Virus record (IMG/VR): IMGVR_UViG_3300034374_007949 | Location: 1-41,394 of that record | Direction: 5' to 3' (one strand) | DNA from: a virus | DNA: 41,394 bases | Part shown: positions 1-41,394 of the stretch, piece after piece | Layout: each line of letters starts with the position of its first letter | How positions within the stretch are numbered: the first letter of the stretch is position 1 | Program-made: the position numbers and the translations under genes | The notes under the pieces: generated by a model | Told to the model about the DNA's origin: nothing | The model's input: only the letters and a program-made list of their open reading frames with translations | Databases searched by the model: none

Positions 1-651
1 AGTGGCCCGAGCCTGCATGGCACGCAGCGCCCAGCGGATCGCATCCTTGTTGCCGCTGGCGACGACCGCGTTGTACTCGTCGATCTCCTCCTTGGGCACG
101 TTGTCCTTCACCCATGCCGAGAGCTGTTGGAACTGCTCATCACCGCCCACTAGCCCCTTGAGCTCGGCGGTGTCATCAGGGCTGAGCTCCGCCGAGTCGC
201 TCTCGTAGCCGCCCTCGAGGTAGCGCTCAACGATCGAGCGGGGGATGCCCACTGACTCGAGCTTCTCCATGAAGGGCTCGACGTCCTGGCCGGCCTCATA
301 GGCCTCGGCCATCTCGTAGGGGTTGAACTCGGCCTCCTCGAACTTGCCGGCCAAGAACTCGCCGTACTCCTTGACGCCCTCATCCCGGGTGTAAGCCTTG
401 GGCCGTGAAGGCTCAGGGAGCTCGGGCTGGTCTTTGGGCTGGCCCAGCTTTTTCTCAAGCTCCTGGTAGGCCTTGGCCAGCTCCTCGGCGCTGTTGAACT
501 TGCCCAGGATCTTCTCGGTCTCCTGAGCCTGTTGTTCGCCATCGCGCTCGGCCAGGAACTCGTTAAGGAGTTCTTCTTGTCCAGGAGCGACGGGTGATTC
601 GTTGATGGCCTCGGCGTTGCTGAGGCTGTTGTCGACGGGGGTGGCGGTCAT
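1..651 (-). CDS. Capsid assembly (scaffold) protein, N-terminal 217 codons
   Basis: The frame opens with ATG at 651-649, overlapping the portal stop codon (ATGA), and is still open at position 1. The product is acidic and rich in Glu, Ala and Gln, with helical charged stretches. This is typical of T7 gp9-type scaffold proteins, which guide procapsid assembly and are then removed. Its place between portal and major capsid genes is the T7 order (8-9-10). Position 1 falls exactly on a codon boundary, and the missing C-terminus is found in frame at 41394-41251. The joined protein would be 264 aa, against about 307 in T7. Identification rests mainly on position and composition. Confidence 0.8.
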   Translation of the reverse strand, partial: MTATPVDNSLSNAEAINESPVAPGQEELLNEFLAERDGEQQAQETEKILGKFNSAEELAKAYQELEKKLGQPKDQPELPEPSRPKAYTRDEGVKEYGEFLAGKFEEAEFNPYEMAEAYEAGQDVEPFMEKLESVGIPRSIVERYLEGGYESDSAELSPDDTAELKGLVGGDEQFQQLSAWVKDNVPKEEIDEYNAVVASGNKDAIRWALRAMQARAT

Positions 652-2264
652 GCGGCTTGCGGTTCGGTGGTTGGGTCAGTGGCCATTTGCTGCTCGATCG
701 CAGCGGCCTGGGCCTGCTTCTGTGGATCGGCCATCGGCGATGCCATGGCCTGCTGGGCGAGAGCAAGCTCTTGCGCCTGCTGCCGCTCAGCCGCCACTTC
801 CTGATCGGTCTTGATCAGGCCGACCGTGTCGACGCCCATCGAGGCGGCGAGGCGGCGGATCAGCTCTGACGGGTTAACCCGCATCGTCACTTCCTGCTGG
901 CCGATGGCATTGCCCAGCTCCGCGATGGTGCTCACAAAGCGCACCACCTTTTCCAGGTCGTTGCTGCGGCCCACCGCAGCCAGGCCCACAGAAACAACGG
1001 GCCGAATCAGATCCTTGGGCAGTGGCTCGAGCTTGCCCTGGCGGATCAGTAGATCCAGCTTGCGGCTGACGTAAGGGGTCTGAAACTCGGTGGTCAGGAT
1101 TGAGTAGATGGAGCCCAGGCTGTTCTCGATCTGCAGCGCCTGAAGGCGGACCTCTTCAGCTGTCGTGCGCTCGGAGTCGCGGACGTCGGCGAGCATGAAC
1201 GCTTGGCTGAGCCGTGCCTCCACCCGGGCCAGGCCAGCCATGGCCACCTGCATGTCCCCGCCCTTCTGTACCTGCAGGGCCTGGACGTCGTTGATGTCAC
1301 CCACCACGAAGGCGCCATTGGCTGCCTCGGCCAGGCTCTTGGCCTTGGTGACGCCGTTGGGTCGCACAAGGAAGCGAATTGCAGCGCTGGCCAGGGAGCC
1401 CTCGGACACCGCCTGGCTCAGGGCCTCAGCTGTCTTGAGGTCGGCCAGGGCAGCGCTCTCGACATAGCCAACGCCGTACGGCTGCCCGTCCACGCGCGAC
1501 ATCCGAAGGGGCATCCAAGGGTTGGAGTCCATCGGGGCCTCGCCTTCACTGCCCGGGATCTCCTTGCCCTTCACCTCCTGGTGCCAAGCAACACGGGTCT
1601 TCTCCCAGCGGACGTGGGTGTAGATCTTGACCGTCTTGTCGTACTCGCCGATCTCGTCGTAGTCGTCGTTGGCGAGCTTGCCGACAACGTCGTCGTCGTC
1701 CTCGAGTAGCGCCTTCACCTCGGGCGGCAGCACGTTGACCGCCAGCTCCTCGCAGGTCACTACCTCCAAGGGGTTGCCCATGGGGTCACGGCAGCAGACG
1801 TAGCGGTTCAGGTGATGGACCCGCAGGCCCTCCTTGCCCACGTAGAGCAGGACATTGCCGCAGACAATCAGCCACAGAAGGGCTTCGTGAAAGGCGACCC
1901 GATCGTTGGTCGACTCGATCGAGCGGAGCACCTCCTGCTCCATCTTTGCCAGGGCGGAGTCGAACTCTGACTTCTGATCCAGGCTGATGTTCTGCCGGAT
2001 CATCTCCATCTCATTGAGTGTGAACCGGAAGAAGCTCTGCGTTGGAGGGAGAAGAGCCAAAAGCATCCGGCTCGCCAAATTGAGCACGCCCCGGGCGCCG
2101 ATGCCATTCCACGGGAGCGGGAACACCTCTTTGTTCCCCTTGGTCGGCTCGTTGCTAGAGGGAATCAGGTACGGCAGGGTCAGCCGTGCTGCCTCCCTCC
2201 CGCGCTCGAGGTAGTAGTTGCGGTCGGATTCAAGTGCGCGATAGCGCTGAGCAGCAGTGGCCAT
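648..2264 (-). CDS. Portal (head-tail connector) protein, T7 gp8-like
   Basis: This 538-aa protein is almost the same size as T7 gp8 (536 aa). It starts with a helical region followed by a conserved connector segment with a GARGVLNLASRML-like motif near residues 55-70. It ends in a Gln/Ala-rich tail. The portal forms the dodecameric ring at one capsid vertex through which DNA is packaged and ejected, and it binds the tail tube proteins. It is followed directly by the scaffold gene with a 4-bp ATGA overlap and preceded by two small structural candidates. The start ATG at 2264 lies just after the stop of the upstream gene. Assignment by family resemblance and gene order is strong. Confidence 0.93.
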   Translation of the reverse strand: MATAAQRYRALESDRNYYLERGREAARLTLPYLIPSSNEPTKGNKEVFPLPWNGIGARGVLNLASRMLLALLPPTQSFFRFTLNEMEMIRQNISLDQKSEFDSALAKMEQEVLRSIESTNDRVAFHEALLWLIVCGNVLLYVGKEGLRVHHLNRYVCCRDPMGNPLEVVTCEELAVNVLPPEVKALLEDDDDVVGKLANDDYDEIGEYDKTVKIYTHVRWEKTRVAWHQEVKGKEIPGSEGEAPMDSNPWMPLRMSRVDGQPYGVGYVESAALADLKTAEALSQAVSEGSLASAAIRFLVRPNGVTKAKSLAEAANGAFVVGDINDVQALQVQKGGDMQVAMAGLARVEARLSQAFMLADVRDSERTTAEEVRLQALQIENSLGSIYSILTTEFQTPYVSRKLDLLIRQGKLEPLPKDLIRPVVSVGLAAVGRSNDLEKVVRFVSTIAELGNAIGQQEVTMRVNPSELIRRLAASMGVDTVGLIKTDQEVAAERQQAQELALAQQAMASPMADPQKQAQAAAIEQQMATDPTTEPQAA

Positions 2265-2266
2265 GA

Positions 2267-3001
2267 TCAGACGGGGATATTGAGGCCGGTGCCGGCGGAA
2301 GCTGTCTCAATCGGCGCAATCGCCAGCGAAGTATTCAGGTTCTTCTTTCTGGGGTTGATGGCCTGGGTCATCTGTGCGCCCTGGACGGGTGCATTGGCCG
2401 ATGTCGTGACGGCATAGGGAGTCGCAACCTGCTGCGGTTGCTGCTGCACTGCCGCCATCTGGCCCATCATGTCGCTCATCATTCCCATGTAGAGCTGCTG
2501 ATTTGCCTGGTTGTCGAGGATCGTTTGATTGATCGCGTCGATCATGGCCTGGGTGCCATCGTCGACTGACTCGCCCCAGTTCTCGGTGGCGTTGGTGGCG
2601 GGCAGGGTTTCCTGGGCAGGAGCTGCTGGCGCAGCCGGCGCCTGCGTAACCTTCACCGTCGTTGACGGCATGTAGGTGTAAGTCGGCAGCGTCGTGGTGG
2701 TGCTATGGCCCTTGACATAGGGAGACGATGCCGTCTGCGCGCCTGTCACAGCAAACCCTGAGCCGGGCTTCGGGGGGCTGGCATAGGAGGGCGGCGTGTA
2801 GCTGATGACGCCCTTCTTGTTCTGGTCGATGTTGAAAGACTGCTGAGCGCCTTTGCCAATGGTGGCGTCGTTCTTGGCGGCCACCTTGATGATCTTGTCC
2901 AAGCCGATGCCGGCGTTGGTGAGATTTTTGATCTCGCTGTTGGTCAGTTTGTTGTTGCCCTTAAGGGCTTTCTGGATCTTTTTCTTCGCCTTGCTTGCCA
3001 T
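2267..3001 (-). CDS. Probable virion-associated protein upstream of portal
   Basis: I do not recognise a family with certainty. The 244-aa product has a Lys-rich N-terminus, a central low-complexity segment rich in Pro, Ala, Thr and Ser (about residues 70-140), and a Gln/Met-rich helical stretch (about residues 160-200). Such composition is common in head-tail accessory proteins. It lies 2 bp upstream of the portal gene and 11 bp downstream of another Lys-rich protein, so it is co-transcribed with morphogenesis genes. A minor head or connector-associated role is inferred from position only. No signal peptide or membrane segment is apparent. Confidence 0.6.
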   Translation of the reverse strand: MASKAKKKIQKALKGNNKLTNSEIKNLTNAGIGLDKIIKVAAKNDATIGKGAQQSFNIDQNKKGVISYTPPSYASPPKPGSGFAVTGAQTASSPYVKGHSTTTTLPTYTYMPSTTVKVTQAPAAPAAPAQETLPATNATENWGESVDDGTQAMIDAINQTILDNQANQQLYMGMMSDMMGQMAAVQQQPQQVATPYAVTTSANAPVQGAQMTQAINPRKKNLNTSLAIAPIETASAGTGLNIPV

Positions 3002-3012
3002 GGTCGGTGCTC

Positions 3013-3570
3013 CTAAATGGTGAGAGTGCTGGATGGTGTGCGGTCAATCCGCAGCGCCTGCCGCGTGCGACCAGGGCGCTCGTACCCTTCGCGGTTACGG
3101 CCGATCACAGGCGCATCCGCGCTGTCCTCTGGTGGCGGCGCACCCCTGAGGAGGCTCTGCCGCATGGCGTCTTCCTGCAGCAGTTGCTGATTGTCGGCCG
3201 CCATCGTGGCCAGGTCGCTCAGTTGCGTGAGCGTGTCCTGCAGCCCCAGGTTCGACTGATTCAGTGAATCGAACGCTTTATTAAGAGGGTCCTTTTTCCG
3301 GAGCAAATCCTTGACCTTGTCCAGCATGAACAAGGTGTCGTTCTCGACGTTGTTGGCGCGTTTGTCCTTGTATTTGCTGCTGACGGACTTCTTGGACTGC
3401 CTGGCTTGCTTGAGCTTGGCCTTGTAGGTCGCAGCATCCATGCTGCCTTGCTTTGACCTGACCCTTTGGACGCGCTGCTTGGCCTTCTTGTACTGCTTGG
3501 TGGACTTCAGTGAATCCGTGATACGAGCCGCCGGAACACTGCCACCTCCCCCTGCTCCTCCAACGCACAT
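3013..3570 (-). CDS. Hypothetical basic protein, morphogenesis region
   Basis: The 185-aa protein begins with a Gly-rich segment and continues with a strongly basic Lys/Arg/Gln-rich helical region (about residues 20-75). A predicted helical middle and a Pro/Arg-rich C-terminus follow. No known domain is recognised. Its start ATG overlaps the stop of the upstream 63-aa gene in a TGATG junction, and the next gene begins 11 bp downstream, which indicates an operon leading into portal and scaffold. The basic region could bind nucleic acid or structural partners, but that is a guess. Confidence 0.6.
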   Translation of the reverse strand: MCVGGAGGGGSVPAARITDSLKSTKQYKKAKQRVQRVRSKQGSMDAATYKAKLKQARQSKKSVSSKYKDKRANNVENDTLFMLDKVKDLLRKKDPLNKAFDSLNQSNLGLQDTLTQLSDLATMAADNQQLLQEDAMRQSLLRGAPPPEDSADAPVIGRNREGYERPGRTRQALRIDRTPSSTLTI

Positions 3571-3761
3571 CAGCCCACCTCCAGATCAATGCCCTTCTCG
3601 AATTGCTCCTGCATCACGGCGATCAAGTGGCGAACCACCGAGGCTTGGCCAGAGCGAAACCAAACCTCCTTCTCGGTCCACTGAAGATCCGGCGCACGAT
3701 CCGGGAACTGCTGCGCCAAGGCGCTAACCAGGCGCTCAGAGATCGGGGGAAGCGCAACCAC
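3570..3761 (-). CDS. Hypothetical small protein (63 aa)
   Basis: This short frame starts at a GTG and ends in a TGATG overlap with the following gene. The overlap supports it being real and translationally coupled. The product is amphipathic, with a Trp/Glu-containing centre and a C-terminal helix. No family is recognised. It lies 24 bp after the exonuclease stop codon and is the first gene after the replication cluster. Confidence 0.5.
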   Translation of the reverse strand: MVALPPISERLVSALAQQFPDRAPDLQWTEKEVWFRSGQASVVRHLIAVMQEQFEKGIDLEVG

Positions 3762-3785
3762 TACAGGACTGCAGATGAACTCAGG

Positions 3786-4520
3786 CTACCGGCGGGCTCC
3801 ATAGCAGGGGAGTGCTGGTTGCAAGTCATACTCGCCAGGGCGAAGAATGCGAGCACACCTGGCCTGGGTGATCGCATAGTCCTCGCTGAGCGCCTTCTTA
3901 GCGTAGGCGGCGAGCACCGCCTCCCACATCTCCAGCTCTGTAGAGCAGCTGGCCAGGGCCCTCTCCGCTGTCACTGGGCCGTAGCCGGGGCAACCCGGGT
4001 AGTTATCAGTTGCATCGCCCGTCAGCACCTGGGCATAGAAAGTGCGATCAGCCTCGAGCTTGCTGGCGTGAATGATCTCGCCATTGCGCAGGTGCAGTCC
4101 AGGAATAGTGAGCAGATCCTTGTCGATGGAGGCGATCACGTCGCCGCCTTCGTAGAGCACCCCGAGCACGTCGTCGCCTTCGATGTCAGGGAGGCGCGCA
4201 ACCAGCCAGCCGCGGGACTGCGCCGCCTTCTCGACCCACTCGATCAGTTGTTTGTAGCCGGCTGGCCTGCGGTACTTCTTGCGGTTGGCCTTGTACTGGG
4301 GCCACACGCCATAGCGAAAGGAAACGCGATCCCCGAAGACCAGCACGGGCTGGTGATCGGGGGCGCCTTCACGGATCTCGGCGATCAGCTCCTGGAAGTT
4401 GGCCTGGGCATCAGCGTGCCGGCACAGGTAGGTCCAGTCGCCGTCATCCCACTCGGCCTCCCATTCCGCCGCAGTGGCGGAGCGGAACAGGTAGACCTCG
4501 GCGTCGATTAGCAGCTTCAT
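3786..4520 (-). CDS. 5'-3' exonuclease, T7 gp6-like (FEN/PIN fold)
   Basis: The 244-aa protein has the acidic motifs of the FEN-like exonuclease family. These are an N-terminal LLIDAE aspartate (residues 3-8), a DIEGDDVLG motif (about residue 112), an ASIDKDL motif (about residue 130) and a TGDATDNYPGCPGYGPVTA helix-hairpin-helix region (about residue 168). In T7, gp6 removes RNA primers, degrades host DNA and generates recombination ends. It is a little shorter than T7 gp6 (300 aa) but keeps the metal ligands. The start overlaps the stop of the preceding gene by 4 bp. It is one of few recognisable DNA-metabolism genes here. Confidence 0.93.
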   Translation of the reverse strand: MKLLIDAEVYLFRSATAAEWEAEWDDGDWTYLCRHADAQANFQELIAEIREGAPDHQPVLVFGDRVSFRYGVWPQYKANRKKYRRPAGYKQLIEWVEKAAQSRGWLVARLPDIEGDDVLGVLYEGGDVIASIDKDLLTIPGLHLRNGEIIHASKLEADRTFYAQVLTGDATDNYPGCPGYGPVTAERALASCSTELEMWEAVLAAYAKKALSEDYAITQARCARILRPGEYDLQPALPCYGARR

Positions 4521-4717
4521 TCGCTGATCTCCCTGATGAGTCGATCGGCCACCTCGTTGATGGCCAGGAAGCAGATGCGGGCCTGGCCCGGGTCGGGCGC
4601 CCAGGTGCGGATTACGTCGGAGATTTCCCGGATCACCTCTTTCATGCGGCGCCGATCATCAATGCCGTATTCGCCCAAGGCTTCCTGAACCATTAAGCAG
4701 TTTTCGAGAAGGCTCAT
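4517..4717 (-). CDS. Hypothetical small protein (66 aa)
   Basis: The 66-aa product is predicted to be mostly helical, with a charged Arg/Glu-rich middle. It overlaps both neighbours by 4 bp: its start overlaps the stop of the 74-aa gene upstream and its stop overlaps the exonuclease start. Such tight junctions argue for a real, coupled gene. No family is recognised. Confidence 0.6.
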   Translation of the reverse strand: MSLLENCLMVQEALGEYGIDDRRRMKEVIREISDVIRTWAPDPGQARICFLAINEVADRLIREISE

Positions 4718-4938
4718 TTGATTAGCTCGGCGGTGCAGTTTGGCCAGCGGTTCTTGCAGTACAGCAAGGCCTTTGTTTTGGTTGGAGCCGGAATCGTGAC
4801 TCGCATCACGGGCATGTTCGGCTGCTTCACCTTGAGGGTGAACAGTCGTGTCATCTCCTTGGGCCCTGGCCTGCTAATCCCGTCCCCAAGGTTTGGCTCG
4901 ACCCATCCTGGCGGGATGTAGTTCGGATTCAGGCCCAT
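4714..4938 (-). CDS. Hypothetical small protein (74 aa)
   Basis: The product has a Pro/Gly-rich N-terminal third and a basic C-terminal half with two cysteines. It begins at ATG 4938, sharing one base with the stop of a 35-codon frame upstream (TAATG), and ends overlapping the next start by 4 bp. No domain is recognised. Confidence 0.55.
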   Translation of the reverse strand: MGLNPNYIPPGWVEPNLGDGISRPGPKEMTRLFTLKVKQPNMPVMRVTIPAPTKTKALLYCKNRWPNCTAELIK

Positions 4939-5045
4939 TACTCGTCCTCCATTTCGATGATGTGCTCGAGGGCCCTGATGTATCCGTTCCAGTAGCCCTG
5001 AGTGAAGCTGCCCTGCACCGTCTCGTCGTAGTGCTGCAGCGCCAT
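4938..5045 (-). CDS. Small hypothetical protein (35 aa)
   Basis: A 35-codon frame (ATG at 5045-5043, TAA at 4940-4938) fills an otherwise empty 112-bp gap between two coupled genes. The product is acidic and helical with several aromatic residues. Its stop overlaps the next start (TAATG), and its start lies 5 bp after the upstream stop, as expected in this tightly packed operon. No family is recognised, and its shortness limits confidence. Confidence 0.45.
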   Translation of the reverse strand: MALQHYDETVQGSFTQGYWNGYIRALEHIIEMEDE

Positions 5046-5050
5046 GGTTC

Positions 5051-5272
5051 TCAATCGAACAAGGGCGCGTCGGGAGACGTCGATGGGCTCTTCGCCTTTT
5101 CTTGTTGCCATGGCTGCACGTTGCGAGGGTCGTGGATGTTGACGTAGGCGTATTTACCGAGGAAGACCATCAGGCTCCTTGTCCGGCGGGAGACGACAGC
5201 GCCGCGGCGCCATGCCCCTTGGTGGTAGGCCTTGATCTCCTGGCCGATCTCGTACTCATTGGTCCAGTTCAT
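5051..5272 (-). CDS. Hypothetical small protein (73 aa)
   Basis: The product has an alternating hydrophobic and basic pattern over residues 8-50 that suggests a small beta-barrel (SH3-like) fold, followed by a polar Ser/Pro tail. This is a pattern impression only. It overlaps the upstream gene by 4 bp (ATGA). Confidence 0.55.
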   Translation of the reverse strand: MNWTNEYEIGQEIKAYHQGAWRRGAVVSRRTRSLMVFLGKYAYVNIHDPRNVQPWQQEKAKSPSTSPDAPLFD

Positions 5273-5469
5273 CCGTGGTGCTTGCGGAAGGCATTCATGT
5301 CCCTGAAATCCATCTCCTGAAACTGCGGGTTTTCAGCCAGAAATCCCGGGCTGGGCAAGATCACATCCCTGCCTTTCTTGTTGAACTGCAGGGTGGACCA
5401 CTTGCCCGTGAGGAGGCCGCGTTCAAGGATCTTTTGCAGCTCGTGACGATCGAAGAGTGGTTCCATCAC
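5269..5469 (-). CDS. Hypothetical small protein (66 aa)
   Basis: This small basic/acidic mixed protein lies in the cluster between RusA and the exonuclease. Its ends overlap both neighbours by 4 bp, consistent with translational coupling. No domain is recognised. Confidence 0.55.
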   Translation of the reverse strand: MMEPLFDRHELQKILERGLLTGKWSTLQFNKKGRDVILPSPGFLAENPQFQEMDFRDMNAFRKHHG

Positions 5470-5993
5470 TGCTCACGGCTCGCTTCCTCTTGCGCCCAGT
5501 CGAGGTAGTCCTTCCACCGCTCTGGCGTGAGCGGGCAGTCCTCCTGGACGGGCGGCAGCAGGGGCTGCTCCGTGGTGGCGAATGGCACGTAGGCCTCGCT
5601 GTTGTGCGGGTCTGGAACTGAAATCAGCGAGCGCCGCGCCGCCGGCAGCATTGCTTGCTGCGCTGCTGTTGGCGCACAGAACGATGGGAGTTCCTCGCGG
5701 AAGCCCCAGCTTCTGTTGGCCATGCCGTTTTCAGTTCGATAGAGCGGTGCCATCAATTCCTTCCAGGTCGGGTAGCGCTTGAACGTGTTGGGTTCGAGCC
5801 CCTGAATCCACTGCTCGGCGGCCCACATGAACTGCGGCTCGGTGATTTCAGGGAACTCGCTGGTGAAGCTGTGGAACTTGAGCCGGCAGATGTGCGGGCT
5901 CCAGCGATCGGCCTCTTTGATTCGCAGCTGGGCCGCGATCATTTCGGCTACGGCCAGGAATGTCTCTGGCGTCAGGCTGTTTGCTCTGGCCAT
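5466..5993 (-). CDS. Hypothetical protein (175 aa), nucleic-acid metabolism cluster
   Basis: The product has a helical N-terminal half with conserved-looking Trp, Phe and Pro positions (residues 30-90) and a Pro-rich, probably disordered C-terminal half. I do not recognise the family. It overlaps the upstream zinc-ribbon gene by 22 bp and the downstream gene by 4 bp. Its place between RusA and the exonuclease suggests a part in replication or recombination, for example as a loader or adaptor. This is inference from neighbours. Confidence 0.6.
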   Translation of the reverse strand: MARANSLTPETFLAVAEMIAAQLRIKEADRWSPHICRLKFHSFTSEFPEITEPQFMWAAEQWIQGLEPNTFKRYPTWKELMAPLYRTENGMANRSWGFREELPSFCAPTAAQQAMLPAARRSLISVPDPHNSEAYVPFATTEQPLLPPVQEDCPLTPERWKDYLDWAQEEASREQ

Positions 5994-6559
5994 TGCTCCA
6001 GGGCGGCGCGCATCGCCGGATCTTTGGGCATGGGACGGCCGGCTGCCGTGGGCTGGGCCAGCTCGTCTTTGATGTACTCAGGCTTGAGCGCCTGCCAGCC
6101 GTGCTCCACGCCAGCCCGGGCCAGCAATACCTGCTGCCAGGCCGGAAGTTTCGACACGCGGAAGACGCTTGACTGCCACGCGGTCTCGGTCCATGTGGCT
6201 TTTGATCCGTGCTTACTGCGGCGGCTTTCGTTCCACCACTGCACAACCAGGGGCTGCGCCTCGGAGCACACGTTGACAAGGCAGTCCTCATCAAGGCTTG
6301 CCGCGTAGCGCTTGCTCGCTGCCACCTTTGGCTCCTGCTGCTGCAGCTGAATCACGTTGGTGAGCTGTTCTGCCGGAGCCTCGGCGGGCGCGGCCACGTA
6401 ATTCCGGATCACGTGATCCCACTCCTCGATGCGCTCGAGGGTGCGGAACTTGTGACGGCATCGCTTGTTATTGCAGATGCGGTGACGGCGCAGGCCTTGG
6501 GCCACGCGAATGGTTTCGATGATGCGAGAGCTGTCGTTCCCGCATTTGGGACAGTTCAT
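5972..6559 (-). CDS. Zinc-ribbon protein of unknown function
   Basis: The start is taken at ATG 6559, which overlaps the upstream stop (ATGA) and puts a CPKC pair at the very N-terminus. Residues 1-45 hold CPKC followed by a second cysteine pair (CNNKRC) in a basic context, the pattern of an NrdR/Ogr-type zinc ribbon that binds DNA. A Gln/Ala/Pro-rich linker follows, then a Trp-rich helical C-terminal domain (about residues 105-180). The N-terminal ribbon plus a helical module could suit a replication or transcription accessory factor. This is notable because no polymerase or helicase is seen in the genome, but no enzymatic motif is visible. Confidence 0.7.
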   Translation of the reverse strand: MNCPKCGNDSSRIIETIRVAQGLRRHRICNNKRCRHKFRTLERIEEWDHVIRNYVAAPAEAPAEQLTNVIQLQQQEPKVAASKRYAASLDEDCLVNVCSEAQPLVVQWWNESRRSKHGSKATWTETAWQSSVFRVSKLPAWQQVLLARAGVEHGWQALKPEYIKDELAQPTAAGRPMPKDPAMRAALEQWPEQTA

Positions 6560-6756
6560 GCGGATTGCTCCTTTGGCGCCCACTCGCCGCACCATTCGTT
6601 GGGTGAGACGCCGGGCCAGAGATTGATGGATGTGTGATCCCACGGACTGAGCGCGGGAGGGTTGCGTTGGCAGAACGCGTAGCCGCCTTCTTTCCCTCCG
6701 CGGGAATACAGGCAGTTGACGCACTTCTGCTCAGCGACTGGCGGGAAGAGGGTCAT
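6556..6756 (-). CDS. Small Cys-rich, probably zinc-binding protein (66 aa)
   Basis: I place the start at ATG 6756, inside the end of the RusA gene, because residues upstream of it are unconvincing and the cysteine motif then lies near the N-terminus. A CVNC pair (about residue 11) and two further single cysteines before a C-terminal WCGEW form a likely four-cysteine zinc site. Such short proteins are common in phage replication clusters but have no assigned role. It overlaps the next gene by 4 bp. Confidence 0.6.
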   Translation of the reverse strand: MTLFPPVAEQKCVNCLYSRGGKEGGYAFCQRNPPALSPWDHTSINLWPGVSPNEWCGEWAPKEQSA

Positions 6757-7111
6757 CCCAGACCACCTTGAGGTAAATGGATTGCTCGGCCTTTGGGGCC
6801 CGGGTGAATCGCAGGGCCATGGATGGCACCACGCCCACCCGGTCATCGGCCCACACCAGCCCGTTGCCGCTGTCGAGCACTGCGCCCGCCAGGTTGTCCA
6901 AGTCCCCTCGGGCAGGGCCGCGAAAGCTCAAGACCAGGACGTTGATCTGCTCAAGCGGTGGATCGGTCCACCACTCAGCCAGCAGCGCCCGCACCGTCGC
7001 CTTCCATTTCATGTAGGCCGGTGGCATGTAGGGCCGGCCGCCGCCCCTGGGGGAGCGGGGCCGCGCCTTCGACATGAGCGGGACGCGCAGCTCGAAGTCA
7101 GCGGTTTGCAT
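6731..7111 (-). CDS. RusA-like Holliday junction resolvase
   Basis: The 126-aa protein matches the size and layout of RusA-type endonucleases: a basic N-terminal strand region, a central GDLDNL motif (about residue 72) and a VWADDRVG motif (about residue 88). These supply the acidic metal-binding residues. RusA homodimers resolve four-way junctions formed in recombination and replication. In T7 this job is done by endonuclease I (gp3), so this is a functional replacement. The start overlaps the SSB stop, and the stop overlaps the Cys-rich gene. Confidence 0.9.
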   Translation of the reverse strand: MQTADFELRVPLMSKARPRSPRGGGRPYMPPAYMKWKATVRALLAEWWTDPPLEQINVLVLSFRGPARGDLDNLAGAVLDSGNGLVWADDRVGVVPSMALRFTRAPKAEQSIYLKVVWDDPLPASR

Positions 7112-7749
7112 CAGAACGGGATCTCGTCGCTGTCCCAGCTGGAGTCGGCCGCTACCGGCTGGGTCTGCTGCTCGACCACGGGGCTGCGCGTCTCGTTCCC
7201 GGTCAGCGCGTAGCCCTCTTCCGGTTCGCCAAAGGCTGCGCTCGTGTCTGGCGCGCTGTACTCCACCAAGTGCAGCACCCGCACCGCCTCAAGATTGAGG
7301 CTCAGGCCTTTGCCACCCTCCGGGTTAGTCCAAGTCCAGGTGCTGAAGGCCACCTTGCCAGTGCTGCCGTTGCCGATCAGCACGTCTTCAGGCCAGGGGG
7401 TGCCCTTGGCGTCTTGCACGGCCGGGGCCGACAGCTCGATGCCGCGCTTGGTGACCACGTTGCGCTTGAAAGCGAACTGCCACAACTGGGTTTCGTCGCC
7501 GTTCTGATCCAAATAGGTCTTGAACGGCAGCCCATTGGGGCCCGGCTTGGAGGCGCTGCCGTGGGCATCGATGAAGGCCTGCTTAAGGGTCTTCACGAAG
7601 GCCTGGGCCGCGGCGTCGGCCTTGCTGAGCAGCAGGTCGATCGACCACTGCTCCTTCTCGGATTCCTTTCCTTTGTTCACCACGCCAGGGCGGAGCACCT
7701 TGGCCCACATCAACTCCCCTTGCGGCGAAACCAGAAGCTCTTTCGGCAT
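7111..7749 (-). CDS. Single-stranded DNA-binding protein, T7 gp2.5-like
   Basis: The product ends in an acidic tail with DSDEIPF as its last residues, matching the acidic, Phe-ended tail that gp2.5 uses to contact replication partners. The body has alternating beta-strand segments consistent with an OB fold. I prefer ATG 7749 (212 aa). A TTG at 7800 would add 17 residues and cannot be excluded. Neither start has a clear ribosome binding site. A perfect 14-bp palindrome (7755-7768) lies just before the ATG, and a CCTAGG inverted repeat sits at 7811-7827. In T7, gene 2.5 also has its own promoter just upstream. Confidence 0.82.
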   Translation of the reverse strand: MPKELLVSPQGELMWAKVLRPGVVNKGKESEKEQWSIDLLLSKADAAAQAFVKTLKQAFIDAHGSASKPGPNGLPFKTYLDQNGDETQLWQFAFKRNVVTKRGIELSAPAVQDAKGTPWPEDVLIGNGSTGKVAFSTWTWTNPEGGKGLSLNLEAVRVLHLVEYSAPDTSAAFGEPEEGYALTGNETRSPVVEQQTQPVAADSSWDSDEIPF

Positions 7750-7754
7750 TTGCT

Positions 7755-7768
7755 CTACAGATCTGTAG
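7755..7768. repeat. 14-bp perfect palindrome before the SSB start
   Basis: CTACAGATCTGTAG is a perfect palindrome 5 bp upstream of the preferred SSB start codon. Such a symmetric site could bind a dimeric repressor or fold in the leader RNA. If the TTG at 7800 is used instead, it would lie within coding sequence. Confidence 0.45.
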
Positions 7769-7807
7769 TAGACGTGCGGAACGTAGTCGGCCGCCAGCAA
7801 ATCGTCA

Positions 7808-7827
7808 ACACCTAGGTGTCACCTAGG
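7808..7827 (-). promoter_or_regulatory. Candidate phage-RNAP promoter or operator (CCTAGG inverted repeat)
   Basis: CCTAGGTG-T-CACCTAGG (7811-7827) is a perfect inverted repeat with 8-bp arms. It overlaps a 12-bp palindrome, ACACCTAGGTGT (7808-7819). On the minus strand CACCTAGGTG resembles elements upstream of the 12045 gene and the capsid gene. Its place upstream of the SSB gene matches T7 promoter phi2.5. It lies between the RNAP stop and the SSB start. Promoter function is inferred, and operator function is equally possible given the symmetry. Confidence 0.45.
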
Positions 7828-7833
7828 GCACTC

Positions 7834-10254
7834 TTAGGAGAACGCATACGGGTTGGTGCCCACTTGTCCGGGGCACAAGTCTCCAGTGATCGGGGCGGGA
7901 CTCAACTTGCGAATCTTTGCATTGCAAGCGATCTCGTCGGCCATTGCTGAAAGCCAGTCCACCTTGAACATCTCGCGCAATTCGCTGTGCAGTTGGCGAT
8001 GCAACCACTCGGCTCGTTCTGGGACTACTGAGAAGCAGTCGTGATTGGTCAGCATCTCAATCCGCTTTGCTTCACCCCCGCAGACAATCGAGTGACAGAA
8101 GGCCGCGTCGAATGAGTGGATGACATTGGCCGTGATTCCCCTGCTGGTTGCCCGCGCGCTGAGCTCCCCCTCCGGGCGCCCCTCCCTTCTCGAGCGCTGC
8201 CTGGGCCTGGCGGTCAGAGCAGTGCCACTGCTCACCGTGTCGCCGAGCTCGGCTGCCAGGCGCATGGGCCAGCCCATGGGCGAGGTCCACTGGATCGGCT
8301 GCTGCTTGCTCACCACCTTTTTGGACACATCGCGCAGCCACTCCTGCAGCACCAGGCATGGCGCAATCTCTGCCTTCAGGGCCTGGCGCATGACGCTTGC
8401 CATGTAGCGCACGGGCGCGAGCACATCTCCTTGCAGCCGCCATAAATCGGCCTGGCCTTTGCGCTCTTCGATGGCGGCGACTAGGCCATCCATTACCGAC
8501 TGATGGCTGGCCCCGTAGATGCTCGTCATCACCGGCCCCTTGGCCAAGGAGCGGTCGATGCCGAAGTCCAGCCAGAACACGGCCTGCCGGGCAGCCACAT
8601 CGCCGGCGGCCTCCACCTCCTGGCGCAGCAGCCAAATCACTCGCTCGGCCACGGCTTGATAGATGTCGCCGCGGGTGCTTCCGATCAAATTGGTGTGCCT
8701 GGCCAGCCGCTGATCACGCAGCAGGGCCGCGGCAATGCCCACCCCGGAGCAGGTCTGATCCAGGCGCACCGGGCAGCCGATCGGCACTGTCGGGTCATGC
8801 AGCCACTGGCGCACAGCCCGCGCCGCCTGCAGCAGTTGCCAGGGATCGTCAGCTCCGCGCCACAACTCAAGCCGGTCCAGCGGCTCCTCGGCGATGGCGG
8901 TCAGCAGGTCGAGGTTTTGCTTGCCCCAGTCGAGGCGCTCGTCCCACTTCGCTTTGCCCAGGCCGTAGTGCCCAGCCGCTGCCTTGAGCAGCCACTCAAA
9001 GCCTGTCTCTCCGCAGGCTTCTCCTTGCAAGGAGACCAGGGCTTTCTCGTGATCCGGCCCCTGGTGGGTGACGTACCTATTGGAGCTGTAGACGCGGCCG
9101 CGAAAGTCCAGGTCGTAGGCAAACCACACCGGCCGGCCATTGATGGCCTCCACTTGCCGCAGCGCCTCCTCGATTTTGAGCCGCGATGCCTTGTTGATGG
9201 TCTCGTCTTTCCAGGCCTCGGCTTTGCGTTTGTGCCACTCAGCCCAGTCCCGCTTGTCAGCCCATGGCTCGGGCTGTGGCGGCACCGCCAGTGGATCGCG
9301 TCGCACCGGAAACAGGTCTCGGATGTTGGCGTCCCACGCCTCGCGCTGCGCGGCCACCATCCATGGGTCGATCACTAGCTGCTGGCACTGAAGGGCATTG
9401 ACCACCCGCAGCTGTGCGCCGATGTCGGCCTGCTCGAGGTAGCCCAGATCCAATGGCCGGCGGCTGGTTACCAGGGGCGAGCGGCTGTCCAGGTGCCCGC
9501 CGCCGTGCAGGCACGGCCATGGCCTGGGCTGCACCAGCATTGGCAGCCGGCGCACAGGCATTGGCCGCGGCGGGTTGGCCTTGATCACGGCCAGCACTTC
9601 CGGCGTGGGCTCAAGCGACGGACTGCGGCGCCCCTGCTGCAGCACCCGCACCAGCCCGGTGTTGGCAACCACCAGATCAAGCAGCAGGCCGCCGACATGA
9701 AAGCGGTCCTGATTGCTCCAGGCCTCTTGGCCCAGCCGCAGCTGATTAAGGGCCCACTCGCCAACGACGTCTTTGCGGCGGCCGGCGGAGCGCTTCTTCA
9801 TCAGCCGCAGCAGATCGCGGTCCTTCGCTTCGATCTTCAGCGCTTTGGCCTCGTCCTCGATCTCGCGTCCGATGGCCAGGGCCACCTCTCTGTAAGAACG
9901 CCGCTGGCTGAGCCGGTCGAGCACCACGCCCAGGGCCAGGGCAGCAATGGGCCGCAGGCCTTTGCCCTTGAAGGTGAGCAGGGCTGGCACGGCGCAGTAG
10001 TGGGGGCCGGCGATCGCCTCGCCCCTGACCAGTCGGCCAAACAGGGCATCGAGGGCATCGCTCACCTGCTCGCCGCACTCCTTGAACAGGGCCCGGCCGT
10101 ATTCAGTGGCAGATTCCCGGCCCGCATCCAAAAGGTTTCTGCGGATGCTCAGCGCACGCTCTTCAGAGGCCTTGCGCTGAGCTAATTCCCGGGCTTTTTC
10201 CTCTGCCAGAGGTGTGGTGGACGAAATGCGGGGTGCATCAGCCACCGTGAACAC
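7834..10254 (-). CDS. Single-subunit DNA-dependent RNA polymerase, T7-like
   Basis: The 806-aa protein (T7: 883) carries all the catalytic signatures. It has a DFRGRVY motif in the palm, DQTCSG with the first metal-binding Asp (about residue 499), and KGPVMTSIY with the O-helix Lys and Tyr eight residues apart (about residue 572). It also has NHDCF with the second His-Asp pair (about residue 738). It ends in YAFS, similar to the FAFA foot of T7 RNAP. It should transcribe middle and late phage genes from phage-specific promoters. The start is GTG at 10254, with no strong ribosome binding site. The N-terminal domain is shorter than in T7. It lies downstream of the integrase and attP candidate, as in integrase-bearing cyanopodoviruses. 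Confidence 0.96.
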   Translation of the reverse strand: MFTVADAPRISSTTPLAEEKARELAQRKASEERALSIRRNLLDAGRESATEYGRALFKECGEQVSDALDALFGRLVRGEAIAGPHYCAVPALLTFKGKGLRPIAALALGVVLDRLSQRRSYREVALAIGREIEDEAKALKIEAKDRDLLRLMKKRSAGRRKDVVGEWALNQLRLGQEAWSNQDRFHVGGLLLDLVVANTGLVRVLQQGRRSPSLEPTPEVLAVIKANPPRPMPVRRLPMLVQPRPWPCLHGGGHLDSRSPLVTSRRPLDLGYLEQADIGAQLRVVNALQCQQLVIDPWMVAAQREAWDANIRDLFPVRRDPLAVPPQPEPWADKRDWAEWHKRKAEAWKDETINKASRLKIEEALRQVEAINGRPVWFAYDLDFRGRVYSSNRYVTHQGPDHEKALVSLQGEACGETGFEWLLKAAAGHYGLGKAKWDERLDWGKQNLDLLTAIAEEPLDRLELWRGADDPWQLLQAARAVRQWLHDPTVPIGCPVRLDQTCSGVGIAAALLRDQRLARHTNLIGSTRGDIYQAVAERVIWLLRQEVEAAGDVAARQAVFWLDFGIDRSLAKGPVMTSIYGASHQSVMDGLVAAIEERKGQADLWRLQGDVLAPVRYMASVMRQALKAEIAPCLVLQEWLRDVSKKVVSKQQPIQWTSPMGWPMRLAAELGDTVSSGTALTARPRQRSRREGRPEGELSARATSRGITANVIHSFDAAFCHSIVCGGEAKRIEMLTNHDCFSVVPERAEWLHRQLHSELREMFKVDWLSAMADEIACNAKIRKLSPAPITGDLCPGQVGTNPYAFS

Positions 10255-10518
10255 TGCGTTTTCCGCAATTTATCCACCACACCCCTGTAGAGCTGGGTTG
10301 TAACGGTGGAATCTCAGTCCTGGCGGATGTTCTGCGGGGGTGCAGAGGTCGAATTGGGATTTTAAGTCCGCTGCGTATGCCAATTCCGCCATGCTCCCGC
10401 GTTCCGCTGGAAGGGATCTCAGGGATTCGGTCGGGTGCGGCGGTTGCATTGTTAAGCATCCAACCGCACCCAATCCGCACCCTGAGCCGGTCCTGCGGAT
10501 GCTGCCCACAGTAGGGGC
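10255..10518. other. Intergenic region holding the attP candidate
   Basis: These 264 bp between the RNAP start and the 63-aa gene hold a tRNA-Leu-like stretch (10338-10398) and no convincing gene. Reading frames through it are short and poorly composed. The region is downstream of the integrase, the usual place for a phage attachment site. Confidence 0.55.
10338..10398 (-). other. attP candidate: internally deleted tRNA-Leu(UAA)-like sequence
   Basis: On the minus strand the run from GGGAGCA at 10398 through a leucine D-arm (GCGGAATTGG) to the anticodon loop CTTAAAA (UAA) matches the 5' half of a bacterial tRNA-Leu(UAA). It then jumps to TTCGA and CCTCTGCACCC, which resemble the T-loop and 3' acceptor. 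GGGAGCA pairs with TGCACCC at 6 of 7 positions. The variable arm and the 5' T-stem are missing, and the total of 61 nt is too short for a leucine tRNA. It is therefore more likely an attachment core copied from a host tRNA gene than a working tRNA. In phage P-SSP7 a tRNA-Leu match also lies downstream of the integrase. Confidence 0.65.
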
Positions 10519-10710
10519 TCAAGCCTTTTGGGTGTCCTGGTACAGATAGCGGCCGCCATTAGCCGGGTCTCTGGTGTAGGTGCAAAAGCTCAGCCCATCA
10601 GGCCCTCGGACTGGCACCTGAAGCAGCGGATAGTCACCGTGCTTCCATCTCAAGACCCTGCCGTCTGCCGGGCCGCCGATCAGCTCGATGAAGCGCTCGG
10701 AGCCGGTCAT
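10519..10710 (-). CDS. Hypothetical small protein (63 aa)
   Basis: The product has an N-terminal IELIGGPADG segment, a motif I associate with small phage proteins of unknown role, followed by a strand-rich aromatic region. It starts 3 bp after the integrase stop, so it is probably translated with it. An excisionase role would suit the position, but the sequence lacks an obvious helix-turn-helix and I do not assign it. Confidence 0.6.
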   Translation of the reverse strand: MTGSERFIELIGGPADGRVLRWKHGDYPLLQVPVRGPDGLSFCTYTRDPANGGRYLYQDTQKA

Positions 10711-10713
10711 GAC

Positions 10714-11706
10714 TCAAGCCTCGATCGCAGCCGTGCACGCCGTGAGGTGATGCGTCTGCAGGTGCATGTAGCGCTGGACGGCGGCGAGGGTCTTCCAGCC
10801 CCCGAAGGCTTGGATCTGCTGGAGGGGCACGCCGGCCTGGGCCATGCGAGTGGCGCCGGTGTGGCGTGTGCAGTGAATCGTGAGCTGCTTGTCGTCCTGA
10901 AGGCCGAGCTTCCCCTTCACTCGATCGAACAGATCACGAGCCCTCCAGTAGGGGTAGCCCCAGATCCGCTGCCGGGGCACGGCCGGCACATAGGGCTCAA
11001 TGATGCTCCGGGCCTTGGGGCCCAGGGCGATGGTGCGGGGGCTGCCGTTTTTGGTCTTCCAGAACGTGATCAGCCCCCGCTCGAGGTCGACGTCCTCACC
11101 GCGCAGCCGCTCCACTTCAGACCAGCGCGCGCAGGTGAGGGTGAGAAACACCAGCATGTCGGCGAACTCGGGTTCACCCAGCTCCCGCAGGACGTGGCAC
11201 ATCGCCTCGAGCTCTCGCTTTGAAATCACCCGGTCCTTGGTGTTGTGGACCTTGAGCTGTTTGGGGATTGGCGGGATGTGCTCGATGTAGCCGTGCAGGG
11301 CCGCATCGTCGAGCATGGCCCGCAGGCAGCTCACTTTTTTGTTGACGGTGGTGGGCTGATTGCCGGTCTCGAGGAGGTATTGCCGCCAGCGCTCGATCTC
11401 AGGCGCGCCCAGGGAGCCCAGCTGAACAGAGGCACCGAAGAAGTCGATCGCGTGCTGGCTGTAGATCGACGCGGTGCGCTCCCAGGCCAGGCCTTTCCAC
11501 CTGATGCGCATCGAGAGCTCTCGCGCCTCCTTGATGGTGATGCCGGGGCCGCTGCTGCGGTTACTGGCTGGCCGGGCTGCGACCTGCTCGAGGAGTTCTT
11601 TGTGCCTTTCGAGCGCCTCGGCCTTGGTCTTGGTCTTACGGGTGCGGCGGACGCCGTCGACAGTCACGTCGGCGATCCATCCGCCCGCGATCTTGCGGAC
11701 TGCCAT
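10714..11706 (-). CDS. int: Tyrosine recombinase / phage integrase
   Basis: The 330-aa protein has an arm-type N-terminal domain, a SAM-like core-binding domain (about residues 55-145) and a C-terminal catalytic domain. The catalytic residues are visible: Arg in CARWSEVERL (about 193), Lys in FWKTKNGS, HCTRH (about 280), GGW, and the nucleophilic Tyr in VQRYMHL (about 312). It would join attP to a host attB, probably in a tRNA-Leu gene, given the tRNA-like sequence 0.3 kb downstream. The start ATG 11706 has the repeated GACCAACCACC element 12 nt upstream instead of a Shine-Dalgarno sequence. It implies that the phage can integrate, or descends from one that could. Confidence 0.95.
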   Translation of the reverse strand: MAVRKIAGGWIADVTVDGVRRTRKTKTKAEALERHKELLEQVAARPASNRSSGPGITIKEARELSMRIRWKGLAWERTASIYSQHAIDFFGASVQLGSLGAPEIERWRQYLLETGNQPTTVNKKVSCLRAMLDDAALHGYIEHIPPIPKQLKVHNTKDRVISKRELEAMCHVLRELGEPEFADMLVFLTLTCARWSEVERLRGEDVDLERGLITFWKTKNGSPRTIALGPKARSIIEPYVPAVPRQRIWGYPYWRARDLFDRVKGKLGLQDDKQLTIHCTRHTGATRMAQAGVPLQQIQAFGGWKTLAAVQRYMHLQTHHLTACTAAIEA

Positions 11707-11718
11707 GAGTCGGTGGGT

Positions 11719-11729
11719 GGTGGTTGGTC
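11719..11729 (-). promoter_or_regulatory. GACCAACCACC leader element, copy 1 (integrase)
   Basis: On the minus strand GACCAACCACC ends 12 nt before the integrase ATG. The same 11-mer precedes three other early genes at 11-12 nt. The start has no Shine-Dalgarno sequence, so the element may set translation or mark a transcription start. Confidence 0.5.
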
Positions 11730-12045
11730 ACAGGGCCCGCAGCTGATTGATCAGGTGCTTGCCCTTGGTGCTGATGCGCACCAGCAGGCGACGGCCATCG
11801 GCGGGATCCTTGAAGGTCTCCACCAGGCCGAAGCCTGTGCGCCCGTCCTCGCGGAGTTCGGAGAGCGCTTGAACGTTGCGGGACACGGAGGCGTTGGTCG
11901 TTACCAGCCGCTCCTCGAGTTCCTTGTATTCGATCGGCCCGTGTTGGGCGATCTCGAGGAAAAACCGGATGCGATGCGCCGGCAGTTGAGCAGGGTCCAG
12001 AGTCTTAAAAACGTCAAGAGCCCGCGCCAGTTGATCCAGATCCAA
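11728..12045 (-). CDS. MarR-like winged-helix transcriptional regulator
   Basis: The 105-aa product has the layout of a MarR-type winged helix. A helical start is followed by a recognition region with TTNASVSRNVQAL (about residues 50-62) and a wing around DGRTGFGLVETFKDPADGRRLLVRIS. The frame is closed upstream by a stop within the CCTAGG element, so TTG 12045 is the only usable start. MarR-type genes occur in early regions of cyanopodoviruses. Together with the neighbouring 125-aa protein and the RHH protein it could control early genes or lysogeny. Its targets are unknown. Confidence 0.75.
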   Translation of the reverse strand: MDLDQLARALDVFKTLDPAQLPAHRIRFFLEIAQHGPIEYKELEERLVTTNASVSRNVQALSELREDGRTGFGLVETFKDPADGRRLLVRISTKGKHLINQLRAL

Positions 12046-12053
12046 GGGCCTGG

Positions 12054-12075
12054 GTCTCGTAGGTGACTCCTAGGA
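12054..12075 (-). promoter_or_regulatory. Candidate phage-RNAP promoter or operator (CCTAGG element)
   Basis: The minus strand reads CCTAGGAGTCACCTACGAG here, an imperfect inverted repeat very similar to the element before the SSB gene. It lies 8 bp upstream of the TTG start of the MarR-like gene, inside a 139-bp gap between two winged-helix genes. It could be a promoter or an autoregulatory operator of the MarR-like protein. Confidence 0.4.
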
Positions 12076-12184
12076 CTCTCGCACAAGTGGAGAGAAACCG
12101 TGGCCCGGTCTGCGATCTGCTCCCCATAGGCCGCAAGGTGCTGCCACGTTTGGGTTTTGGGGATTTCCATCGATAGAAGTAAAA

Positions 12185-12562
12185 CTAGCCGCACAGTCGA
12201 TGGTCTCCAGGGCTGTGGATGGGTGCAAATGTACTATCCAAAAGCTCTAACGCTTCATCTGTCAGCTGAAGCCGATAGCCCCGGCGGTGCGGGTGGCTGC
12301 TAACTGTCACCAGGCCGATGCGGCTTTCGACCCAGCGCCCACCTTCCAGCCGCCCCCGCCCCCGCAGCAGGGACAGGGTGCGGCTGGCCTGGCCACTGCT
12401 TAGGCCCATGTGGGCCTGCAGCTCGGGCATGTTGTCGATCCCGGAGGCGATCCACATCAAGGCCTCAGCGGCCACCAGCGGGATTCCGGCATCGAAACGG
12501 GAGCGAACCGACGCCTTGCGCAGTCCGCCCAGTAGCCCGGCAACGGATTGGAGGGAGCTCAT
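12185..12562 (-). CDS. Second winged-helix (MarR-like) regulator candidate
   Basis: The 125-aa protein has an N-terminal helical segment and a helix-turn-helix with LQAHMGLSSGQASRTLSLL (about residues 48-66). A wing with RGRGRLEGGRWVE follows, and then an Arg-rich strand. It starts with a 4-bp overlap with the upstream membrane-protein gene. With the MarR-like gene downstream it forms a tandem pair of winged-helix proteins, perhaps paralogues that have diverged. A regulator role is inferred from the fold pattern. Confidence 0.65.
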   Translation of the reverse strand: MSSLQSVAGLLGGLRKASVRSRFDAGIPLVAAEALMWIASGIDNMPELQAHMGLSSGQASRTLSLLRGRGRLEGGRWVESRIGLVTVSSHPHRRGYRLQLTDEALELLDSTFAPIHSPGDHRLCG

Positions 12563-12867
12563 CGCTGGCTCCCCCTTGCTGCGGGCCTGGCCAACCCCTG
12601 GAGCACCCGGGCGCGATTGGCTGGGGTGTCAGCCAGCTTGTGGGCTACCAGGTGGTAGGTGATCAGCTGATTGATGCGGGCTTGTTCTTTCTGGCGTTGG
12701 CGCTGCTCTTCCTGCTTGCGACTGGGGTGTCGCGCGATCTGCCAGATCACGATCGCCGGAATCAGCACGTAGCCGACCAGGGGCAGCACGGCTAGGGAGA
12801 GCAGGGCGCCGGCGGGCGCCAGCACGATGGCCACGCCCACAGCCAGGCGCTTGAGGTTGCGCTTCAT
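12559..12867 (-). CDS. Small membrane protein (102 aa)
   Basis: Residues about 8-45 form one long or two closely spaced hydrophobic segments (AIVLAPAGALLSLAVLPLVGYVLIPAIVIW). A strongly charged, Gln/Arg/Glu-rich helix follows. The product is predicted to sit in the inner membrane with a cytoplasmic basic tail. An early-expressed membrane protein could act in superinfection exclusion or membrane takeover, but nothing specific can be assigned. It is coupled to both neighbours by 4-bp overlaps. Confidence 0.6.
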   Translation of the reverse strand: MKRNLKRLAVGVAIVLAPAGALLSLAVLPLVGYVLIPAIVIWQIARHPSRKQEEQRQRQKEQARINQLITYHLVAHKLADTPANRARVLQGLARPAARGSQR

Positions 12868-13139
12868 GCGGCAACCTCCTGCACTTGAGCGTTGCGCACC
12901 TTCACCAGCGCGCCATTGGCGACCCGGAGGGCGTCTTGGGTGACGGTCCAGCTGTCGTCACCGGGTGGCAGGGCCTGGACCTGGACCTCGAGGAGCTCGT
13001 GCAATAGGTGGGCCCTGGGGCGCAGCAGCGCCTCGAGCAGCCGGGCCTCCTTGCGAGTGATCGTCAGATGTAGGGGCATGGGTTTAGCGGCGCTGTGCTG
13101 CGGGGGTGTGGTGATCTTCGTGGTTGTATCGCTTTTCAT
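12864..13139 (-). CDS. Hypothetical protein (91 aa), early operon
   Basis: A Thr/Lys/Pro-rich N-terminus (residues 1-25) leads into a predicted helical and Leu-rich body. No domain is recognised. Its ATG overlaps the RHH stop codon, and its own stop overlaps the next start, which supports a coupled operon. Confidence 0.55.
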   Translation of the reverse strand: MKSDTTTKITTPPQHSAAKPMPLHLTITRKEARLLEALLRPRAHLLHELLEVQVQALPPGDDSWTVTQDALRVANGALVKVRNAQVQEVAA

Positions 13140-13306
13140 CCCTTGAACTCCTCGAGGGCACGCTCGAGCAGGTAGGCGGAGAAGTTGGACATGCTCCGTC
13201 CTTGCTCAGTGGCGTGGCTTTCGATGCGCTCAAAGGTCGACCAGGGGACGGTGATGGTCATGCGCTGCGGCTTCTTCTGTTGGCCGCGGCGAAATGAGTT
13301 GGTCAT
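13136..13306 (-). CDS. Ribbon-helix-helix (CopG/Arc-like) DNA-binding protein, 56 aa
   Basis: ATG at 13306 opens a 56-aa frame ending in an ATGA overlap with the next gene. After a basic N-terminal arm, QRMTITVPWSTFERIE gives the beta-strand and first helix, and SMSNFSAYLLERALEEF gives the second helix of a ribbon-helix-helix fold. Such dimers bind palindromic operators. The palindromic CCTAGG and CTACAG sites are possible targets, but this is speculation. GACCAACCACC lies 11 nt before the start. It is a candidate early regulator in an operon that also encodes two winged-helix proteins and an integrase. Confidence 0.75.
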   Translation of the reverse strand: MTNSFRRGQQKKPQRMTITVPWSTFERIESHATEQGRSMSNFSAYLLERALEEFKG

Positions 13307-13317
13307 GGTGTTGTGGT

Positions 13318-13328
13318 GGTGGTTGGTC
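13318..13328 (-). promoter_or_regulatory. GACCAACCACC leader element, copy 2 (RHH gene)
   Basis: This is an exact copy of the 11-mer, 11 nt before the RHH start codon. It is followed by an ACC-rich spacer and ATGACC. No Shine-Dalgarno sequence is present. Confidence 0.5.
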
Positions 13329-13375
13329 GCTGGTTGAACCCAGCAGGGAAGGGGCGAACCCCCTCCGGGCTGAGA

Positions 13376-13858
13376 TCAGCAGCCGGCGCGGCGGCAGATG
13401 GCCGCGGCCGATTCCGCTGGGGCGTCGAACGCCATGCACGCCTGGAACAGCTCGCCGTGACTGGTGTCCTCGTGCTCGTTGAGCTCGTAGAAGCTGTCAC
13501 CCACCCGCACGTAGAACGTGGCGATGGTTCCGGTGATGCGCTCGGACATGCGGAAGCTGGCGTAGCCCACTCCGCGGATCCAGCGCTCAGGCGGCAGGCA
13601 GTTCAGCGCCTCCTCGTAGCGCTCCTGGCTGATCCGGTGAGGCCCGGTGCAATAGCGCTGGCGGTCGCTCTCGATTTGCAGGTCGAGGGCTTCGATGGTG
13701 GGCAAGGCGTAAGCCTGCTGGCTCACCTGCCCCTGGGCCTGCAGCTCCTCGAGGGTCTCCCCTCCCCAGATGCTGCGCCCGTCACGGTTCAGAAAGGTGT
13801 AGATCCGGCCGGTGGTGGGATCCCATACGGCGGGCGTGCTGTTGGTGAATTGGGTCAT
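13376..13858 (-). CDS. Hypothetical protein (160 aa), early operon
   Basis: The product has no membrane segment. Its centre holds a Trp/Gly/Arg-rich segment (WIRGVGYASFRMSERITG, about residues 92-110) followed by strands ending YVRVGDSFYELNE. This reminds me of small domains of unknown function found in phages and plasmids, but I cannot name it. GACCAACCACC lies 11 nt upstream of the ATG. It is separated from the RHH gene by a 69-bp leader. Confidence 0.6.
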   Translation of the reverse strand: MTQFTNSTPAVWDPTTGRIYTFLNRDGRSIWGGETLEELQAQGQVSQQAYALPTIEALDLQIESDRQRYCTGPHRISQERYEEALNCLPPERWIRGVGYASFRMSERITGTIATFYVRVGDSFYELNEHEDTSHGELFQACMAFDAPAESAAAICRRAGC

Positions 13859-13869
13859 TGGTCAGTGGT

Positions 13870-13880
13870 GGTGGTTGGTC
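13870..13880 (-). promoter_or_regulatory. GACCAACCACC leader element, copy 3
   Basis: This is an exact 11-mer, 11 nt before the start codon of the 160-aa gene. As at the RHH gene, it continues with repeated CCACCAC and the gene begins ATGACC. Confidence 0.5.
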
Positions 13881-13927
13881 GGTGAGCGCCAGGGCCAGCC
13901 CCAGCGCCAGTGATGCCAGCGCCGGCT

Positions 13928-14218
13928 TTAGTAGCCGAGCCAGGTCAGCGCCTGGCCCGCGTGGCAGCGGTGCAATACGGGCAGGTCTTGATTCACCTGC
14001 TCCACCAGCTGCAGCCGGTACTCCTCCAGATCAGCCCCGTGTGCCCTGAACAGGGCCTCCAGGTCGATTGGGGCCAGGCGGCAGTTGTCGTCAGCTGCCC
14101 AGATCACTGAGCGCTCGTAGGTGTCGTCCGCGTAGGACTCCAGCCAGTCGTAGCGGTCCCACCCGATCAGGTCGGGCGGAACGACGCAGCACACGGCAGG
14201 CGCGGTGGCGTTGGTCAT
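13928..14218 (-). CDS. Hypothetical protein (96 aa), first gene of the leftward early operon
   Basis: This acidic, Trp/Tyr/Asp-rich soluble protein has no recognised domain. Small acidic proteins at the start of T7-like early regions often inhibit host enzymes, but nothing here identifies a target. It begins MTN, like the RHH protein, and is preceded by GACCAACCACC at 12 nt. It is the first gene after the large divergent intergenic region. Confidence 0.55.
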   Translation of the reverse strand: MTNATAPAVCCVVPPDLIGWDRYDWLESYADDTYERSVIWAADDNCRLAPIDLEALFRAHGADLEEYRLQLVEQVNQDLPVLHRCHAGQALTWLGY

Positions 14219-14230
14219 TTGCTTGGGTGC

Positions 14231-14241
14231 GGTGGTTGGTC
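14231..14241 (-). promoter_or_regulatory. GACCAACCACC leader element, copy 4
   Basis: This is an exact 11-mer, 12 nt before the ATG of the first early gene. It is at the edge of the large intergenic region, so any early promoter must lie at or beyond it. Confidence 0.5.
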
Positions 14242-14518
14242 AGACCGCCGCAGTGCTCTGCAGCCCCGCAGCGATCTGCACTCATCCTGGCCGTTGCTCT
14301 CCAGGGGCGGAGCAGGCGCGGGTGGCGTACCTGCCTATCTGTAACAATTCTTCACAGGGCCATGGGTATCAGGCCCCGGCCCTGGCAGGTGCCACCCCGC
14401 TGCAGCCCTGGCGGAGAGCCCACCCAGGCCCCCAGCGGATGTGCAATCCGCATCGGCGCCAGCCACCGCAGGCGATCACGCCGACCGGATGCGGGCCAGC
14501 CAGCACCACGCCCACCAG

Positions 14519-14561
14519 GGGCAGCCCGGGCCAGCACCAGCGCCGCCGGCCTGGGCTGCCC
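14519..14561. repeat. Large GC-rich inverted repeat (14-bp arms)
   Basis: GGGCAGCCCGGGCC (14519-14532) pairs with GGCCTGGGCTGCCC (14548-14561) with one G-T type mismatch across a 15-nt loop. No T-run follows on either strand, so it is not a standard terminator. It may be a structural or protein-binding element near the genome ends. Confidence 0.55.
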
Positions 14562-14866
14562 AGCAGGGAAAAGAGCAGGGGGTACAGGGGGGGAAGCTGC
14601 GACCGCGTACGTAGAGCACCCCGCCACATCACGCGACCCCAAAACCGGCCCCCAGACGGGGCAGGAACGCCCCCGTTTTGTCCCGGGGCTGTAGGTGGGT
14701 CCAGGTCGGGTGAGATGCCCCTTCTTGCCCCGTCCTGCGAACTATCCGGTCATTCCGGATTGCTGAGTGTGCCCCATCCCCGGGAGCGTCCCCGTTGTGG
14801 GAGCGAAGCAGGGATCTGCTGCTGCTTGTCAGAGAGGGGACCGTACGGGGGATGGGGCTGTTGGGG

Positions 14867-14926
14867 TTACTTGCCTTTCTTTCCGCCGCCGCCTTTGCAG
14901 CCTTTGCCGCGAGGTTTGTTGAGCAT
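14867..14926 (-). CDS. Possible 19-aa Lys/Gly-rich peptide
   Basis: ATG 14926 opens a 20-codon frame, TAA included, in which most residues are Lys or Gly. The composition is so biased that it could be a genuine tiny basic protein, but length alone makes chance likely. No ribosome binding site is obvious. Confidence 0.2.
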   Translation of the reverse strand: MLNKPRGKGCKGGGGKKGK

Positions 14927-15093
14927 GGTTTCGACCTACCCGGAAGATATCCAGATGGAAACCCAAAAATCGCTAGTGGGTGACTTTGGTCTGCGGGGGT
15001 GGAGTCATAATTGACTTAGATTCGTCCCTGCGAGATCCCTTCCAGCCACAGGGTCGTGTCCTGAGGCTGGGATTACGGGATCACGCCAGTGTT

Positions 15094-15483
15094 ATGCCCA
15101 CTGACTGCATGAACCTTACCGACTTCGATCAAGAGGACTTCGTCATGGTCCACCGTCAGGGCCAGGAGGCCCTTCTGTCGCTGCTGGAGGAAAGGAAGCT
15201 CCTGCCCCGTGACTTGGCCGTTGTCTGGGGGCTACTGCCTCACCTGAACTGGCGCAGTGGTCGAGTCAAGGTCACAGCAACGTTTCTGGCCAAGCGGCTG
15301 GGGATGCGTCTGCCGGACGTGACCAACTCGCTCAAGCGGTTGCGAGAGAACCTGGTGATCAGCAAGGTCTATGACGAGCTCAGTGGGGAGAGCCACTTCC
15401 TGTTCAACCCCTGGTACGTCTCGGCAGGCAGCTCAAAACGCCGCGGCCATGCGCAGCAGCAGTTCAAAGAATCGCTGGAGTGA
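15094..15483 (+). CDS. Winged-helix protein, RepL-like replication initiator candidate
   Basis: I choose ATG 15094 (129 aa); ATG 15109 is an alternative. The C-terminal two thirds show a winged-helix pattern: VTATFLAKRLGMRLPDVTNSLKRL as the recognition helices, then strands ending in FLFNPWYVS. The final NP motif after a beta-hairpin resembles RepL-type plasmid replication proteins, though a transcription factor is equally possible. It is the first gene of the rightward module. If it starts replication, it could recruit host polymerase, which would suit a genome with no visible DNA polymerase. This is inference from a short motif. Confidence 0.55.
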   Translation: MPTDCMNLTDFDQEDFVMVHRQGQEALLSLLEERKLLPRDLAVVWGLLPHLNWRSGRVKVTATFLAKRLGMRLPDVTNSLKRLRENLVISKVYDELSGESHFLFNPWYVSAGSSKRRGHAQQQFKESLE

Positions 15484-15490
15484 GCTGTTG

Positions 15491-15754
15491 ATGACCGATA
15501 GCCTGAGTTGTACTTGCTCTACACCCGTGTACCTATCGAATACGGACCGGGAGCGCCTTGGTCTTTTTGGCTTTGGGTCCGATGTCCCGGATGAAGTGGT
15601 TGCCGACGCTGAAGCAGCTCTTGCAGCGCGTTGTGGAGGTGCTTGTCCTGCCCCAGCGCCGAAGGCCGCGAAGCGCGCGCGCAATAAGAAAGGCGAGTTT
15701 GAAGGCGATAACCCGGCAACGCCTGAGGTGAACGAGGCCTATGTGGCTGGCTAA
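15491..15754 (+). CDS. Hypothetical small protein (87 aa) before the large terminase
   Basis: ATG 15491 follows the previous stop by 7 bp and has a GGAG about 10 nt upstream. The N-terminus contains two cysteines close together (SCTCS), and a CGGAC segment occurs near residue 50. The C-terminus is Lys/Arg-rich and then ends with an acidic NPATPEVNEAYVAG tail. I recall similar tails in short cyanophage proteins but cannot give a function. Confidence 0.6.
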   Translation: MTDSLSCTCSTPVYLSNTDRERLGLFGFGSDVPDEVVADAEAALAARCGGACPAPAPKAAKRARNKKGEFEGDNPATPEVNEAYVAG

Positions 15755-15830
15755 GGTTGTGTTGCCCACCCAGGTGGTGCTGGGAGGCTCACCGGTGCCG
15801 TTGTTTGGGGGCTCCCTCTGTCACGGTGGC

Positions 15831-15841
15831 GGTGGTTGGTC
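15831..15841 (-). promoter_or_regulatory. GACCAACCACC element, copy 5 (no start codon at the usual distance)
   Basis: The same 11-mer lies in the 126-bp gap before the large terminase, on the strand opposite to that gene. No ATG follows at 11-12 nt. A GTG 6 nt away opens only 11 codons. This copy argues that the element may act on DNA rather than only as a leader RNA. Confidence 0.45.
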
Positions 15842-15878
15842 GGAGACCCCTTCTGCCTTTCCGGCGGGAGGGGTCTCC
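15842..15878 (+). promoter_or_regulatory. Hairpin covering the terminase ribosome binding site
   Basis: GGAGACCCC (15842-15850) and GGGGTCTCC (15870-15878) form a perfect 9-bp stem with a 19-nt loop. The Shine-Dalgarno GGGAGGGG (15866-15873) overlaps the 3' arm, 7 nt before the ATG. Folding would hide part of the ribosome binding site, so terminase translation could depend on where the transcript starts. Confidence 0.5.
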
Positions 15879-15880
15879 TC

Positions 15881-17653
15881 ATGAGCTGGACGCCAATTCC
15901 ACCGGAGCTAGGCATTGGACGGTTCCCATATTTCTTCTGCTACATCCTGCGAGAGCTCAGGTTGGCGGAGATGCCGACCAAGCAGCAGCTAAGGATTTGC
16001 GACTGGCAGGAAAACGGTCCATCCCGTCAGATCACGGTGGGATTTCGTGGTGTAGCAAAGAGCACGATTGCCGCTGCTAGGGCGTTGCATCGGCTGCGGA
16101 TTGATCCGTTCAACGAGAAGGTGCTAATCCCGGGATCGACAGCAGAGAAAGCGCTGGAGATCACCACGTTCATGGCGCGCTGCATCCGCGACATTGACAT
16201 CCTTCGGTGCCTGGAGCCAAGAAATGACGGCCGCAGTAGTACCAGGGCGTTTGACGTGGGCCCTGCCGTTGTGGATCAAAGCCCGAGCGTCAGGGCAGTT
16301 GGCATCCTGTCGCCGTCCCTGACCGGAAAACGCTGCACAATCGCCATCCCGGATGACATCGAGACCCTGAACAACTCGATCACGCCGCTGAAACAGGAGC
16401 GCTTGGCCGCGGCCGTGACCGAATTGGAGGCGATCCTCAAGCCGGACGAGGGCCAGGAGCTGCCGCGGATGATTCAGTTCCTGGGTACGCCTCACCTGGA
16501 GACGTCGCTGTACCTGCGGCTGGTGCGTGAGCGCAATTATTCGATCCGCTACTGGCCGGCGCGCTACCCGGACCCCACCGATGCGGACCAGTGGGATTGC
16601 TATGAGGGGCATATCGACCCGGTCATGGCCGCCGAGGTGGAGGAAGACCCGTCTCTAGTGGGTACGCCGACCGATCCTGAGCGTTTTGGCCACGAAGAGC
16701 TGCTGAACCGCGAGATGCGGATGACCAGGGCGTCGGTGCAGCTGCAGTTTCAACTGAACTGCCGGCTGTCGACCTTGGATCGCTACCCCGTGCGACTGGG
16801 TGATCTGATCGTGATGCCCCTCGATGGCAAGGCACTGCCCGAAGTGGTGGCATGGTCTTCCGGCACGGAGTACCGAATCCAGTCGATTCCCTGCGTGGGC
16901 CTTGGCGCCGATCGCTTTTACCACTCGCCCGCGTTGATCCAGGGCTGGGTGCCACAGGAGGAGACATGGCGGTGCGTGCTGGCGGTTGACCCGTCCGGCC
17001 GCGGTAGCGATGAGCTGGCCTGGGCTGTGGTGGCGGAGCTCAATGGCAACCTGTTTGTGCTCGAGAGCGGTGGCACCACCCGCGGCTACGAGGAGGAGGT
17101 GCTGGTGCATCTGGCGAATGTCGCCAAGCGCTGGAAGGTCAATGCCTGCATTCCGGAACCGAACTACGGCGACGGCATGTTCACCTCACTGCTCAAGCCC
17201 GTAATTGCGCGCGTGTGGCCCTGCACAGTGGAGGAGGCGCCACGCAGTGCTGGGCAAAAGGAACGGCGGATCGTTGATGTCCTAGGCCCACTCAGCCAGC
17301 AGCACAGGCTGGTGTTCAGTAGTGAGCTGATCCAGAAGGATTGGACCGGAGCCGAGCGCGATCCCGATACCGGCCACCAGCGCTCGTTAATGTATCAGCT
17401 CAGTCGCATCACGGCTGATCGCGGTTGCTTGAGCTTTTACGACCGCATCGACGCCTTGGCGATCGGCTGCAGCTACTTCGTTGATGCCGCCGCCCAGGAC
17501 CAGCAGCGCGCTCAGCAGCAGCGCGCTGATGAAATTGACGACTGGAGCAGGCAGGCGTGGATGGATGAGACGGGAGCCAGCGTTGATGCGCTGGCCCTGG
17601 GGTTCCGTCCAATGGCGCGTAGCGCTGCCTATGGCGGTGTCAGGCGGCGCTAG
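15881..17653 (+). CDS. Terminase large subunit (DNA packaging ATPase/nuclease), T7 gp19-like
   Basis: The start ATG 15881 gives 590 aa, close to T7 gp19 (586), and has a strong Shine-Dalgarno sequence. The ATPase domain shows a Walker A-like GFRGVAKST (about residue 47) and a Walker B-like TIAIPDD (about residue 149). The nuclease domain opens with AVDPSGRGSDELAWAV (about residue 369) with the metal-binding aspartates. The enzyme cuts concatemers and drives DNA into the procapsid with the small subunit and portal. It lies on the plus strand, opposite to all structural genes, and its 3' end overlaps the small terminase by 14 bp tail to tail. In T7 both lie on one strand. Confidence 0.94.
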   Translation: MSWTPIPPELGIGRFPYFFCYILRELRLAEMPTKQQLRICDWQENGPSRQITVGFRGVAKSTIAAARALHRLRIDPFNEKVLIPGSTAEKALEITTFMARCIRDIDILRCLEPRNDGRSSTRAFDVGPAVVDQSPSVRAVGILSPSLTGKRCTIAIPDDIETLNNSITPLKQERLAAAVTELEAILKPDEGQELPRMIQFLGTPHLETSLYLRLVRERNYSIRYWPARYPDPTDADQWDCYEGHIDPVMAAEVEEDPSLVGTPTDPERFGHEELLNREMRMTRASVQLQFQLNCRLSTLDRYPVRLGDLIVMPLDGKALPEVVAWSSGTEYRIQSIPCVGLGADRFYHSPALIQGWVPQEETWRCVLAVDPSGRGSDELAWAVVAELNGNLFVLESGGTTRGYEEEVLVHLANVAKRWKVNACIPEPNYGDGMFTSLLKPVIARVWPCTVEEAPRSAGQKERRIVDVLGPLSQQHRLVFSSELIQKDWTGAERDPDTGHQRSLMYQLSRITADRGCLSFYDRIDALAIGCSYFVDAAAQDQQRAQQQRADEIDDWSRQAWMDETGASVDALALGFRPMARSAAYGGVRRR

Positions 17654-17897
17654 GCGGCCGCAGCGGCACTACTTTCACCTTGTCCTCGAGCTCAGCAAAG
17701 TTGAGCTTCCCGGCCATGCGGGCGAGGTCTGCTGTGGGCGTATCAGGCATGGCCGCGGCCGTGATGCTGTTCTGCTTCAGCAGCTGCAGGGCCTCGCGGC
17801 GTGCGTTCTTGTCGCCATTGCGCAGGTCATCAAGGATTCCATGGGCGACTTCCGCATGGATCTCCTCCAGGATGTCTCGTAGATCGTTCTTGGCCAC
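17640..17897 (-). CDS. Terminase small subunit (DNA recognition), T7 gp18-like
   Basis: The 85-aa protein (T7 gp18: 89) has two N-terminal helices (LEEIHAEVAHGILDDLR), then an ARREALQLLKQNSI helix and a C-terminal Lys/Pro tail. This is the usual layout of short T7-group small terminases that bind packaging sites. The only start is GTG 17897, without a clear ribosome binding site. It converges with the large subunit gene and diverges from the endolysin gene 26 bp away. Assignment rests on size, helix pattern and closeness to the large subunit. Confidence 0.72.
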   Translation of the reverse strand: MAKNDLRDILEEIHAEVAHGILDDLRNGDKNARREALQLLKQNSITAAAMPDTPTADLARMAGKLNFAELEDKVKVVPLRPPSAA

Positions 17898-17909
17898 GGT
17901 TACATGGGT

Positions 17910-17923
17910 GGAGAGCTTTCTCC
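17910..17923 (+). promoter_or_regulatory. Short hairpin over the endolysin ribosome binding site
   Basis: GGAGA (17910-17914) pairs with TCTCC (17919-17923) around a 4-nt loop, directly before the endolysin ATG at 17924. The Shine-Dalgarno GGAG lies in the 5' arm. The stem is short, so its effect may be small. Confidence 0.35.
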
Positions 17924-19105
17924 ATGATGCCGATACAGGATGTGCAGTTCACTGATGAGCGGTGGCTGCAGTTTTGGGAGCACTACAAGGGGCTTCGGCA
18001 TCAAAAAGATGCGGTCATCAAGCTCGGAAGGCATATCAAGGCCGCGGATCCTGGGCTGCTCAGCGAATCAGCCGAGTGGGTGGATGACTGGCGGGGCAGC
18101 AAGGCGGATTACGGGGCTGCGCTTGAGCTGATCAAGTCGTTTGAGGGCTGCCATCTGAGCGCCTACCCCGATCCATTGCACGGCTGGTCAGTGGCAACCA
18201 TTGGTTATGGGACCACCCGCTACCCAGACGGCCGCCAGGTGCAGCGCGGAGACAAGATCACCGTGGTTGATGCGGCGGAGCTGCTCAGTCGTGAGGTGGA
18301 TCGCATTGCAAGCAGCCTGAGCGAGACCGTGCCGCACTGGCAGGGGCTTAATCGGGGCCAGCAGTCTGCACTGATTAGCTTCGCTTACAACTTGGGCGCT
18401 GGTTTCGTTGGTGCCAGCGGCTTCACGACCATCACCAAGAAGCTGAAAGAGAGGGACTGGGATGGGGTGCCCGATGCCATGGAGCTTTATCGGAACCCAG
18501 GCACCAATGTGGAGGCCGGATTGCTGCGTCGTCGCCGCGCGGAAGGTGCGTTATGGCGCGGGCAGCAGGTTGCGGCGCCCAAACAGGCCGCATTGCTGAA
18601 GGTGGAATGGCAGAGCCAGCTCGATAACAAAAGTGGCGCGGGTTACAGGGAGTGTTTCTCCTCGAGCTGCGCGATGTTGGCCATGTTTTGGAGCAAGGTC
18701 GCCAATGACGATGCCTATAACAAGATCCGCGCACGTTTTGGCGATACCACGTCGGCTCAGGCCCAGCTGGCAGCGCTACGGGAGCTCGGCCTCAAGGCCG
18801 ACTTCCACACCAATGGCGGCCCTGCGGCCCTGGAGGCCGAGGTCGACGCTGGCCGGCCAGTGGCAGTCGGGTGGCTGCATCAAGGGCCCGCCACGGCGCC
18901 CAAAGGCGGCGGTCACTGGACGGTAATCATCGGCTACACCGATGCCGCCTGGATTCACAACGACCCCAACGGCGAGGCGCTGCTGGTCCAGGGCGGCTAC
19001 ACCAAGAACACCAAGGGGGCTGGGATGGTTTACAGCCGCAAGAACTGGAATCCGCGCTGGATGCCAGGTGGCTCCGGCGGTTGGTATCTCACCTGTAAGC
19101 CATGA
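17924..19105 (+). CDS. Two-domain endolysin: GH24 lysozyme plus C39-like cysteine peptidase
   Basis: The 393-aa protein joins two wall-degrading domains. Residues about 65-210 are a T4-type lysozyme (GH24): the catalytic Glu is in SFEGCHLSAYPD, with the Asp nine residues on, then ATIGYGTT and SFAYNLGAGF. Residues about 230-393 look like a C39-type papain-like peptidase, with Cys in YRECFSSSCAM (about 243), His in GGHWTVIIGY (about 330) and the following HNDPNG. The second domain may cut peptide cross-links. No signal peptide is seen, so export depends on a holin. ATG 17924 follows a GGAG at 11 nt, and ATG 17927 is an alternative. The 65 N-terminal residues are unassigned. Confidence 0.88.
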   Translation: MMPIQDVQFTDERWLQFWEHYKGLRHQKDAVIKLGRHIKAADPGLLSESAEWVDDWRGSKADYGAALELIKSFEGCHLSAYPDPLHGWSVATIGYGTTRYPDGRQVQRGDKITVVDAAELLSREVDRIASSLSETVPHWQGLNRGQQSALISFAYNLGAGFVGASGFTTITKKLKERDWDGVPDAMELYRNPGTNVEAGLLRRRRAEGALWRGQQVAAPKQAALLKVEWQSQLDNKSGAGYRECFSSSCAMLAMFWSKVANDDAYNKIRARFGDTTSAQAQLAALRELGLKADFHTNGGPAALEAEVDAGRPVAVGWLHQGPATAPKGGGHWTVIIGYTDAAWIHNDPNGEALLVQGGYTKNTKGAGMVYSRKNWNPRWMPGGSGGWYLTCKP

Positions 19106-19329
19106 GAAGAGAGCGACTGCACCTTGGGCAAGGGACGACGATCGAAACTGGCCGAGACTGGAACGGGCGATTCTTCATCGCGTACACCAAGGGCGCCAGC
19201 GTGTTTCTTCGCTGCCCGATCGAAACCAGGCGGTGGCTGAAACTGCCGGCCAAGATCCCTTCGCGGGAAGCGTTTGACAGCTGGATTGCCTCGCTTGAGG
19301 CTGCCGATAGACAGCAGGCAGCTACTTAG
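19102..19329 (+). CDS. Hypothetical protein (75 aa) after the endolysin
   Basis: ATG overlaps the endolysin stop (ATGA), so it is translationally coupled. The small basic protein has several aromatic residues and a Trp-containing C-terminal helix. No domain is recognised. It is the last gene of the rightward module and overlaps the opposing 72-aa gene by 8 bp at their 3' ends. A lysis-related role is possible from position only. Confidence 0.6.
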   Translation: MRRERLHLGQGTTIETGRDWNGRFFIAYTKGASVFLRCPIETRRWLKLPAKIPSREAFDSWIASLEAADRQQAAT

Positions 19330-19540
19330 CCTTACTGCCCTGCCAGGCCTCGCCTAGGTTCTCGGCTGCTTCCTGGGCAAACCAGCGTGCGATCGCTGTC
19401 TGCTGGTGCCACAAGGTGTTCAGTAACAGTGCTGTGTTGAGCAGGCCCTCGTGGTCGCCTGACTCGAACAGGTCAAGCAGTGTTCGCTTCGTGGCCTCCT
19501 GCCTGAACTGCAGCTCCTGGCCAACGACGAAGGGCTGCAC
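19322..19540 (-). CDS. Hypothetical protein (72 aa)
   Basis: The product is helical, Gln/Ala/Leu-rich, soluble and ends in a basic SKAK tail. It lies 2 bp after the small membrane-protein gene upstream, in the late leftward operon. No family is recognised. Confidence 0.55.
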   Translation of the reverse strand: MQPFVVGQELQFRQEATKRTLLDLFESGDHEGLLNTALLLNTLWHQQTAIARWFAQEAAENLGEAWQGSKAK

Positions 19541-19542
19541 GG

Positions 19543-19728
19543 TTACCTCTTGACCTTGGGGCTGATGATGCCGGCTACTACTTCGATCACCCGGTAGAAC
19601 TTCACCAAAAGCCGGGTGTACTCGTTGAGCGCCTTGTTGTCTTTGGGGGTGGGCGTCATGTTGACGATCACCAGGGCCACGCCATGGATGGCAACGGCAA
19701 GGGCGACGTAATCAGCGAGGTGGTTCAC
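19543..19728 (-). CDS. Small single-pass membrane protein, holin/spanin candidate (61 aa)
   Basis: GTG 19728 overlaps the upstream stop (GTGA) and has AGAGGC about 6 nt before it. Residues about 5-23 form one membrane segment (YVALAVAIHGVALVIVNM), followed by a polar region and a second moderately hydrophobic helix near residues 40-55. Size and position beside another small membrane protein and near the endolysin suggest a lysis role. Orientation opposite to the endolysin gene is unusual. Confidence 0.55.
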   Translation of the reverse strand: MNHLADYVALAVAIHGVALVIVNMTPTPKDNKALNEYTRLLVKFYRVIEVVAGIISPKVKR

Positions 19729-19904
19729 GTTTGCCTCTCGATTTCTCGGAGTCTGGTTTCGTGGTCCTGCAGCATTGTCTGCACGCCCTCGAGGATCGTT
19801 GTGGTGCGCGACTCGAATCGCCCCAGGCCGTTGGCGATCTTCCAAAGCGCGGCTACACCAGAGCCGCTCAAGCCGATTAGGGCAATGATCGACGCTGGCT
19901 CCAT
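19725..19904 (-). CDS. Small membrane protein with coiled-coil tail, holin/spanin candidate (59 aa)
   Basis: I start at ATG 19904, giving an N-terminal hydrophobic segment (ASIIALIGLSGSGVAALW, residues 4-21). A heptad-like polar helix rich in Arg, Glu and Thr follows to the C-terminus. This resembles inner-membrane spanin-like or holin-accessory proteins in T7-group lysis cassettes. Its start lies 28 bp inside the reverse transcriptase 3' end, and its stop overlaps the next start. Confidence 0.55.
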   Translation of the reverse strand: MEPASIIALIGLSGSGVAALWKIANGLGRFESRTTTILEGVQTMLQDHETRLREIERQT

Positions 19905-20941
19905 TGGCGGCTGAGTTCCACCCCTGCAGAGTAACGGCCTGGCCGATGCTGTCCAAGCCATGCATAAATCTCCGGCCTGTGTTCAGGATTCCCGCGCCAT
20001 AGCAGCCGGGCCACATGCCGCAGGCTGGCCGTGTCCTTGGCATGGCTGAGGTAGGCCATGGCCGTTTCCAGGCTGCAGCCAGTGGCCTTCCGTTTCAGGC
20101 GCTTCAGCGAGCGCTTGCGGATCAGCTTGTAGGTGCGCCAGTGGCGATAGCCAACCCAGTCCACGCCGTCATCCACCCAGCCCACACCGCTCTTGCTGTT
20201 GAGCTCCATGCCCAGCTCGCGCACCTTCTCATCCATTGCTCGGTGCGCAACGTGCGCCTGTTCCGCGGTCTCGAAGAGAGCGATCATGTCGTCGCAGTAG
20301 CGCAGGTAGGTGTCGAGCTTCAGCTCCCGCCGGGCGAAGTGATCGAGGGGGTTGAGTGCCATGTTGGCCATGATCTGGCTGGTGCTCGCACCGATGGGGA
20401 TGCCACAGTCCCCACCGTTGACCGTGATGTAGCGCCACAGCAGCTCCAGGGTGCGCTTGCACTTGATGTGCCTCTGCATCTCAGCAAACAGCGCTTGATG
20501 GTTGATGCTGTAAAAGAACTTGCGGATGTCAAGACTCAAGTAATACTTCAGCCGACGATCCTTCAGATAGGCATGAAACTGCTGGCTGCAGCGATGGGTG
20601 CCGCGGCCAATCAGGCAGCTGTAGGTGTGAGCGATCAACCGCTCCTGCAGGGGCACACGCAGTACGTTGCAAACGGCGTGTTGCACGATGCGATCCTCCA
20701 GGAAAGGCGCCTGAATCAGCCGGGGCTTGGGATCCTTAATCCAGAACTCATAGTGCGGCCGCGGCTTGTAGCGCCCGTCCAGCAACTTCGCCTCGAGGTG
20801 AGACAGGTTGACCGCCAGGTTGCTCTCGTACTGGAGGATCAACCGCTTGGTTCCTTTGCCACTTCTGACTTCCCTCCAAGCCTCCAGCAGCGCGTCATAG
20901 CTGGCGATCTGGGGCCACAGGTTGCCGAGTTTGTGGGGCAT
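19877..20941 (-). CDS. DGR reverse transcriptase
   Basis: This 354-aa RNA-directed DNA polymerase has all main motifs. RLIQAPFLEDRIVQHAV lies in the fingers, YYLSLDIRKFFYSI carries the first palm Asp, and GIPIGASTSQIMANM (about 185) has the Ser-Gln that marks DGR-type enzymes. YCDDM (about 214) is the active site YxDD, and VDWVGY lies in the thumb-proximal region. DGR enzymes copy the template RNA, misincorporating opposite adenines, and the mutated cDNA replaces the variable repeat. It lies 134 bp downstream of the template repeat and follows avd, the same order as in Bordetella phage BPP-1. There is no maturase or endonuclease domain, which argues against a group II intron or retron. Confidence 0.95.
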   Translation of the reverse strand: MPHKLGNLWPQIASYDALLEAWREVRSGKGTKRLILQYESNLAVNLSHLEAKLLDGRYKPRPHYEFWIKDPKPRLIQAPFLEDRIVQHAVCNVLRVPLQERLIAHTYSCLIGRGTHRCSQQFHAYLKDRRLKYYLSLDIRKFFYSINHQALFAEMQRHIKCKRTLELLWRYITVNGGDCGIPIGASTSQIMANMALNPLDHFARRELKLDTYLRYCDDMIALFETAEQAHVAHRAMDEKVRELGMELNSKSGVGWVDDGVDWVGYRHWRTYKLIRKRSLKRLKRKATGCSLETAMAYLSHAKDTASLRHVARLLWRGNPEHRPEIYAWLGQHRPGRYSAGVELSRQWSQRRSLP

Positions 20942-21075
20942 GGCGAGACGGTCGCTTGAGCTACTGGAATCGCCGTCCCCGGCTATTGAGAGCCCGAAGG
21001 CTCAAGGACGAACTCCCTCCCTTCAACACGGCACGGAAGGTTCCCGTGAGAACCAACGCTGGGCGTGATTGTGTC
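20942..21075 (-). ncRNA. DGR spacer RNA region between TR and RT, with UUCG hairpin
   Basis: The 134 bp between TR and the RT start carry no gene. On the minus strand GAGCC-TTCG-GGCTC (20990-21003) is a 5-bp stem with a UUCG tetraloop closed by C-G, an especially stable hairpin. It is flanked by two further A-T pairs. In BPP-1 a spacer of about 140 nt downstream of TR is part of the functional template RNA and primes cDNA synthesis. The matching size suggests the same use here. Confidence 0.6.
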
Positions 21076-21199
21076 GAAGTCGGACGGCACGCGCGCCATT
21101 GTTGTTGTTCGCGTTGCTGGATGTGTTGTTGAGATTCACGTTGAACACACCGGCATTGGCCGTGTTGTCCCAGTTGCCCCCAACATTCGGCAGCATGTC
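21076..21199 (-). repeat. DGR template repeat (TR)
   Basis: This 124-bp stretch aligns without gaps to VR at 21616-21739 (offset exactly 540). Twenty-four positions differ, and all 24 are A in TR on the minus strand (T on plus). In the VR reading frame TR encodes 13 Asn (AAT/AAC) codons, and 12 of them are changed in VR. AAY codons give the widest choice when only A is mutated. The TR begins at the avd stop codon. Its 3' part shares an unmutated 18-bp GC-rich block with VR (21081-21098). Confidence 0.96.
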
Positions 21200-21608
21200 A
21201 GGAGTCCGCCCTGAGTTCAGAGCGTAGCCAGCCTCCTAGAAGCTTGCCCACTTCATCGAGCTTCTCGCAGGCAACGCGGTGTCGTCTGGGTTCGATGTAC
21301 TTGGCCTCCACTGCCAGGTTGAGTAGCTGGCGGAGAAACTCGTGCTGCACATTGAAGCGTGTGAGATCGGTCTTCTTGTGCTGTTTCTTGTTGGCGGCAA
21401 TGGCCAACTCCAAGCAGAGATAGCCGATCTCACGCATCTTGGCGCTGAGGACGTACTTCTCATACCGCGGCATGTTCCTTGTGAGAACGTCGAGGTAGAG
21501 GCAGAGGTCCTTGCAGCGCCGCTCGATGAGCCAATAGCGCTCCTGCCGCTTGTCCAGTCCTTCTGGAGGAGAAGGGGAGGCTGTCGCCTCCCCCACATGG
21601 CTGCTCAC
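21198..21608 (-). CDS. avd: DGR accessory variability determinant (Avd)
   Basis: The 136-aa basic protein is predicted to be four helices (about residues 20-45, 48-75, 85-108 and 112-130). This fits the four-helix-bundle family of Avd and 23S rRNA intervening-sequence proteins. Avd forms a pentamer that binds the reverse transcriptase and template RNA and is needed for mutagenic homing. It sits between VR and TR exactly as in BPP-1. Its start overlaps the target gene stop by 4 bp, and its stop overlaps the start of TR. The VR-distal hairpin lies within its first codons. Identification is by fold pattern and context. Confidence 0.85.
   Translation of the reverse strand: MSSHVGEATASPSPPEGLDKRQERYWLIERRCKDLCLYLDVLTRNMPRYEKYVLSAKMREIGYLCLELAIAANKKQHKKTDLTRFNVQHEFLRQLLNLAVEAKYIEPRRHRVACEKLDEVGKLLGGWLRSELRADS
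21574..21593. repeat. DGR hairpin/cruciform downstream of VR
   Basis: A perfect 8-bp stem (GGGGAGGC with GCCTCCCC) encloses a 4-nt loop that reads GACA on the coding strand, matching the GRNA tetraloop pattern of DGR cruciforms. It lies 22 bp past the end of VR. Such hairpins mark the target for homing in BPP-1. Here it is inside the avd coding start. Confidence 0.75.
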
Positions 21609-23143
21609 GCAGCCAGAAGGCGGACGGCACGCGCGCCAAAGAGGTAGTTCGCGTGGCTGGAGGGGCTGCCGAGAAGCACGAGGAACACACCGGCATCGGC
21701 CGTGCTGCCCCAGGAGCCCCCAACACGCGGCAGCAGGTCGTTGGGGCTAGAGCGGTACACGCCGTCACCACCAAAGATGTTGGTGCTGGTCTGTGTGCCG
21801 CTGGTGCCCAGCTCCCGGGGGATCAACGTCTCCGTCATCGCCCGCAGCGTGGCATCACCAAAGCTGCTGGAGGGGTGGAAGGTGCCGCCGCTGTGGGGCA
21901 CTAGGTAGCTCCAGCCGGCGCTGCCGAACCAGATGCCGTCATCCGCTGCAGCACCGCTCTCAGCCGCCAGGGACAGCACGCCAGTGGCGCCTGTGATCGA
22001 GGCATTGCCCGTGGTGTTGGTCCACGCTGCGCTGCTGGGGAACAGGCGGAAACCGCCGTTGCCGCCGCCACTGTTGGTCAGGCCAGGGGCGCACTCCCAC
22101 TGGTTGCCCTGAATGTCCACGATTCCGCTCAGCTGACCGTTGTGCGTGGTGTGCTCAACAGCAGAAGCTCCGCTGATTCGCGCAGCGCCTGTGAAAGCGC
22201 GACTGTTACGACCGGCATAGCCCGAGCCGTTGTGACCGGTCAGATCCGTGCGGGCGAACTGCAGGCTGGACTTGTTGACGTCGCTGCCGTTGTTGTTGTT
22301 GCCCTTGGGCGCATAGGGCGCCACATCCATCCAGGCCGCCTTGGTGGTGGCACCGGCGATTGGGGCACCGCCGCCATCGAGCAGGGCCTGGGCATGGGCC
22401 AGCGACAGGAAGGCGATCTGGCTGCGGATCCACAGCGGGCAGGGAGCAAAGTCCGCGCCGCGGGTCTTCACCAGGGCCCACACGCCACCGAGATTGTCGG
22501 CGGGGGTGCCAGCGGCACTGTTCAGGGCTGCGCTGTTGCACAGGCTGAAGGGACTGTTGAAGTCGGTACCGCCGTTGTCCTTGGTGGTAGGGCTGACGGG
22601 CCAGTGCAGAGGACGGGAGACTGCAATGCCGCCGGTGAGCGGGGTGCCGCCGGGGCCGCTGGTGTGGTTGGGGGAGCCAGAGCCATCGGGCTTGCCGTTG
22701 GAGATCTGGTACTTGTCCACAAACACGCCGATCAGGCTTGAGCCTGAGTCGGTAAAGGCCTGAGGCAGACGAGCATCGCCACTTTGCGTGTCACTGATCA
22801 CCACCTTCGTGCCATAGAACGGCGCGTTGGTGTTGCCGGGTGCCTGTACGTCGATGTAGTGCGCCGGGATGAAGCACACGATCGAAGCGCTCGGCAGATG
22901 GATGTAGTTGCCGAAGTGAGGGTGCTCGCGCAGCGGGTCGTAAGTTCCGGCGCTCAGCGGAGCAAAGGTGGCAGGCAGTAGTTCAGGCGGGCAGCAGCCG
23001 ATGCCGAAGCCGCTCATGCCGGCCAGGCCCACGGTGTACCGCCACTGATCGCGGTAGCCGTACCACTCGTTTTCGATGTTGAAGATCCCGGAGGGACCAA
23101 CAATGCGCTCCTTAACGCGGAGCAATGGGGTGATGACAGTCAT
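21605..23143 (-). CDS. DGR target: variable tail/receptor-binding protein, C-type-lectin-like C-terminus
   Basis: The 512-aa protein is Gly/Ser/Thr/Asn-rich, with no membrane segment. Its C-terminal part has WECAPG, GGFRLF and DGIWFG segments, and ends in the GARAVRLL pattern typical of C-type-lectin or formylglycine-generating-enzyme-like DGR targets such as Mtd. The VR covers residues 469-509. Compared with TR-encoded residues, N473R, N477S, N480S, N483D, N488L, N490L, N492G, N493S, N497H, N500Y, N501L and N502F differ, plus M470L, D479G and T494P. These would lie on an exposed ligand-binding surface. It follows tail-fibre genes, so it probably binds the host receptor at the tail tip. Confidence 0.9.
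   Translation of the reverse strand: MTVITPLLRVKERIVGPSGIFNIENEWYGYRDQWRYTVGLAGMSGFGIGCCPPELLPATFAPLSAGTYDPLREHPHFGNYIHLPSASIVCFIPAHYIDVQAPGNTNAPFYGTKVVISDTQSGDARLPQAFTDSGSSLIGVFVDKYQISNGKPDGSGSPNHTSGPGGTPLTGGIAVSRPLHWPVSPTTKDNGGTDFNSPFSLCNSAALNSAAGTPADNLGGVWALVKTRGADFAPCPLWIRSQIAFLSLAHAQALLDGGGAPIAGATTKAAWMDVAPYAPKGNNNNGSDVNKSSLQFARTDLTGHNGSGYAGRNSRAFTGAARISGASAVEHTTHNGQLSGIVDIQGNQWECAPGLTNSGGGNGGFRLFPSSAAWTNTTGNASITGATGVLSLAAESGAAADDGIWFGSAGWSYLVPHSGGTFHPSSSFGDATLRAMTETLIPRELGTSGTQTSTNIFGGDGVYRSSPNDLLPRVGGSWGSTADAGVFLVLLGSPSSHANYLFGARAVRLLAA
21616..21739 (-). repeat. DGR variable repeat (VR)
   Basis: This copy of TR lies inside the last 45 codons of the target gene. Differences from TR occur only where TR has A. 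The block 21621-21638 is identical to TR and GC-rich, fitting the initiation-of-mutagenic-homing site at the 3' end of VR. Downstream of it the sequences diverge at once, as expected for IMH versus IMH-like ends. Confidence 0.96.
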
Positions 23144-23146
23144 GGA

Positions 23147-23428
23147 TCAGGCCTCGTTGAAAGGAGCGGGATAGAAAGTGACGGGACTGGGGAGCTGGTC
23201 CTTGGTGATCGCAGTCACTGGTTGACCACCAGCCCATGCGTCGATGTCATCACCAACTCCATGAGCACCGAAGTAATCGAAGCCGTCATGTGTGTTGGCA
23301 TCAGGGTCAGCGTCACGCTGCAATGCCACCAAGGTGAAGGTGGGCTCAGCGCCGGGATCCTGCTCGGGCCACTGCACATTGGTGCCGGGCTCGGGATCAG
23401 CCTTGTAGAAACGAAAGTCCATGGTCAT
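23147..23428 (-). CDS. Hypothetical tail-region protein (93 aa)
   Basis: I take ATG 23428, which overlaps the stop of the 55-aa gene upstream (ATGA). GTG 23431 or ATG 23422 are alternatives. The product is acidic and rich in Pro, Asp and Gly, with no recognised domain. It lies 3 bp before the DGR target gene, so it could be a chaperone or partner of the variable protein. This is inference from position only. Confidence 0.6.
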   Translation of the reverse strand: MTMDFRFYKADPEPGTNVQWPEQDPGAEPTFTLVALQRDADPDANTHDGFDYFGAHGVGDDIDAWAGGQPVTAITKDQLPSPVTFYPAPFNEA

Positions 23429-23595
23429 CACATGTGAGAGGCGGAGGTGGGGTCGATCACAGAGCGACCGCCATAGCTGCGATCACCAGGGCGACCGATG
23501 GGCAGTGTGTCTTGATCGAATTGCTGCAGTTTCTGCAGGCTGGGTTCGGCTACCGGCGCTGTAGCCGGAAACCCTGTGGACGGAAGTACGGCCAT
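23428..23595 (-). CDS. Small tail-region protein (55 aa)
   Basis: ATG 23595 overlaps the stop of the 88-aa gene (TGATG), and the TGA at 23430-23428 overlaps the next ATG. The Pro/Ser-rich N-terminus is followed by a Gln-rich helix and a Gly/Arg segment. No family is recognised. The chained overlaps support it. Confidence 0.5.
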   Translation of the reverse strand: MAVLPSTGFPATAPVAEPSLQKLQQFDQDTLPIGRPGDRSYGGRSVIDPTSASHM

Positions 23596-23612
23596 CAGCA
23601 GAAGCTCCCTGA
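23590..23612. repeat. 23-bp direct repeat, copy 1
   Basis: It is identical to 24053-24075. It spans the last codons (Gly-Ser-Phe-Cys, stop) of the 88-aa gene and the start codon of the next gene, and is part of a duplicated C-terminal module. Confidence 0.8.
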
Positions 23613-23861
23613 CGGAAGGTGAATAGGGTTGTAGGCATCAGCGCTCACGTAGTGAAACGCTGTACCTGGAGGCACCACCGGGCCAACGCCAAATGGCACT
23701 TGACCTGGTGTGCCAACAGAGAACGAACCGTTGCGATAAATCGCAGTCAGTTCATCCAGCAGCACCGAGCCGGTCGATCCCTCTGGGCCAACAGGTCCGA
23801 TGGGTCCGGGGATAACAGGAACGAATGTTCCCTGGAATGGGTTAAAGGCGTAGGTAGCCAT
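23595..23861 (-). CDS. Tail-region protein with collagen-like stretch and duplicated C-terminal module (88 aa)
   Basis: Residues about 16-31 are Gly-X-Y-like (PGPIGPVGPEGSTG), suggesting a short trimeric collagen-type stalk. The C-terminal 44 residues (FSVG-PFGVGP-GTAF-NPIH-SGSFC) closely match the end of the 251-aa tail fibre gene upstream, including the terminal GSFC. It may be a short fibre or cap carrying the same trimerising or binding tip. It starts 2 bp after the preceding stop. Confidence 0.6.
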   Translation of the reverse strand: MATYAFNPFQGTFVPVIPGPIGPVGPEGSTGSVLLDELTAIYRNGSFSVGTPGQVPFGVGPVVPPGTAFHYVSADAYNPIHLPSGSFC

Positions 23862-23863
23862 GA

Positions 23864-24058
23864 TCAGCTCTTGGTGATGCTGGTGACGTTGTTGTTGGCG
23901 TCGTATGTCAGCGACAACGTGGTGACAACATTGCCCCCAGCGCCGCCTGCTCTGTAAGTGACGGTTGCCAAGTTCGACCCCGAGTAGGTCATCGACACAT
24001 AGTCATGTTCGGGAATTGCAAATCCCGGGATGCTGTTCCCATAAGGTTGCGTGGCCAT
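23864..24058 (-). CDS. Small tail-region protein (64 aa)
   Basis: ATG 24058 overlaps the stop of the tail fibre gene (TGATG). The product is rich in Tyr, Thr, Ser, Gly and Asn, with alternating hydrophobic residues suggesting beta-structure. This fits a small fibre or baseplate-like component. No family is recognised. Confidence 0.55.
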   Translation of the reverse strand: MATQPYGNSIPGFAIPEHDYVSMTYSGSNLATVTYRAGGAGGNVVTTLSLTYDANNNVTSITKS

Positions 24059-24075
24059 CAGCAGAAGCTCCCTGA
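24053..24075. repeat. 23-bp direct repeat, copy 2
   Basis: It is identical to 23590-23612. It covers the end of the tail fibre gene and the following start codon. Confidence 0.8.
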
Positions 24076-24813
24076 AGCGTGGTGGATGGGGTAGTAATCG
24101 CTCTGGCTGATGCCAGAGAAAGCAGCGCCCGGCGATAGCACCGGGCCCACCCCGAATGGGATGGCGCCAGGGCGGCCAACACTGAAGGCAGCGTTGATAA
24201 GAATCTCCAAGGGCTCGAGCACCTGGATTGGGCTCTGCGGCACTGCCGCGGCCGTGGCGATCTGCACCGCTGCGTTGGCTGCCGCCGATGCAGAGTTGGC
24301 CGTGGTAGTCACTGCATTGGCTGCAGCGATTGCAGCGTTGGAAGCGGCAGTGGCTGATGCCGCTTCGGCTGTAGCGGCCACTGCTTCGGCTTGCGCAGCA
24401 GAGGCAGATGCCGCGGCCGCGGTGGCGTCGGCGCCGAACTGGGTGATCGCCGCATCGTTGCGGTCCTGCTGTTCCTGAACCACGTAGAGGTTCTGCAGGT
24501 CGGCGGTATCGAGATCGTCGGCGATCAGGTTGCTGCCGTCCTGCCAATCGACCAGACGCGTTTGATTGGGCGTTAGTCGGATGACGGCCAGCGTCTGACC
24601 GGACGCAGGCGCGGTGGCGCATTGCACCTGGTCATCGCTGGTCCAGTTGAAGCCGGCCCCCTCGGCCAGCTCACTGTCAAAGGTGCCGTCGACGATGTTG
24701 TAGTCGATGTACAGCTTGACGTGAGCTTTTAGTAGGTACGGGAACGGGACGCTGAAATCAACAGTCGCCCCGTTGCCCGGGTACTGGCGATACGAGAACG
24801 GGGTCGCAGGCAC
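24058..24813 (-). CDS. Tail fibre protein with T7 gp17-like N-terminal anchoring domain
   Basis: Residues 1-125 resemble the T7 gp17 N-terminal domain that attaches fibres to the tail: YPGNGATVDFSVPFPYLLKAHVKLYID, then NQTRLVDW and a helix with LQNLYVVQEQQDR. Residues about 125-190 are an Ala-rich coiled coil, probably trimeric. The C-terminal 44 residues form a module duplicated in the 88-aa gene. At 251 aa it is much shorter than T7 gp17 (553), lacking a large receptor-binding tip. That job may be split off to the DGR target and small genes downstream. Confidence 0.85.
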   Translation of the reverse strand: MPATPFSYRQYPGNGATVDFSVPFPYLLKAHVKLYIDYNIVDGTFDSELAEGAGFNWTSDDQVQCATAPASGQTLAVIRLTPNQTRLVDWQDGSNLIADDLDTADLQNLYVVQEQQDRNDAAITQFGADATAAAASASAAQAEAVAATAEAASATAASNAAIAAANAVTTTANSASAAANAAVQIATAAAVPQSPIQVLEPLEILINAAFSVGRPGAIPFGVGPVLSPGAAFSGISQSDYYPIHHASGSFC

Positions 24814-24820
24814 GGCATGA

Positions 24821-27800
24821 CTACGGGGTTGTAGTCATTGTGGCGCCATTGAGGGCCTCGGCAAAGCGACGTAGCCCTTCCGTCTCCTGTTGCAAGCGGT
24901 TGCTTCGCATTGTGTTGCGTCGCTCTCGCCACTCAGCAGCAGCTGGGCTCTCGCTGGCGTTCAGGGCATCTCTCGTGATCAGTTCGTAGTAGCGCTTGGT
25001 GGCATTGATCAGGATCTGCGCAGCCTGTCCCCTGCGCTCGGCAGGCGGCATGTCTCTCTTCTTCAGGTCTGCAGTGGTTTGCGGGTTGCCCTCCATGGCG
25101 AGGTACACCGGATCATTGATCAGTGAGCGCAATGCCTCTCTAACGGTCTTGCCTTTGATGTGGCGCTCGAGGAATTGAGAGACAGGAAAGCTGATCGGCT
25201 TGTTGCTCTCGACCGTCATTCCGCTTGGTAGATCGACCGGATAGCGCAACGTGAAGGTGACCTTGGGTACGACGCCGGCAATCATTAGTCGAGCCGTGGG
25301 CGACATCTCTCCGACTGCAGCGGCATAGGTGTCGTTGTATTCCTTCTTCAGCTCGTCGCTCATGGCGACGCCCTCGAGGGTCCCCGTCATGAGGGCGCTG
25401 GGCGGCTTGAGCTGGTTCTGGGCGTCGAGCTCCGCGTAGAGCTTGGCGTCGGCCTCGGGCCATACCTGCGGGAAGAAGCGATCCTTGACCGCGTCGACCA
25501 GTCGCTGCCCCCAGGCCAGTTGCAGGTTGCTGCCCAGCCAGTCCTTCTCCTTGTAGGCGCCACCGAGCAGGCCGGTGAGGCCCAGAGTGCCGTAGGCCAG
25601 CTCACGCAACTGTCGCTCGATCTTCTCGAGGGGTTCTTCTCCTGCCCCCAGGAACCTCTCGTTGGCGCTGGGCGCGGTGCTGGTGAAGAAGCTGCGGCCG
25701 CTCATGCCGGTGAAGCGCTCAACATCGCGGACGGCGCCGATGCCAGGGAGCTGGCCCGAACCCAGGTAGCCGAGCACCCTGGTGGGCGACTTGCTTGGTT
25801 CCATGAACAGCTCCATCAGCTGGTTCACCTGGCCGAGCGCGGTCTGGCGCATCAGATGGCCGGTGAGCACCTGCATCACGCCGCCCAGGGCGTTGTACTG
25901 GTCGTACTTGGAATAGGCCCCCGTCACAAAGGTTTCCTTGACGTCCTTCCACAAGAAGAGGGTGTTCAGGATCGGGATGCCTCCCAGGAAGGGGATGCCC
26001 GCGACCGTGTTGGGGTTCTGCCCCTGGGCCTTAAGTCGAGTGAGCCACTCTTCGCGCTCGCGCGGGTCGATTGGGCCGTTGCCGATGATCAGCCCGGCCG
26101 CATCCAAAGCGCCGAAGCCGGCCAGCAGCATCGAAGAGACGGCCCAGGAGGCCTTGGCCCTGGCCACCTGCTCTGGGGTCGCGCTCTTCCCGAAGGCCGC
26201 ATTGATCGGCACAGTGAGCCAGTCACTGGCCAGGCCGAAGTCCAGCAGCGTGCCCATGAAGGGGGACTGCACATAGGGGAAGGCCAGGTCGAAGAACCAC
26301 TGCTTGCGGAGCTTTTGCAGCCCCTCGTAGACAGAGCCGGTGACGCCGTCTTCTGGGCGGTTCTGCATCCGCATTTCTTGCGAGAACCCTTCGGCCACCT
26401 GCGACTCGGGCGTGTCGAATGTCGGGGTGCCGTAGGTCTCGCCCAGCTTTTCATTGAGGATTCGCTCGGCGATCTCCTGGTCGGTGACATCGGTGCCAAG
26501 GGCGTATTCACGCCGATAGCTCTTGATGTTCTCCTCGGTTGGGGCTTGCTGGTAGAAGGCCTTGCGCAGCTCGCCCATCACCCACTCGTCGCGGTCCCGC
26601 TGAGTCATCAGTCCGAGCTGAGCTCCGTCGCGCCTGGCCCTGACCTCGAGGTCGTTCTTGATCTTGAACGTGTGGAAGAAGTAGCCGGAGACGTTGTCGA
26701 CCCCGCTCATCATGCGAAAGCCCATGGTCGTGTTCTCCACGCCCATGCTCTCCAGCCAAATGCGCCAGCCGGCTTGGAGCTTGTTGCGGAAGATGCCGAC
26801 GTTCTCGGGAATCGACAAGGGCCCTGAGTCCTTGCCGGTGCGATACGGCATGTCGAGCAGCTGCTGGATTTCGGCCTTGCGCTGCGCGTTGTCGCTGATC
26901 TGCCGGCCATAGGTGTCGGCGTTGCCGCCGAACGGCGCCTTGCCCTGATTGAACGCATCAAGGAACAGCTCGCGCGCGGACGCACGAGTCATGTCCATCC
27001 CGAACTTGACGCTGTCCCACGCCACTCCAAAGCCGTCCACCAGGTCGGCCCTGGTGGTCTTGGTCCCGAATGGTGTCAGCAGGCCAGTGTTCTCAAACGC
27101 CTGGCGCAGGGGCCCCAGGAACATCATCGCCATGTTGCTGCCCGCGTTCGTCTTGAACTGCGTCATGGTGTTGAGCAGCTGGCTGTCCTTGGCCAGTGCA
27201 TTACCGCGGCGCATCAGGAGGTTGAACCACTCCTTGTCGCCTAGGCGGCTCTTGGGGTCGACGCCATCGAGCTGGGTGATCAGCTTGAGCTGCTCAACGG
27301 CTTCGGCCGCTTTCTCTGGGTTGACCTTGGCGTCGTCGATCGCCTCCACCACCCGGGCGAAGTGATCGTCCCTGACCAGCTCCTCGGCGGTCATTGTTAG
27401 GCCTGCCTCGAGCTCTTGCTGATCTGGCTGGAACAGGCGGCCATCGGCCAACTCCTCCGCCAGGTCGGTGTCCATCAGGCCGGGGTTGTCGATCGCTCCG
27501 CGGCGGGCATAGAGCGCCTGGCCGGTTCGGCGGCCAGCAAGGCTGTAGTGCCGCTCGGAAACCAGGGCCAGCTTCCACGCCTTGAAGGCTGAGCCCTTCA
27601 GCTCGTCGGGCACTTGGCCGCCACGGATGGCAGTGCTGATCTCGTCGAGCTTGTCGAGGTAGGACTCGCGGTAGCCCTCCTTGGCTACCCGCAGGCGAAT
27701 CATCCGCTCGGGGATGGCATTGAACGCTGCTGCGTCGTTGGCCATCAGCGCCATCACCCGGTTCACGTCCAGGTTCAAGTCGCGGTAAGAGTCGACCACC

Positions 27801-28204
27801 AGCTGGGCAATGCGCTCCTGGCCGAGCTTCTCGGTGATGAAGGCGTAGTCCTGCGGGTTGAGCCGCCGGTTGCTGATGGTCAGTAGCTGGGCAACCTTTG
27901 CGTAATCCTCCGCCGTCTCGATGTCGTAGTTGGCCAGCAGCTGCTTGAAGTTGATGGGCTGGCCTTCGCCGATGTTGACCCGTGGCGTGGCCTCAAGTGC
28001 TTGCTCGATGTAGGCGTTGAACTGGTCGTTGTCGAGCAGGTCGGCCTGGCGACGAAGCTCGCCCTCGAGCACGTTGTCGGGAATGGTCGCCTCGCCGTCA
28101 GTCGTGTAGCCGCTGGCCTTGATGCGGTTGAGTCGATCTTCGATTTGGCGCTTCTGCTGCTGCAGGCGCTGAATCTCTTGAAAAGCGTCTTCGCAGTTGG
28201 ACAT
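24821..28204 (-). CDS. Large internal virion (ejected) protein, 1127 aa
   Basis: The very long, mainly helical protein has a charged coiled-coil-like N-terminus and a central region with several hydrophobic stretches (about residues 650-800, including FDLAFPYVQSPFMGTLL and VAGIPFLGGIPILNTLF). Its place after the other large internal proteins and before the tail fibre corresponds to T7 gene 16. Such proteins are ejected to form a channel across the envelope. No lysozyme motif is visible in it. In this genome that domain is on the 908-aa protein. Confidence 0.75.
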   Translation of the reverse strand: MSNCEDAFQEIQRLQQQKRQIEDRLNRIKASGYTTDGEATIPDNVLEGELRRQADLLDNDQFNAYIEQALEATPRVNIGEGQPINFKQLLANYDIETAEDYAKVAQLLTISNRRLNPQDYAFITEKLGQERIAQLVVDSYRDLNLDVNRVMALMANDAAAFNAIPERMIRLRVAKEGYRESYLDKLDEISTAIRGGQVPDELKGSAFKAWKLALVSERHYSLAGRRTGQALYARRGAIDNPGLMDTDLAEELADGRLFQPDQQELEAGLTMTAEELVRDDHFARVVEAIDDAKVNPEKAAEAVEQLKLITQLDGVDPKSRLGDKEWFNLLMRRGNALAKDSQLLNTMTQFKTNAGSNMAMMFLGPLRQAFENTGLLTPFGTKTTRADLVDGFGVAWDSVKFGMDMTRASARELFLDAFNQGKAPFGGNADTYGRQISDNAQRKAEIQQLLDMPYRTGKDSGPLSIPENVGIFRNKLQAGWRIWLESMGVENTTMGFRMMSGVDNVSGYFFHTFKIKNDLEVRARRDGAQLGLMTQRDRDEWVMGELRKAFYQQAPTEENIKSYRREYALGTDVTDQEIAERILNEKLGETYGTPTFDTPESQVAEGFSQEMRMQNRPEDGVTGSVYEGLQKLRKQWFFDLAFPYVQSPFMGTLLDFGLASDWLTVPINAAFGKSATPEQVARAKASWAVSSMLLAGFGALDAAGLIIGNGPIDPREREEWLTRLKAQGQNPNTVAGIPFLGGIPILNTLFLWKDVKETFVTGAYSKYDQYNALGGVMQVLTGHLMRQTALGQVNQLMELFMEPSKSPTRVLGYLGSGQLPGIGAVRDVERFTGMSGRSFFTSTAPSANERFLGAGEEPLEKIERQLRELAYGTLGLTGLLGGAYKEKDWLGSNLQLAWGQRLVDAVKDRFFPQVWPEADAKLYAELDAQNQLKPPSALMTGTLEGVAMSDELKKEYNDTYAAAVGEMSPTARLMIAGVVPKVTFTLRYPVDLPSGMTVESNKPISFPVSQFLERHIKGKTVREALRSLINDPVYLAMEGNPQTTADLKKRDMPPAERRGQAAQILINATKRYYELITRDALNASESPAAAEWRERRNTMRSNRLQQETEGLRRFAEALNGATMTTTP

Positions 28205-28206
28205 GA

Positions 28207-31200
28207 TCAGCAGCCCTCCATGGCGGCGCGTTGTTTCACCGCTTCGATGCGGTTATTGAGGTCGGTCAGCCTGGCCTCGGCAAGTTGGGCGCCCTCCGCC
28301 AGCGCCTTCCCAGGTCGGCCTTCGATTGCCTCTCTGACAGCTGCTCGTGACAAGCCGCGAGGGAATCCTGTCTTGGGGTCCGCGTCGCCAAGCGCCTGGT
28401 TCAGCTCGTCGACAAGGCGCCCCTCGCTGAGCATCGACGACATCGTGCTGCCGCCAGCCCCCACTGGTCGCCCGTCCCAACTTGCACGCCTCCAGCCGAG
28501 CTCGCCGGGACTGGATTCCATCCGCTCAAAGCCTGCGCCTGGCTGTTCGAACGCAAACTGTTCGGCGCCTAGAGCTCCACTTCGTGCTCTTTCGAAGATG
28601 CCCCGCGTGGAATCAAACGTGCCGTTTGCAACCAGGTTATAAAGCTTCTCAAAAACGTCAAAAATGCGGTCGAAGGCAGAGATGACCGTGGCGACTGCTT
28701 TCGTGGGGCCGTCCGCGTCAAGCTCGTATCCGCCGAGCATTGCGCGGACTGGGTCCTGTCCGTTCCGTCGCGCCCACGCATACCGCTGAAAGGCGACTGC
28801 CTGTGATTCAGCGTAAGCAATCGGGGCGCCGGACTTCGCGCCGGTGACGTGGTTGGAGCCAATGGCCACCTTTGCGCGGGCCCAGGCGTTGTCGAGAACC
28901 TTGGCCTCTTCGGGGCCAATCGACAGATACTGCAGCCGATGGAACGCCTCGTGATAAGCGGTTGGCATGATCTCGGCATCGGATGCCGCCCGAGTGACTC
29001 CGTTGACCTGAATCAGGTCTTCGGTCAGTCGGTAGAAGCCCTTGCGCATCCCTTTCTTTTTGCCGTCGCCACCCCAGGCGGACTTGAGTGTGACGATCTC
29101 GTATTCGTCCTGAAGGCGAATTGCGACGTCGTCGCCCGCCACCTCGCGGACGATCTGCGTGAGCTGCTCACGCCGCAGCGCGGAGGCCTCTGGGGACAGT
29201 CCGGGCAGCGAGGTGTCGAGGAGATCCCATCCGCTCATGGAGTCCAGTTCGCCGAGATCCATCGCCTGGTCCGGCACCTGCAGCTTCATGCCCTTCTGCG
29301 GCGCGGCGGCGGAGCCGGTCTGCTCACTCGCCAGGTCCTTGATCGCCCTATTGACCTTGGCTCCGTGCGTGCGGATCGCTTGAACGCTGTAGCCCGCCTC
29401 CTTAAGCGCAGCGACCAGGCGGTCCTCGCCCTTGGATTTCTTGCTGACGTCGCGCAGCATGTACGCCGCGCGGTCCAGGTCCGAATCAAACGCCAGCTGG
29501 GCCATGCCGTAGCGGGGCGCCGATTTCGACAGATCCGCAGGGAAGCTGAAGCCGGCGGGGGCGGTGAGGCCGCGCCCAGTCATTCCCTCAAGCTGCTTGC
29601 GGAGCTTGGCCGCATGAGCCCGCAGGTCGGCAGCGAACTCAGCTCGGCCGCTCGCCTCGGCCGCGGGGATGCGCGACTGCTCGGTGTCGCGGATCTGGCT
29701 CTCGAGTGCGGCAATTTCCTCTGCTCGCCTTCTTGCAGCGGCTGAGCCCGGAGGCGGACCCGCGAAACCGTCCACCGCTCCCGCCGCCTTCTTCTCGTCA
29801 AAGGTGAGCAGGTCGTAGCCCTCGGCTTCACGGGCGGCCTTCTCGGCCTCCTGGGCCATGGCGTCGTCGATAGCCTTCTGAGCGGCGCGCAGGTCCAGCT
29901 CGTCGGCCATGGCCTGCACCACGTCGTCGCTGATGGTGTTCTCGGCCAGATCGCGCTGCACCTTCATCAGGTCAACGCCCGAGTCGATGGGCAGCTCGGG
30001 GATCGGCGTCTCCGGTGGCCGCACCTCGCCGTTCTGGATGGCGCGCTGAATGGCGAGCATCTCCATCGCCTGGCGGTCATCGGGCAGCAGTTCGTCCAGT
30101 TGCTGCGGGGCCTGGGCCAGCAGGTCTTCCTGCACCACGTCGGCGCGAACCACGGCTTCTTCGCCCATCAGATCGCCCAGCTGGCCCACTAGGCGGTTCT
30201 TGATCTGCTTGGCCACGGCGCCTTTGTTCTCGCCGGCCGCCACCCGTGCGCCGCCCTCGTTGAGCAGATCGCGGATCGGGCCGGTTTCCATCCAGGTGCG
30301 CTGGAAGAACTCGATCGCCCGGGCGTTGGCATCGGCAACGGCCTGGGCGCTGGCCTTGTCGATACGGCTGCCCTTGGCCTCCAGCGCTGCGCTGTTGGCG
30401 TCGGCCATGGTGAACAGCCGCTTCTCGCGCTTCAGCAGCGATCCGACCTCATCGGCCAGATCGGCGACGGCGATCATCTGCTTGTTGAAAGTCTGATCCC
30501 AGTCGGTGCCAGACAGCAGGTCGGTCTGCTCGCCAATGCCGCCGGCCTGGGCCTCGCCCGTCATCTGCCGGCTCATCTCGAGCATGTTCCGCAGGCGGCC
30601 TTCGGTGACGCCCTGGTTCTCCACCAGGTAGCGATAGGCGCCGCGCATCGACTCTTCGCTCGCTCCGCTGCCGCCGATGATTCGACCCATCCGCTCCTTG
30701 ATCTGGCCGCTTTCGACAGCCCGCAGGATGTCGTCAGGCAGCTGGCTCAGCTGGAAGCCGGACAGACCGTGACCTGAATCCGGGGATAGAGGCACGCCCA
30801 TGGCCTCGAGCTGGGCGGGGTCAGTGACGCCTGCGCCCCTCATGAACCAGGCCGCGTCAATCGGGCGGCCGCCGCCGCTGGCGATATTGCTCAGCGCTCC
30901 TGCGGTCTTTGCCTGTTCTGGCGACTCGGCAATCAGCTCCTTGACCGCAAGGGTGGGGATACCGAGCTCCTTGGCCTTGGCGAAGCGGTTGTGGCCGTTG
31001 ACCACGTAGTAGTTGCCGTCGGCCGGGTCTTGCCAGACCTCGACCACGCCTTCCATGTCGGTGTTCCAGCGGTCGACGCCCTCGAGGGAGGAGCCACGCT
31101 GCACACCCCTGGCGTCAGTGCCGCCTTTGTACTGGAAGCGCTCTGGGTCGACCTTGAGGTCGCCAGTGCTCACAATCTGCTGACCAGGCAGCAGTCGGTT

Positions 31201-32787
31201 GGGGATGATCGTGACGCCCTCGTTGGCCGCGGCCTGCAGGGTGTCGACCGCATCGGCGGGGGTGAGCTCCTCCCACTGTTTGCCGAACATCGCCTGGGCG
31301 CGCTCAGCCAGTACTGGGTTCACTTCCGGGTGGAGAACGTTCAGCAGCTGCTGCGGATCCTTCTGTCCAATGCGCTGCCACTGCTGCGCGAAGGGCGTGA
31401 TCGGAGCGGCCAGGCGATCGGTTGGTGCCGCGTTGAGCTCAGCGCTGAGGGCTGGGTCGGGCTCAAGCGGCTGGCGCATGGCCATCTGCTCGTCGAGCGT
31501 GTTCAGCACCGGGCCGCCGCTGCGCACGGCATCAAGCAGCTCGGCGTCGGAGGCGTTCTTGATCTGGCTCAGCGCCACATCGGCCTCGGGTAGCTCCGGG
31601 TCGTAGTCGATGGCCCATGGGTCTAAGGCCGGATCAGCGGTCGGCAGCTCGCCATCCATGACGGCACCACCAGGCTCCATCGCCTGGCTGGGCACCTCAG
31701 GTGCAGCCGCCGGTTCCGCCTCGGGCTCCGGCGTCTTGATCCCGTATTTCTCTTCCAGGGCGGCGTTGGCCTCGCGCAGGCTCGTGCCGGCGATTCCGTC
31801 CTCAGTGAAGGCGGCGGCGCCTGTTTCGGGGTCAGCCTGCGTGAGGCCCGCGGTTTCCAGTTCGGCCCGGGGTTGCGCCACGGTCTGCTGCACCACGCGC
31901 TGCCCGCGGCGAGCGCGGTTGATGCCCATGAACATCGCGCCCAGGCCGCTACCGAACGCCACGTTGGGAATGAAGGCCGCGCCGGCTGCGTCAGGGAACG
32001 CCATGCCGGGCTTGACCGGGTCAATCTTGGTGCCGAGCACCATGTCCACCAGGCCGGCAGCGCTGCCGCCGGTGGCCGTGTAGTCGAGAGGGGCGGTAAC
32101 GGCTTCGCTGGCTGCGGCGTCAAACGCAATACGGGCTAGGCCTCCAGAGAGCGTCTGGGCCTTGGTCGGGTCCATGGCATTGGCCAGGGTCTGCGCTGCC
32201 GGGCCGACAAAGCGCACACCACTCAATGCCTTCAGGCCGAGCTGCAGACCCACGCCACCGGCGACGCCAAGCACCAGGGCGCTGCGCATGTCGTCGGCCC
32301 CTTTCTGGTCGGCCGTCATCTGTGATGGCGGGGTCTCGCCAGCCGTGCGGTAGACGTGATCGACCACCCGGTCGACAGCGCGGCCTGTGGGACTGGTGGT
32401 GTAGTCGGTCTGCTTGCGGCCTTGTGCTCGCTGCTTCCATTCGATGCCGGCGCGCACGGCATTGGCCGTGGCCTGAGTTCCGCCAACGGTCCCCTGCGAG
32501 AAGGCGATGCCGGCCACCGTGCCGCGCATCGTGGCCCTCGAGGCTCGCTCCACGCTTTTGAGCGGATCAGTGACAAGCTGCCGGGCTTCGTAGCGCAGGT
32601 CGTTGGCCAGCTTGTTCAGCGAAAATCCGCCCGGGCCAACGCCCCACCAAGGGGTGGCCTTTGGCCTGGGCTTTGGTTTTGGCCTGGGGGCAGGCGGGCG
32701 CTCGGGCGCAACCGGCTGACCGAAGCCCAGCGCGCCCTTGGGGACGACTTTCCCAGTGCGGGGATCGGTGATGTACTCGATGGGCAT
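28207..32787 (-). CDS. Giant multidomain ejected protein (polyvalent-protein type): ParB-like and zinc-metallopeptidase-like domains
   Basis: The 1526-aa protein is the largest gene product. A Pro/Lys-rich start precedes a helical region. Around residues 540-640 lies a ParB/DdrB-like domain with VVNGHNRFAKA (about 599), the GHNR motif of that superfamily. Long helices follow, and near residue 1278 a YHEAFH sequence fits the HExxH zinc motif, with a further Glu in YAESQAVAF downstream. Such combinations occur in phage 'polyvalent' proteins injected with DNA, where they modify host factors. The position equals T7 internal core genes. Activity of either domain is not proven by sequence. Confidence 0.75.
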   Translation of the reverse strand: MPIEYITDPRTGKVVPKGALGFGQPVAPERPPAPRPKPKPRPKATPWWGVGPGGFSLNKLANDLRYEARQLVTDPLKSVERASRATMRGTVAGIAFSQGTVGGTQATANAVRAGIEWKQRAQGRKQTDYTTSPTGRAVDRVVDHVYRTAGETPPSQMTADQKGADDMRSALVLGVAGGVGLQLGLKALSGVRFVGPAAQTLANAMDPTKAQTLSGGLARIAFDAAASEAVTAPLDYTATGGSAAGLVDMVLGTKIDPVKPGMAFPDAAGAAFIPNVAFGSGLGAMFMGINRARRGQRVVQQTVAQPRAELETAGLTQADPETGAAAFTEDGIAGTSLREANAALEEKYGIKTPEPEAEPAAAPEVPSQAMEPGGAVMDGELPTADPALDPWAIDYDPELPEADVALSQIKNASDAELLDAVRSGGPVLNTLDEQMAMRQPLEPDPALSAELNAAPTDRLAAPITPFAQQWQRIGQKDPQQLLNVLHPEVNPVLAERAQAMFGKQWEELTPADAVDTLQAAANEGVTIIPNRLLPGQQIVSTGDLKVDPERFQYKGGTDARGVQRGSSLEGVDRWNTDMEGVVEVWQDPADGNYYVVNGHNRFAKAKELGIPTLAVKELIAESPEQAKTAGALSNIASGGGRPIDAAWFMRGAGVTDPAQLEAMGVPLSPDSGHGLSGFQLSQLPDDILRAVESGQIKERMGRIIGGSGASEESMRGAYRYLVENQGVTEGRLRNMLEMSRQMTGEAQAGGIGEQTDLLSGTDWDQTFNKQMIAVADLADEVGSLLKREKRLFTMADANSAALEAKGSRIDKASAQAVADANARAIEFFQRTWMETGPIRDLLNEGGARVAAGENKGAVAKQIKNRLVGQLGDLMGEEAVVRADVVQEDLLAQAPQQLDELLPDDRQAMEMLAIQRAIQNGEVRPPETPIPELPIDSGVDLMKVQRDLAENTISDDVVQAMADELDLRAAQKAIDDAMAQEAEKAAREAEGYDLLTFDEKKAAGAVDGFAGPPPGSAAARRRAEEIAALESQIRDTEQSRIPAAEASGRAEFAADLRAHAAKLRKQLEGMTGRGLTAPAGFSFPADLSKSAPRYGMAQLAFDSDLDRAAYMLRDVSKKSKGEDRLVAALKEAGYSVQAIRTHGAKVNRAIKDLASEQTGSAAAPQKGMKLQVPDQAMDLGELDSMSGWDLLDTSLPGLSPEASALRREQLTQIVREVAGDDVAIRLQDEYEIVTLKSAWGGDGKKKGMRKGFYRLTEDLIQVNGVTRAASDAEIMPTAYHEAFHRLQYLSIGPEEAKVLDNAWARAKVAIGSNHVTGAKSGAPIAYAESQAVAFQRYAWARRNGQDPVRAMLGGYELDADGPTKAVATVISAFDRIFDVFEKLYNLVANGTFDSTRGIFERARSGALGAEQFAFEQPGAGFERMESSPGELGWRRASWDGRPVGAGGSTMSSMLSEGRLVDELNQALGDADPKTGFPRGLSRAAVREAIEGRPGKALAEGAQLAEARLTDLNNRIEAVKQRAAMEGC

Positions 32788-32790
32788 GGG

Positions 32791-35517
32791 TCAGTTCCTC
32801 CCCAGGTAGCGGTTGAGAATGTCGACGGTGTATTCAGAGATCGATGGATAACGTCGACCGTTGGAATACTGAGGTCGGGTGTTGTTGTAGAGATCGCCCT
32901 GGCCGCTGTACCAAATAGACGCGGTCCGGCGGATGGCGGTCTCCATGCCGTATCCGGCCTTCAGTTGCTGCTGAAGGATCTCGTTGATCTGGCCATTCAC
33001 AACGGATAGCTGGGCTTCTTTGTTGGCCAGGAATTGCCTGGGTGTCAGGCGCTTGCCGTAGTGGCGCTGCGTCCACGGCCCCACGTTCTCTGGCATCACC
33101 TGCCCCAGGCCAAGCGCGCCGGAGTCGGGGTTGACTGCGCTGAAGTTGCCGCCGCTCTCCTTGCCGATGATTGCTTGGCGAAGACGGTTGATGTCCACGG
33201 GGCCTGACGCCCTAGCGACCGTGGAGCGCCCAGCGGAGAAGCCCTGCATCGAGCCCGCATAGGCAGGAGCCGTGCCAGTGAGCGCATCGACCACCCAGCG
33301 GCCAGCGGCAGCCAGGGGCGACCCAGATGCCCGGTAACTGGCGGCTACCTGCTGGGAATAGCTCTGCGTGGCCCTGGACTGCTGGCCACTGCGGCCAAGC
33401 GTCGCGCGCTGAGCTGGGCTCAACTTGATGTCATTGGGGTAGAACTCGGCCTGCTGAAGCAGGAACTGCTGCGGGCTGGTGCCAGCCGCTTTCGCCGCGC
33501 GCGAGAGCGGGGCCGGCATCCCTTGGCCGTTGAGCGCCATCGGAAGCAAGCGGGCGACCTCGCTGGCGCTGAGCACGGCCTCGCCGCGGTAGTTCTGCAG
33601 CCGCTGCTCGCGGTTGGGCATGGTGTCCAACTGGGCCACCGCAAAGGTCGGAGCGGCCTGAGCTCGGCGGCCTGGTGGCGGCTTGGGCGCCTGCTGTTCA
33701 GCGGCCGGCCGGGTCGTTCCGTAGGGCACGGCACTGGGTTGGTCGTTGGCACCCGGGAACAGCGTCTTCCACGTCTGCGGAGCGTTCTTCTCGAAGCCAA
33801 CGAGGGTGCTGTCGATCACCTGCTGCGCTTCGGCGGGCGTCAGGTCGCGGTCCAGCTGGGCGCGCTTGGCGTCGATCGCGGTGTAGATCGCTTGGCGGAA
33901 CGCGGCCTGCTGCTTCGCCACAGAAGCAGCGGCATTGGCGTCCCCCACCGCCATCATCTCTTCGATGTTGCGGGCCCCGCGGATCGCAGCCGTAACCGGA
34001 TCTGGGTACGCGGCTTCAATGTTGGCCTTGATCTGCCGGGTGATGGAGCCCGAGATCATGCCCTCGGGCATCGACGCCTTCTGGGTCTCCTTGCGCCGGC
34101 GCATCTCCATGTAGCGAGAGCGGAACTCGCCGTGCTTGGAGGGGTCGATGTTGCGTAGCTCAGCTTCAAACAGCTGGTCGTAGAGCTTGGGATCCCAGTC
34201 CTTGCCGTATGCAGCCTCAGCTGTCTGGAGGAAGAGCTCGGCAGCGTCATCGCGGAAGCCGCGGCTTGTGATCGCCTCGGTGACGTTGGTGGTGCTCTGC
34301 TCGATCTTGAGCTTCTCTGACAGCGGCAGGCCTTGGAACTCCTTCCGAAGCGCGTTCAACGCCTGGGCCTTCTCGGGGCCATCTGGCAGGCCAAGCGTCG
34401 CCTGGGCCACGGCGTCGGCGTACTGCTGGCCGACCGCTTCCTGTTCGGCCTTCATGGCCCTGAATCGCATCTGATCGGTCTTATCTGTCGCCTCGAGGAT
34501 CTCCAGCGCATACATCTGCTGGGCCGTGGGGCGGTAGCCGTTGGAGTCCGGCGGGCCGACGAGGATCGCGCCGATCACGGCCCGCGCCTCTTTGTCGATC
34601 ACGCCTGTCTGGGGATCGATGGCCATAGAAATGGCGTTCTTGATCGCCCTCTCTTTCATCTCCTGGCCCTTGCCCGGGATGCCGAAGCGGCGGGCCTCGC
34701 CATCGAGGTAGCTGGTTTCGTTGGCCACGATCGTGCTCAGCGGCACGCCGTTGGCCATGGCCTGCTTCACCCGGCCGTAGATGGTGGCCGCCGCAATCCG
34801 CGGCACCGTCTCATCCAGGTAGTTGTTGTGATCGTCGATCTGGTCCTGGGTGATCTTGTCCCACTCGCGGTTCATCCGCGGCAGGACGTAATCCATGAAG
34901 CCAGGCGTGAACTGATCAAGCCCGAACTTCTGCGTCACCTGAGCGATTGCCCCGGCCTTTACCGCGTTGATTTGTGGATCGGTCGGGTCCAGCAAGGCCA
35001 GATCCGCGCGGCGCTGATTGAACTCCCGCCGCATGATCATCGGCATCTCCTGCGCCGCCAGCTGGCTGAGCTGGTTCTGGCGACCGGCGGTGCGGAACGG
35101 GTTAGCCCGGTCCATCAGCAGGCCAGCCATCGGGTCTTGCCGTGCCAGGTCGCGGTTCTCAGCGGCGTATTCGTCCGCCGAGACCATCAGTTGACTGTTG
35201 GCCTGGCTGTAGGCCTTTAACGCTTCGTTTTGGCCTTGCCTGTATTCATTGGACGCATACAGCTGAGCGCCGTAATTCATCAGCCGCGTCAGGTTCTGGC
35301 TGAAGGGCGCCAGGGCGCGGGCCAGTTGCTCGCCCTGATCAAAGCCGCCGACGTTCGGGCGGGCAGCGGTCTGCACCAGCCCGATCCGATCGCTGTTCAG
35401 CTGCATCATTTGGGCCTGCGCGGGCCTGGCCGCCTGAATCAGCCCTGGCTGCACAAAGCTCGAGACAGGCCGTGCGGTGGGTTGGATCTGTCCGAGAGGG
35501 AGTTGTTCGCGTGCCAT
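32791..35517 (-). CDS. Internal virion protein with C-terminal lytic transglycosylase (SLT) domain
   Basis: The 908-aa protein is largely helical. Residues about 775-908 form an SLT lysozyme domain: the catalytic Glu is in IIGKESGGNF (about 786), followed by GALGLGQVMP and ASIWYSGQG. It would open peptidoglycan locally during DNA entry. In T7 the transglycosylase is at the N-terminus of gp16. Here it is at the C-terminus of a gp15-position protein, a domain rearrangement. It starts 6 bp after the gp14-like stop with a good AGGAGG ribosome binding site. Confidence 0.88.
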   Translation of the reverse strand: MAREQLPLGQIQPTARPVSSFVQPGLIQAARPAQAQMMQLNSDRIGLVQTAARPNVGGFDQGEQLARALAPFSQNLTRLMNYGAQLYASNEYRQGQNEALKAYSQANSQLMVSADEYAAENRDLARQDPMAGLLMDRANPFRTAGRQNQLSQLAAQEMPMIMRREFNQRRADLALLDPTDPQINAVKAGAIAQVTQKFGLDQFTPGFMDYVLPRMNREWDKITQDQIDDHNNYLDETVPRIAAATIYGRVKQAMANGVPLSTIVANETSYLDGEARRFGIPGKGQEMKERAIKNAISMAIDPQTGVIDKEARAVIGAILVGPPDSNGYRPTAQQMYALEILEATDKTDQMRFRAMKAEQEAVGQQYADAVAQATLGLPDGPEKAQALNALRKEFQGLPLSEKLKIEQSTTNVTEAITSRGFRDDAAELFLQTAEAAYGKDWDPKLYDQLFEAELRNIDPSKHGEFRSRYMEMRRRKETQKASMPEGMISGSITRQIKANIEAAYPDPVTAAIRGARNIEEMMAVGDANAAASVAKQQAAFRQAIYTAIDAKRAQLDRDLTPAEAQQVIDSTLVGFEKNAPQTWKTLFPGANDQPSAVPYGTTRPAAEQQAPKPPPGRRAQAAPTFAVAQLDTMPNREQRLQNYRGEAVLSASEVARLLPMALNGQGMPAPLSRAAKAAGTSPQQFLLQQAEFYPNDIKLSPAQRATLGRSGQQSRATQSYSQQVAASYRASGSPLAAAGRWVVDALTGTAPAYAGSMQGFSAGRSTVARASGPVDINRLRQAIIGKESGGNFSAVNPDSGALGLGQVMPENVGPWTQRHYGKRLTPRQFLANKEAQLSVVNGQINEILQQQLKAGYGMETAIRRTASIWYSGQGDLYNNTRPQYSNGRRYPSISEYTVDILNRYLGRN

Positions 35518-35523
35518 GGGTCG

Positions 35524-36414
35524 TCAGCCTCCTAGTGCTCCAGCGCCGGACAAGCCCGGCAGGTCGGGTACTCCTCCAACACCGAAAGAGCCTCCCGGCT
35601 TCCCGCTGCTGGTGAACTGCTGCAGGCCCTGCCAAACGCTGAGGCCCGTGTTGATGCCGCCCATCACGGCATTGCCGACGCCAAGGCCGGCCGCCATCTG
35701 ACTGGGGCCAGCCCCGGTCATCGACGGCGGCTGCGGCATCACCAGCGTTGGCAGCGGCGCGAACGGCCGGATCGGATCCTGGTAAGGCTGCGGCTTGTAG
35801 AACTGCTGGCTGTTGTATTTGCTCAGGTAGCCGGCCACCAGGCCCGCCTGCTCGCGCGTGTACTGGCGCTCGCGGAAGTTCTGGTTGATCTGCTGCAGCG
35901 CGCGGAAGTCGCCAAGCTGCCGGTCGTAGTCATTGACCAGTCGGTCAACACTGGCGCCCTCCATCCCGGCAGCCACCACCTGGGCCTGGGCCTTCATCGC
36001 CTGGTGGGCGTATTGATAGGCGGAGACCGCGTCCTGCGATGCCTGCTCGCGGATGCCCTCGCTCAGCGCCTGGGCCTGCAGCGCGAAGTCGGACATCGCC
36101 GACGTGCGCGTGCGTCGCACCACCACGGCCTGCTCGTAGGCCTTGGTGAGCTCATAGTTCCGCAGCTGATTGACGTAGCTGAGGTTCTGGTTGTAGTTGA
36201 CCAGCTCCGCCCAGTAGCGGTACTTGCCCTGGGTATTGGCGATGCGGGCATTGATCTTGGAAGACCAGCGCGCGTACTTGTCGCTGACCTTCTGGAACTT
36301 CAGCGCGTCTTTGTATTGCTGCTGTGCGGCGGCGTTCTGTGCAGAAGCACCGGCAATCCCCATGCCGGTATTGACCGCCGCCATGCCAAGCGAAATGGCC
36401 GTTACTGGATCCAT
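35524..36414 (-). CDS. Internal virion protein, T7 gp14-like
   Basis: The 296-aa product has a hydrophobic, Ala/Gly-rich N-terminus (AISLGMAAVNTGMGIAGASA), then long Gln-rich helices and a Gly/Pro-rich C-terminus. This is the usual look of gp14-like core proteins that insert in the outer membrane during ejection. It follows the gp13-like gene with a TGATG overlap. It is longer than T7 gp14 (196 aa). Confidence 0.8.
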   Translation of the reverse strand: MDPVTAISLGMAAVNTGMGIAGASAQNAAAQQQYKDALKFQKVSDKYARWSSKINARIANTQGKYRYWAELVNYNQNLSYVNQLRNYELTKAYEQAVVVRRTRTSAMSDFALQAQALSEGIREQASQDAVSAYQYAHQAMKAQAQVVAAGMEGASVDRLVNDYDRQLGDFRALQQINQNFRERQYTREQAGLVAGYLSKYNSQQFYKPQPYQDPIRPFAPLPTLVMPQPPSMTGAGPSQMAAGLGVGNAVMGGINTGLSVWQGLQQFTSSGKPGGSFGVGGVPDLPGLSGAGALGG

Positions 36415-36872
36415 CAGCTCGCCTCCCTGAAGAAATAACGGAACAGCTGGGCGTAGGGCCCATGCGGTTCAGCTGGGTAGACCGTGAAGTCCATAAACCG
36501 CAGCCACGCCACCGACTGCGTGTTGGCTGCAAACACGTAGTTGTGCAGCAACCGCCAGTCATCGAGCAGTGAATCCACCCATTCCCGGCCGTGGCGCACC
36601 AGCTGGATCCGGTGACTCTTGGTGGCCAGCAGCTGATCGGTGCCCAGCATCCAGATCTGACCGGCGCCGGCGTCAGGGCAAACGCCGCAGGCGCCCACCA
36701 GCTGGCCGTCATCACCTTCAATTCCGAAGCGCACCGTGCTGGCGCTCCAGCTCTGCAGTACTGCCTCCCTGGCCCCAAGGCCATGGCTGGCTTGCGCCTC
36801 GCGGCGATCGGTGGCGCGCAGGAGGCTCGCCATCTCGCTCAGTTGATCGATGTCGGGGTTGGTGAATCTCAT
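36414..36872 (-). CDS. Internal virion protein A, T7 gp13-like (GNAT-like fold)
   Basis: ATG 36872 overlaps the stop of the tail tubular protein B gene (ATGA) and gives 152 aa, near T7 gp13 (138). The sequence has the strand-helix pattern of the acetyltransferase-like DUF2833 group, with GACGVCPDAGAGQIWMLGT in the centre and WLRFMDFTVYP near the end. In T7 gp13 is needed for normal virion assembly and is a minor component. Catalytic activity is not expected. Confidence 0.8.
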   Translation of the reverse strand: MRFTNPDIDQLSEMASLLRATDRREAQASHGLGAREAVLQSWSASTVRFGIEGDDGQLVGACGVCPDAGAGQIWMLGTDQLLATKSHRIQLVRHGREWVDSLLDDWRLLHNYVFAANTQSVAWLRFMDFTVYPAEPHGPYAQLFRYFFREAS

Positions 36873-39406
36873 TGCATTGACTTGGCCTTGCCGGTAATGA
36901 GTCCCACCCATTCGCAAGTGCTGAACTTGCAGGGCAGGGCCGAAGCGTTGTGAAGCTCGACCACCGCGTTCTCTCCCTTAGAAAGAACCGGGATGGTGAA
37001 CACCCCTTCCTGGTAACGCCTGTTCTCCACTGCCGCGTCGTAGTTCCAGGCGTCTTCGCCCACGACGCTGTTTCTGCTGCCAAGCAGGATCCCGCTGTAC
37101 TTGTAGACGGCAGTGCTGCGGCGCTCGGCCATCACATGGGCCTCGAAGTAGCCCGTCTCGTGATAACGAATCAGCGCCTTGCGCACCTGCGTCCTCAGGC
37201 TGTTGGCAGCGGTCTTTCCGCCGCCGATCTCTCGCAGAGCCTTGAATCGCGTGAAGCGGTAGTGGAAGTCATAGGCCTCGCCAAAGAAGACGTCCTTGGC
37301 GCTCCAGTCGCCGCGCGCCGTAATCGACGTGCCGGAGACGGCCTGGCCAAGCAGCACGCCGCCGTTAGCGCTTGAGAATCCGCTCCATGCCTGAGTCGTG
37401 GCCTTGATCGCGTAGGGCAGGGTCCAGGTCGTGATGCCCGTGGTGGCGTTGTAGGAACCGGCCGCCACGCGAATCGCCGCAGGAGTGTCCGCAGTGGTGG
37501 ACACCCAGCGATCCAGCAGCAGCGGCGTCGGCTTCGTGGCGCTCTCCGCGGTCTGATCCGCGATCGGTAGGCGCTCGAGCCATACCTCCGTGCCGTACTG
37601 AACCAGCAGGTAAAGCACCTCCTGGATCGCCAGCACCTGAAGGATCTTGTCTGCGCCGTTGAGCGTCCAATGACTCCAGCTGTTCTGGATGCGCTCGATG
37701 CCTGAGCTGGTTGTTCGCAGGAAAAACTTCTGCGCGTAGATCCGATTGAGGTAGCCGCTGCGATCGCTGATCGCGTACCAGCTGTTGCTGGTGTCGTCGG
37801 CCGTGACGCGAAAGACCCCGCCGGGCACATAGGCCGACACCTGCTGGGTGAGCTCGACCGCATCGGCCGTGATCGACGTGCCGTTGCCGCGGATGCTGAA
37901 CTCGCGGAACTTGGTCCAGTCGCCAGCCACCTGGGCGAACACGATGCCGTTGCCGATCTGAATCGGGCGGCAGCGCGTGTCGATCTCAAATTGGGTGAGG
38001 GTTGTCAGCTGCGCCGTGGCCGACGTCAGTGACGTGTCATTGCTGGACAGTCGGAACTGCGTCTGGTCAGAGAACAGGATGAGCTCGTCCTGGAAGGGCA
38101 CCGCATACCGGAGCACGCTCACCCGGGTGCCGCTGGCCCTGATGTCGATCGGATCGCTGGCCAGCGTTGTGGTCACCGTCTCCGGGAAAAAGTCGAAGAA
38201 CTCCCCGGGCCGACTGAGCACCACGGCCTCATCCGCCAGGATCCCCAGCCGGTTTTTGAAGACGAAGATGTCTTGGATGCCCTTGCCGATAAAACTGGGA
38301 TCCGGGGCCGTGTTGTAGTCGCCGCAGGTGCGGTCGCCCCACTTCCGCAGCGCCACGCCAGTGGCGATCGTCGAGCCATCCATTGACCCGAAGTGGAAGG
38401 TGCCATCGGGCTTGCGCACCAGGACATGCGGCATGGTGCCGGCCTTGATGCGGTACTCCGCGCCGGGTGCCACGGTCTCGTTCCAGGCGCCCTCGCCAAA
38501 GGTGCCCTGGCCGGCGCGGGGCTTGAACTCGACGAAGTAGCCGTCCCACTTATTGCCAGGGTCTCCGGTCACCTCAACCTGATACCCCTCAGGCGCGATG
38601 GTCGGCAGCTCGGTGAAGGCCTGGACGCTGTTGGTGATCGCCGTGATGTCGGCGTTGGCCCGGGCGTCCGTAGCCTTGATTGTCATTGCGCTGCTGCTCT
38701 TGAGGTGCAGCACAGAACCGGAGCGGTCGATCGTTACGCCGCTCACCCCCGACAGGCCGGTCTTGATGTTCTCGGCGATTTCGGCGGCGCTGATCTTCAC
38801 CTCGGTCACGGTGGAGCCAGCCACGATCACGGCCGCCGTTGCAGTGGTCACGTCGACCGTTGTGCCGTTCAGGGTGACGGTGTATTTCTGCCCGTAGTTG
38901 GCGGCCTTCACCCACACCAGCGCTTCATGCGTGGCAGGCCTGGCGGTCTGCGGCGCCAGCAGCGTGCCGTCCATGTCGGGCAACGCTTTGACGTTGGAGA
39001 TGAACGTGTAGTCGCCAATCGACACCGCGCGGATATCGCTCTTGGCGTTCACCACTGACGCCAGGTACGCATAGGCTCCGGCCGCAGCTGTCACCGTGTA
39101 CTCGGCGCCCACCAGATCGAACACCCGGATAGCGGTTTTGCTGATCACCACCAGGTACTTCTCGTTGCTGTCCCGCAGCACCGAGTGAACGAAGACGTCC
39201 CCTAAGTCCGTGCTACTGATCTTGGCCAGCGACTGGGTGGGCTCTCGCTTTCGCAGCCCCTCCGAGATCGAGGAGTAGCCGTTGATCTGCACCTCGCCCT
39301 GCGTTGGATCGCGCTGCGCATCAGGCTGCTGGCTGATGCCTTGAAAGAGGTTGGGGACCGTGTAGGAGAAAAGCTCAGCCAACGAGATACCCTCCCCCTG
39401 GGCCAC
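36869..39406 (-). CDS. Tail tubular protein B (nozzle), T7 gp12-like
   Basis: The 845-aa protein (T7 gp12: 794) opens with the hallmark PNLFQGISQQPDAQRDPTQ and QINGY segments near residues 18-45. It continues as a long beta-rich protein with many Tyr/Asp/Gly turns, consistent with the hexameric nozzle below the gp11 ring. Its start overlaps the end of the gp11-like gene by 32 bp. Confidence 0.95.
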   Translation of the reverse strand: MAQGEGISLAELFSYTVPNLFQGISQQPDAQRDPTQGEVQINGYSSISEGLRKREPTQSLAKISSTDLGDVFVHSVLRDSNEKYLVVISKTAIRVFDLVGAEYTVTAAAGAYAYLASVVNAKSDIRAVSIGDYTFISNVKALPDMDGTLLAPQTARPATHEALVWVKAANYGQKYTVTLNGTTVDVTTATAAVIVAGSTVTEVKISAAEIAENIKTGLSGVSGVTIDRSGSVLHLKSSSAMTIKATDARANADITAITNSVQAFTELPTIAPEGYQVEVTGDPGNKWDGYFVEFKPRAGQGTFGEGAWNETVAPGAEYRIKAGTMPHVLVRKPDGTFHFGSMDGSTIATGVALRKWGDRTCGDYNTAPDPSFIGKGIQDIFVFKNRLGILADEAVVLSRPGEFFDFFPETVTTTLASDPIDIRASGTRVSVLRYAVPFQDELILFSDQTQFRLSSNDTSLTSATAQLTTLTQFEIDTRCRPIQIGNGIVFAQVAGDWTKFREFSIRGNGTSITADAVELTQQVSAYVPGGVFRVTADDTSNSWYAISDRSGYLNRIYAQKFFLRTTSSGIERIQNSWSHWTLNGADKILQVLAIQEVLYLLVQYGTEVWLERLPIADQTAESATKPTPLLLDRWVSTTADTPAAIRVAAGSYNATTGITTWTLPYAIKATTQAWSGFSSANGGVLLGQAVSGTSITARGDWSAKDVFFGEAYDFHYRFTRFKALREIGGGKTAANSLRTQVRKALIRYHETGYFEAHVMAERRSTAVYKYSGILLGSRNSVVGEDAWNYDAAVENRRYQEGVFTIPVLSKGENAVVELHNASALPCKFSTCEWVGLITGKAKSMQ

Positions 39407-40037
39407 GCAGCAGGCCGTAGCCAGGGCTGTAGGTCGGGAAGGGCCGCAGGCCGTGGCCGTCGGTTAGCAGGTTGTAGTGCTCGTTCTCGGCCTCCATTCG
39501 CAACAGCTCGTTCAGGGCCGCTTGCTCGTCGACAGAGGTGAACTTGAACAGGGCGTCGGAGCTCAGCACGCGATCGCTGAACACCCGGGCCGAGCGCACC
39601 GTGATCCAGCGGTTGAATGGCTCCGGGCAGTCGTCCCAGGGCAGCAGGAACACCACGTCAGCCTTGACCTCTGCGATGTCGCTGGCCAGGACTGAACTGC
39701 GCTTCTCGCGGTCGTAAACCTTCTGACCTCGCAGCTGGAAGCGGCCAGCCCACTGGTATGGATCAGGGGACCAGCGCACCACGCTGGCCGGGACCGTAAT
39801 CGTGTTGGTCGTCAGATCCTTGGTGAAGGGGTAGGCGGCCTCGCTGTTCCAGGCCCATCCGCGGCTCTGCCCCTCCTTGTGAAACTCCAGCAAGGTGCGT
39901 TCAGCGATCCGCGCCTCTGCCACCTGTTCGTTCTCGAGCGTTTCCACCGGCGACTCGCCGATGTTCTCAAGCAAGACATTCACTGCCTCCAGCAGAGTGG
40001 TCCGCCCTGGCGTCTGCGACTGGTTGGCGGTGCCCAT
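39375..40037 (-). CDS. Tail tubular protein A (gatekeeper), T7 gp11-like
   Basis: The 220-aa protein (T7 gp11: 196) carries the conserved ALNELLRMEAENE helix and an LLEAVNVLLENIGESPV N-terminal region. It forms the ring joining portal to nozzle. A Gly-rich C-terminus follows. It comes after the capsid gene and its terminator. Confidence 0.94.
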   Translation of the reverse strand: MGTANQSQTPGRTTLLEAVNVLLENIGESPVETLENEQVAEARIAERTLLEFHKEGQSRGWAWNSEAAYPFTKDLTTNTITVPASVVRWSPDPYQWAGRFQLRGQKVYDREKRSSVLASDIAEVKADVVFLLPWDDCPEPFNRWITVRSARVFSDRVLSSDALFKFTSVDEQAALNELLRMEAENEHYNLLTDGHGLRPFPTYSPGYGLLRGPGGGYLVG

Positions 40038-40077
40038 TTTCTCTACGGGGCTGCAGCCCTAATCGTACGAGGCGCAC

Positions 40078-40105
40078 AAAAAAGGGGCCAGCTGGCGCCG
40101 GCCCC
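40078..40105 (-). terminator. Rho-independent terminator after the capsid gene
   Basis: On the minus strand GGGGCC (40105-40100) pairs with GGCCCC (40089-40084) around a 10-nt loop and is followed by six T (40083-40078). It lies 22 bp after the capsid stop. T7 has its main terminator at the same place, after gene 10, to keep capsid expression above that of tail genes. Confidence 0.85.
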
Positions 40106-40127
40106 CGTTGCACATTCAGTCGAGATC

Positions 40128-41138
40128 CTAGGGAACCACGATCTTGTAAGCGGCCTCAGCGCGCAAGACGCCCATGCCGATGGCTTGGCGGGCCACCATG
40201 AGGGTTGCCTGCATCTGGACATTCCAGTCGCCGCTGGTGATCTGCAGCGAGGGGCTCATCAGAGTCACTACACCGGCGGCTTCCTTGTTGAAGATCAGGC
40301 CGCGGCACTTGGACAGGTTCTGCGCATAGTCGCTGTTCTTGTCGCCAGTGACGTTGGTGTACGCCGCCTGCGTGATGTGGTTGGACATCATGATGGGGAT
40401 GCCGGCCACCTGCAGGGTCTTGCCGCTGGCGATGGTGCCGTTGCCGCCACCGCCGCCGTTGAAATCGGCATTGATCGCTCTCGAGCTCTGGGTGATGTAG
40501 TAGTACTCCTCGGGGGAGAACACTGCATACATCCCGTCGACGGGCACGTCCTTCTGGTCGAAGTTGACGCGCGCAGCAAAGATCGCATCGACGAGCTCGT
40601 CGCCCTTGGCCTGGTTGGTGGCAGCGGCGTAGCCAGCAGAAAGGGTTTTGCCAGCGCCGATGCGGCCGGCGTTGCCGGCTTTGCCCAGGGGTTCAGTGAC
40701 GTTGGAGGCGGCAGCGAACAGGATGCGGGCCACGCGTTTGTCGTACTCGTAGGCCAGGGCCCGGCCCAGCTCGGTGGTGTAGATCTGGCGGACGTCGTAG
40801 TAGGCCATCAGCTCGTCGATCTCCGCCACGGCGGCATCGGCGATCATCAGGCCATCGAGCTCGATCAGGCGCTCGTTGATGTCCGAAGGGTTGTTACCTT
40901 CACCCAGAATTGGCACGCCGGGCGAGTGGTATCGCGCCGACATTTTTCCGGTGATAGGAAAGGCGACACTCTTCCCACCTTTGATATTGCGCTCGCGGGT
41001 TTTGCCCTTGAACACGGTGGTGCGCTCGAACGCGTCAAGAACCTCAGCGGCTCCAAGCTTTAAGAAGAGGGCACGGTCGTCGCCCGTGCCTTTGATTTGA
41101 CCAAGCCGCTGAAGCGCGGCATCGGGAGGGGTAGCCAT
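40128..41138 (-). CDS. Major capsid protein, T7 gp10-like (HK97 fold)
   Basis: The 336-aa protein is near T7 gp10A (345). Typical segments are ALFLKLGAAEVLDAFERTTVF, KSVAFPITGKMSARYH, and IDELMAYYDVR followed by GRALAYEYDKRV. It forms the icosahedral shell. It is preceded by a candidate promoter and a hairpin in the 112-bp gap after the scaffold gene, and followed by a strong terminator, so it likely has its own transcription unit as in T7. Confidence 0.96.
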   Translation of the reverse strand: MATPPDAALQRLGQIKGTGDDRALFLKLGAAEVLDAFERTTVFKGKTRERNIKGGKSVAFPITGKMSARYHSPGVPILGEGNNPSDINERLIELDGLMIADAAVAEIDELMAYYDVRQIYTTELGRALAYEYDKRVARILFAAASNVTEPLGKAGNAGRIGAGKTLSAGYAAATNQAKGDELVDAIFAARVNFDQKDVPVDGMYAVFSPEEYYYITQSSRAINADFNGGGGGNGTIASGKTLQVAGIPIMMSNHITQAAYTNVTGDKNSDYAQNLSKCRGLIFNKEAAGVVTLMSPSLQITSGDWNVQMQATLMVARQAIGMGVLRAEAAYKIVVP

Positions 41139-41185
41139 GGTGTTTCACAGAAGAAGTTGAAAGGCCACTTCTTCCCCTCTGCACC

Positions 41186-41208
41186 GGGTTATCTCCCTAG
41201 GGAGGCCC
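41186..41208 (-). promoter_or_regulatory. Candidate phage-RNAP promoter before the capsid gene
   Basis: The minus strand reads CTCCCTAGGGAGATAACCC, similar to the -5 to +6 part of the T7 promoter (CTATAGGGAGA). It contains a 12-bp palindrome (41193-41204). It lies about 50-70 bp before the capsid ATG, the location of T7 promoter phi10. The two other CCTAGG elements look related. Confidence 0.5.
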
Positions 41209-41209
41209 G

Positions 41210-41245
41210 TTCAGTTCCAGGGGCGTAGAGATCGCCTGAACTGAA
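41210..41245 (-). other. Hairpin between scaffold and capsid genes
   Basis: TTCAGTTC (41210-41217) and GAACTGAA (41238-41245) form a perfect 8-bp stem, with an inner GGCG/CGCC stem separated by a small bulge. No T-run follows on the minus strand. It may be an RNase processing site or weak terminator between genes 9 and 10. Confidence 0.55.
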
Positions 41246-41250
41246 TGTAC

Positions 41251-41394
41251 CTAAAAAACATCTGAGGCATCCAGCATTCGAATCACTTGCGCCCGGTAGG
41301 CCTCGTCAACGTCGTACAAGCGTTGACCCTTGCCGTTGAGCTTGTTCATCGCCTCGAGCACCTGAGCCTTCGACTCAAACGTCTTGCCGCCGGC
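41251..41394 (-). CDS. Capsid assembly (scaffold) protein, C-terminal 47 codons
   Basis: The frame is open from 41394 to TAG at 41253-41251. It encodes a basic helical segment with KAQVLEAMNKLNGKGQRLYDVDEAYRA split around a short loop, like the C-terminal head-binding helix of gp9-type scaffolds. Codon 218 begins at 41394 exactly where codon 217 ends at position 1, so the two pieces form one gene on a circular map. Confidence 0.82.
   Translation of the reverse strand, partial: AGGKTFESKAQVLEAMNKLNGKGQRLYDVDEAYRAQVIRMLDASDVF

Follow-up and report, generated by a model that had tools for sequence, protein, structure and literature searches.

A probably functional diversity-generating retroelement within an apparently exchangeable, putative receptor-binding block of an integrase-bearing T7-like phage

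Can a T7-like phage rewrite its own receptor-binding protein, and does the machinery for doing so move between phage lineages? Diversity-generating retroelements (DGRs) have been studied in detail in phages of Bordetella and of the gut, and T7-like phages are model lytic podoviruses with a cyanophage branch that is important to aquatic carbon cycling. The question is raised by the window analysed in this study, i.e. the whole 41,394-nt stretch of IMG/VR virus record IMGVR_UViG_3300034374_007949. A complete DGR cassette lies on its minus strand at 19877-23143, in which a target gene with VR, avd, TR and a reverse transcriptase (RT) gene follow one another in the order known from Bordetella phage BPP-1. 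This layout had been proposed in an initial annotation, and every part of it was confirmed by open reading frames, repeats, and profiles. The reading frames of the RT, avd, and the target are all open and TR is intact.

The RT (354 aa, 19877..20941, minus strand) matches Pfam RVT_1 (8e-20) and phrog_1423 (8e-97), and the SQ and YCDD motifs noted in the initial annotation are seen as IGxxxSQ at residues 183-188 and YCDD at residue 215. In a PDB profile search with the RT, the top match is the 8ub7 series (3.6e-51), which we take to be the BPP-1 DGR complex, and the next one stands at 1.7e-17; the Brt of BPP-1 is among the closest phage relatives of the RT (36% identical over 68%). Judged by its sequence, the RT is classified as DGR type. 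The product of avd (accessory variability determinant, 136 aa, 21198..21608, minus strand) matches Pfam bAvd PF22296 (1e-23), phrog_3206 'Avd protein of DGR' (3e-28), and NCBIfam NF033474 'DivGenRetAVD' (88 bits, cut-off 80).

TR (21076..21199) and VR (21616..21739), both on the minus strand and 124 nt long, are 81% identical and 540 nt apart, and each of the 24 mismatches between them coincides with an adenine of TR (10 A>C, 7 A>G, 7 A>T). Adenine accounts for 34 of the 124 TR bases, giving a binomial p of ~3e-14, and the two repeats agree at all 90 positions where TR has another base. When TR is read in the frame of VR, it contains 13 AAY codons and no pattern of adenine substitution yields a stop codon. 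VR forms the 3'-terminal part of the target gene and ends 8 coding bases before the stop codon; its own 3' end is GC-rich and IMH-like and carries, at 21620, a fixed C in place of the A of TR. The same difference near the 3' end (A in TR, C in VR) is found in 13 of the 13 TR/VR pairs examined. Of the 275 substitutions across these pairs, 264 affect TR adenines, with replacement by all three other bases; of the other 11, six stem from L015, a single pair with poorly defined bounds.

Two hairpins are found on the minus strand behind VR. Hairpin 1 (21598..21615; TGGCTGC-GTGA-GCAGCCA) abuts VR, and its loop contains the target stop TGA as well as the avd start GTG; its pairs are kept at 100% in nine distinct sequences, with compensatory changes in two of seven pairs. 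Hairpin 2 (21574..21593; GGGGAGGC-GACA-GCCTCCCC), with an 8-bp stem and a GRNA loop, lies 22 nt past VR inside the 5' end of avd, and shows both-sided changes in three of eight pairs and none broken. Hairpin pairing is kept in 100% of cells, compared with 41-56% in the control in which the positions were slid. DGR hairpins typically have a GC-rich stem of 7-10 bp, a GRNA loop, and a spacing of 4-34 bp (PMC3240598), and the agreement in stem, loop, and spacing identifies hairpin 2 as the predicted target-recognition hairpin. The spacer between TR and the RT gene (20942..21075, minus strand) shows a mean column identity of ~89% over 13 lineages, and its consensus fold has 42 pairs, eight of them with compensatory changes, with a weak covariation term of -1.7 kcal/mol. 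No Rfam family matched the spacer, which is probably a structured 3' part of the DGR RNA.

Variation restricted to VR among related genomes, the absence of which the initial annotation had named as a refutation, is present. The related IMG/VR contigs L006 and L017 differ at none of 124 TR positions and at 24 of 124 VR positions, all 24 at TR adenines, and in contigs of this type with identical TRs the cassette outside VR is far more alike than VR. Between L007 and L017, the upstream part of the target differs at 28 of 600 positions and VR at 22 of 124, 21 of which are at adenines. A Fisher p of 9e-18 is given with these relative-to-relative comparisons; the counts leave out the rows of L018, in which the register is off by one base, and the upstream-600 figures of the L006 pairs, which are inflated by an indel. 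Such differences among relatives indicate that the retroelement operates in nature, what is seen being the evolutionary outcome expected of mutagenic retrohoming. L011 and L012 differ at only three positions over 14,550 nt, all outside VR, and the pair is therefore uninformative on DGR activity.

The target (512 aa, 21605..23143, minus strand) is less readily assigned. No Pfam family, mtd included, matched it, and its profile comparison with Mtd was not significant (hhalign probability 2.4%). A shallow target alignment gave no match in the PDB; only with a deeper alignment did a profile of 24 homologues match PDB 5vf4 (1.8e-5), the Thermus aquaticus DGR variable protein TaqVP (PMC6328139). The similarity to TaqVP is weak and limited to two short collinear stretches, the conserved GI.D..GN.WE and the terminal GG.W...G..A...GAR. 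For the N-terminal ~160 residues, no solved relative was found in the PDB search. AlphaFold2 models of the full target (11 homologues, mean pLDDT 26) and of its C-terminal 353 residues (24 homologues, mean pLDDT 33) were unusable. The C-terminal half, ending ...GGSWGSTADAGVFLVLLGSPSSHANYLFGARAVRLLAA, is probably a C-type-lectin variable protein, and the target is probably a tail-tip receptor binder.

The source genome is a small T7-like aquatic phage, closest to the freshwater Synechococcus phage S-SRP02 (MW822601, PMC8790148). As first annotated, it is an integrase-bearing genome of the T7 type: profile searches of the window matched a single-subunit RNA polymerase (PF00940), a T7-type terminase (PF22530), the tail-fibre N domain PF03906, tail tubular proteins A and B (phrog_457, phrog_446), and a tyrosine integrase. 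Family A DNA polymerase PF00476 had no matches in the window, six relatives, or S-SRP02 (the control was positive in 10 genomes); although S-SRP02 is filed in Autographiviridae, the phage is therefore named 'T7-like' and not 'Autographiviridae'. The window and S-SRP02 share the genome plan, with identities of 47% for the RNA polymerase, 69% for the terminase, 66% for tail tubular protein B, and 54% for the integrase, as well as a tRNA-Leu-like site between the integrase and the RNA polymerase. However, S-SRP02 is without RT, Avd, or target, which agrees, as far as the check reached, with the earlier remark that no well-studied T7-like phage with such a cassette was known; a literature search agrees, as no paper was found in it that joins a DGR with a cyanopodovirus. 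A host was sought from the attachment site: the 34-nt tRNA-Leu-like stretch matches exactly in 39 genomes, mostly Coriobacteriia and none titled a cyanobacterium, so it reflects general tRNA-Leu conservation and points to no host. No sigma-70-like promoter was found within 19500-25000, a result compatible with, though no proof of, the use of the phage's own RNA polymerase for transcription.

The block that extends from the C-terminus of the tail fibre to the end of the RT gene is 88-97% identical at the protein level to that of a phage in which identity across the core genes is just 26-45%; a cassette homologous to that of the window was also found in a phage of another type. The tail-fibre gene (24058..24813, minus strand) encodes a T7 fibre N domain (PF03906, residues 1-145) and a variable C-terminal part, and the step in identity falls inside it, near 24,400-24,500, where the swapped module starts. 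The C-terminal ~48 residues of a small adaptor-like protein (23595..23861, minus strand) are common to it and the tail fibre, the shared region being underlain by a 44-nt direct repeat, and this domain is also present in phages G003, G023, G036, and G041; the small protein moves together with the cassette. A small open reading frame upstream of the target (23147..23431, minus strand) travels with the cassette and is 86-96% identical in G003, G036, and G041, 58% in G023, and 46% in G038. At the same site, the sibling phage G007 holds an unrelated Mtd-type DGR with a protein of the Mtd family (phrog_11262, 'tail'); its adenine signature is weaker (seven of ten mismatches at A, p 4e-4), and the Mtd, Avd, and RT families support the assignment. 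The block behaves as an exchangeable module, and its exchange as a whole between lineages is seen from the sequences. It is fairly probable that hypermutation is a horizontally swapped plug-in of T7-like cyanophage-type viruses, in which adaptor, adhesin, and DGR would form one block whose borders recur (within the tail-fibre gene, past the anchoring domain, and at the RT 3' end) and which moves between distant T7-like lineages and also into a phage of a different type. At this locus, relatives would then carry either this DGR, an unrelated Mtd-type DGR, an adhesin without DGR, or neither.

Several other explanations need to be weighed. The enzyme might belong to a retron, a group II intron, or a defence system and simply happen to adjoin a gene end that is repeated, as group II, retron, and Drt models appear among its NCBIfam matches. 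However, all of these are far under their cut-offs (e.g. 122 of 300 bits), whereas the 8ub7 series is the best match by ~34 orders with Brt close by, the SQ motif is present, and an Avd above its cut-off adjoins; the placement with retrons or group II introns that the initial annotation had named as refuting has a negligible probability. Ordinary recombination or gene conversion among adhesin genes, without reverse transcription, could be suggested by the mosaic target of L020, which is like L006 in its first part and like the window further on. Such exchange would not confine changes to template adenines with all three replacements, and as the sole cause of the VR differences it is refuted by the adenine signature, which makes this explanation highly improbable.

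It is also conceivable, but quite unlikely, that the DGR is decayed or silenced, i.e. that its parts are intact, homing has ceased in this phage, and VR is a fossil of past activity. The sole near-identical contig, L002, which differs from the window by one SNP over 19,968 nt, is identical to it in VR, and the RT C-terminus is atypical, most relatives being homologous only over the first ~330-345 residues. On the other hand, the open frames, the intact TR, the lack of any non-adenine difference, and the freshly different VRs of close cassette relatives argue against decay. Finally, the target may vary in a role other than receptor binding, e.g. exclusion or lysogenic conversion. It has no Pfam family or usable model, and its 13 matches in annotated phage records all lack a functional name; yet it lies near the tail fibre and has been transferred together with it, which is counted in favour of a receptor-binding module, and the corresponding site of G007 is occupied by a tail protein of the Mtd family, so that a non-receptor role is considered unlikely. 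The preferred reading, held with high confidence, is that a functional BPP-1-type DGR provides this integrase-bearing T7-like phage with an exchangeable module for receptor binding.

By homology to BPP-1, the RT-Avd complex would copy the TR RNA with random bases opposite adenines, and the cDNA would then take the place of VR, with TR left unchanged; the GC-rich VR 3' end and the hairpin(s) immediately following it would direct this step. The outcome would be a family of phages whose targets vary at as many as 19 codons on what is presumed to be the ligand face of the putative C-type-lectin domain. The target probably sits at the tail tip, perhaps via the adaptor-like C-terminal domain that the tail fibre and its small neighbour have in common, and its variation could widen the host range. 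What is new is a DGR of known kind in a host group for which the literature search found no earlier report. The natural series of two DGRs, an adhesin alone, and neither allows gain and loss of hypermutation and host breadth to be tested, and the 13 TR/VR pairs with conserved tandem hairpins form a natural data set for the target-site signal.

Among known systems, the viral DGR clades of a global survey that drew on public metagenomes (PMC8144416) are similar in phage tail-type targets, adenine bias, and C-type lectins; the survey may already include some of these contigs, and its text makes no mention of podovirus, Autographiviridae, or T7-like phage. A Helicobacter ganmani prophage (BK070120) has a related RT (33%) and a target homologue (27% over 87%) ~1 kb apart, but is distant, with a host of a different phylum. 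The DGR of BPP-1 (mtd-avd-TR-brt) shares with the window the gene order, the adenine-specific TR-to-VR change, Avd, RT, and the GRNA hairpin downstream of VR. It differs in that the target of the window is not recognisable as Mtd from sequence, an extra RTGA-loop hairpin that contains the stop/start junction abuts VR, and the phage itself is T7-like with its own RNA polymerase.

The diversity-generating retroelement (DGR) occupies positions 19877-23143 of the 41,394-nt IMG/VR virus record, and all of its parts are on the minus strand. In transcription order, they are the target gene (512 aa, 21605-23143), avd (21198-21608), a 124-nt template repeat (TR, 21076-21199), and the reverse transcriptase gene (RT, 19877-20941), while the second repeat copy, the variable repeat (VR, 21616-21739), forms part of the 3' end of the target gene. 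The positions of the ORFs and repeats agree with the gene order and all coordinates proposed in the initial annotation. TR and VR are identical at 90 of 90 non-adenine template positions and differ at 24 of the 34 TR adenines. Read in the target frame, the TR contains 13 AAY codons; it was computed for this frame that no pattern of adenine changes can create a stop codon and that about 6e18 protein variants are reachable.

Avd exceeds the curated score threshold of the NCBI DGR Avd family, and the RT is a member of phrog_1423 (8e-97). The closest solved structures to the RT are the 8ub7 series (3.6e-51), which represent the BPP-1 DGR complex, followed by a retron-type RT (1.7e-17). The last residues of the RT (19877-19950) have no counterpart in most relatives, homology stopping near residue 330-345 at a module border. 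The target matched no Pfam family. A C-type-lectin fold is likely for it, since a profile built from 24 target homologues matches the Thermus aquaticus DGR variable protein (PDB code: 5vf4; PMC6328139) both in the GIVD..GN.WE stretch and in the terminal VR stretch. A Helicobacter ganmani prophage (BK070120, 10182-13065) also has a distant target homologue (27%), separated by about 1 kb from an RT of the DGR type.

Relatives of the RT were found at 21 IMG/VR loci. Across 13 TR/VR pairs, that of the window among them, template adenines account for 264 of 275 substitutions. Close relatives provide the most telling comparison. Two of them, L006 and L017, have identical TRs, and all 24 sites at which their VRs differ are TR adenines. 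Between L007 and L017, the 600 nt 5' of the VR differ by 4.7%, the TR at 1 of 124 positions, and the VR at 22 of 124, 21 of these 22 differences being at adenines (p about 9e-18). Variation confined to the VR among related genomes, as expected for the complete DGR initially proposed, is seen in both comparisons. The VR of L002, the sole near-identical contig, is the same as that of the window. The DGR is complete and real and is very likely active in this phage lineage.

Two tandem hairpins directly follow the VR. Hairpin 2, which begins 22 nt past the VR, combines a GC-rich stem of 8 bp with a GRNA loop and fits the limits that Guo et al. give for phage DGRs (stem of 7-10 bp, GRNA loop, distance of 4-34 bp; PMC3240598). 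Hairpin 1 adjoins the VR without a gap, and the target stop codon and the avd start codon both fall in its RTGA loop; this hairpin may act in homing, in translational coupling, or in both. Both hairpins are kept in 9 of 9 distinct sequences with compensatory changes in five pairs, compared with only 41-56% of cells paired in a slid-partner control. In 13 of 13 pairs, TR and VR show the same single A-to-C difference close to their 3' ends, a good candidate for the IMH/IMH* distinction by which information keeps flowing from TR to VR.

The window encodes a T7-type RNA polymerase, terminase, tail fibre N domain, connector, and tail tubular proteins, as well as a tyrosine integrase. Its nearest isolate is Synechococcus phage S-SRP02 (PMC8790148), and because of this kinship a picocyanobacterium is the probable host. 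Searches of the window, six relatives (G003, G023, G036, G041, G059, and G060), and S-SRP02 gave no family A DNA polymerase; the only PolI-related find in this T7-like group was a 244-aa protein resembling the PolI 5'-3' exonuclease (3786-4520). A stretch resembling the 5' half of tRNA-Leu(UAA), located between the integrase and RNA polymerase genes (10357-10391, minus strand) and also present in G003, G023, and S-SRP02, is the probable attP, and no cyanobacterial match to it was found. The arrangement resembles that of cyanophage P-SSP7. In the lysis gene (17801-19105), a phage lysozyme domain lies between the N-terminus and a C39-peptidase domain; this lysozyme part has no match in G003, G007, G036, or S-SRP02 and therefore was gained or lost.

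The tail locus is variable among the relatives. G007 (L133) is a sibling of the window (capsid 97%, terminase 93% identity), yet it carries another, unrelated DGR in this interval (L133, 6719-9647) with its own Avd, TR (8401-8517), VR (7830-7946), and an RT (8673-9647) only 29% identical to that of the window. Its target belongs to the Mtd family (phrog_11262, 1.6e-123; Pfam mtd_2nd), and only 7 of its 10 TR/VR mismatches are at A. In G059 and G060 (L181 and L182), T7-like genomes of about 42 kb, the target is present (48% and 66% identical) and searches for RT and Avd found neither, so that the adhesin occurs here without the mutator. In S-SRP02, searches for RT, Avd, and target found none. 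Therefore, four states exist at this locus: window-type DGR, Mtd-type DGR, target alone, and neither.

The cassette and the core genome differ in their similarity between phages. G041 is only distantly related to the window in its core (RNA polymerase 26%, terminase 40%, capsid protein 45% identity), as against 97% for Avd, 90% for the target, 88% for the RT, and 94% for a small adaptor. G036 is 51% identical in RNA polymerase and 58-59% in capsid protein, yet 98% in Avd and 93% in the target; in L016, identity is 98% in the RT segment and about 72% in the adjoining lysis gene. A 69-kb phage that lacks a T7 RNA polymerase and whose portal is unrelated also carries a homologous cassette (RT 76%, Avd 80%, target 65%). 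Strong conservation alone could push up the identities of the cassette; however, this would explain neither the different cassette of the close sibling G007 nor the sharp steps in the identity profiles at the two module borders, one at about 24,400-24,500 within the tail-fibre gene and the other at about 19,950 at the RT 3' end. The stretch between these borders behaves like a module exchanged between phages. In L020 (2112-3647), the first ~350 residues of the target match L006 and the remainder matches the window, a mosaic that implies recombination within the adhesin gene. The tail fibre and a small protein (23595-23861) have a C-terminal domain of ~48 aa in common (23590-23633 and 24053-24096), which ends in ASGSFC/PSGSFC, is conserved in cassette-bearing relatives, and is possibly a socket for the receptor binder.

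No DGR has been described for this T7-like phage group in the open-access literature searched, and some of these contigs may already be included, without comment, in the global DGR survey. Roux et al. (PMC8144416) describe the dispersal of DGRs as constrained and their transfers as sporadic; the present cassette is a concrete case of such a transfer, with its borders visible. Overall, the mechanism is of a kind already known, and the novelty lies in its host group, its exchange as a module, and the tandem hairpins.
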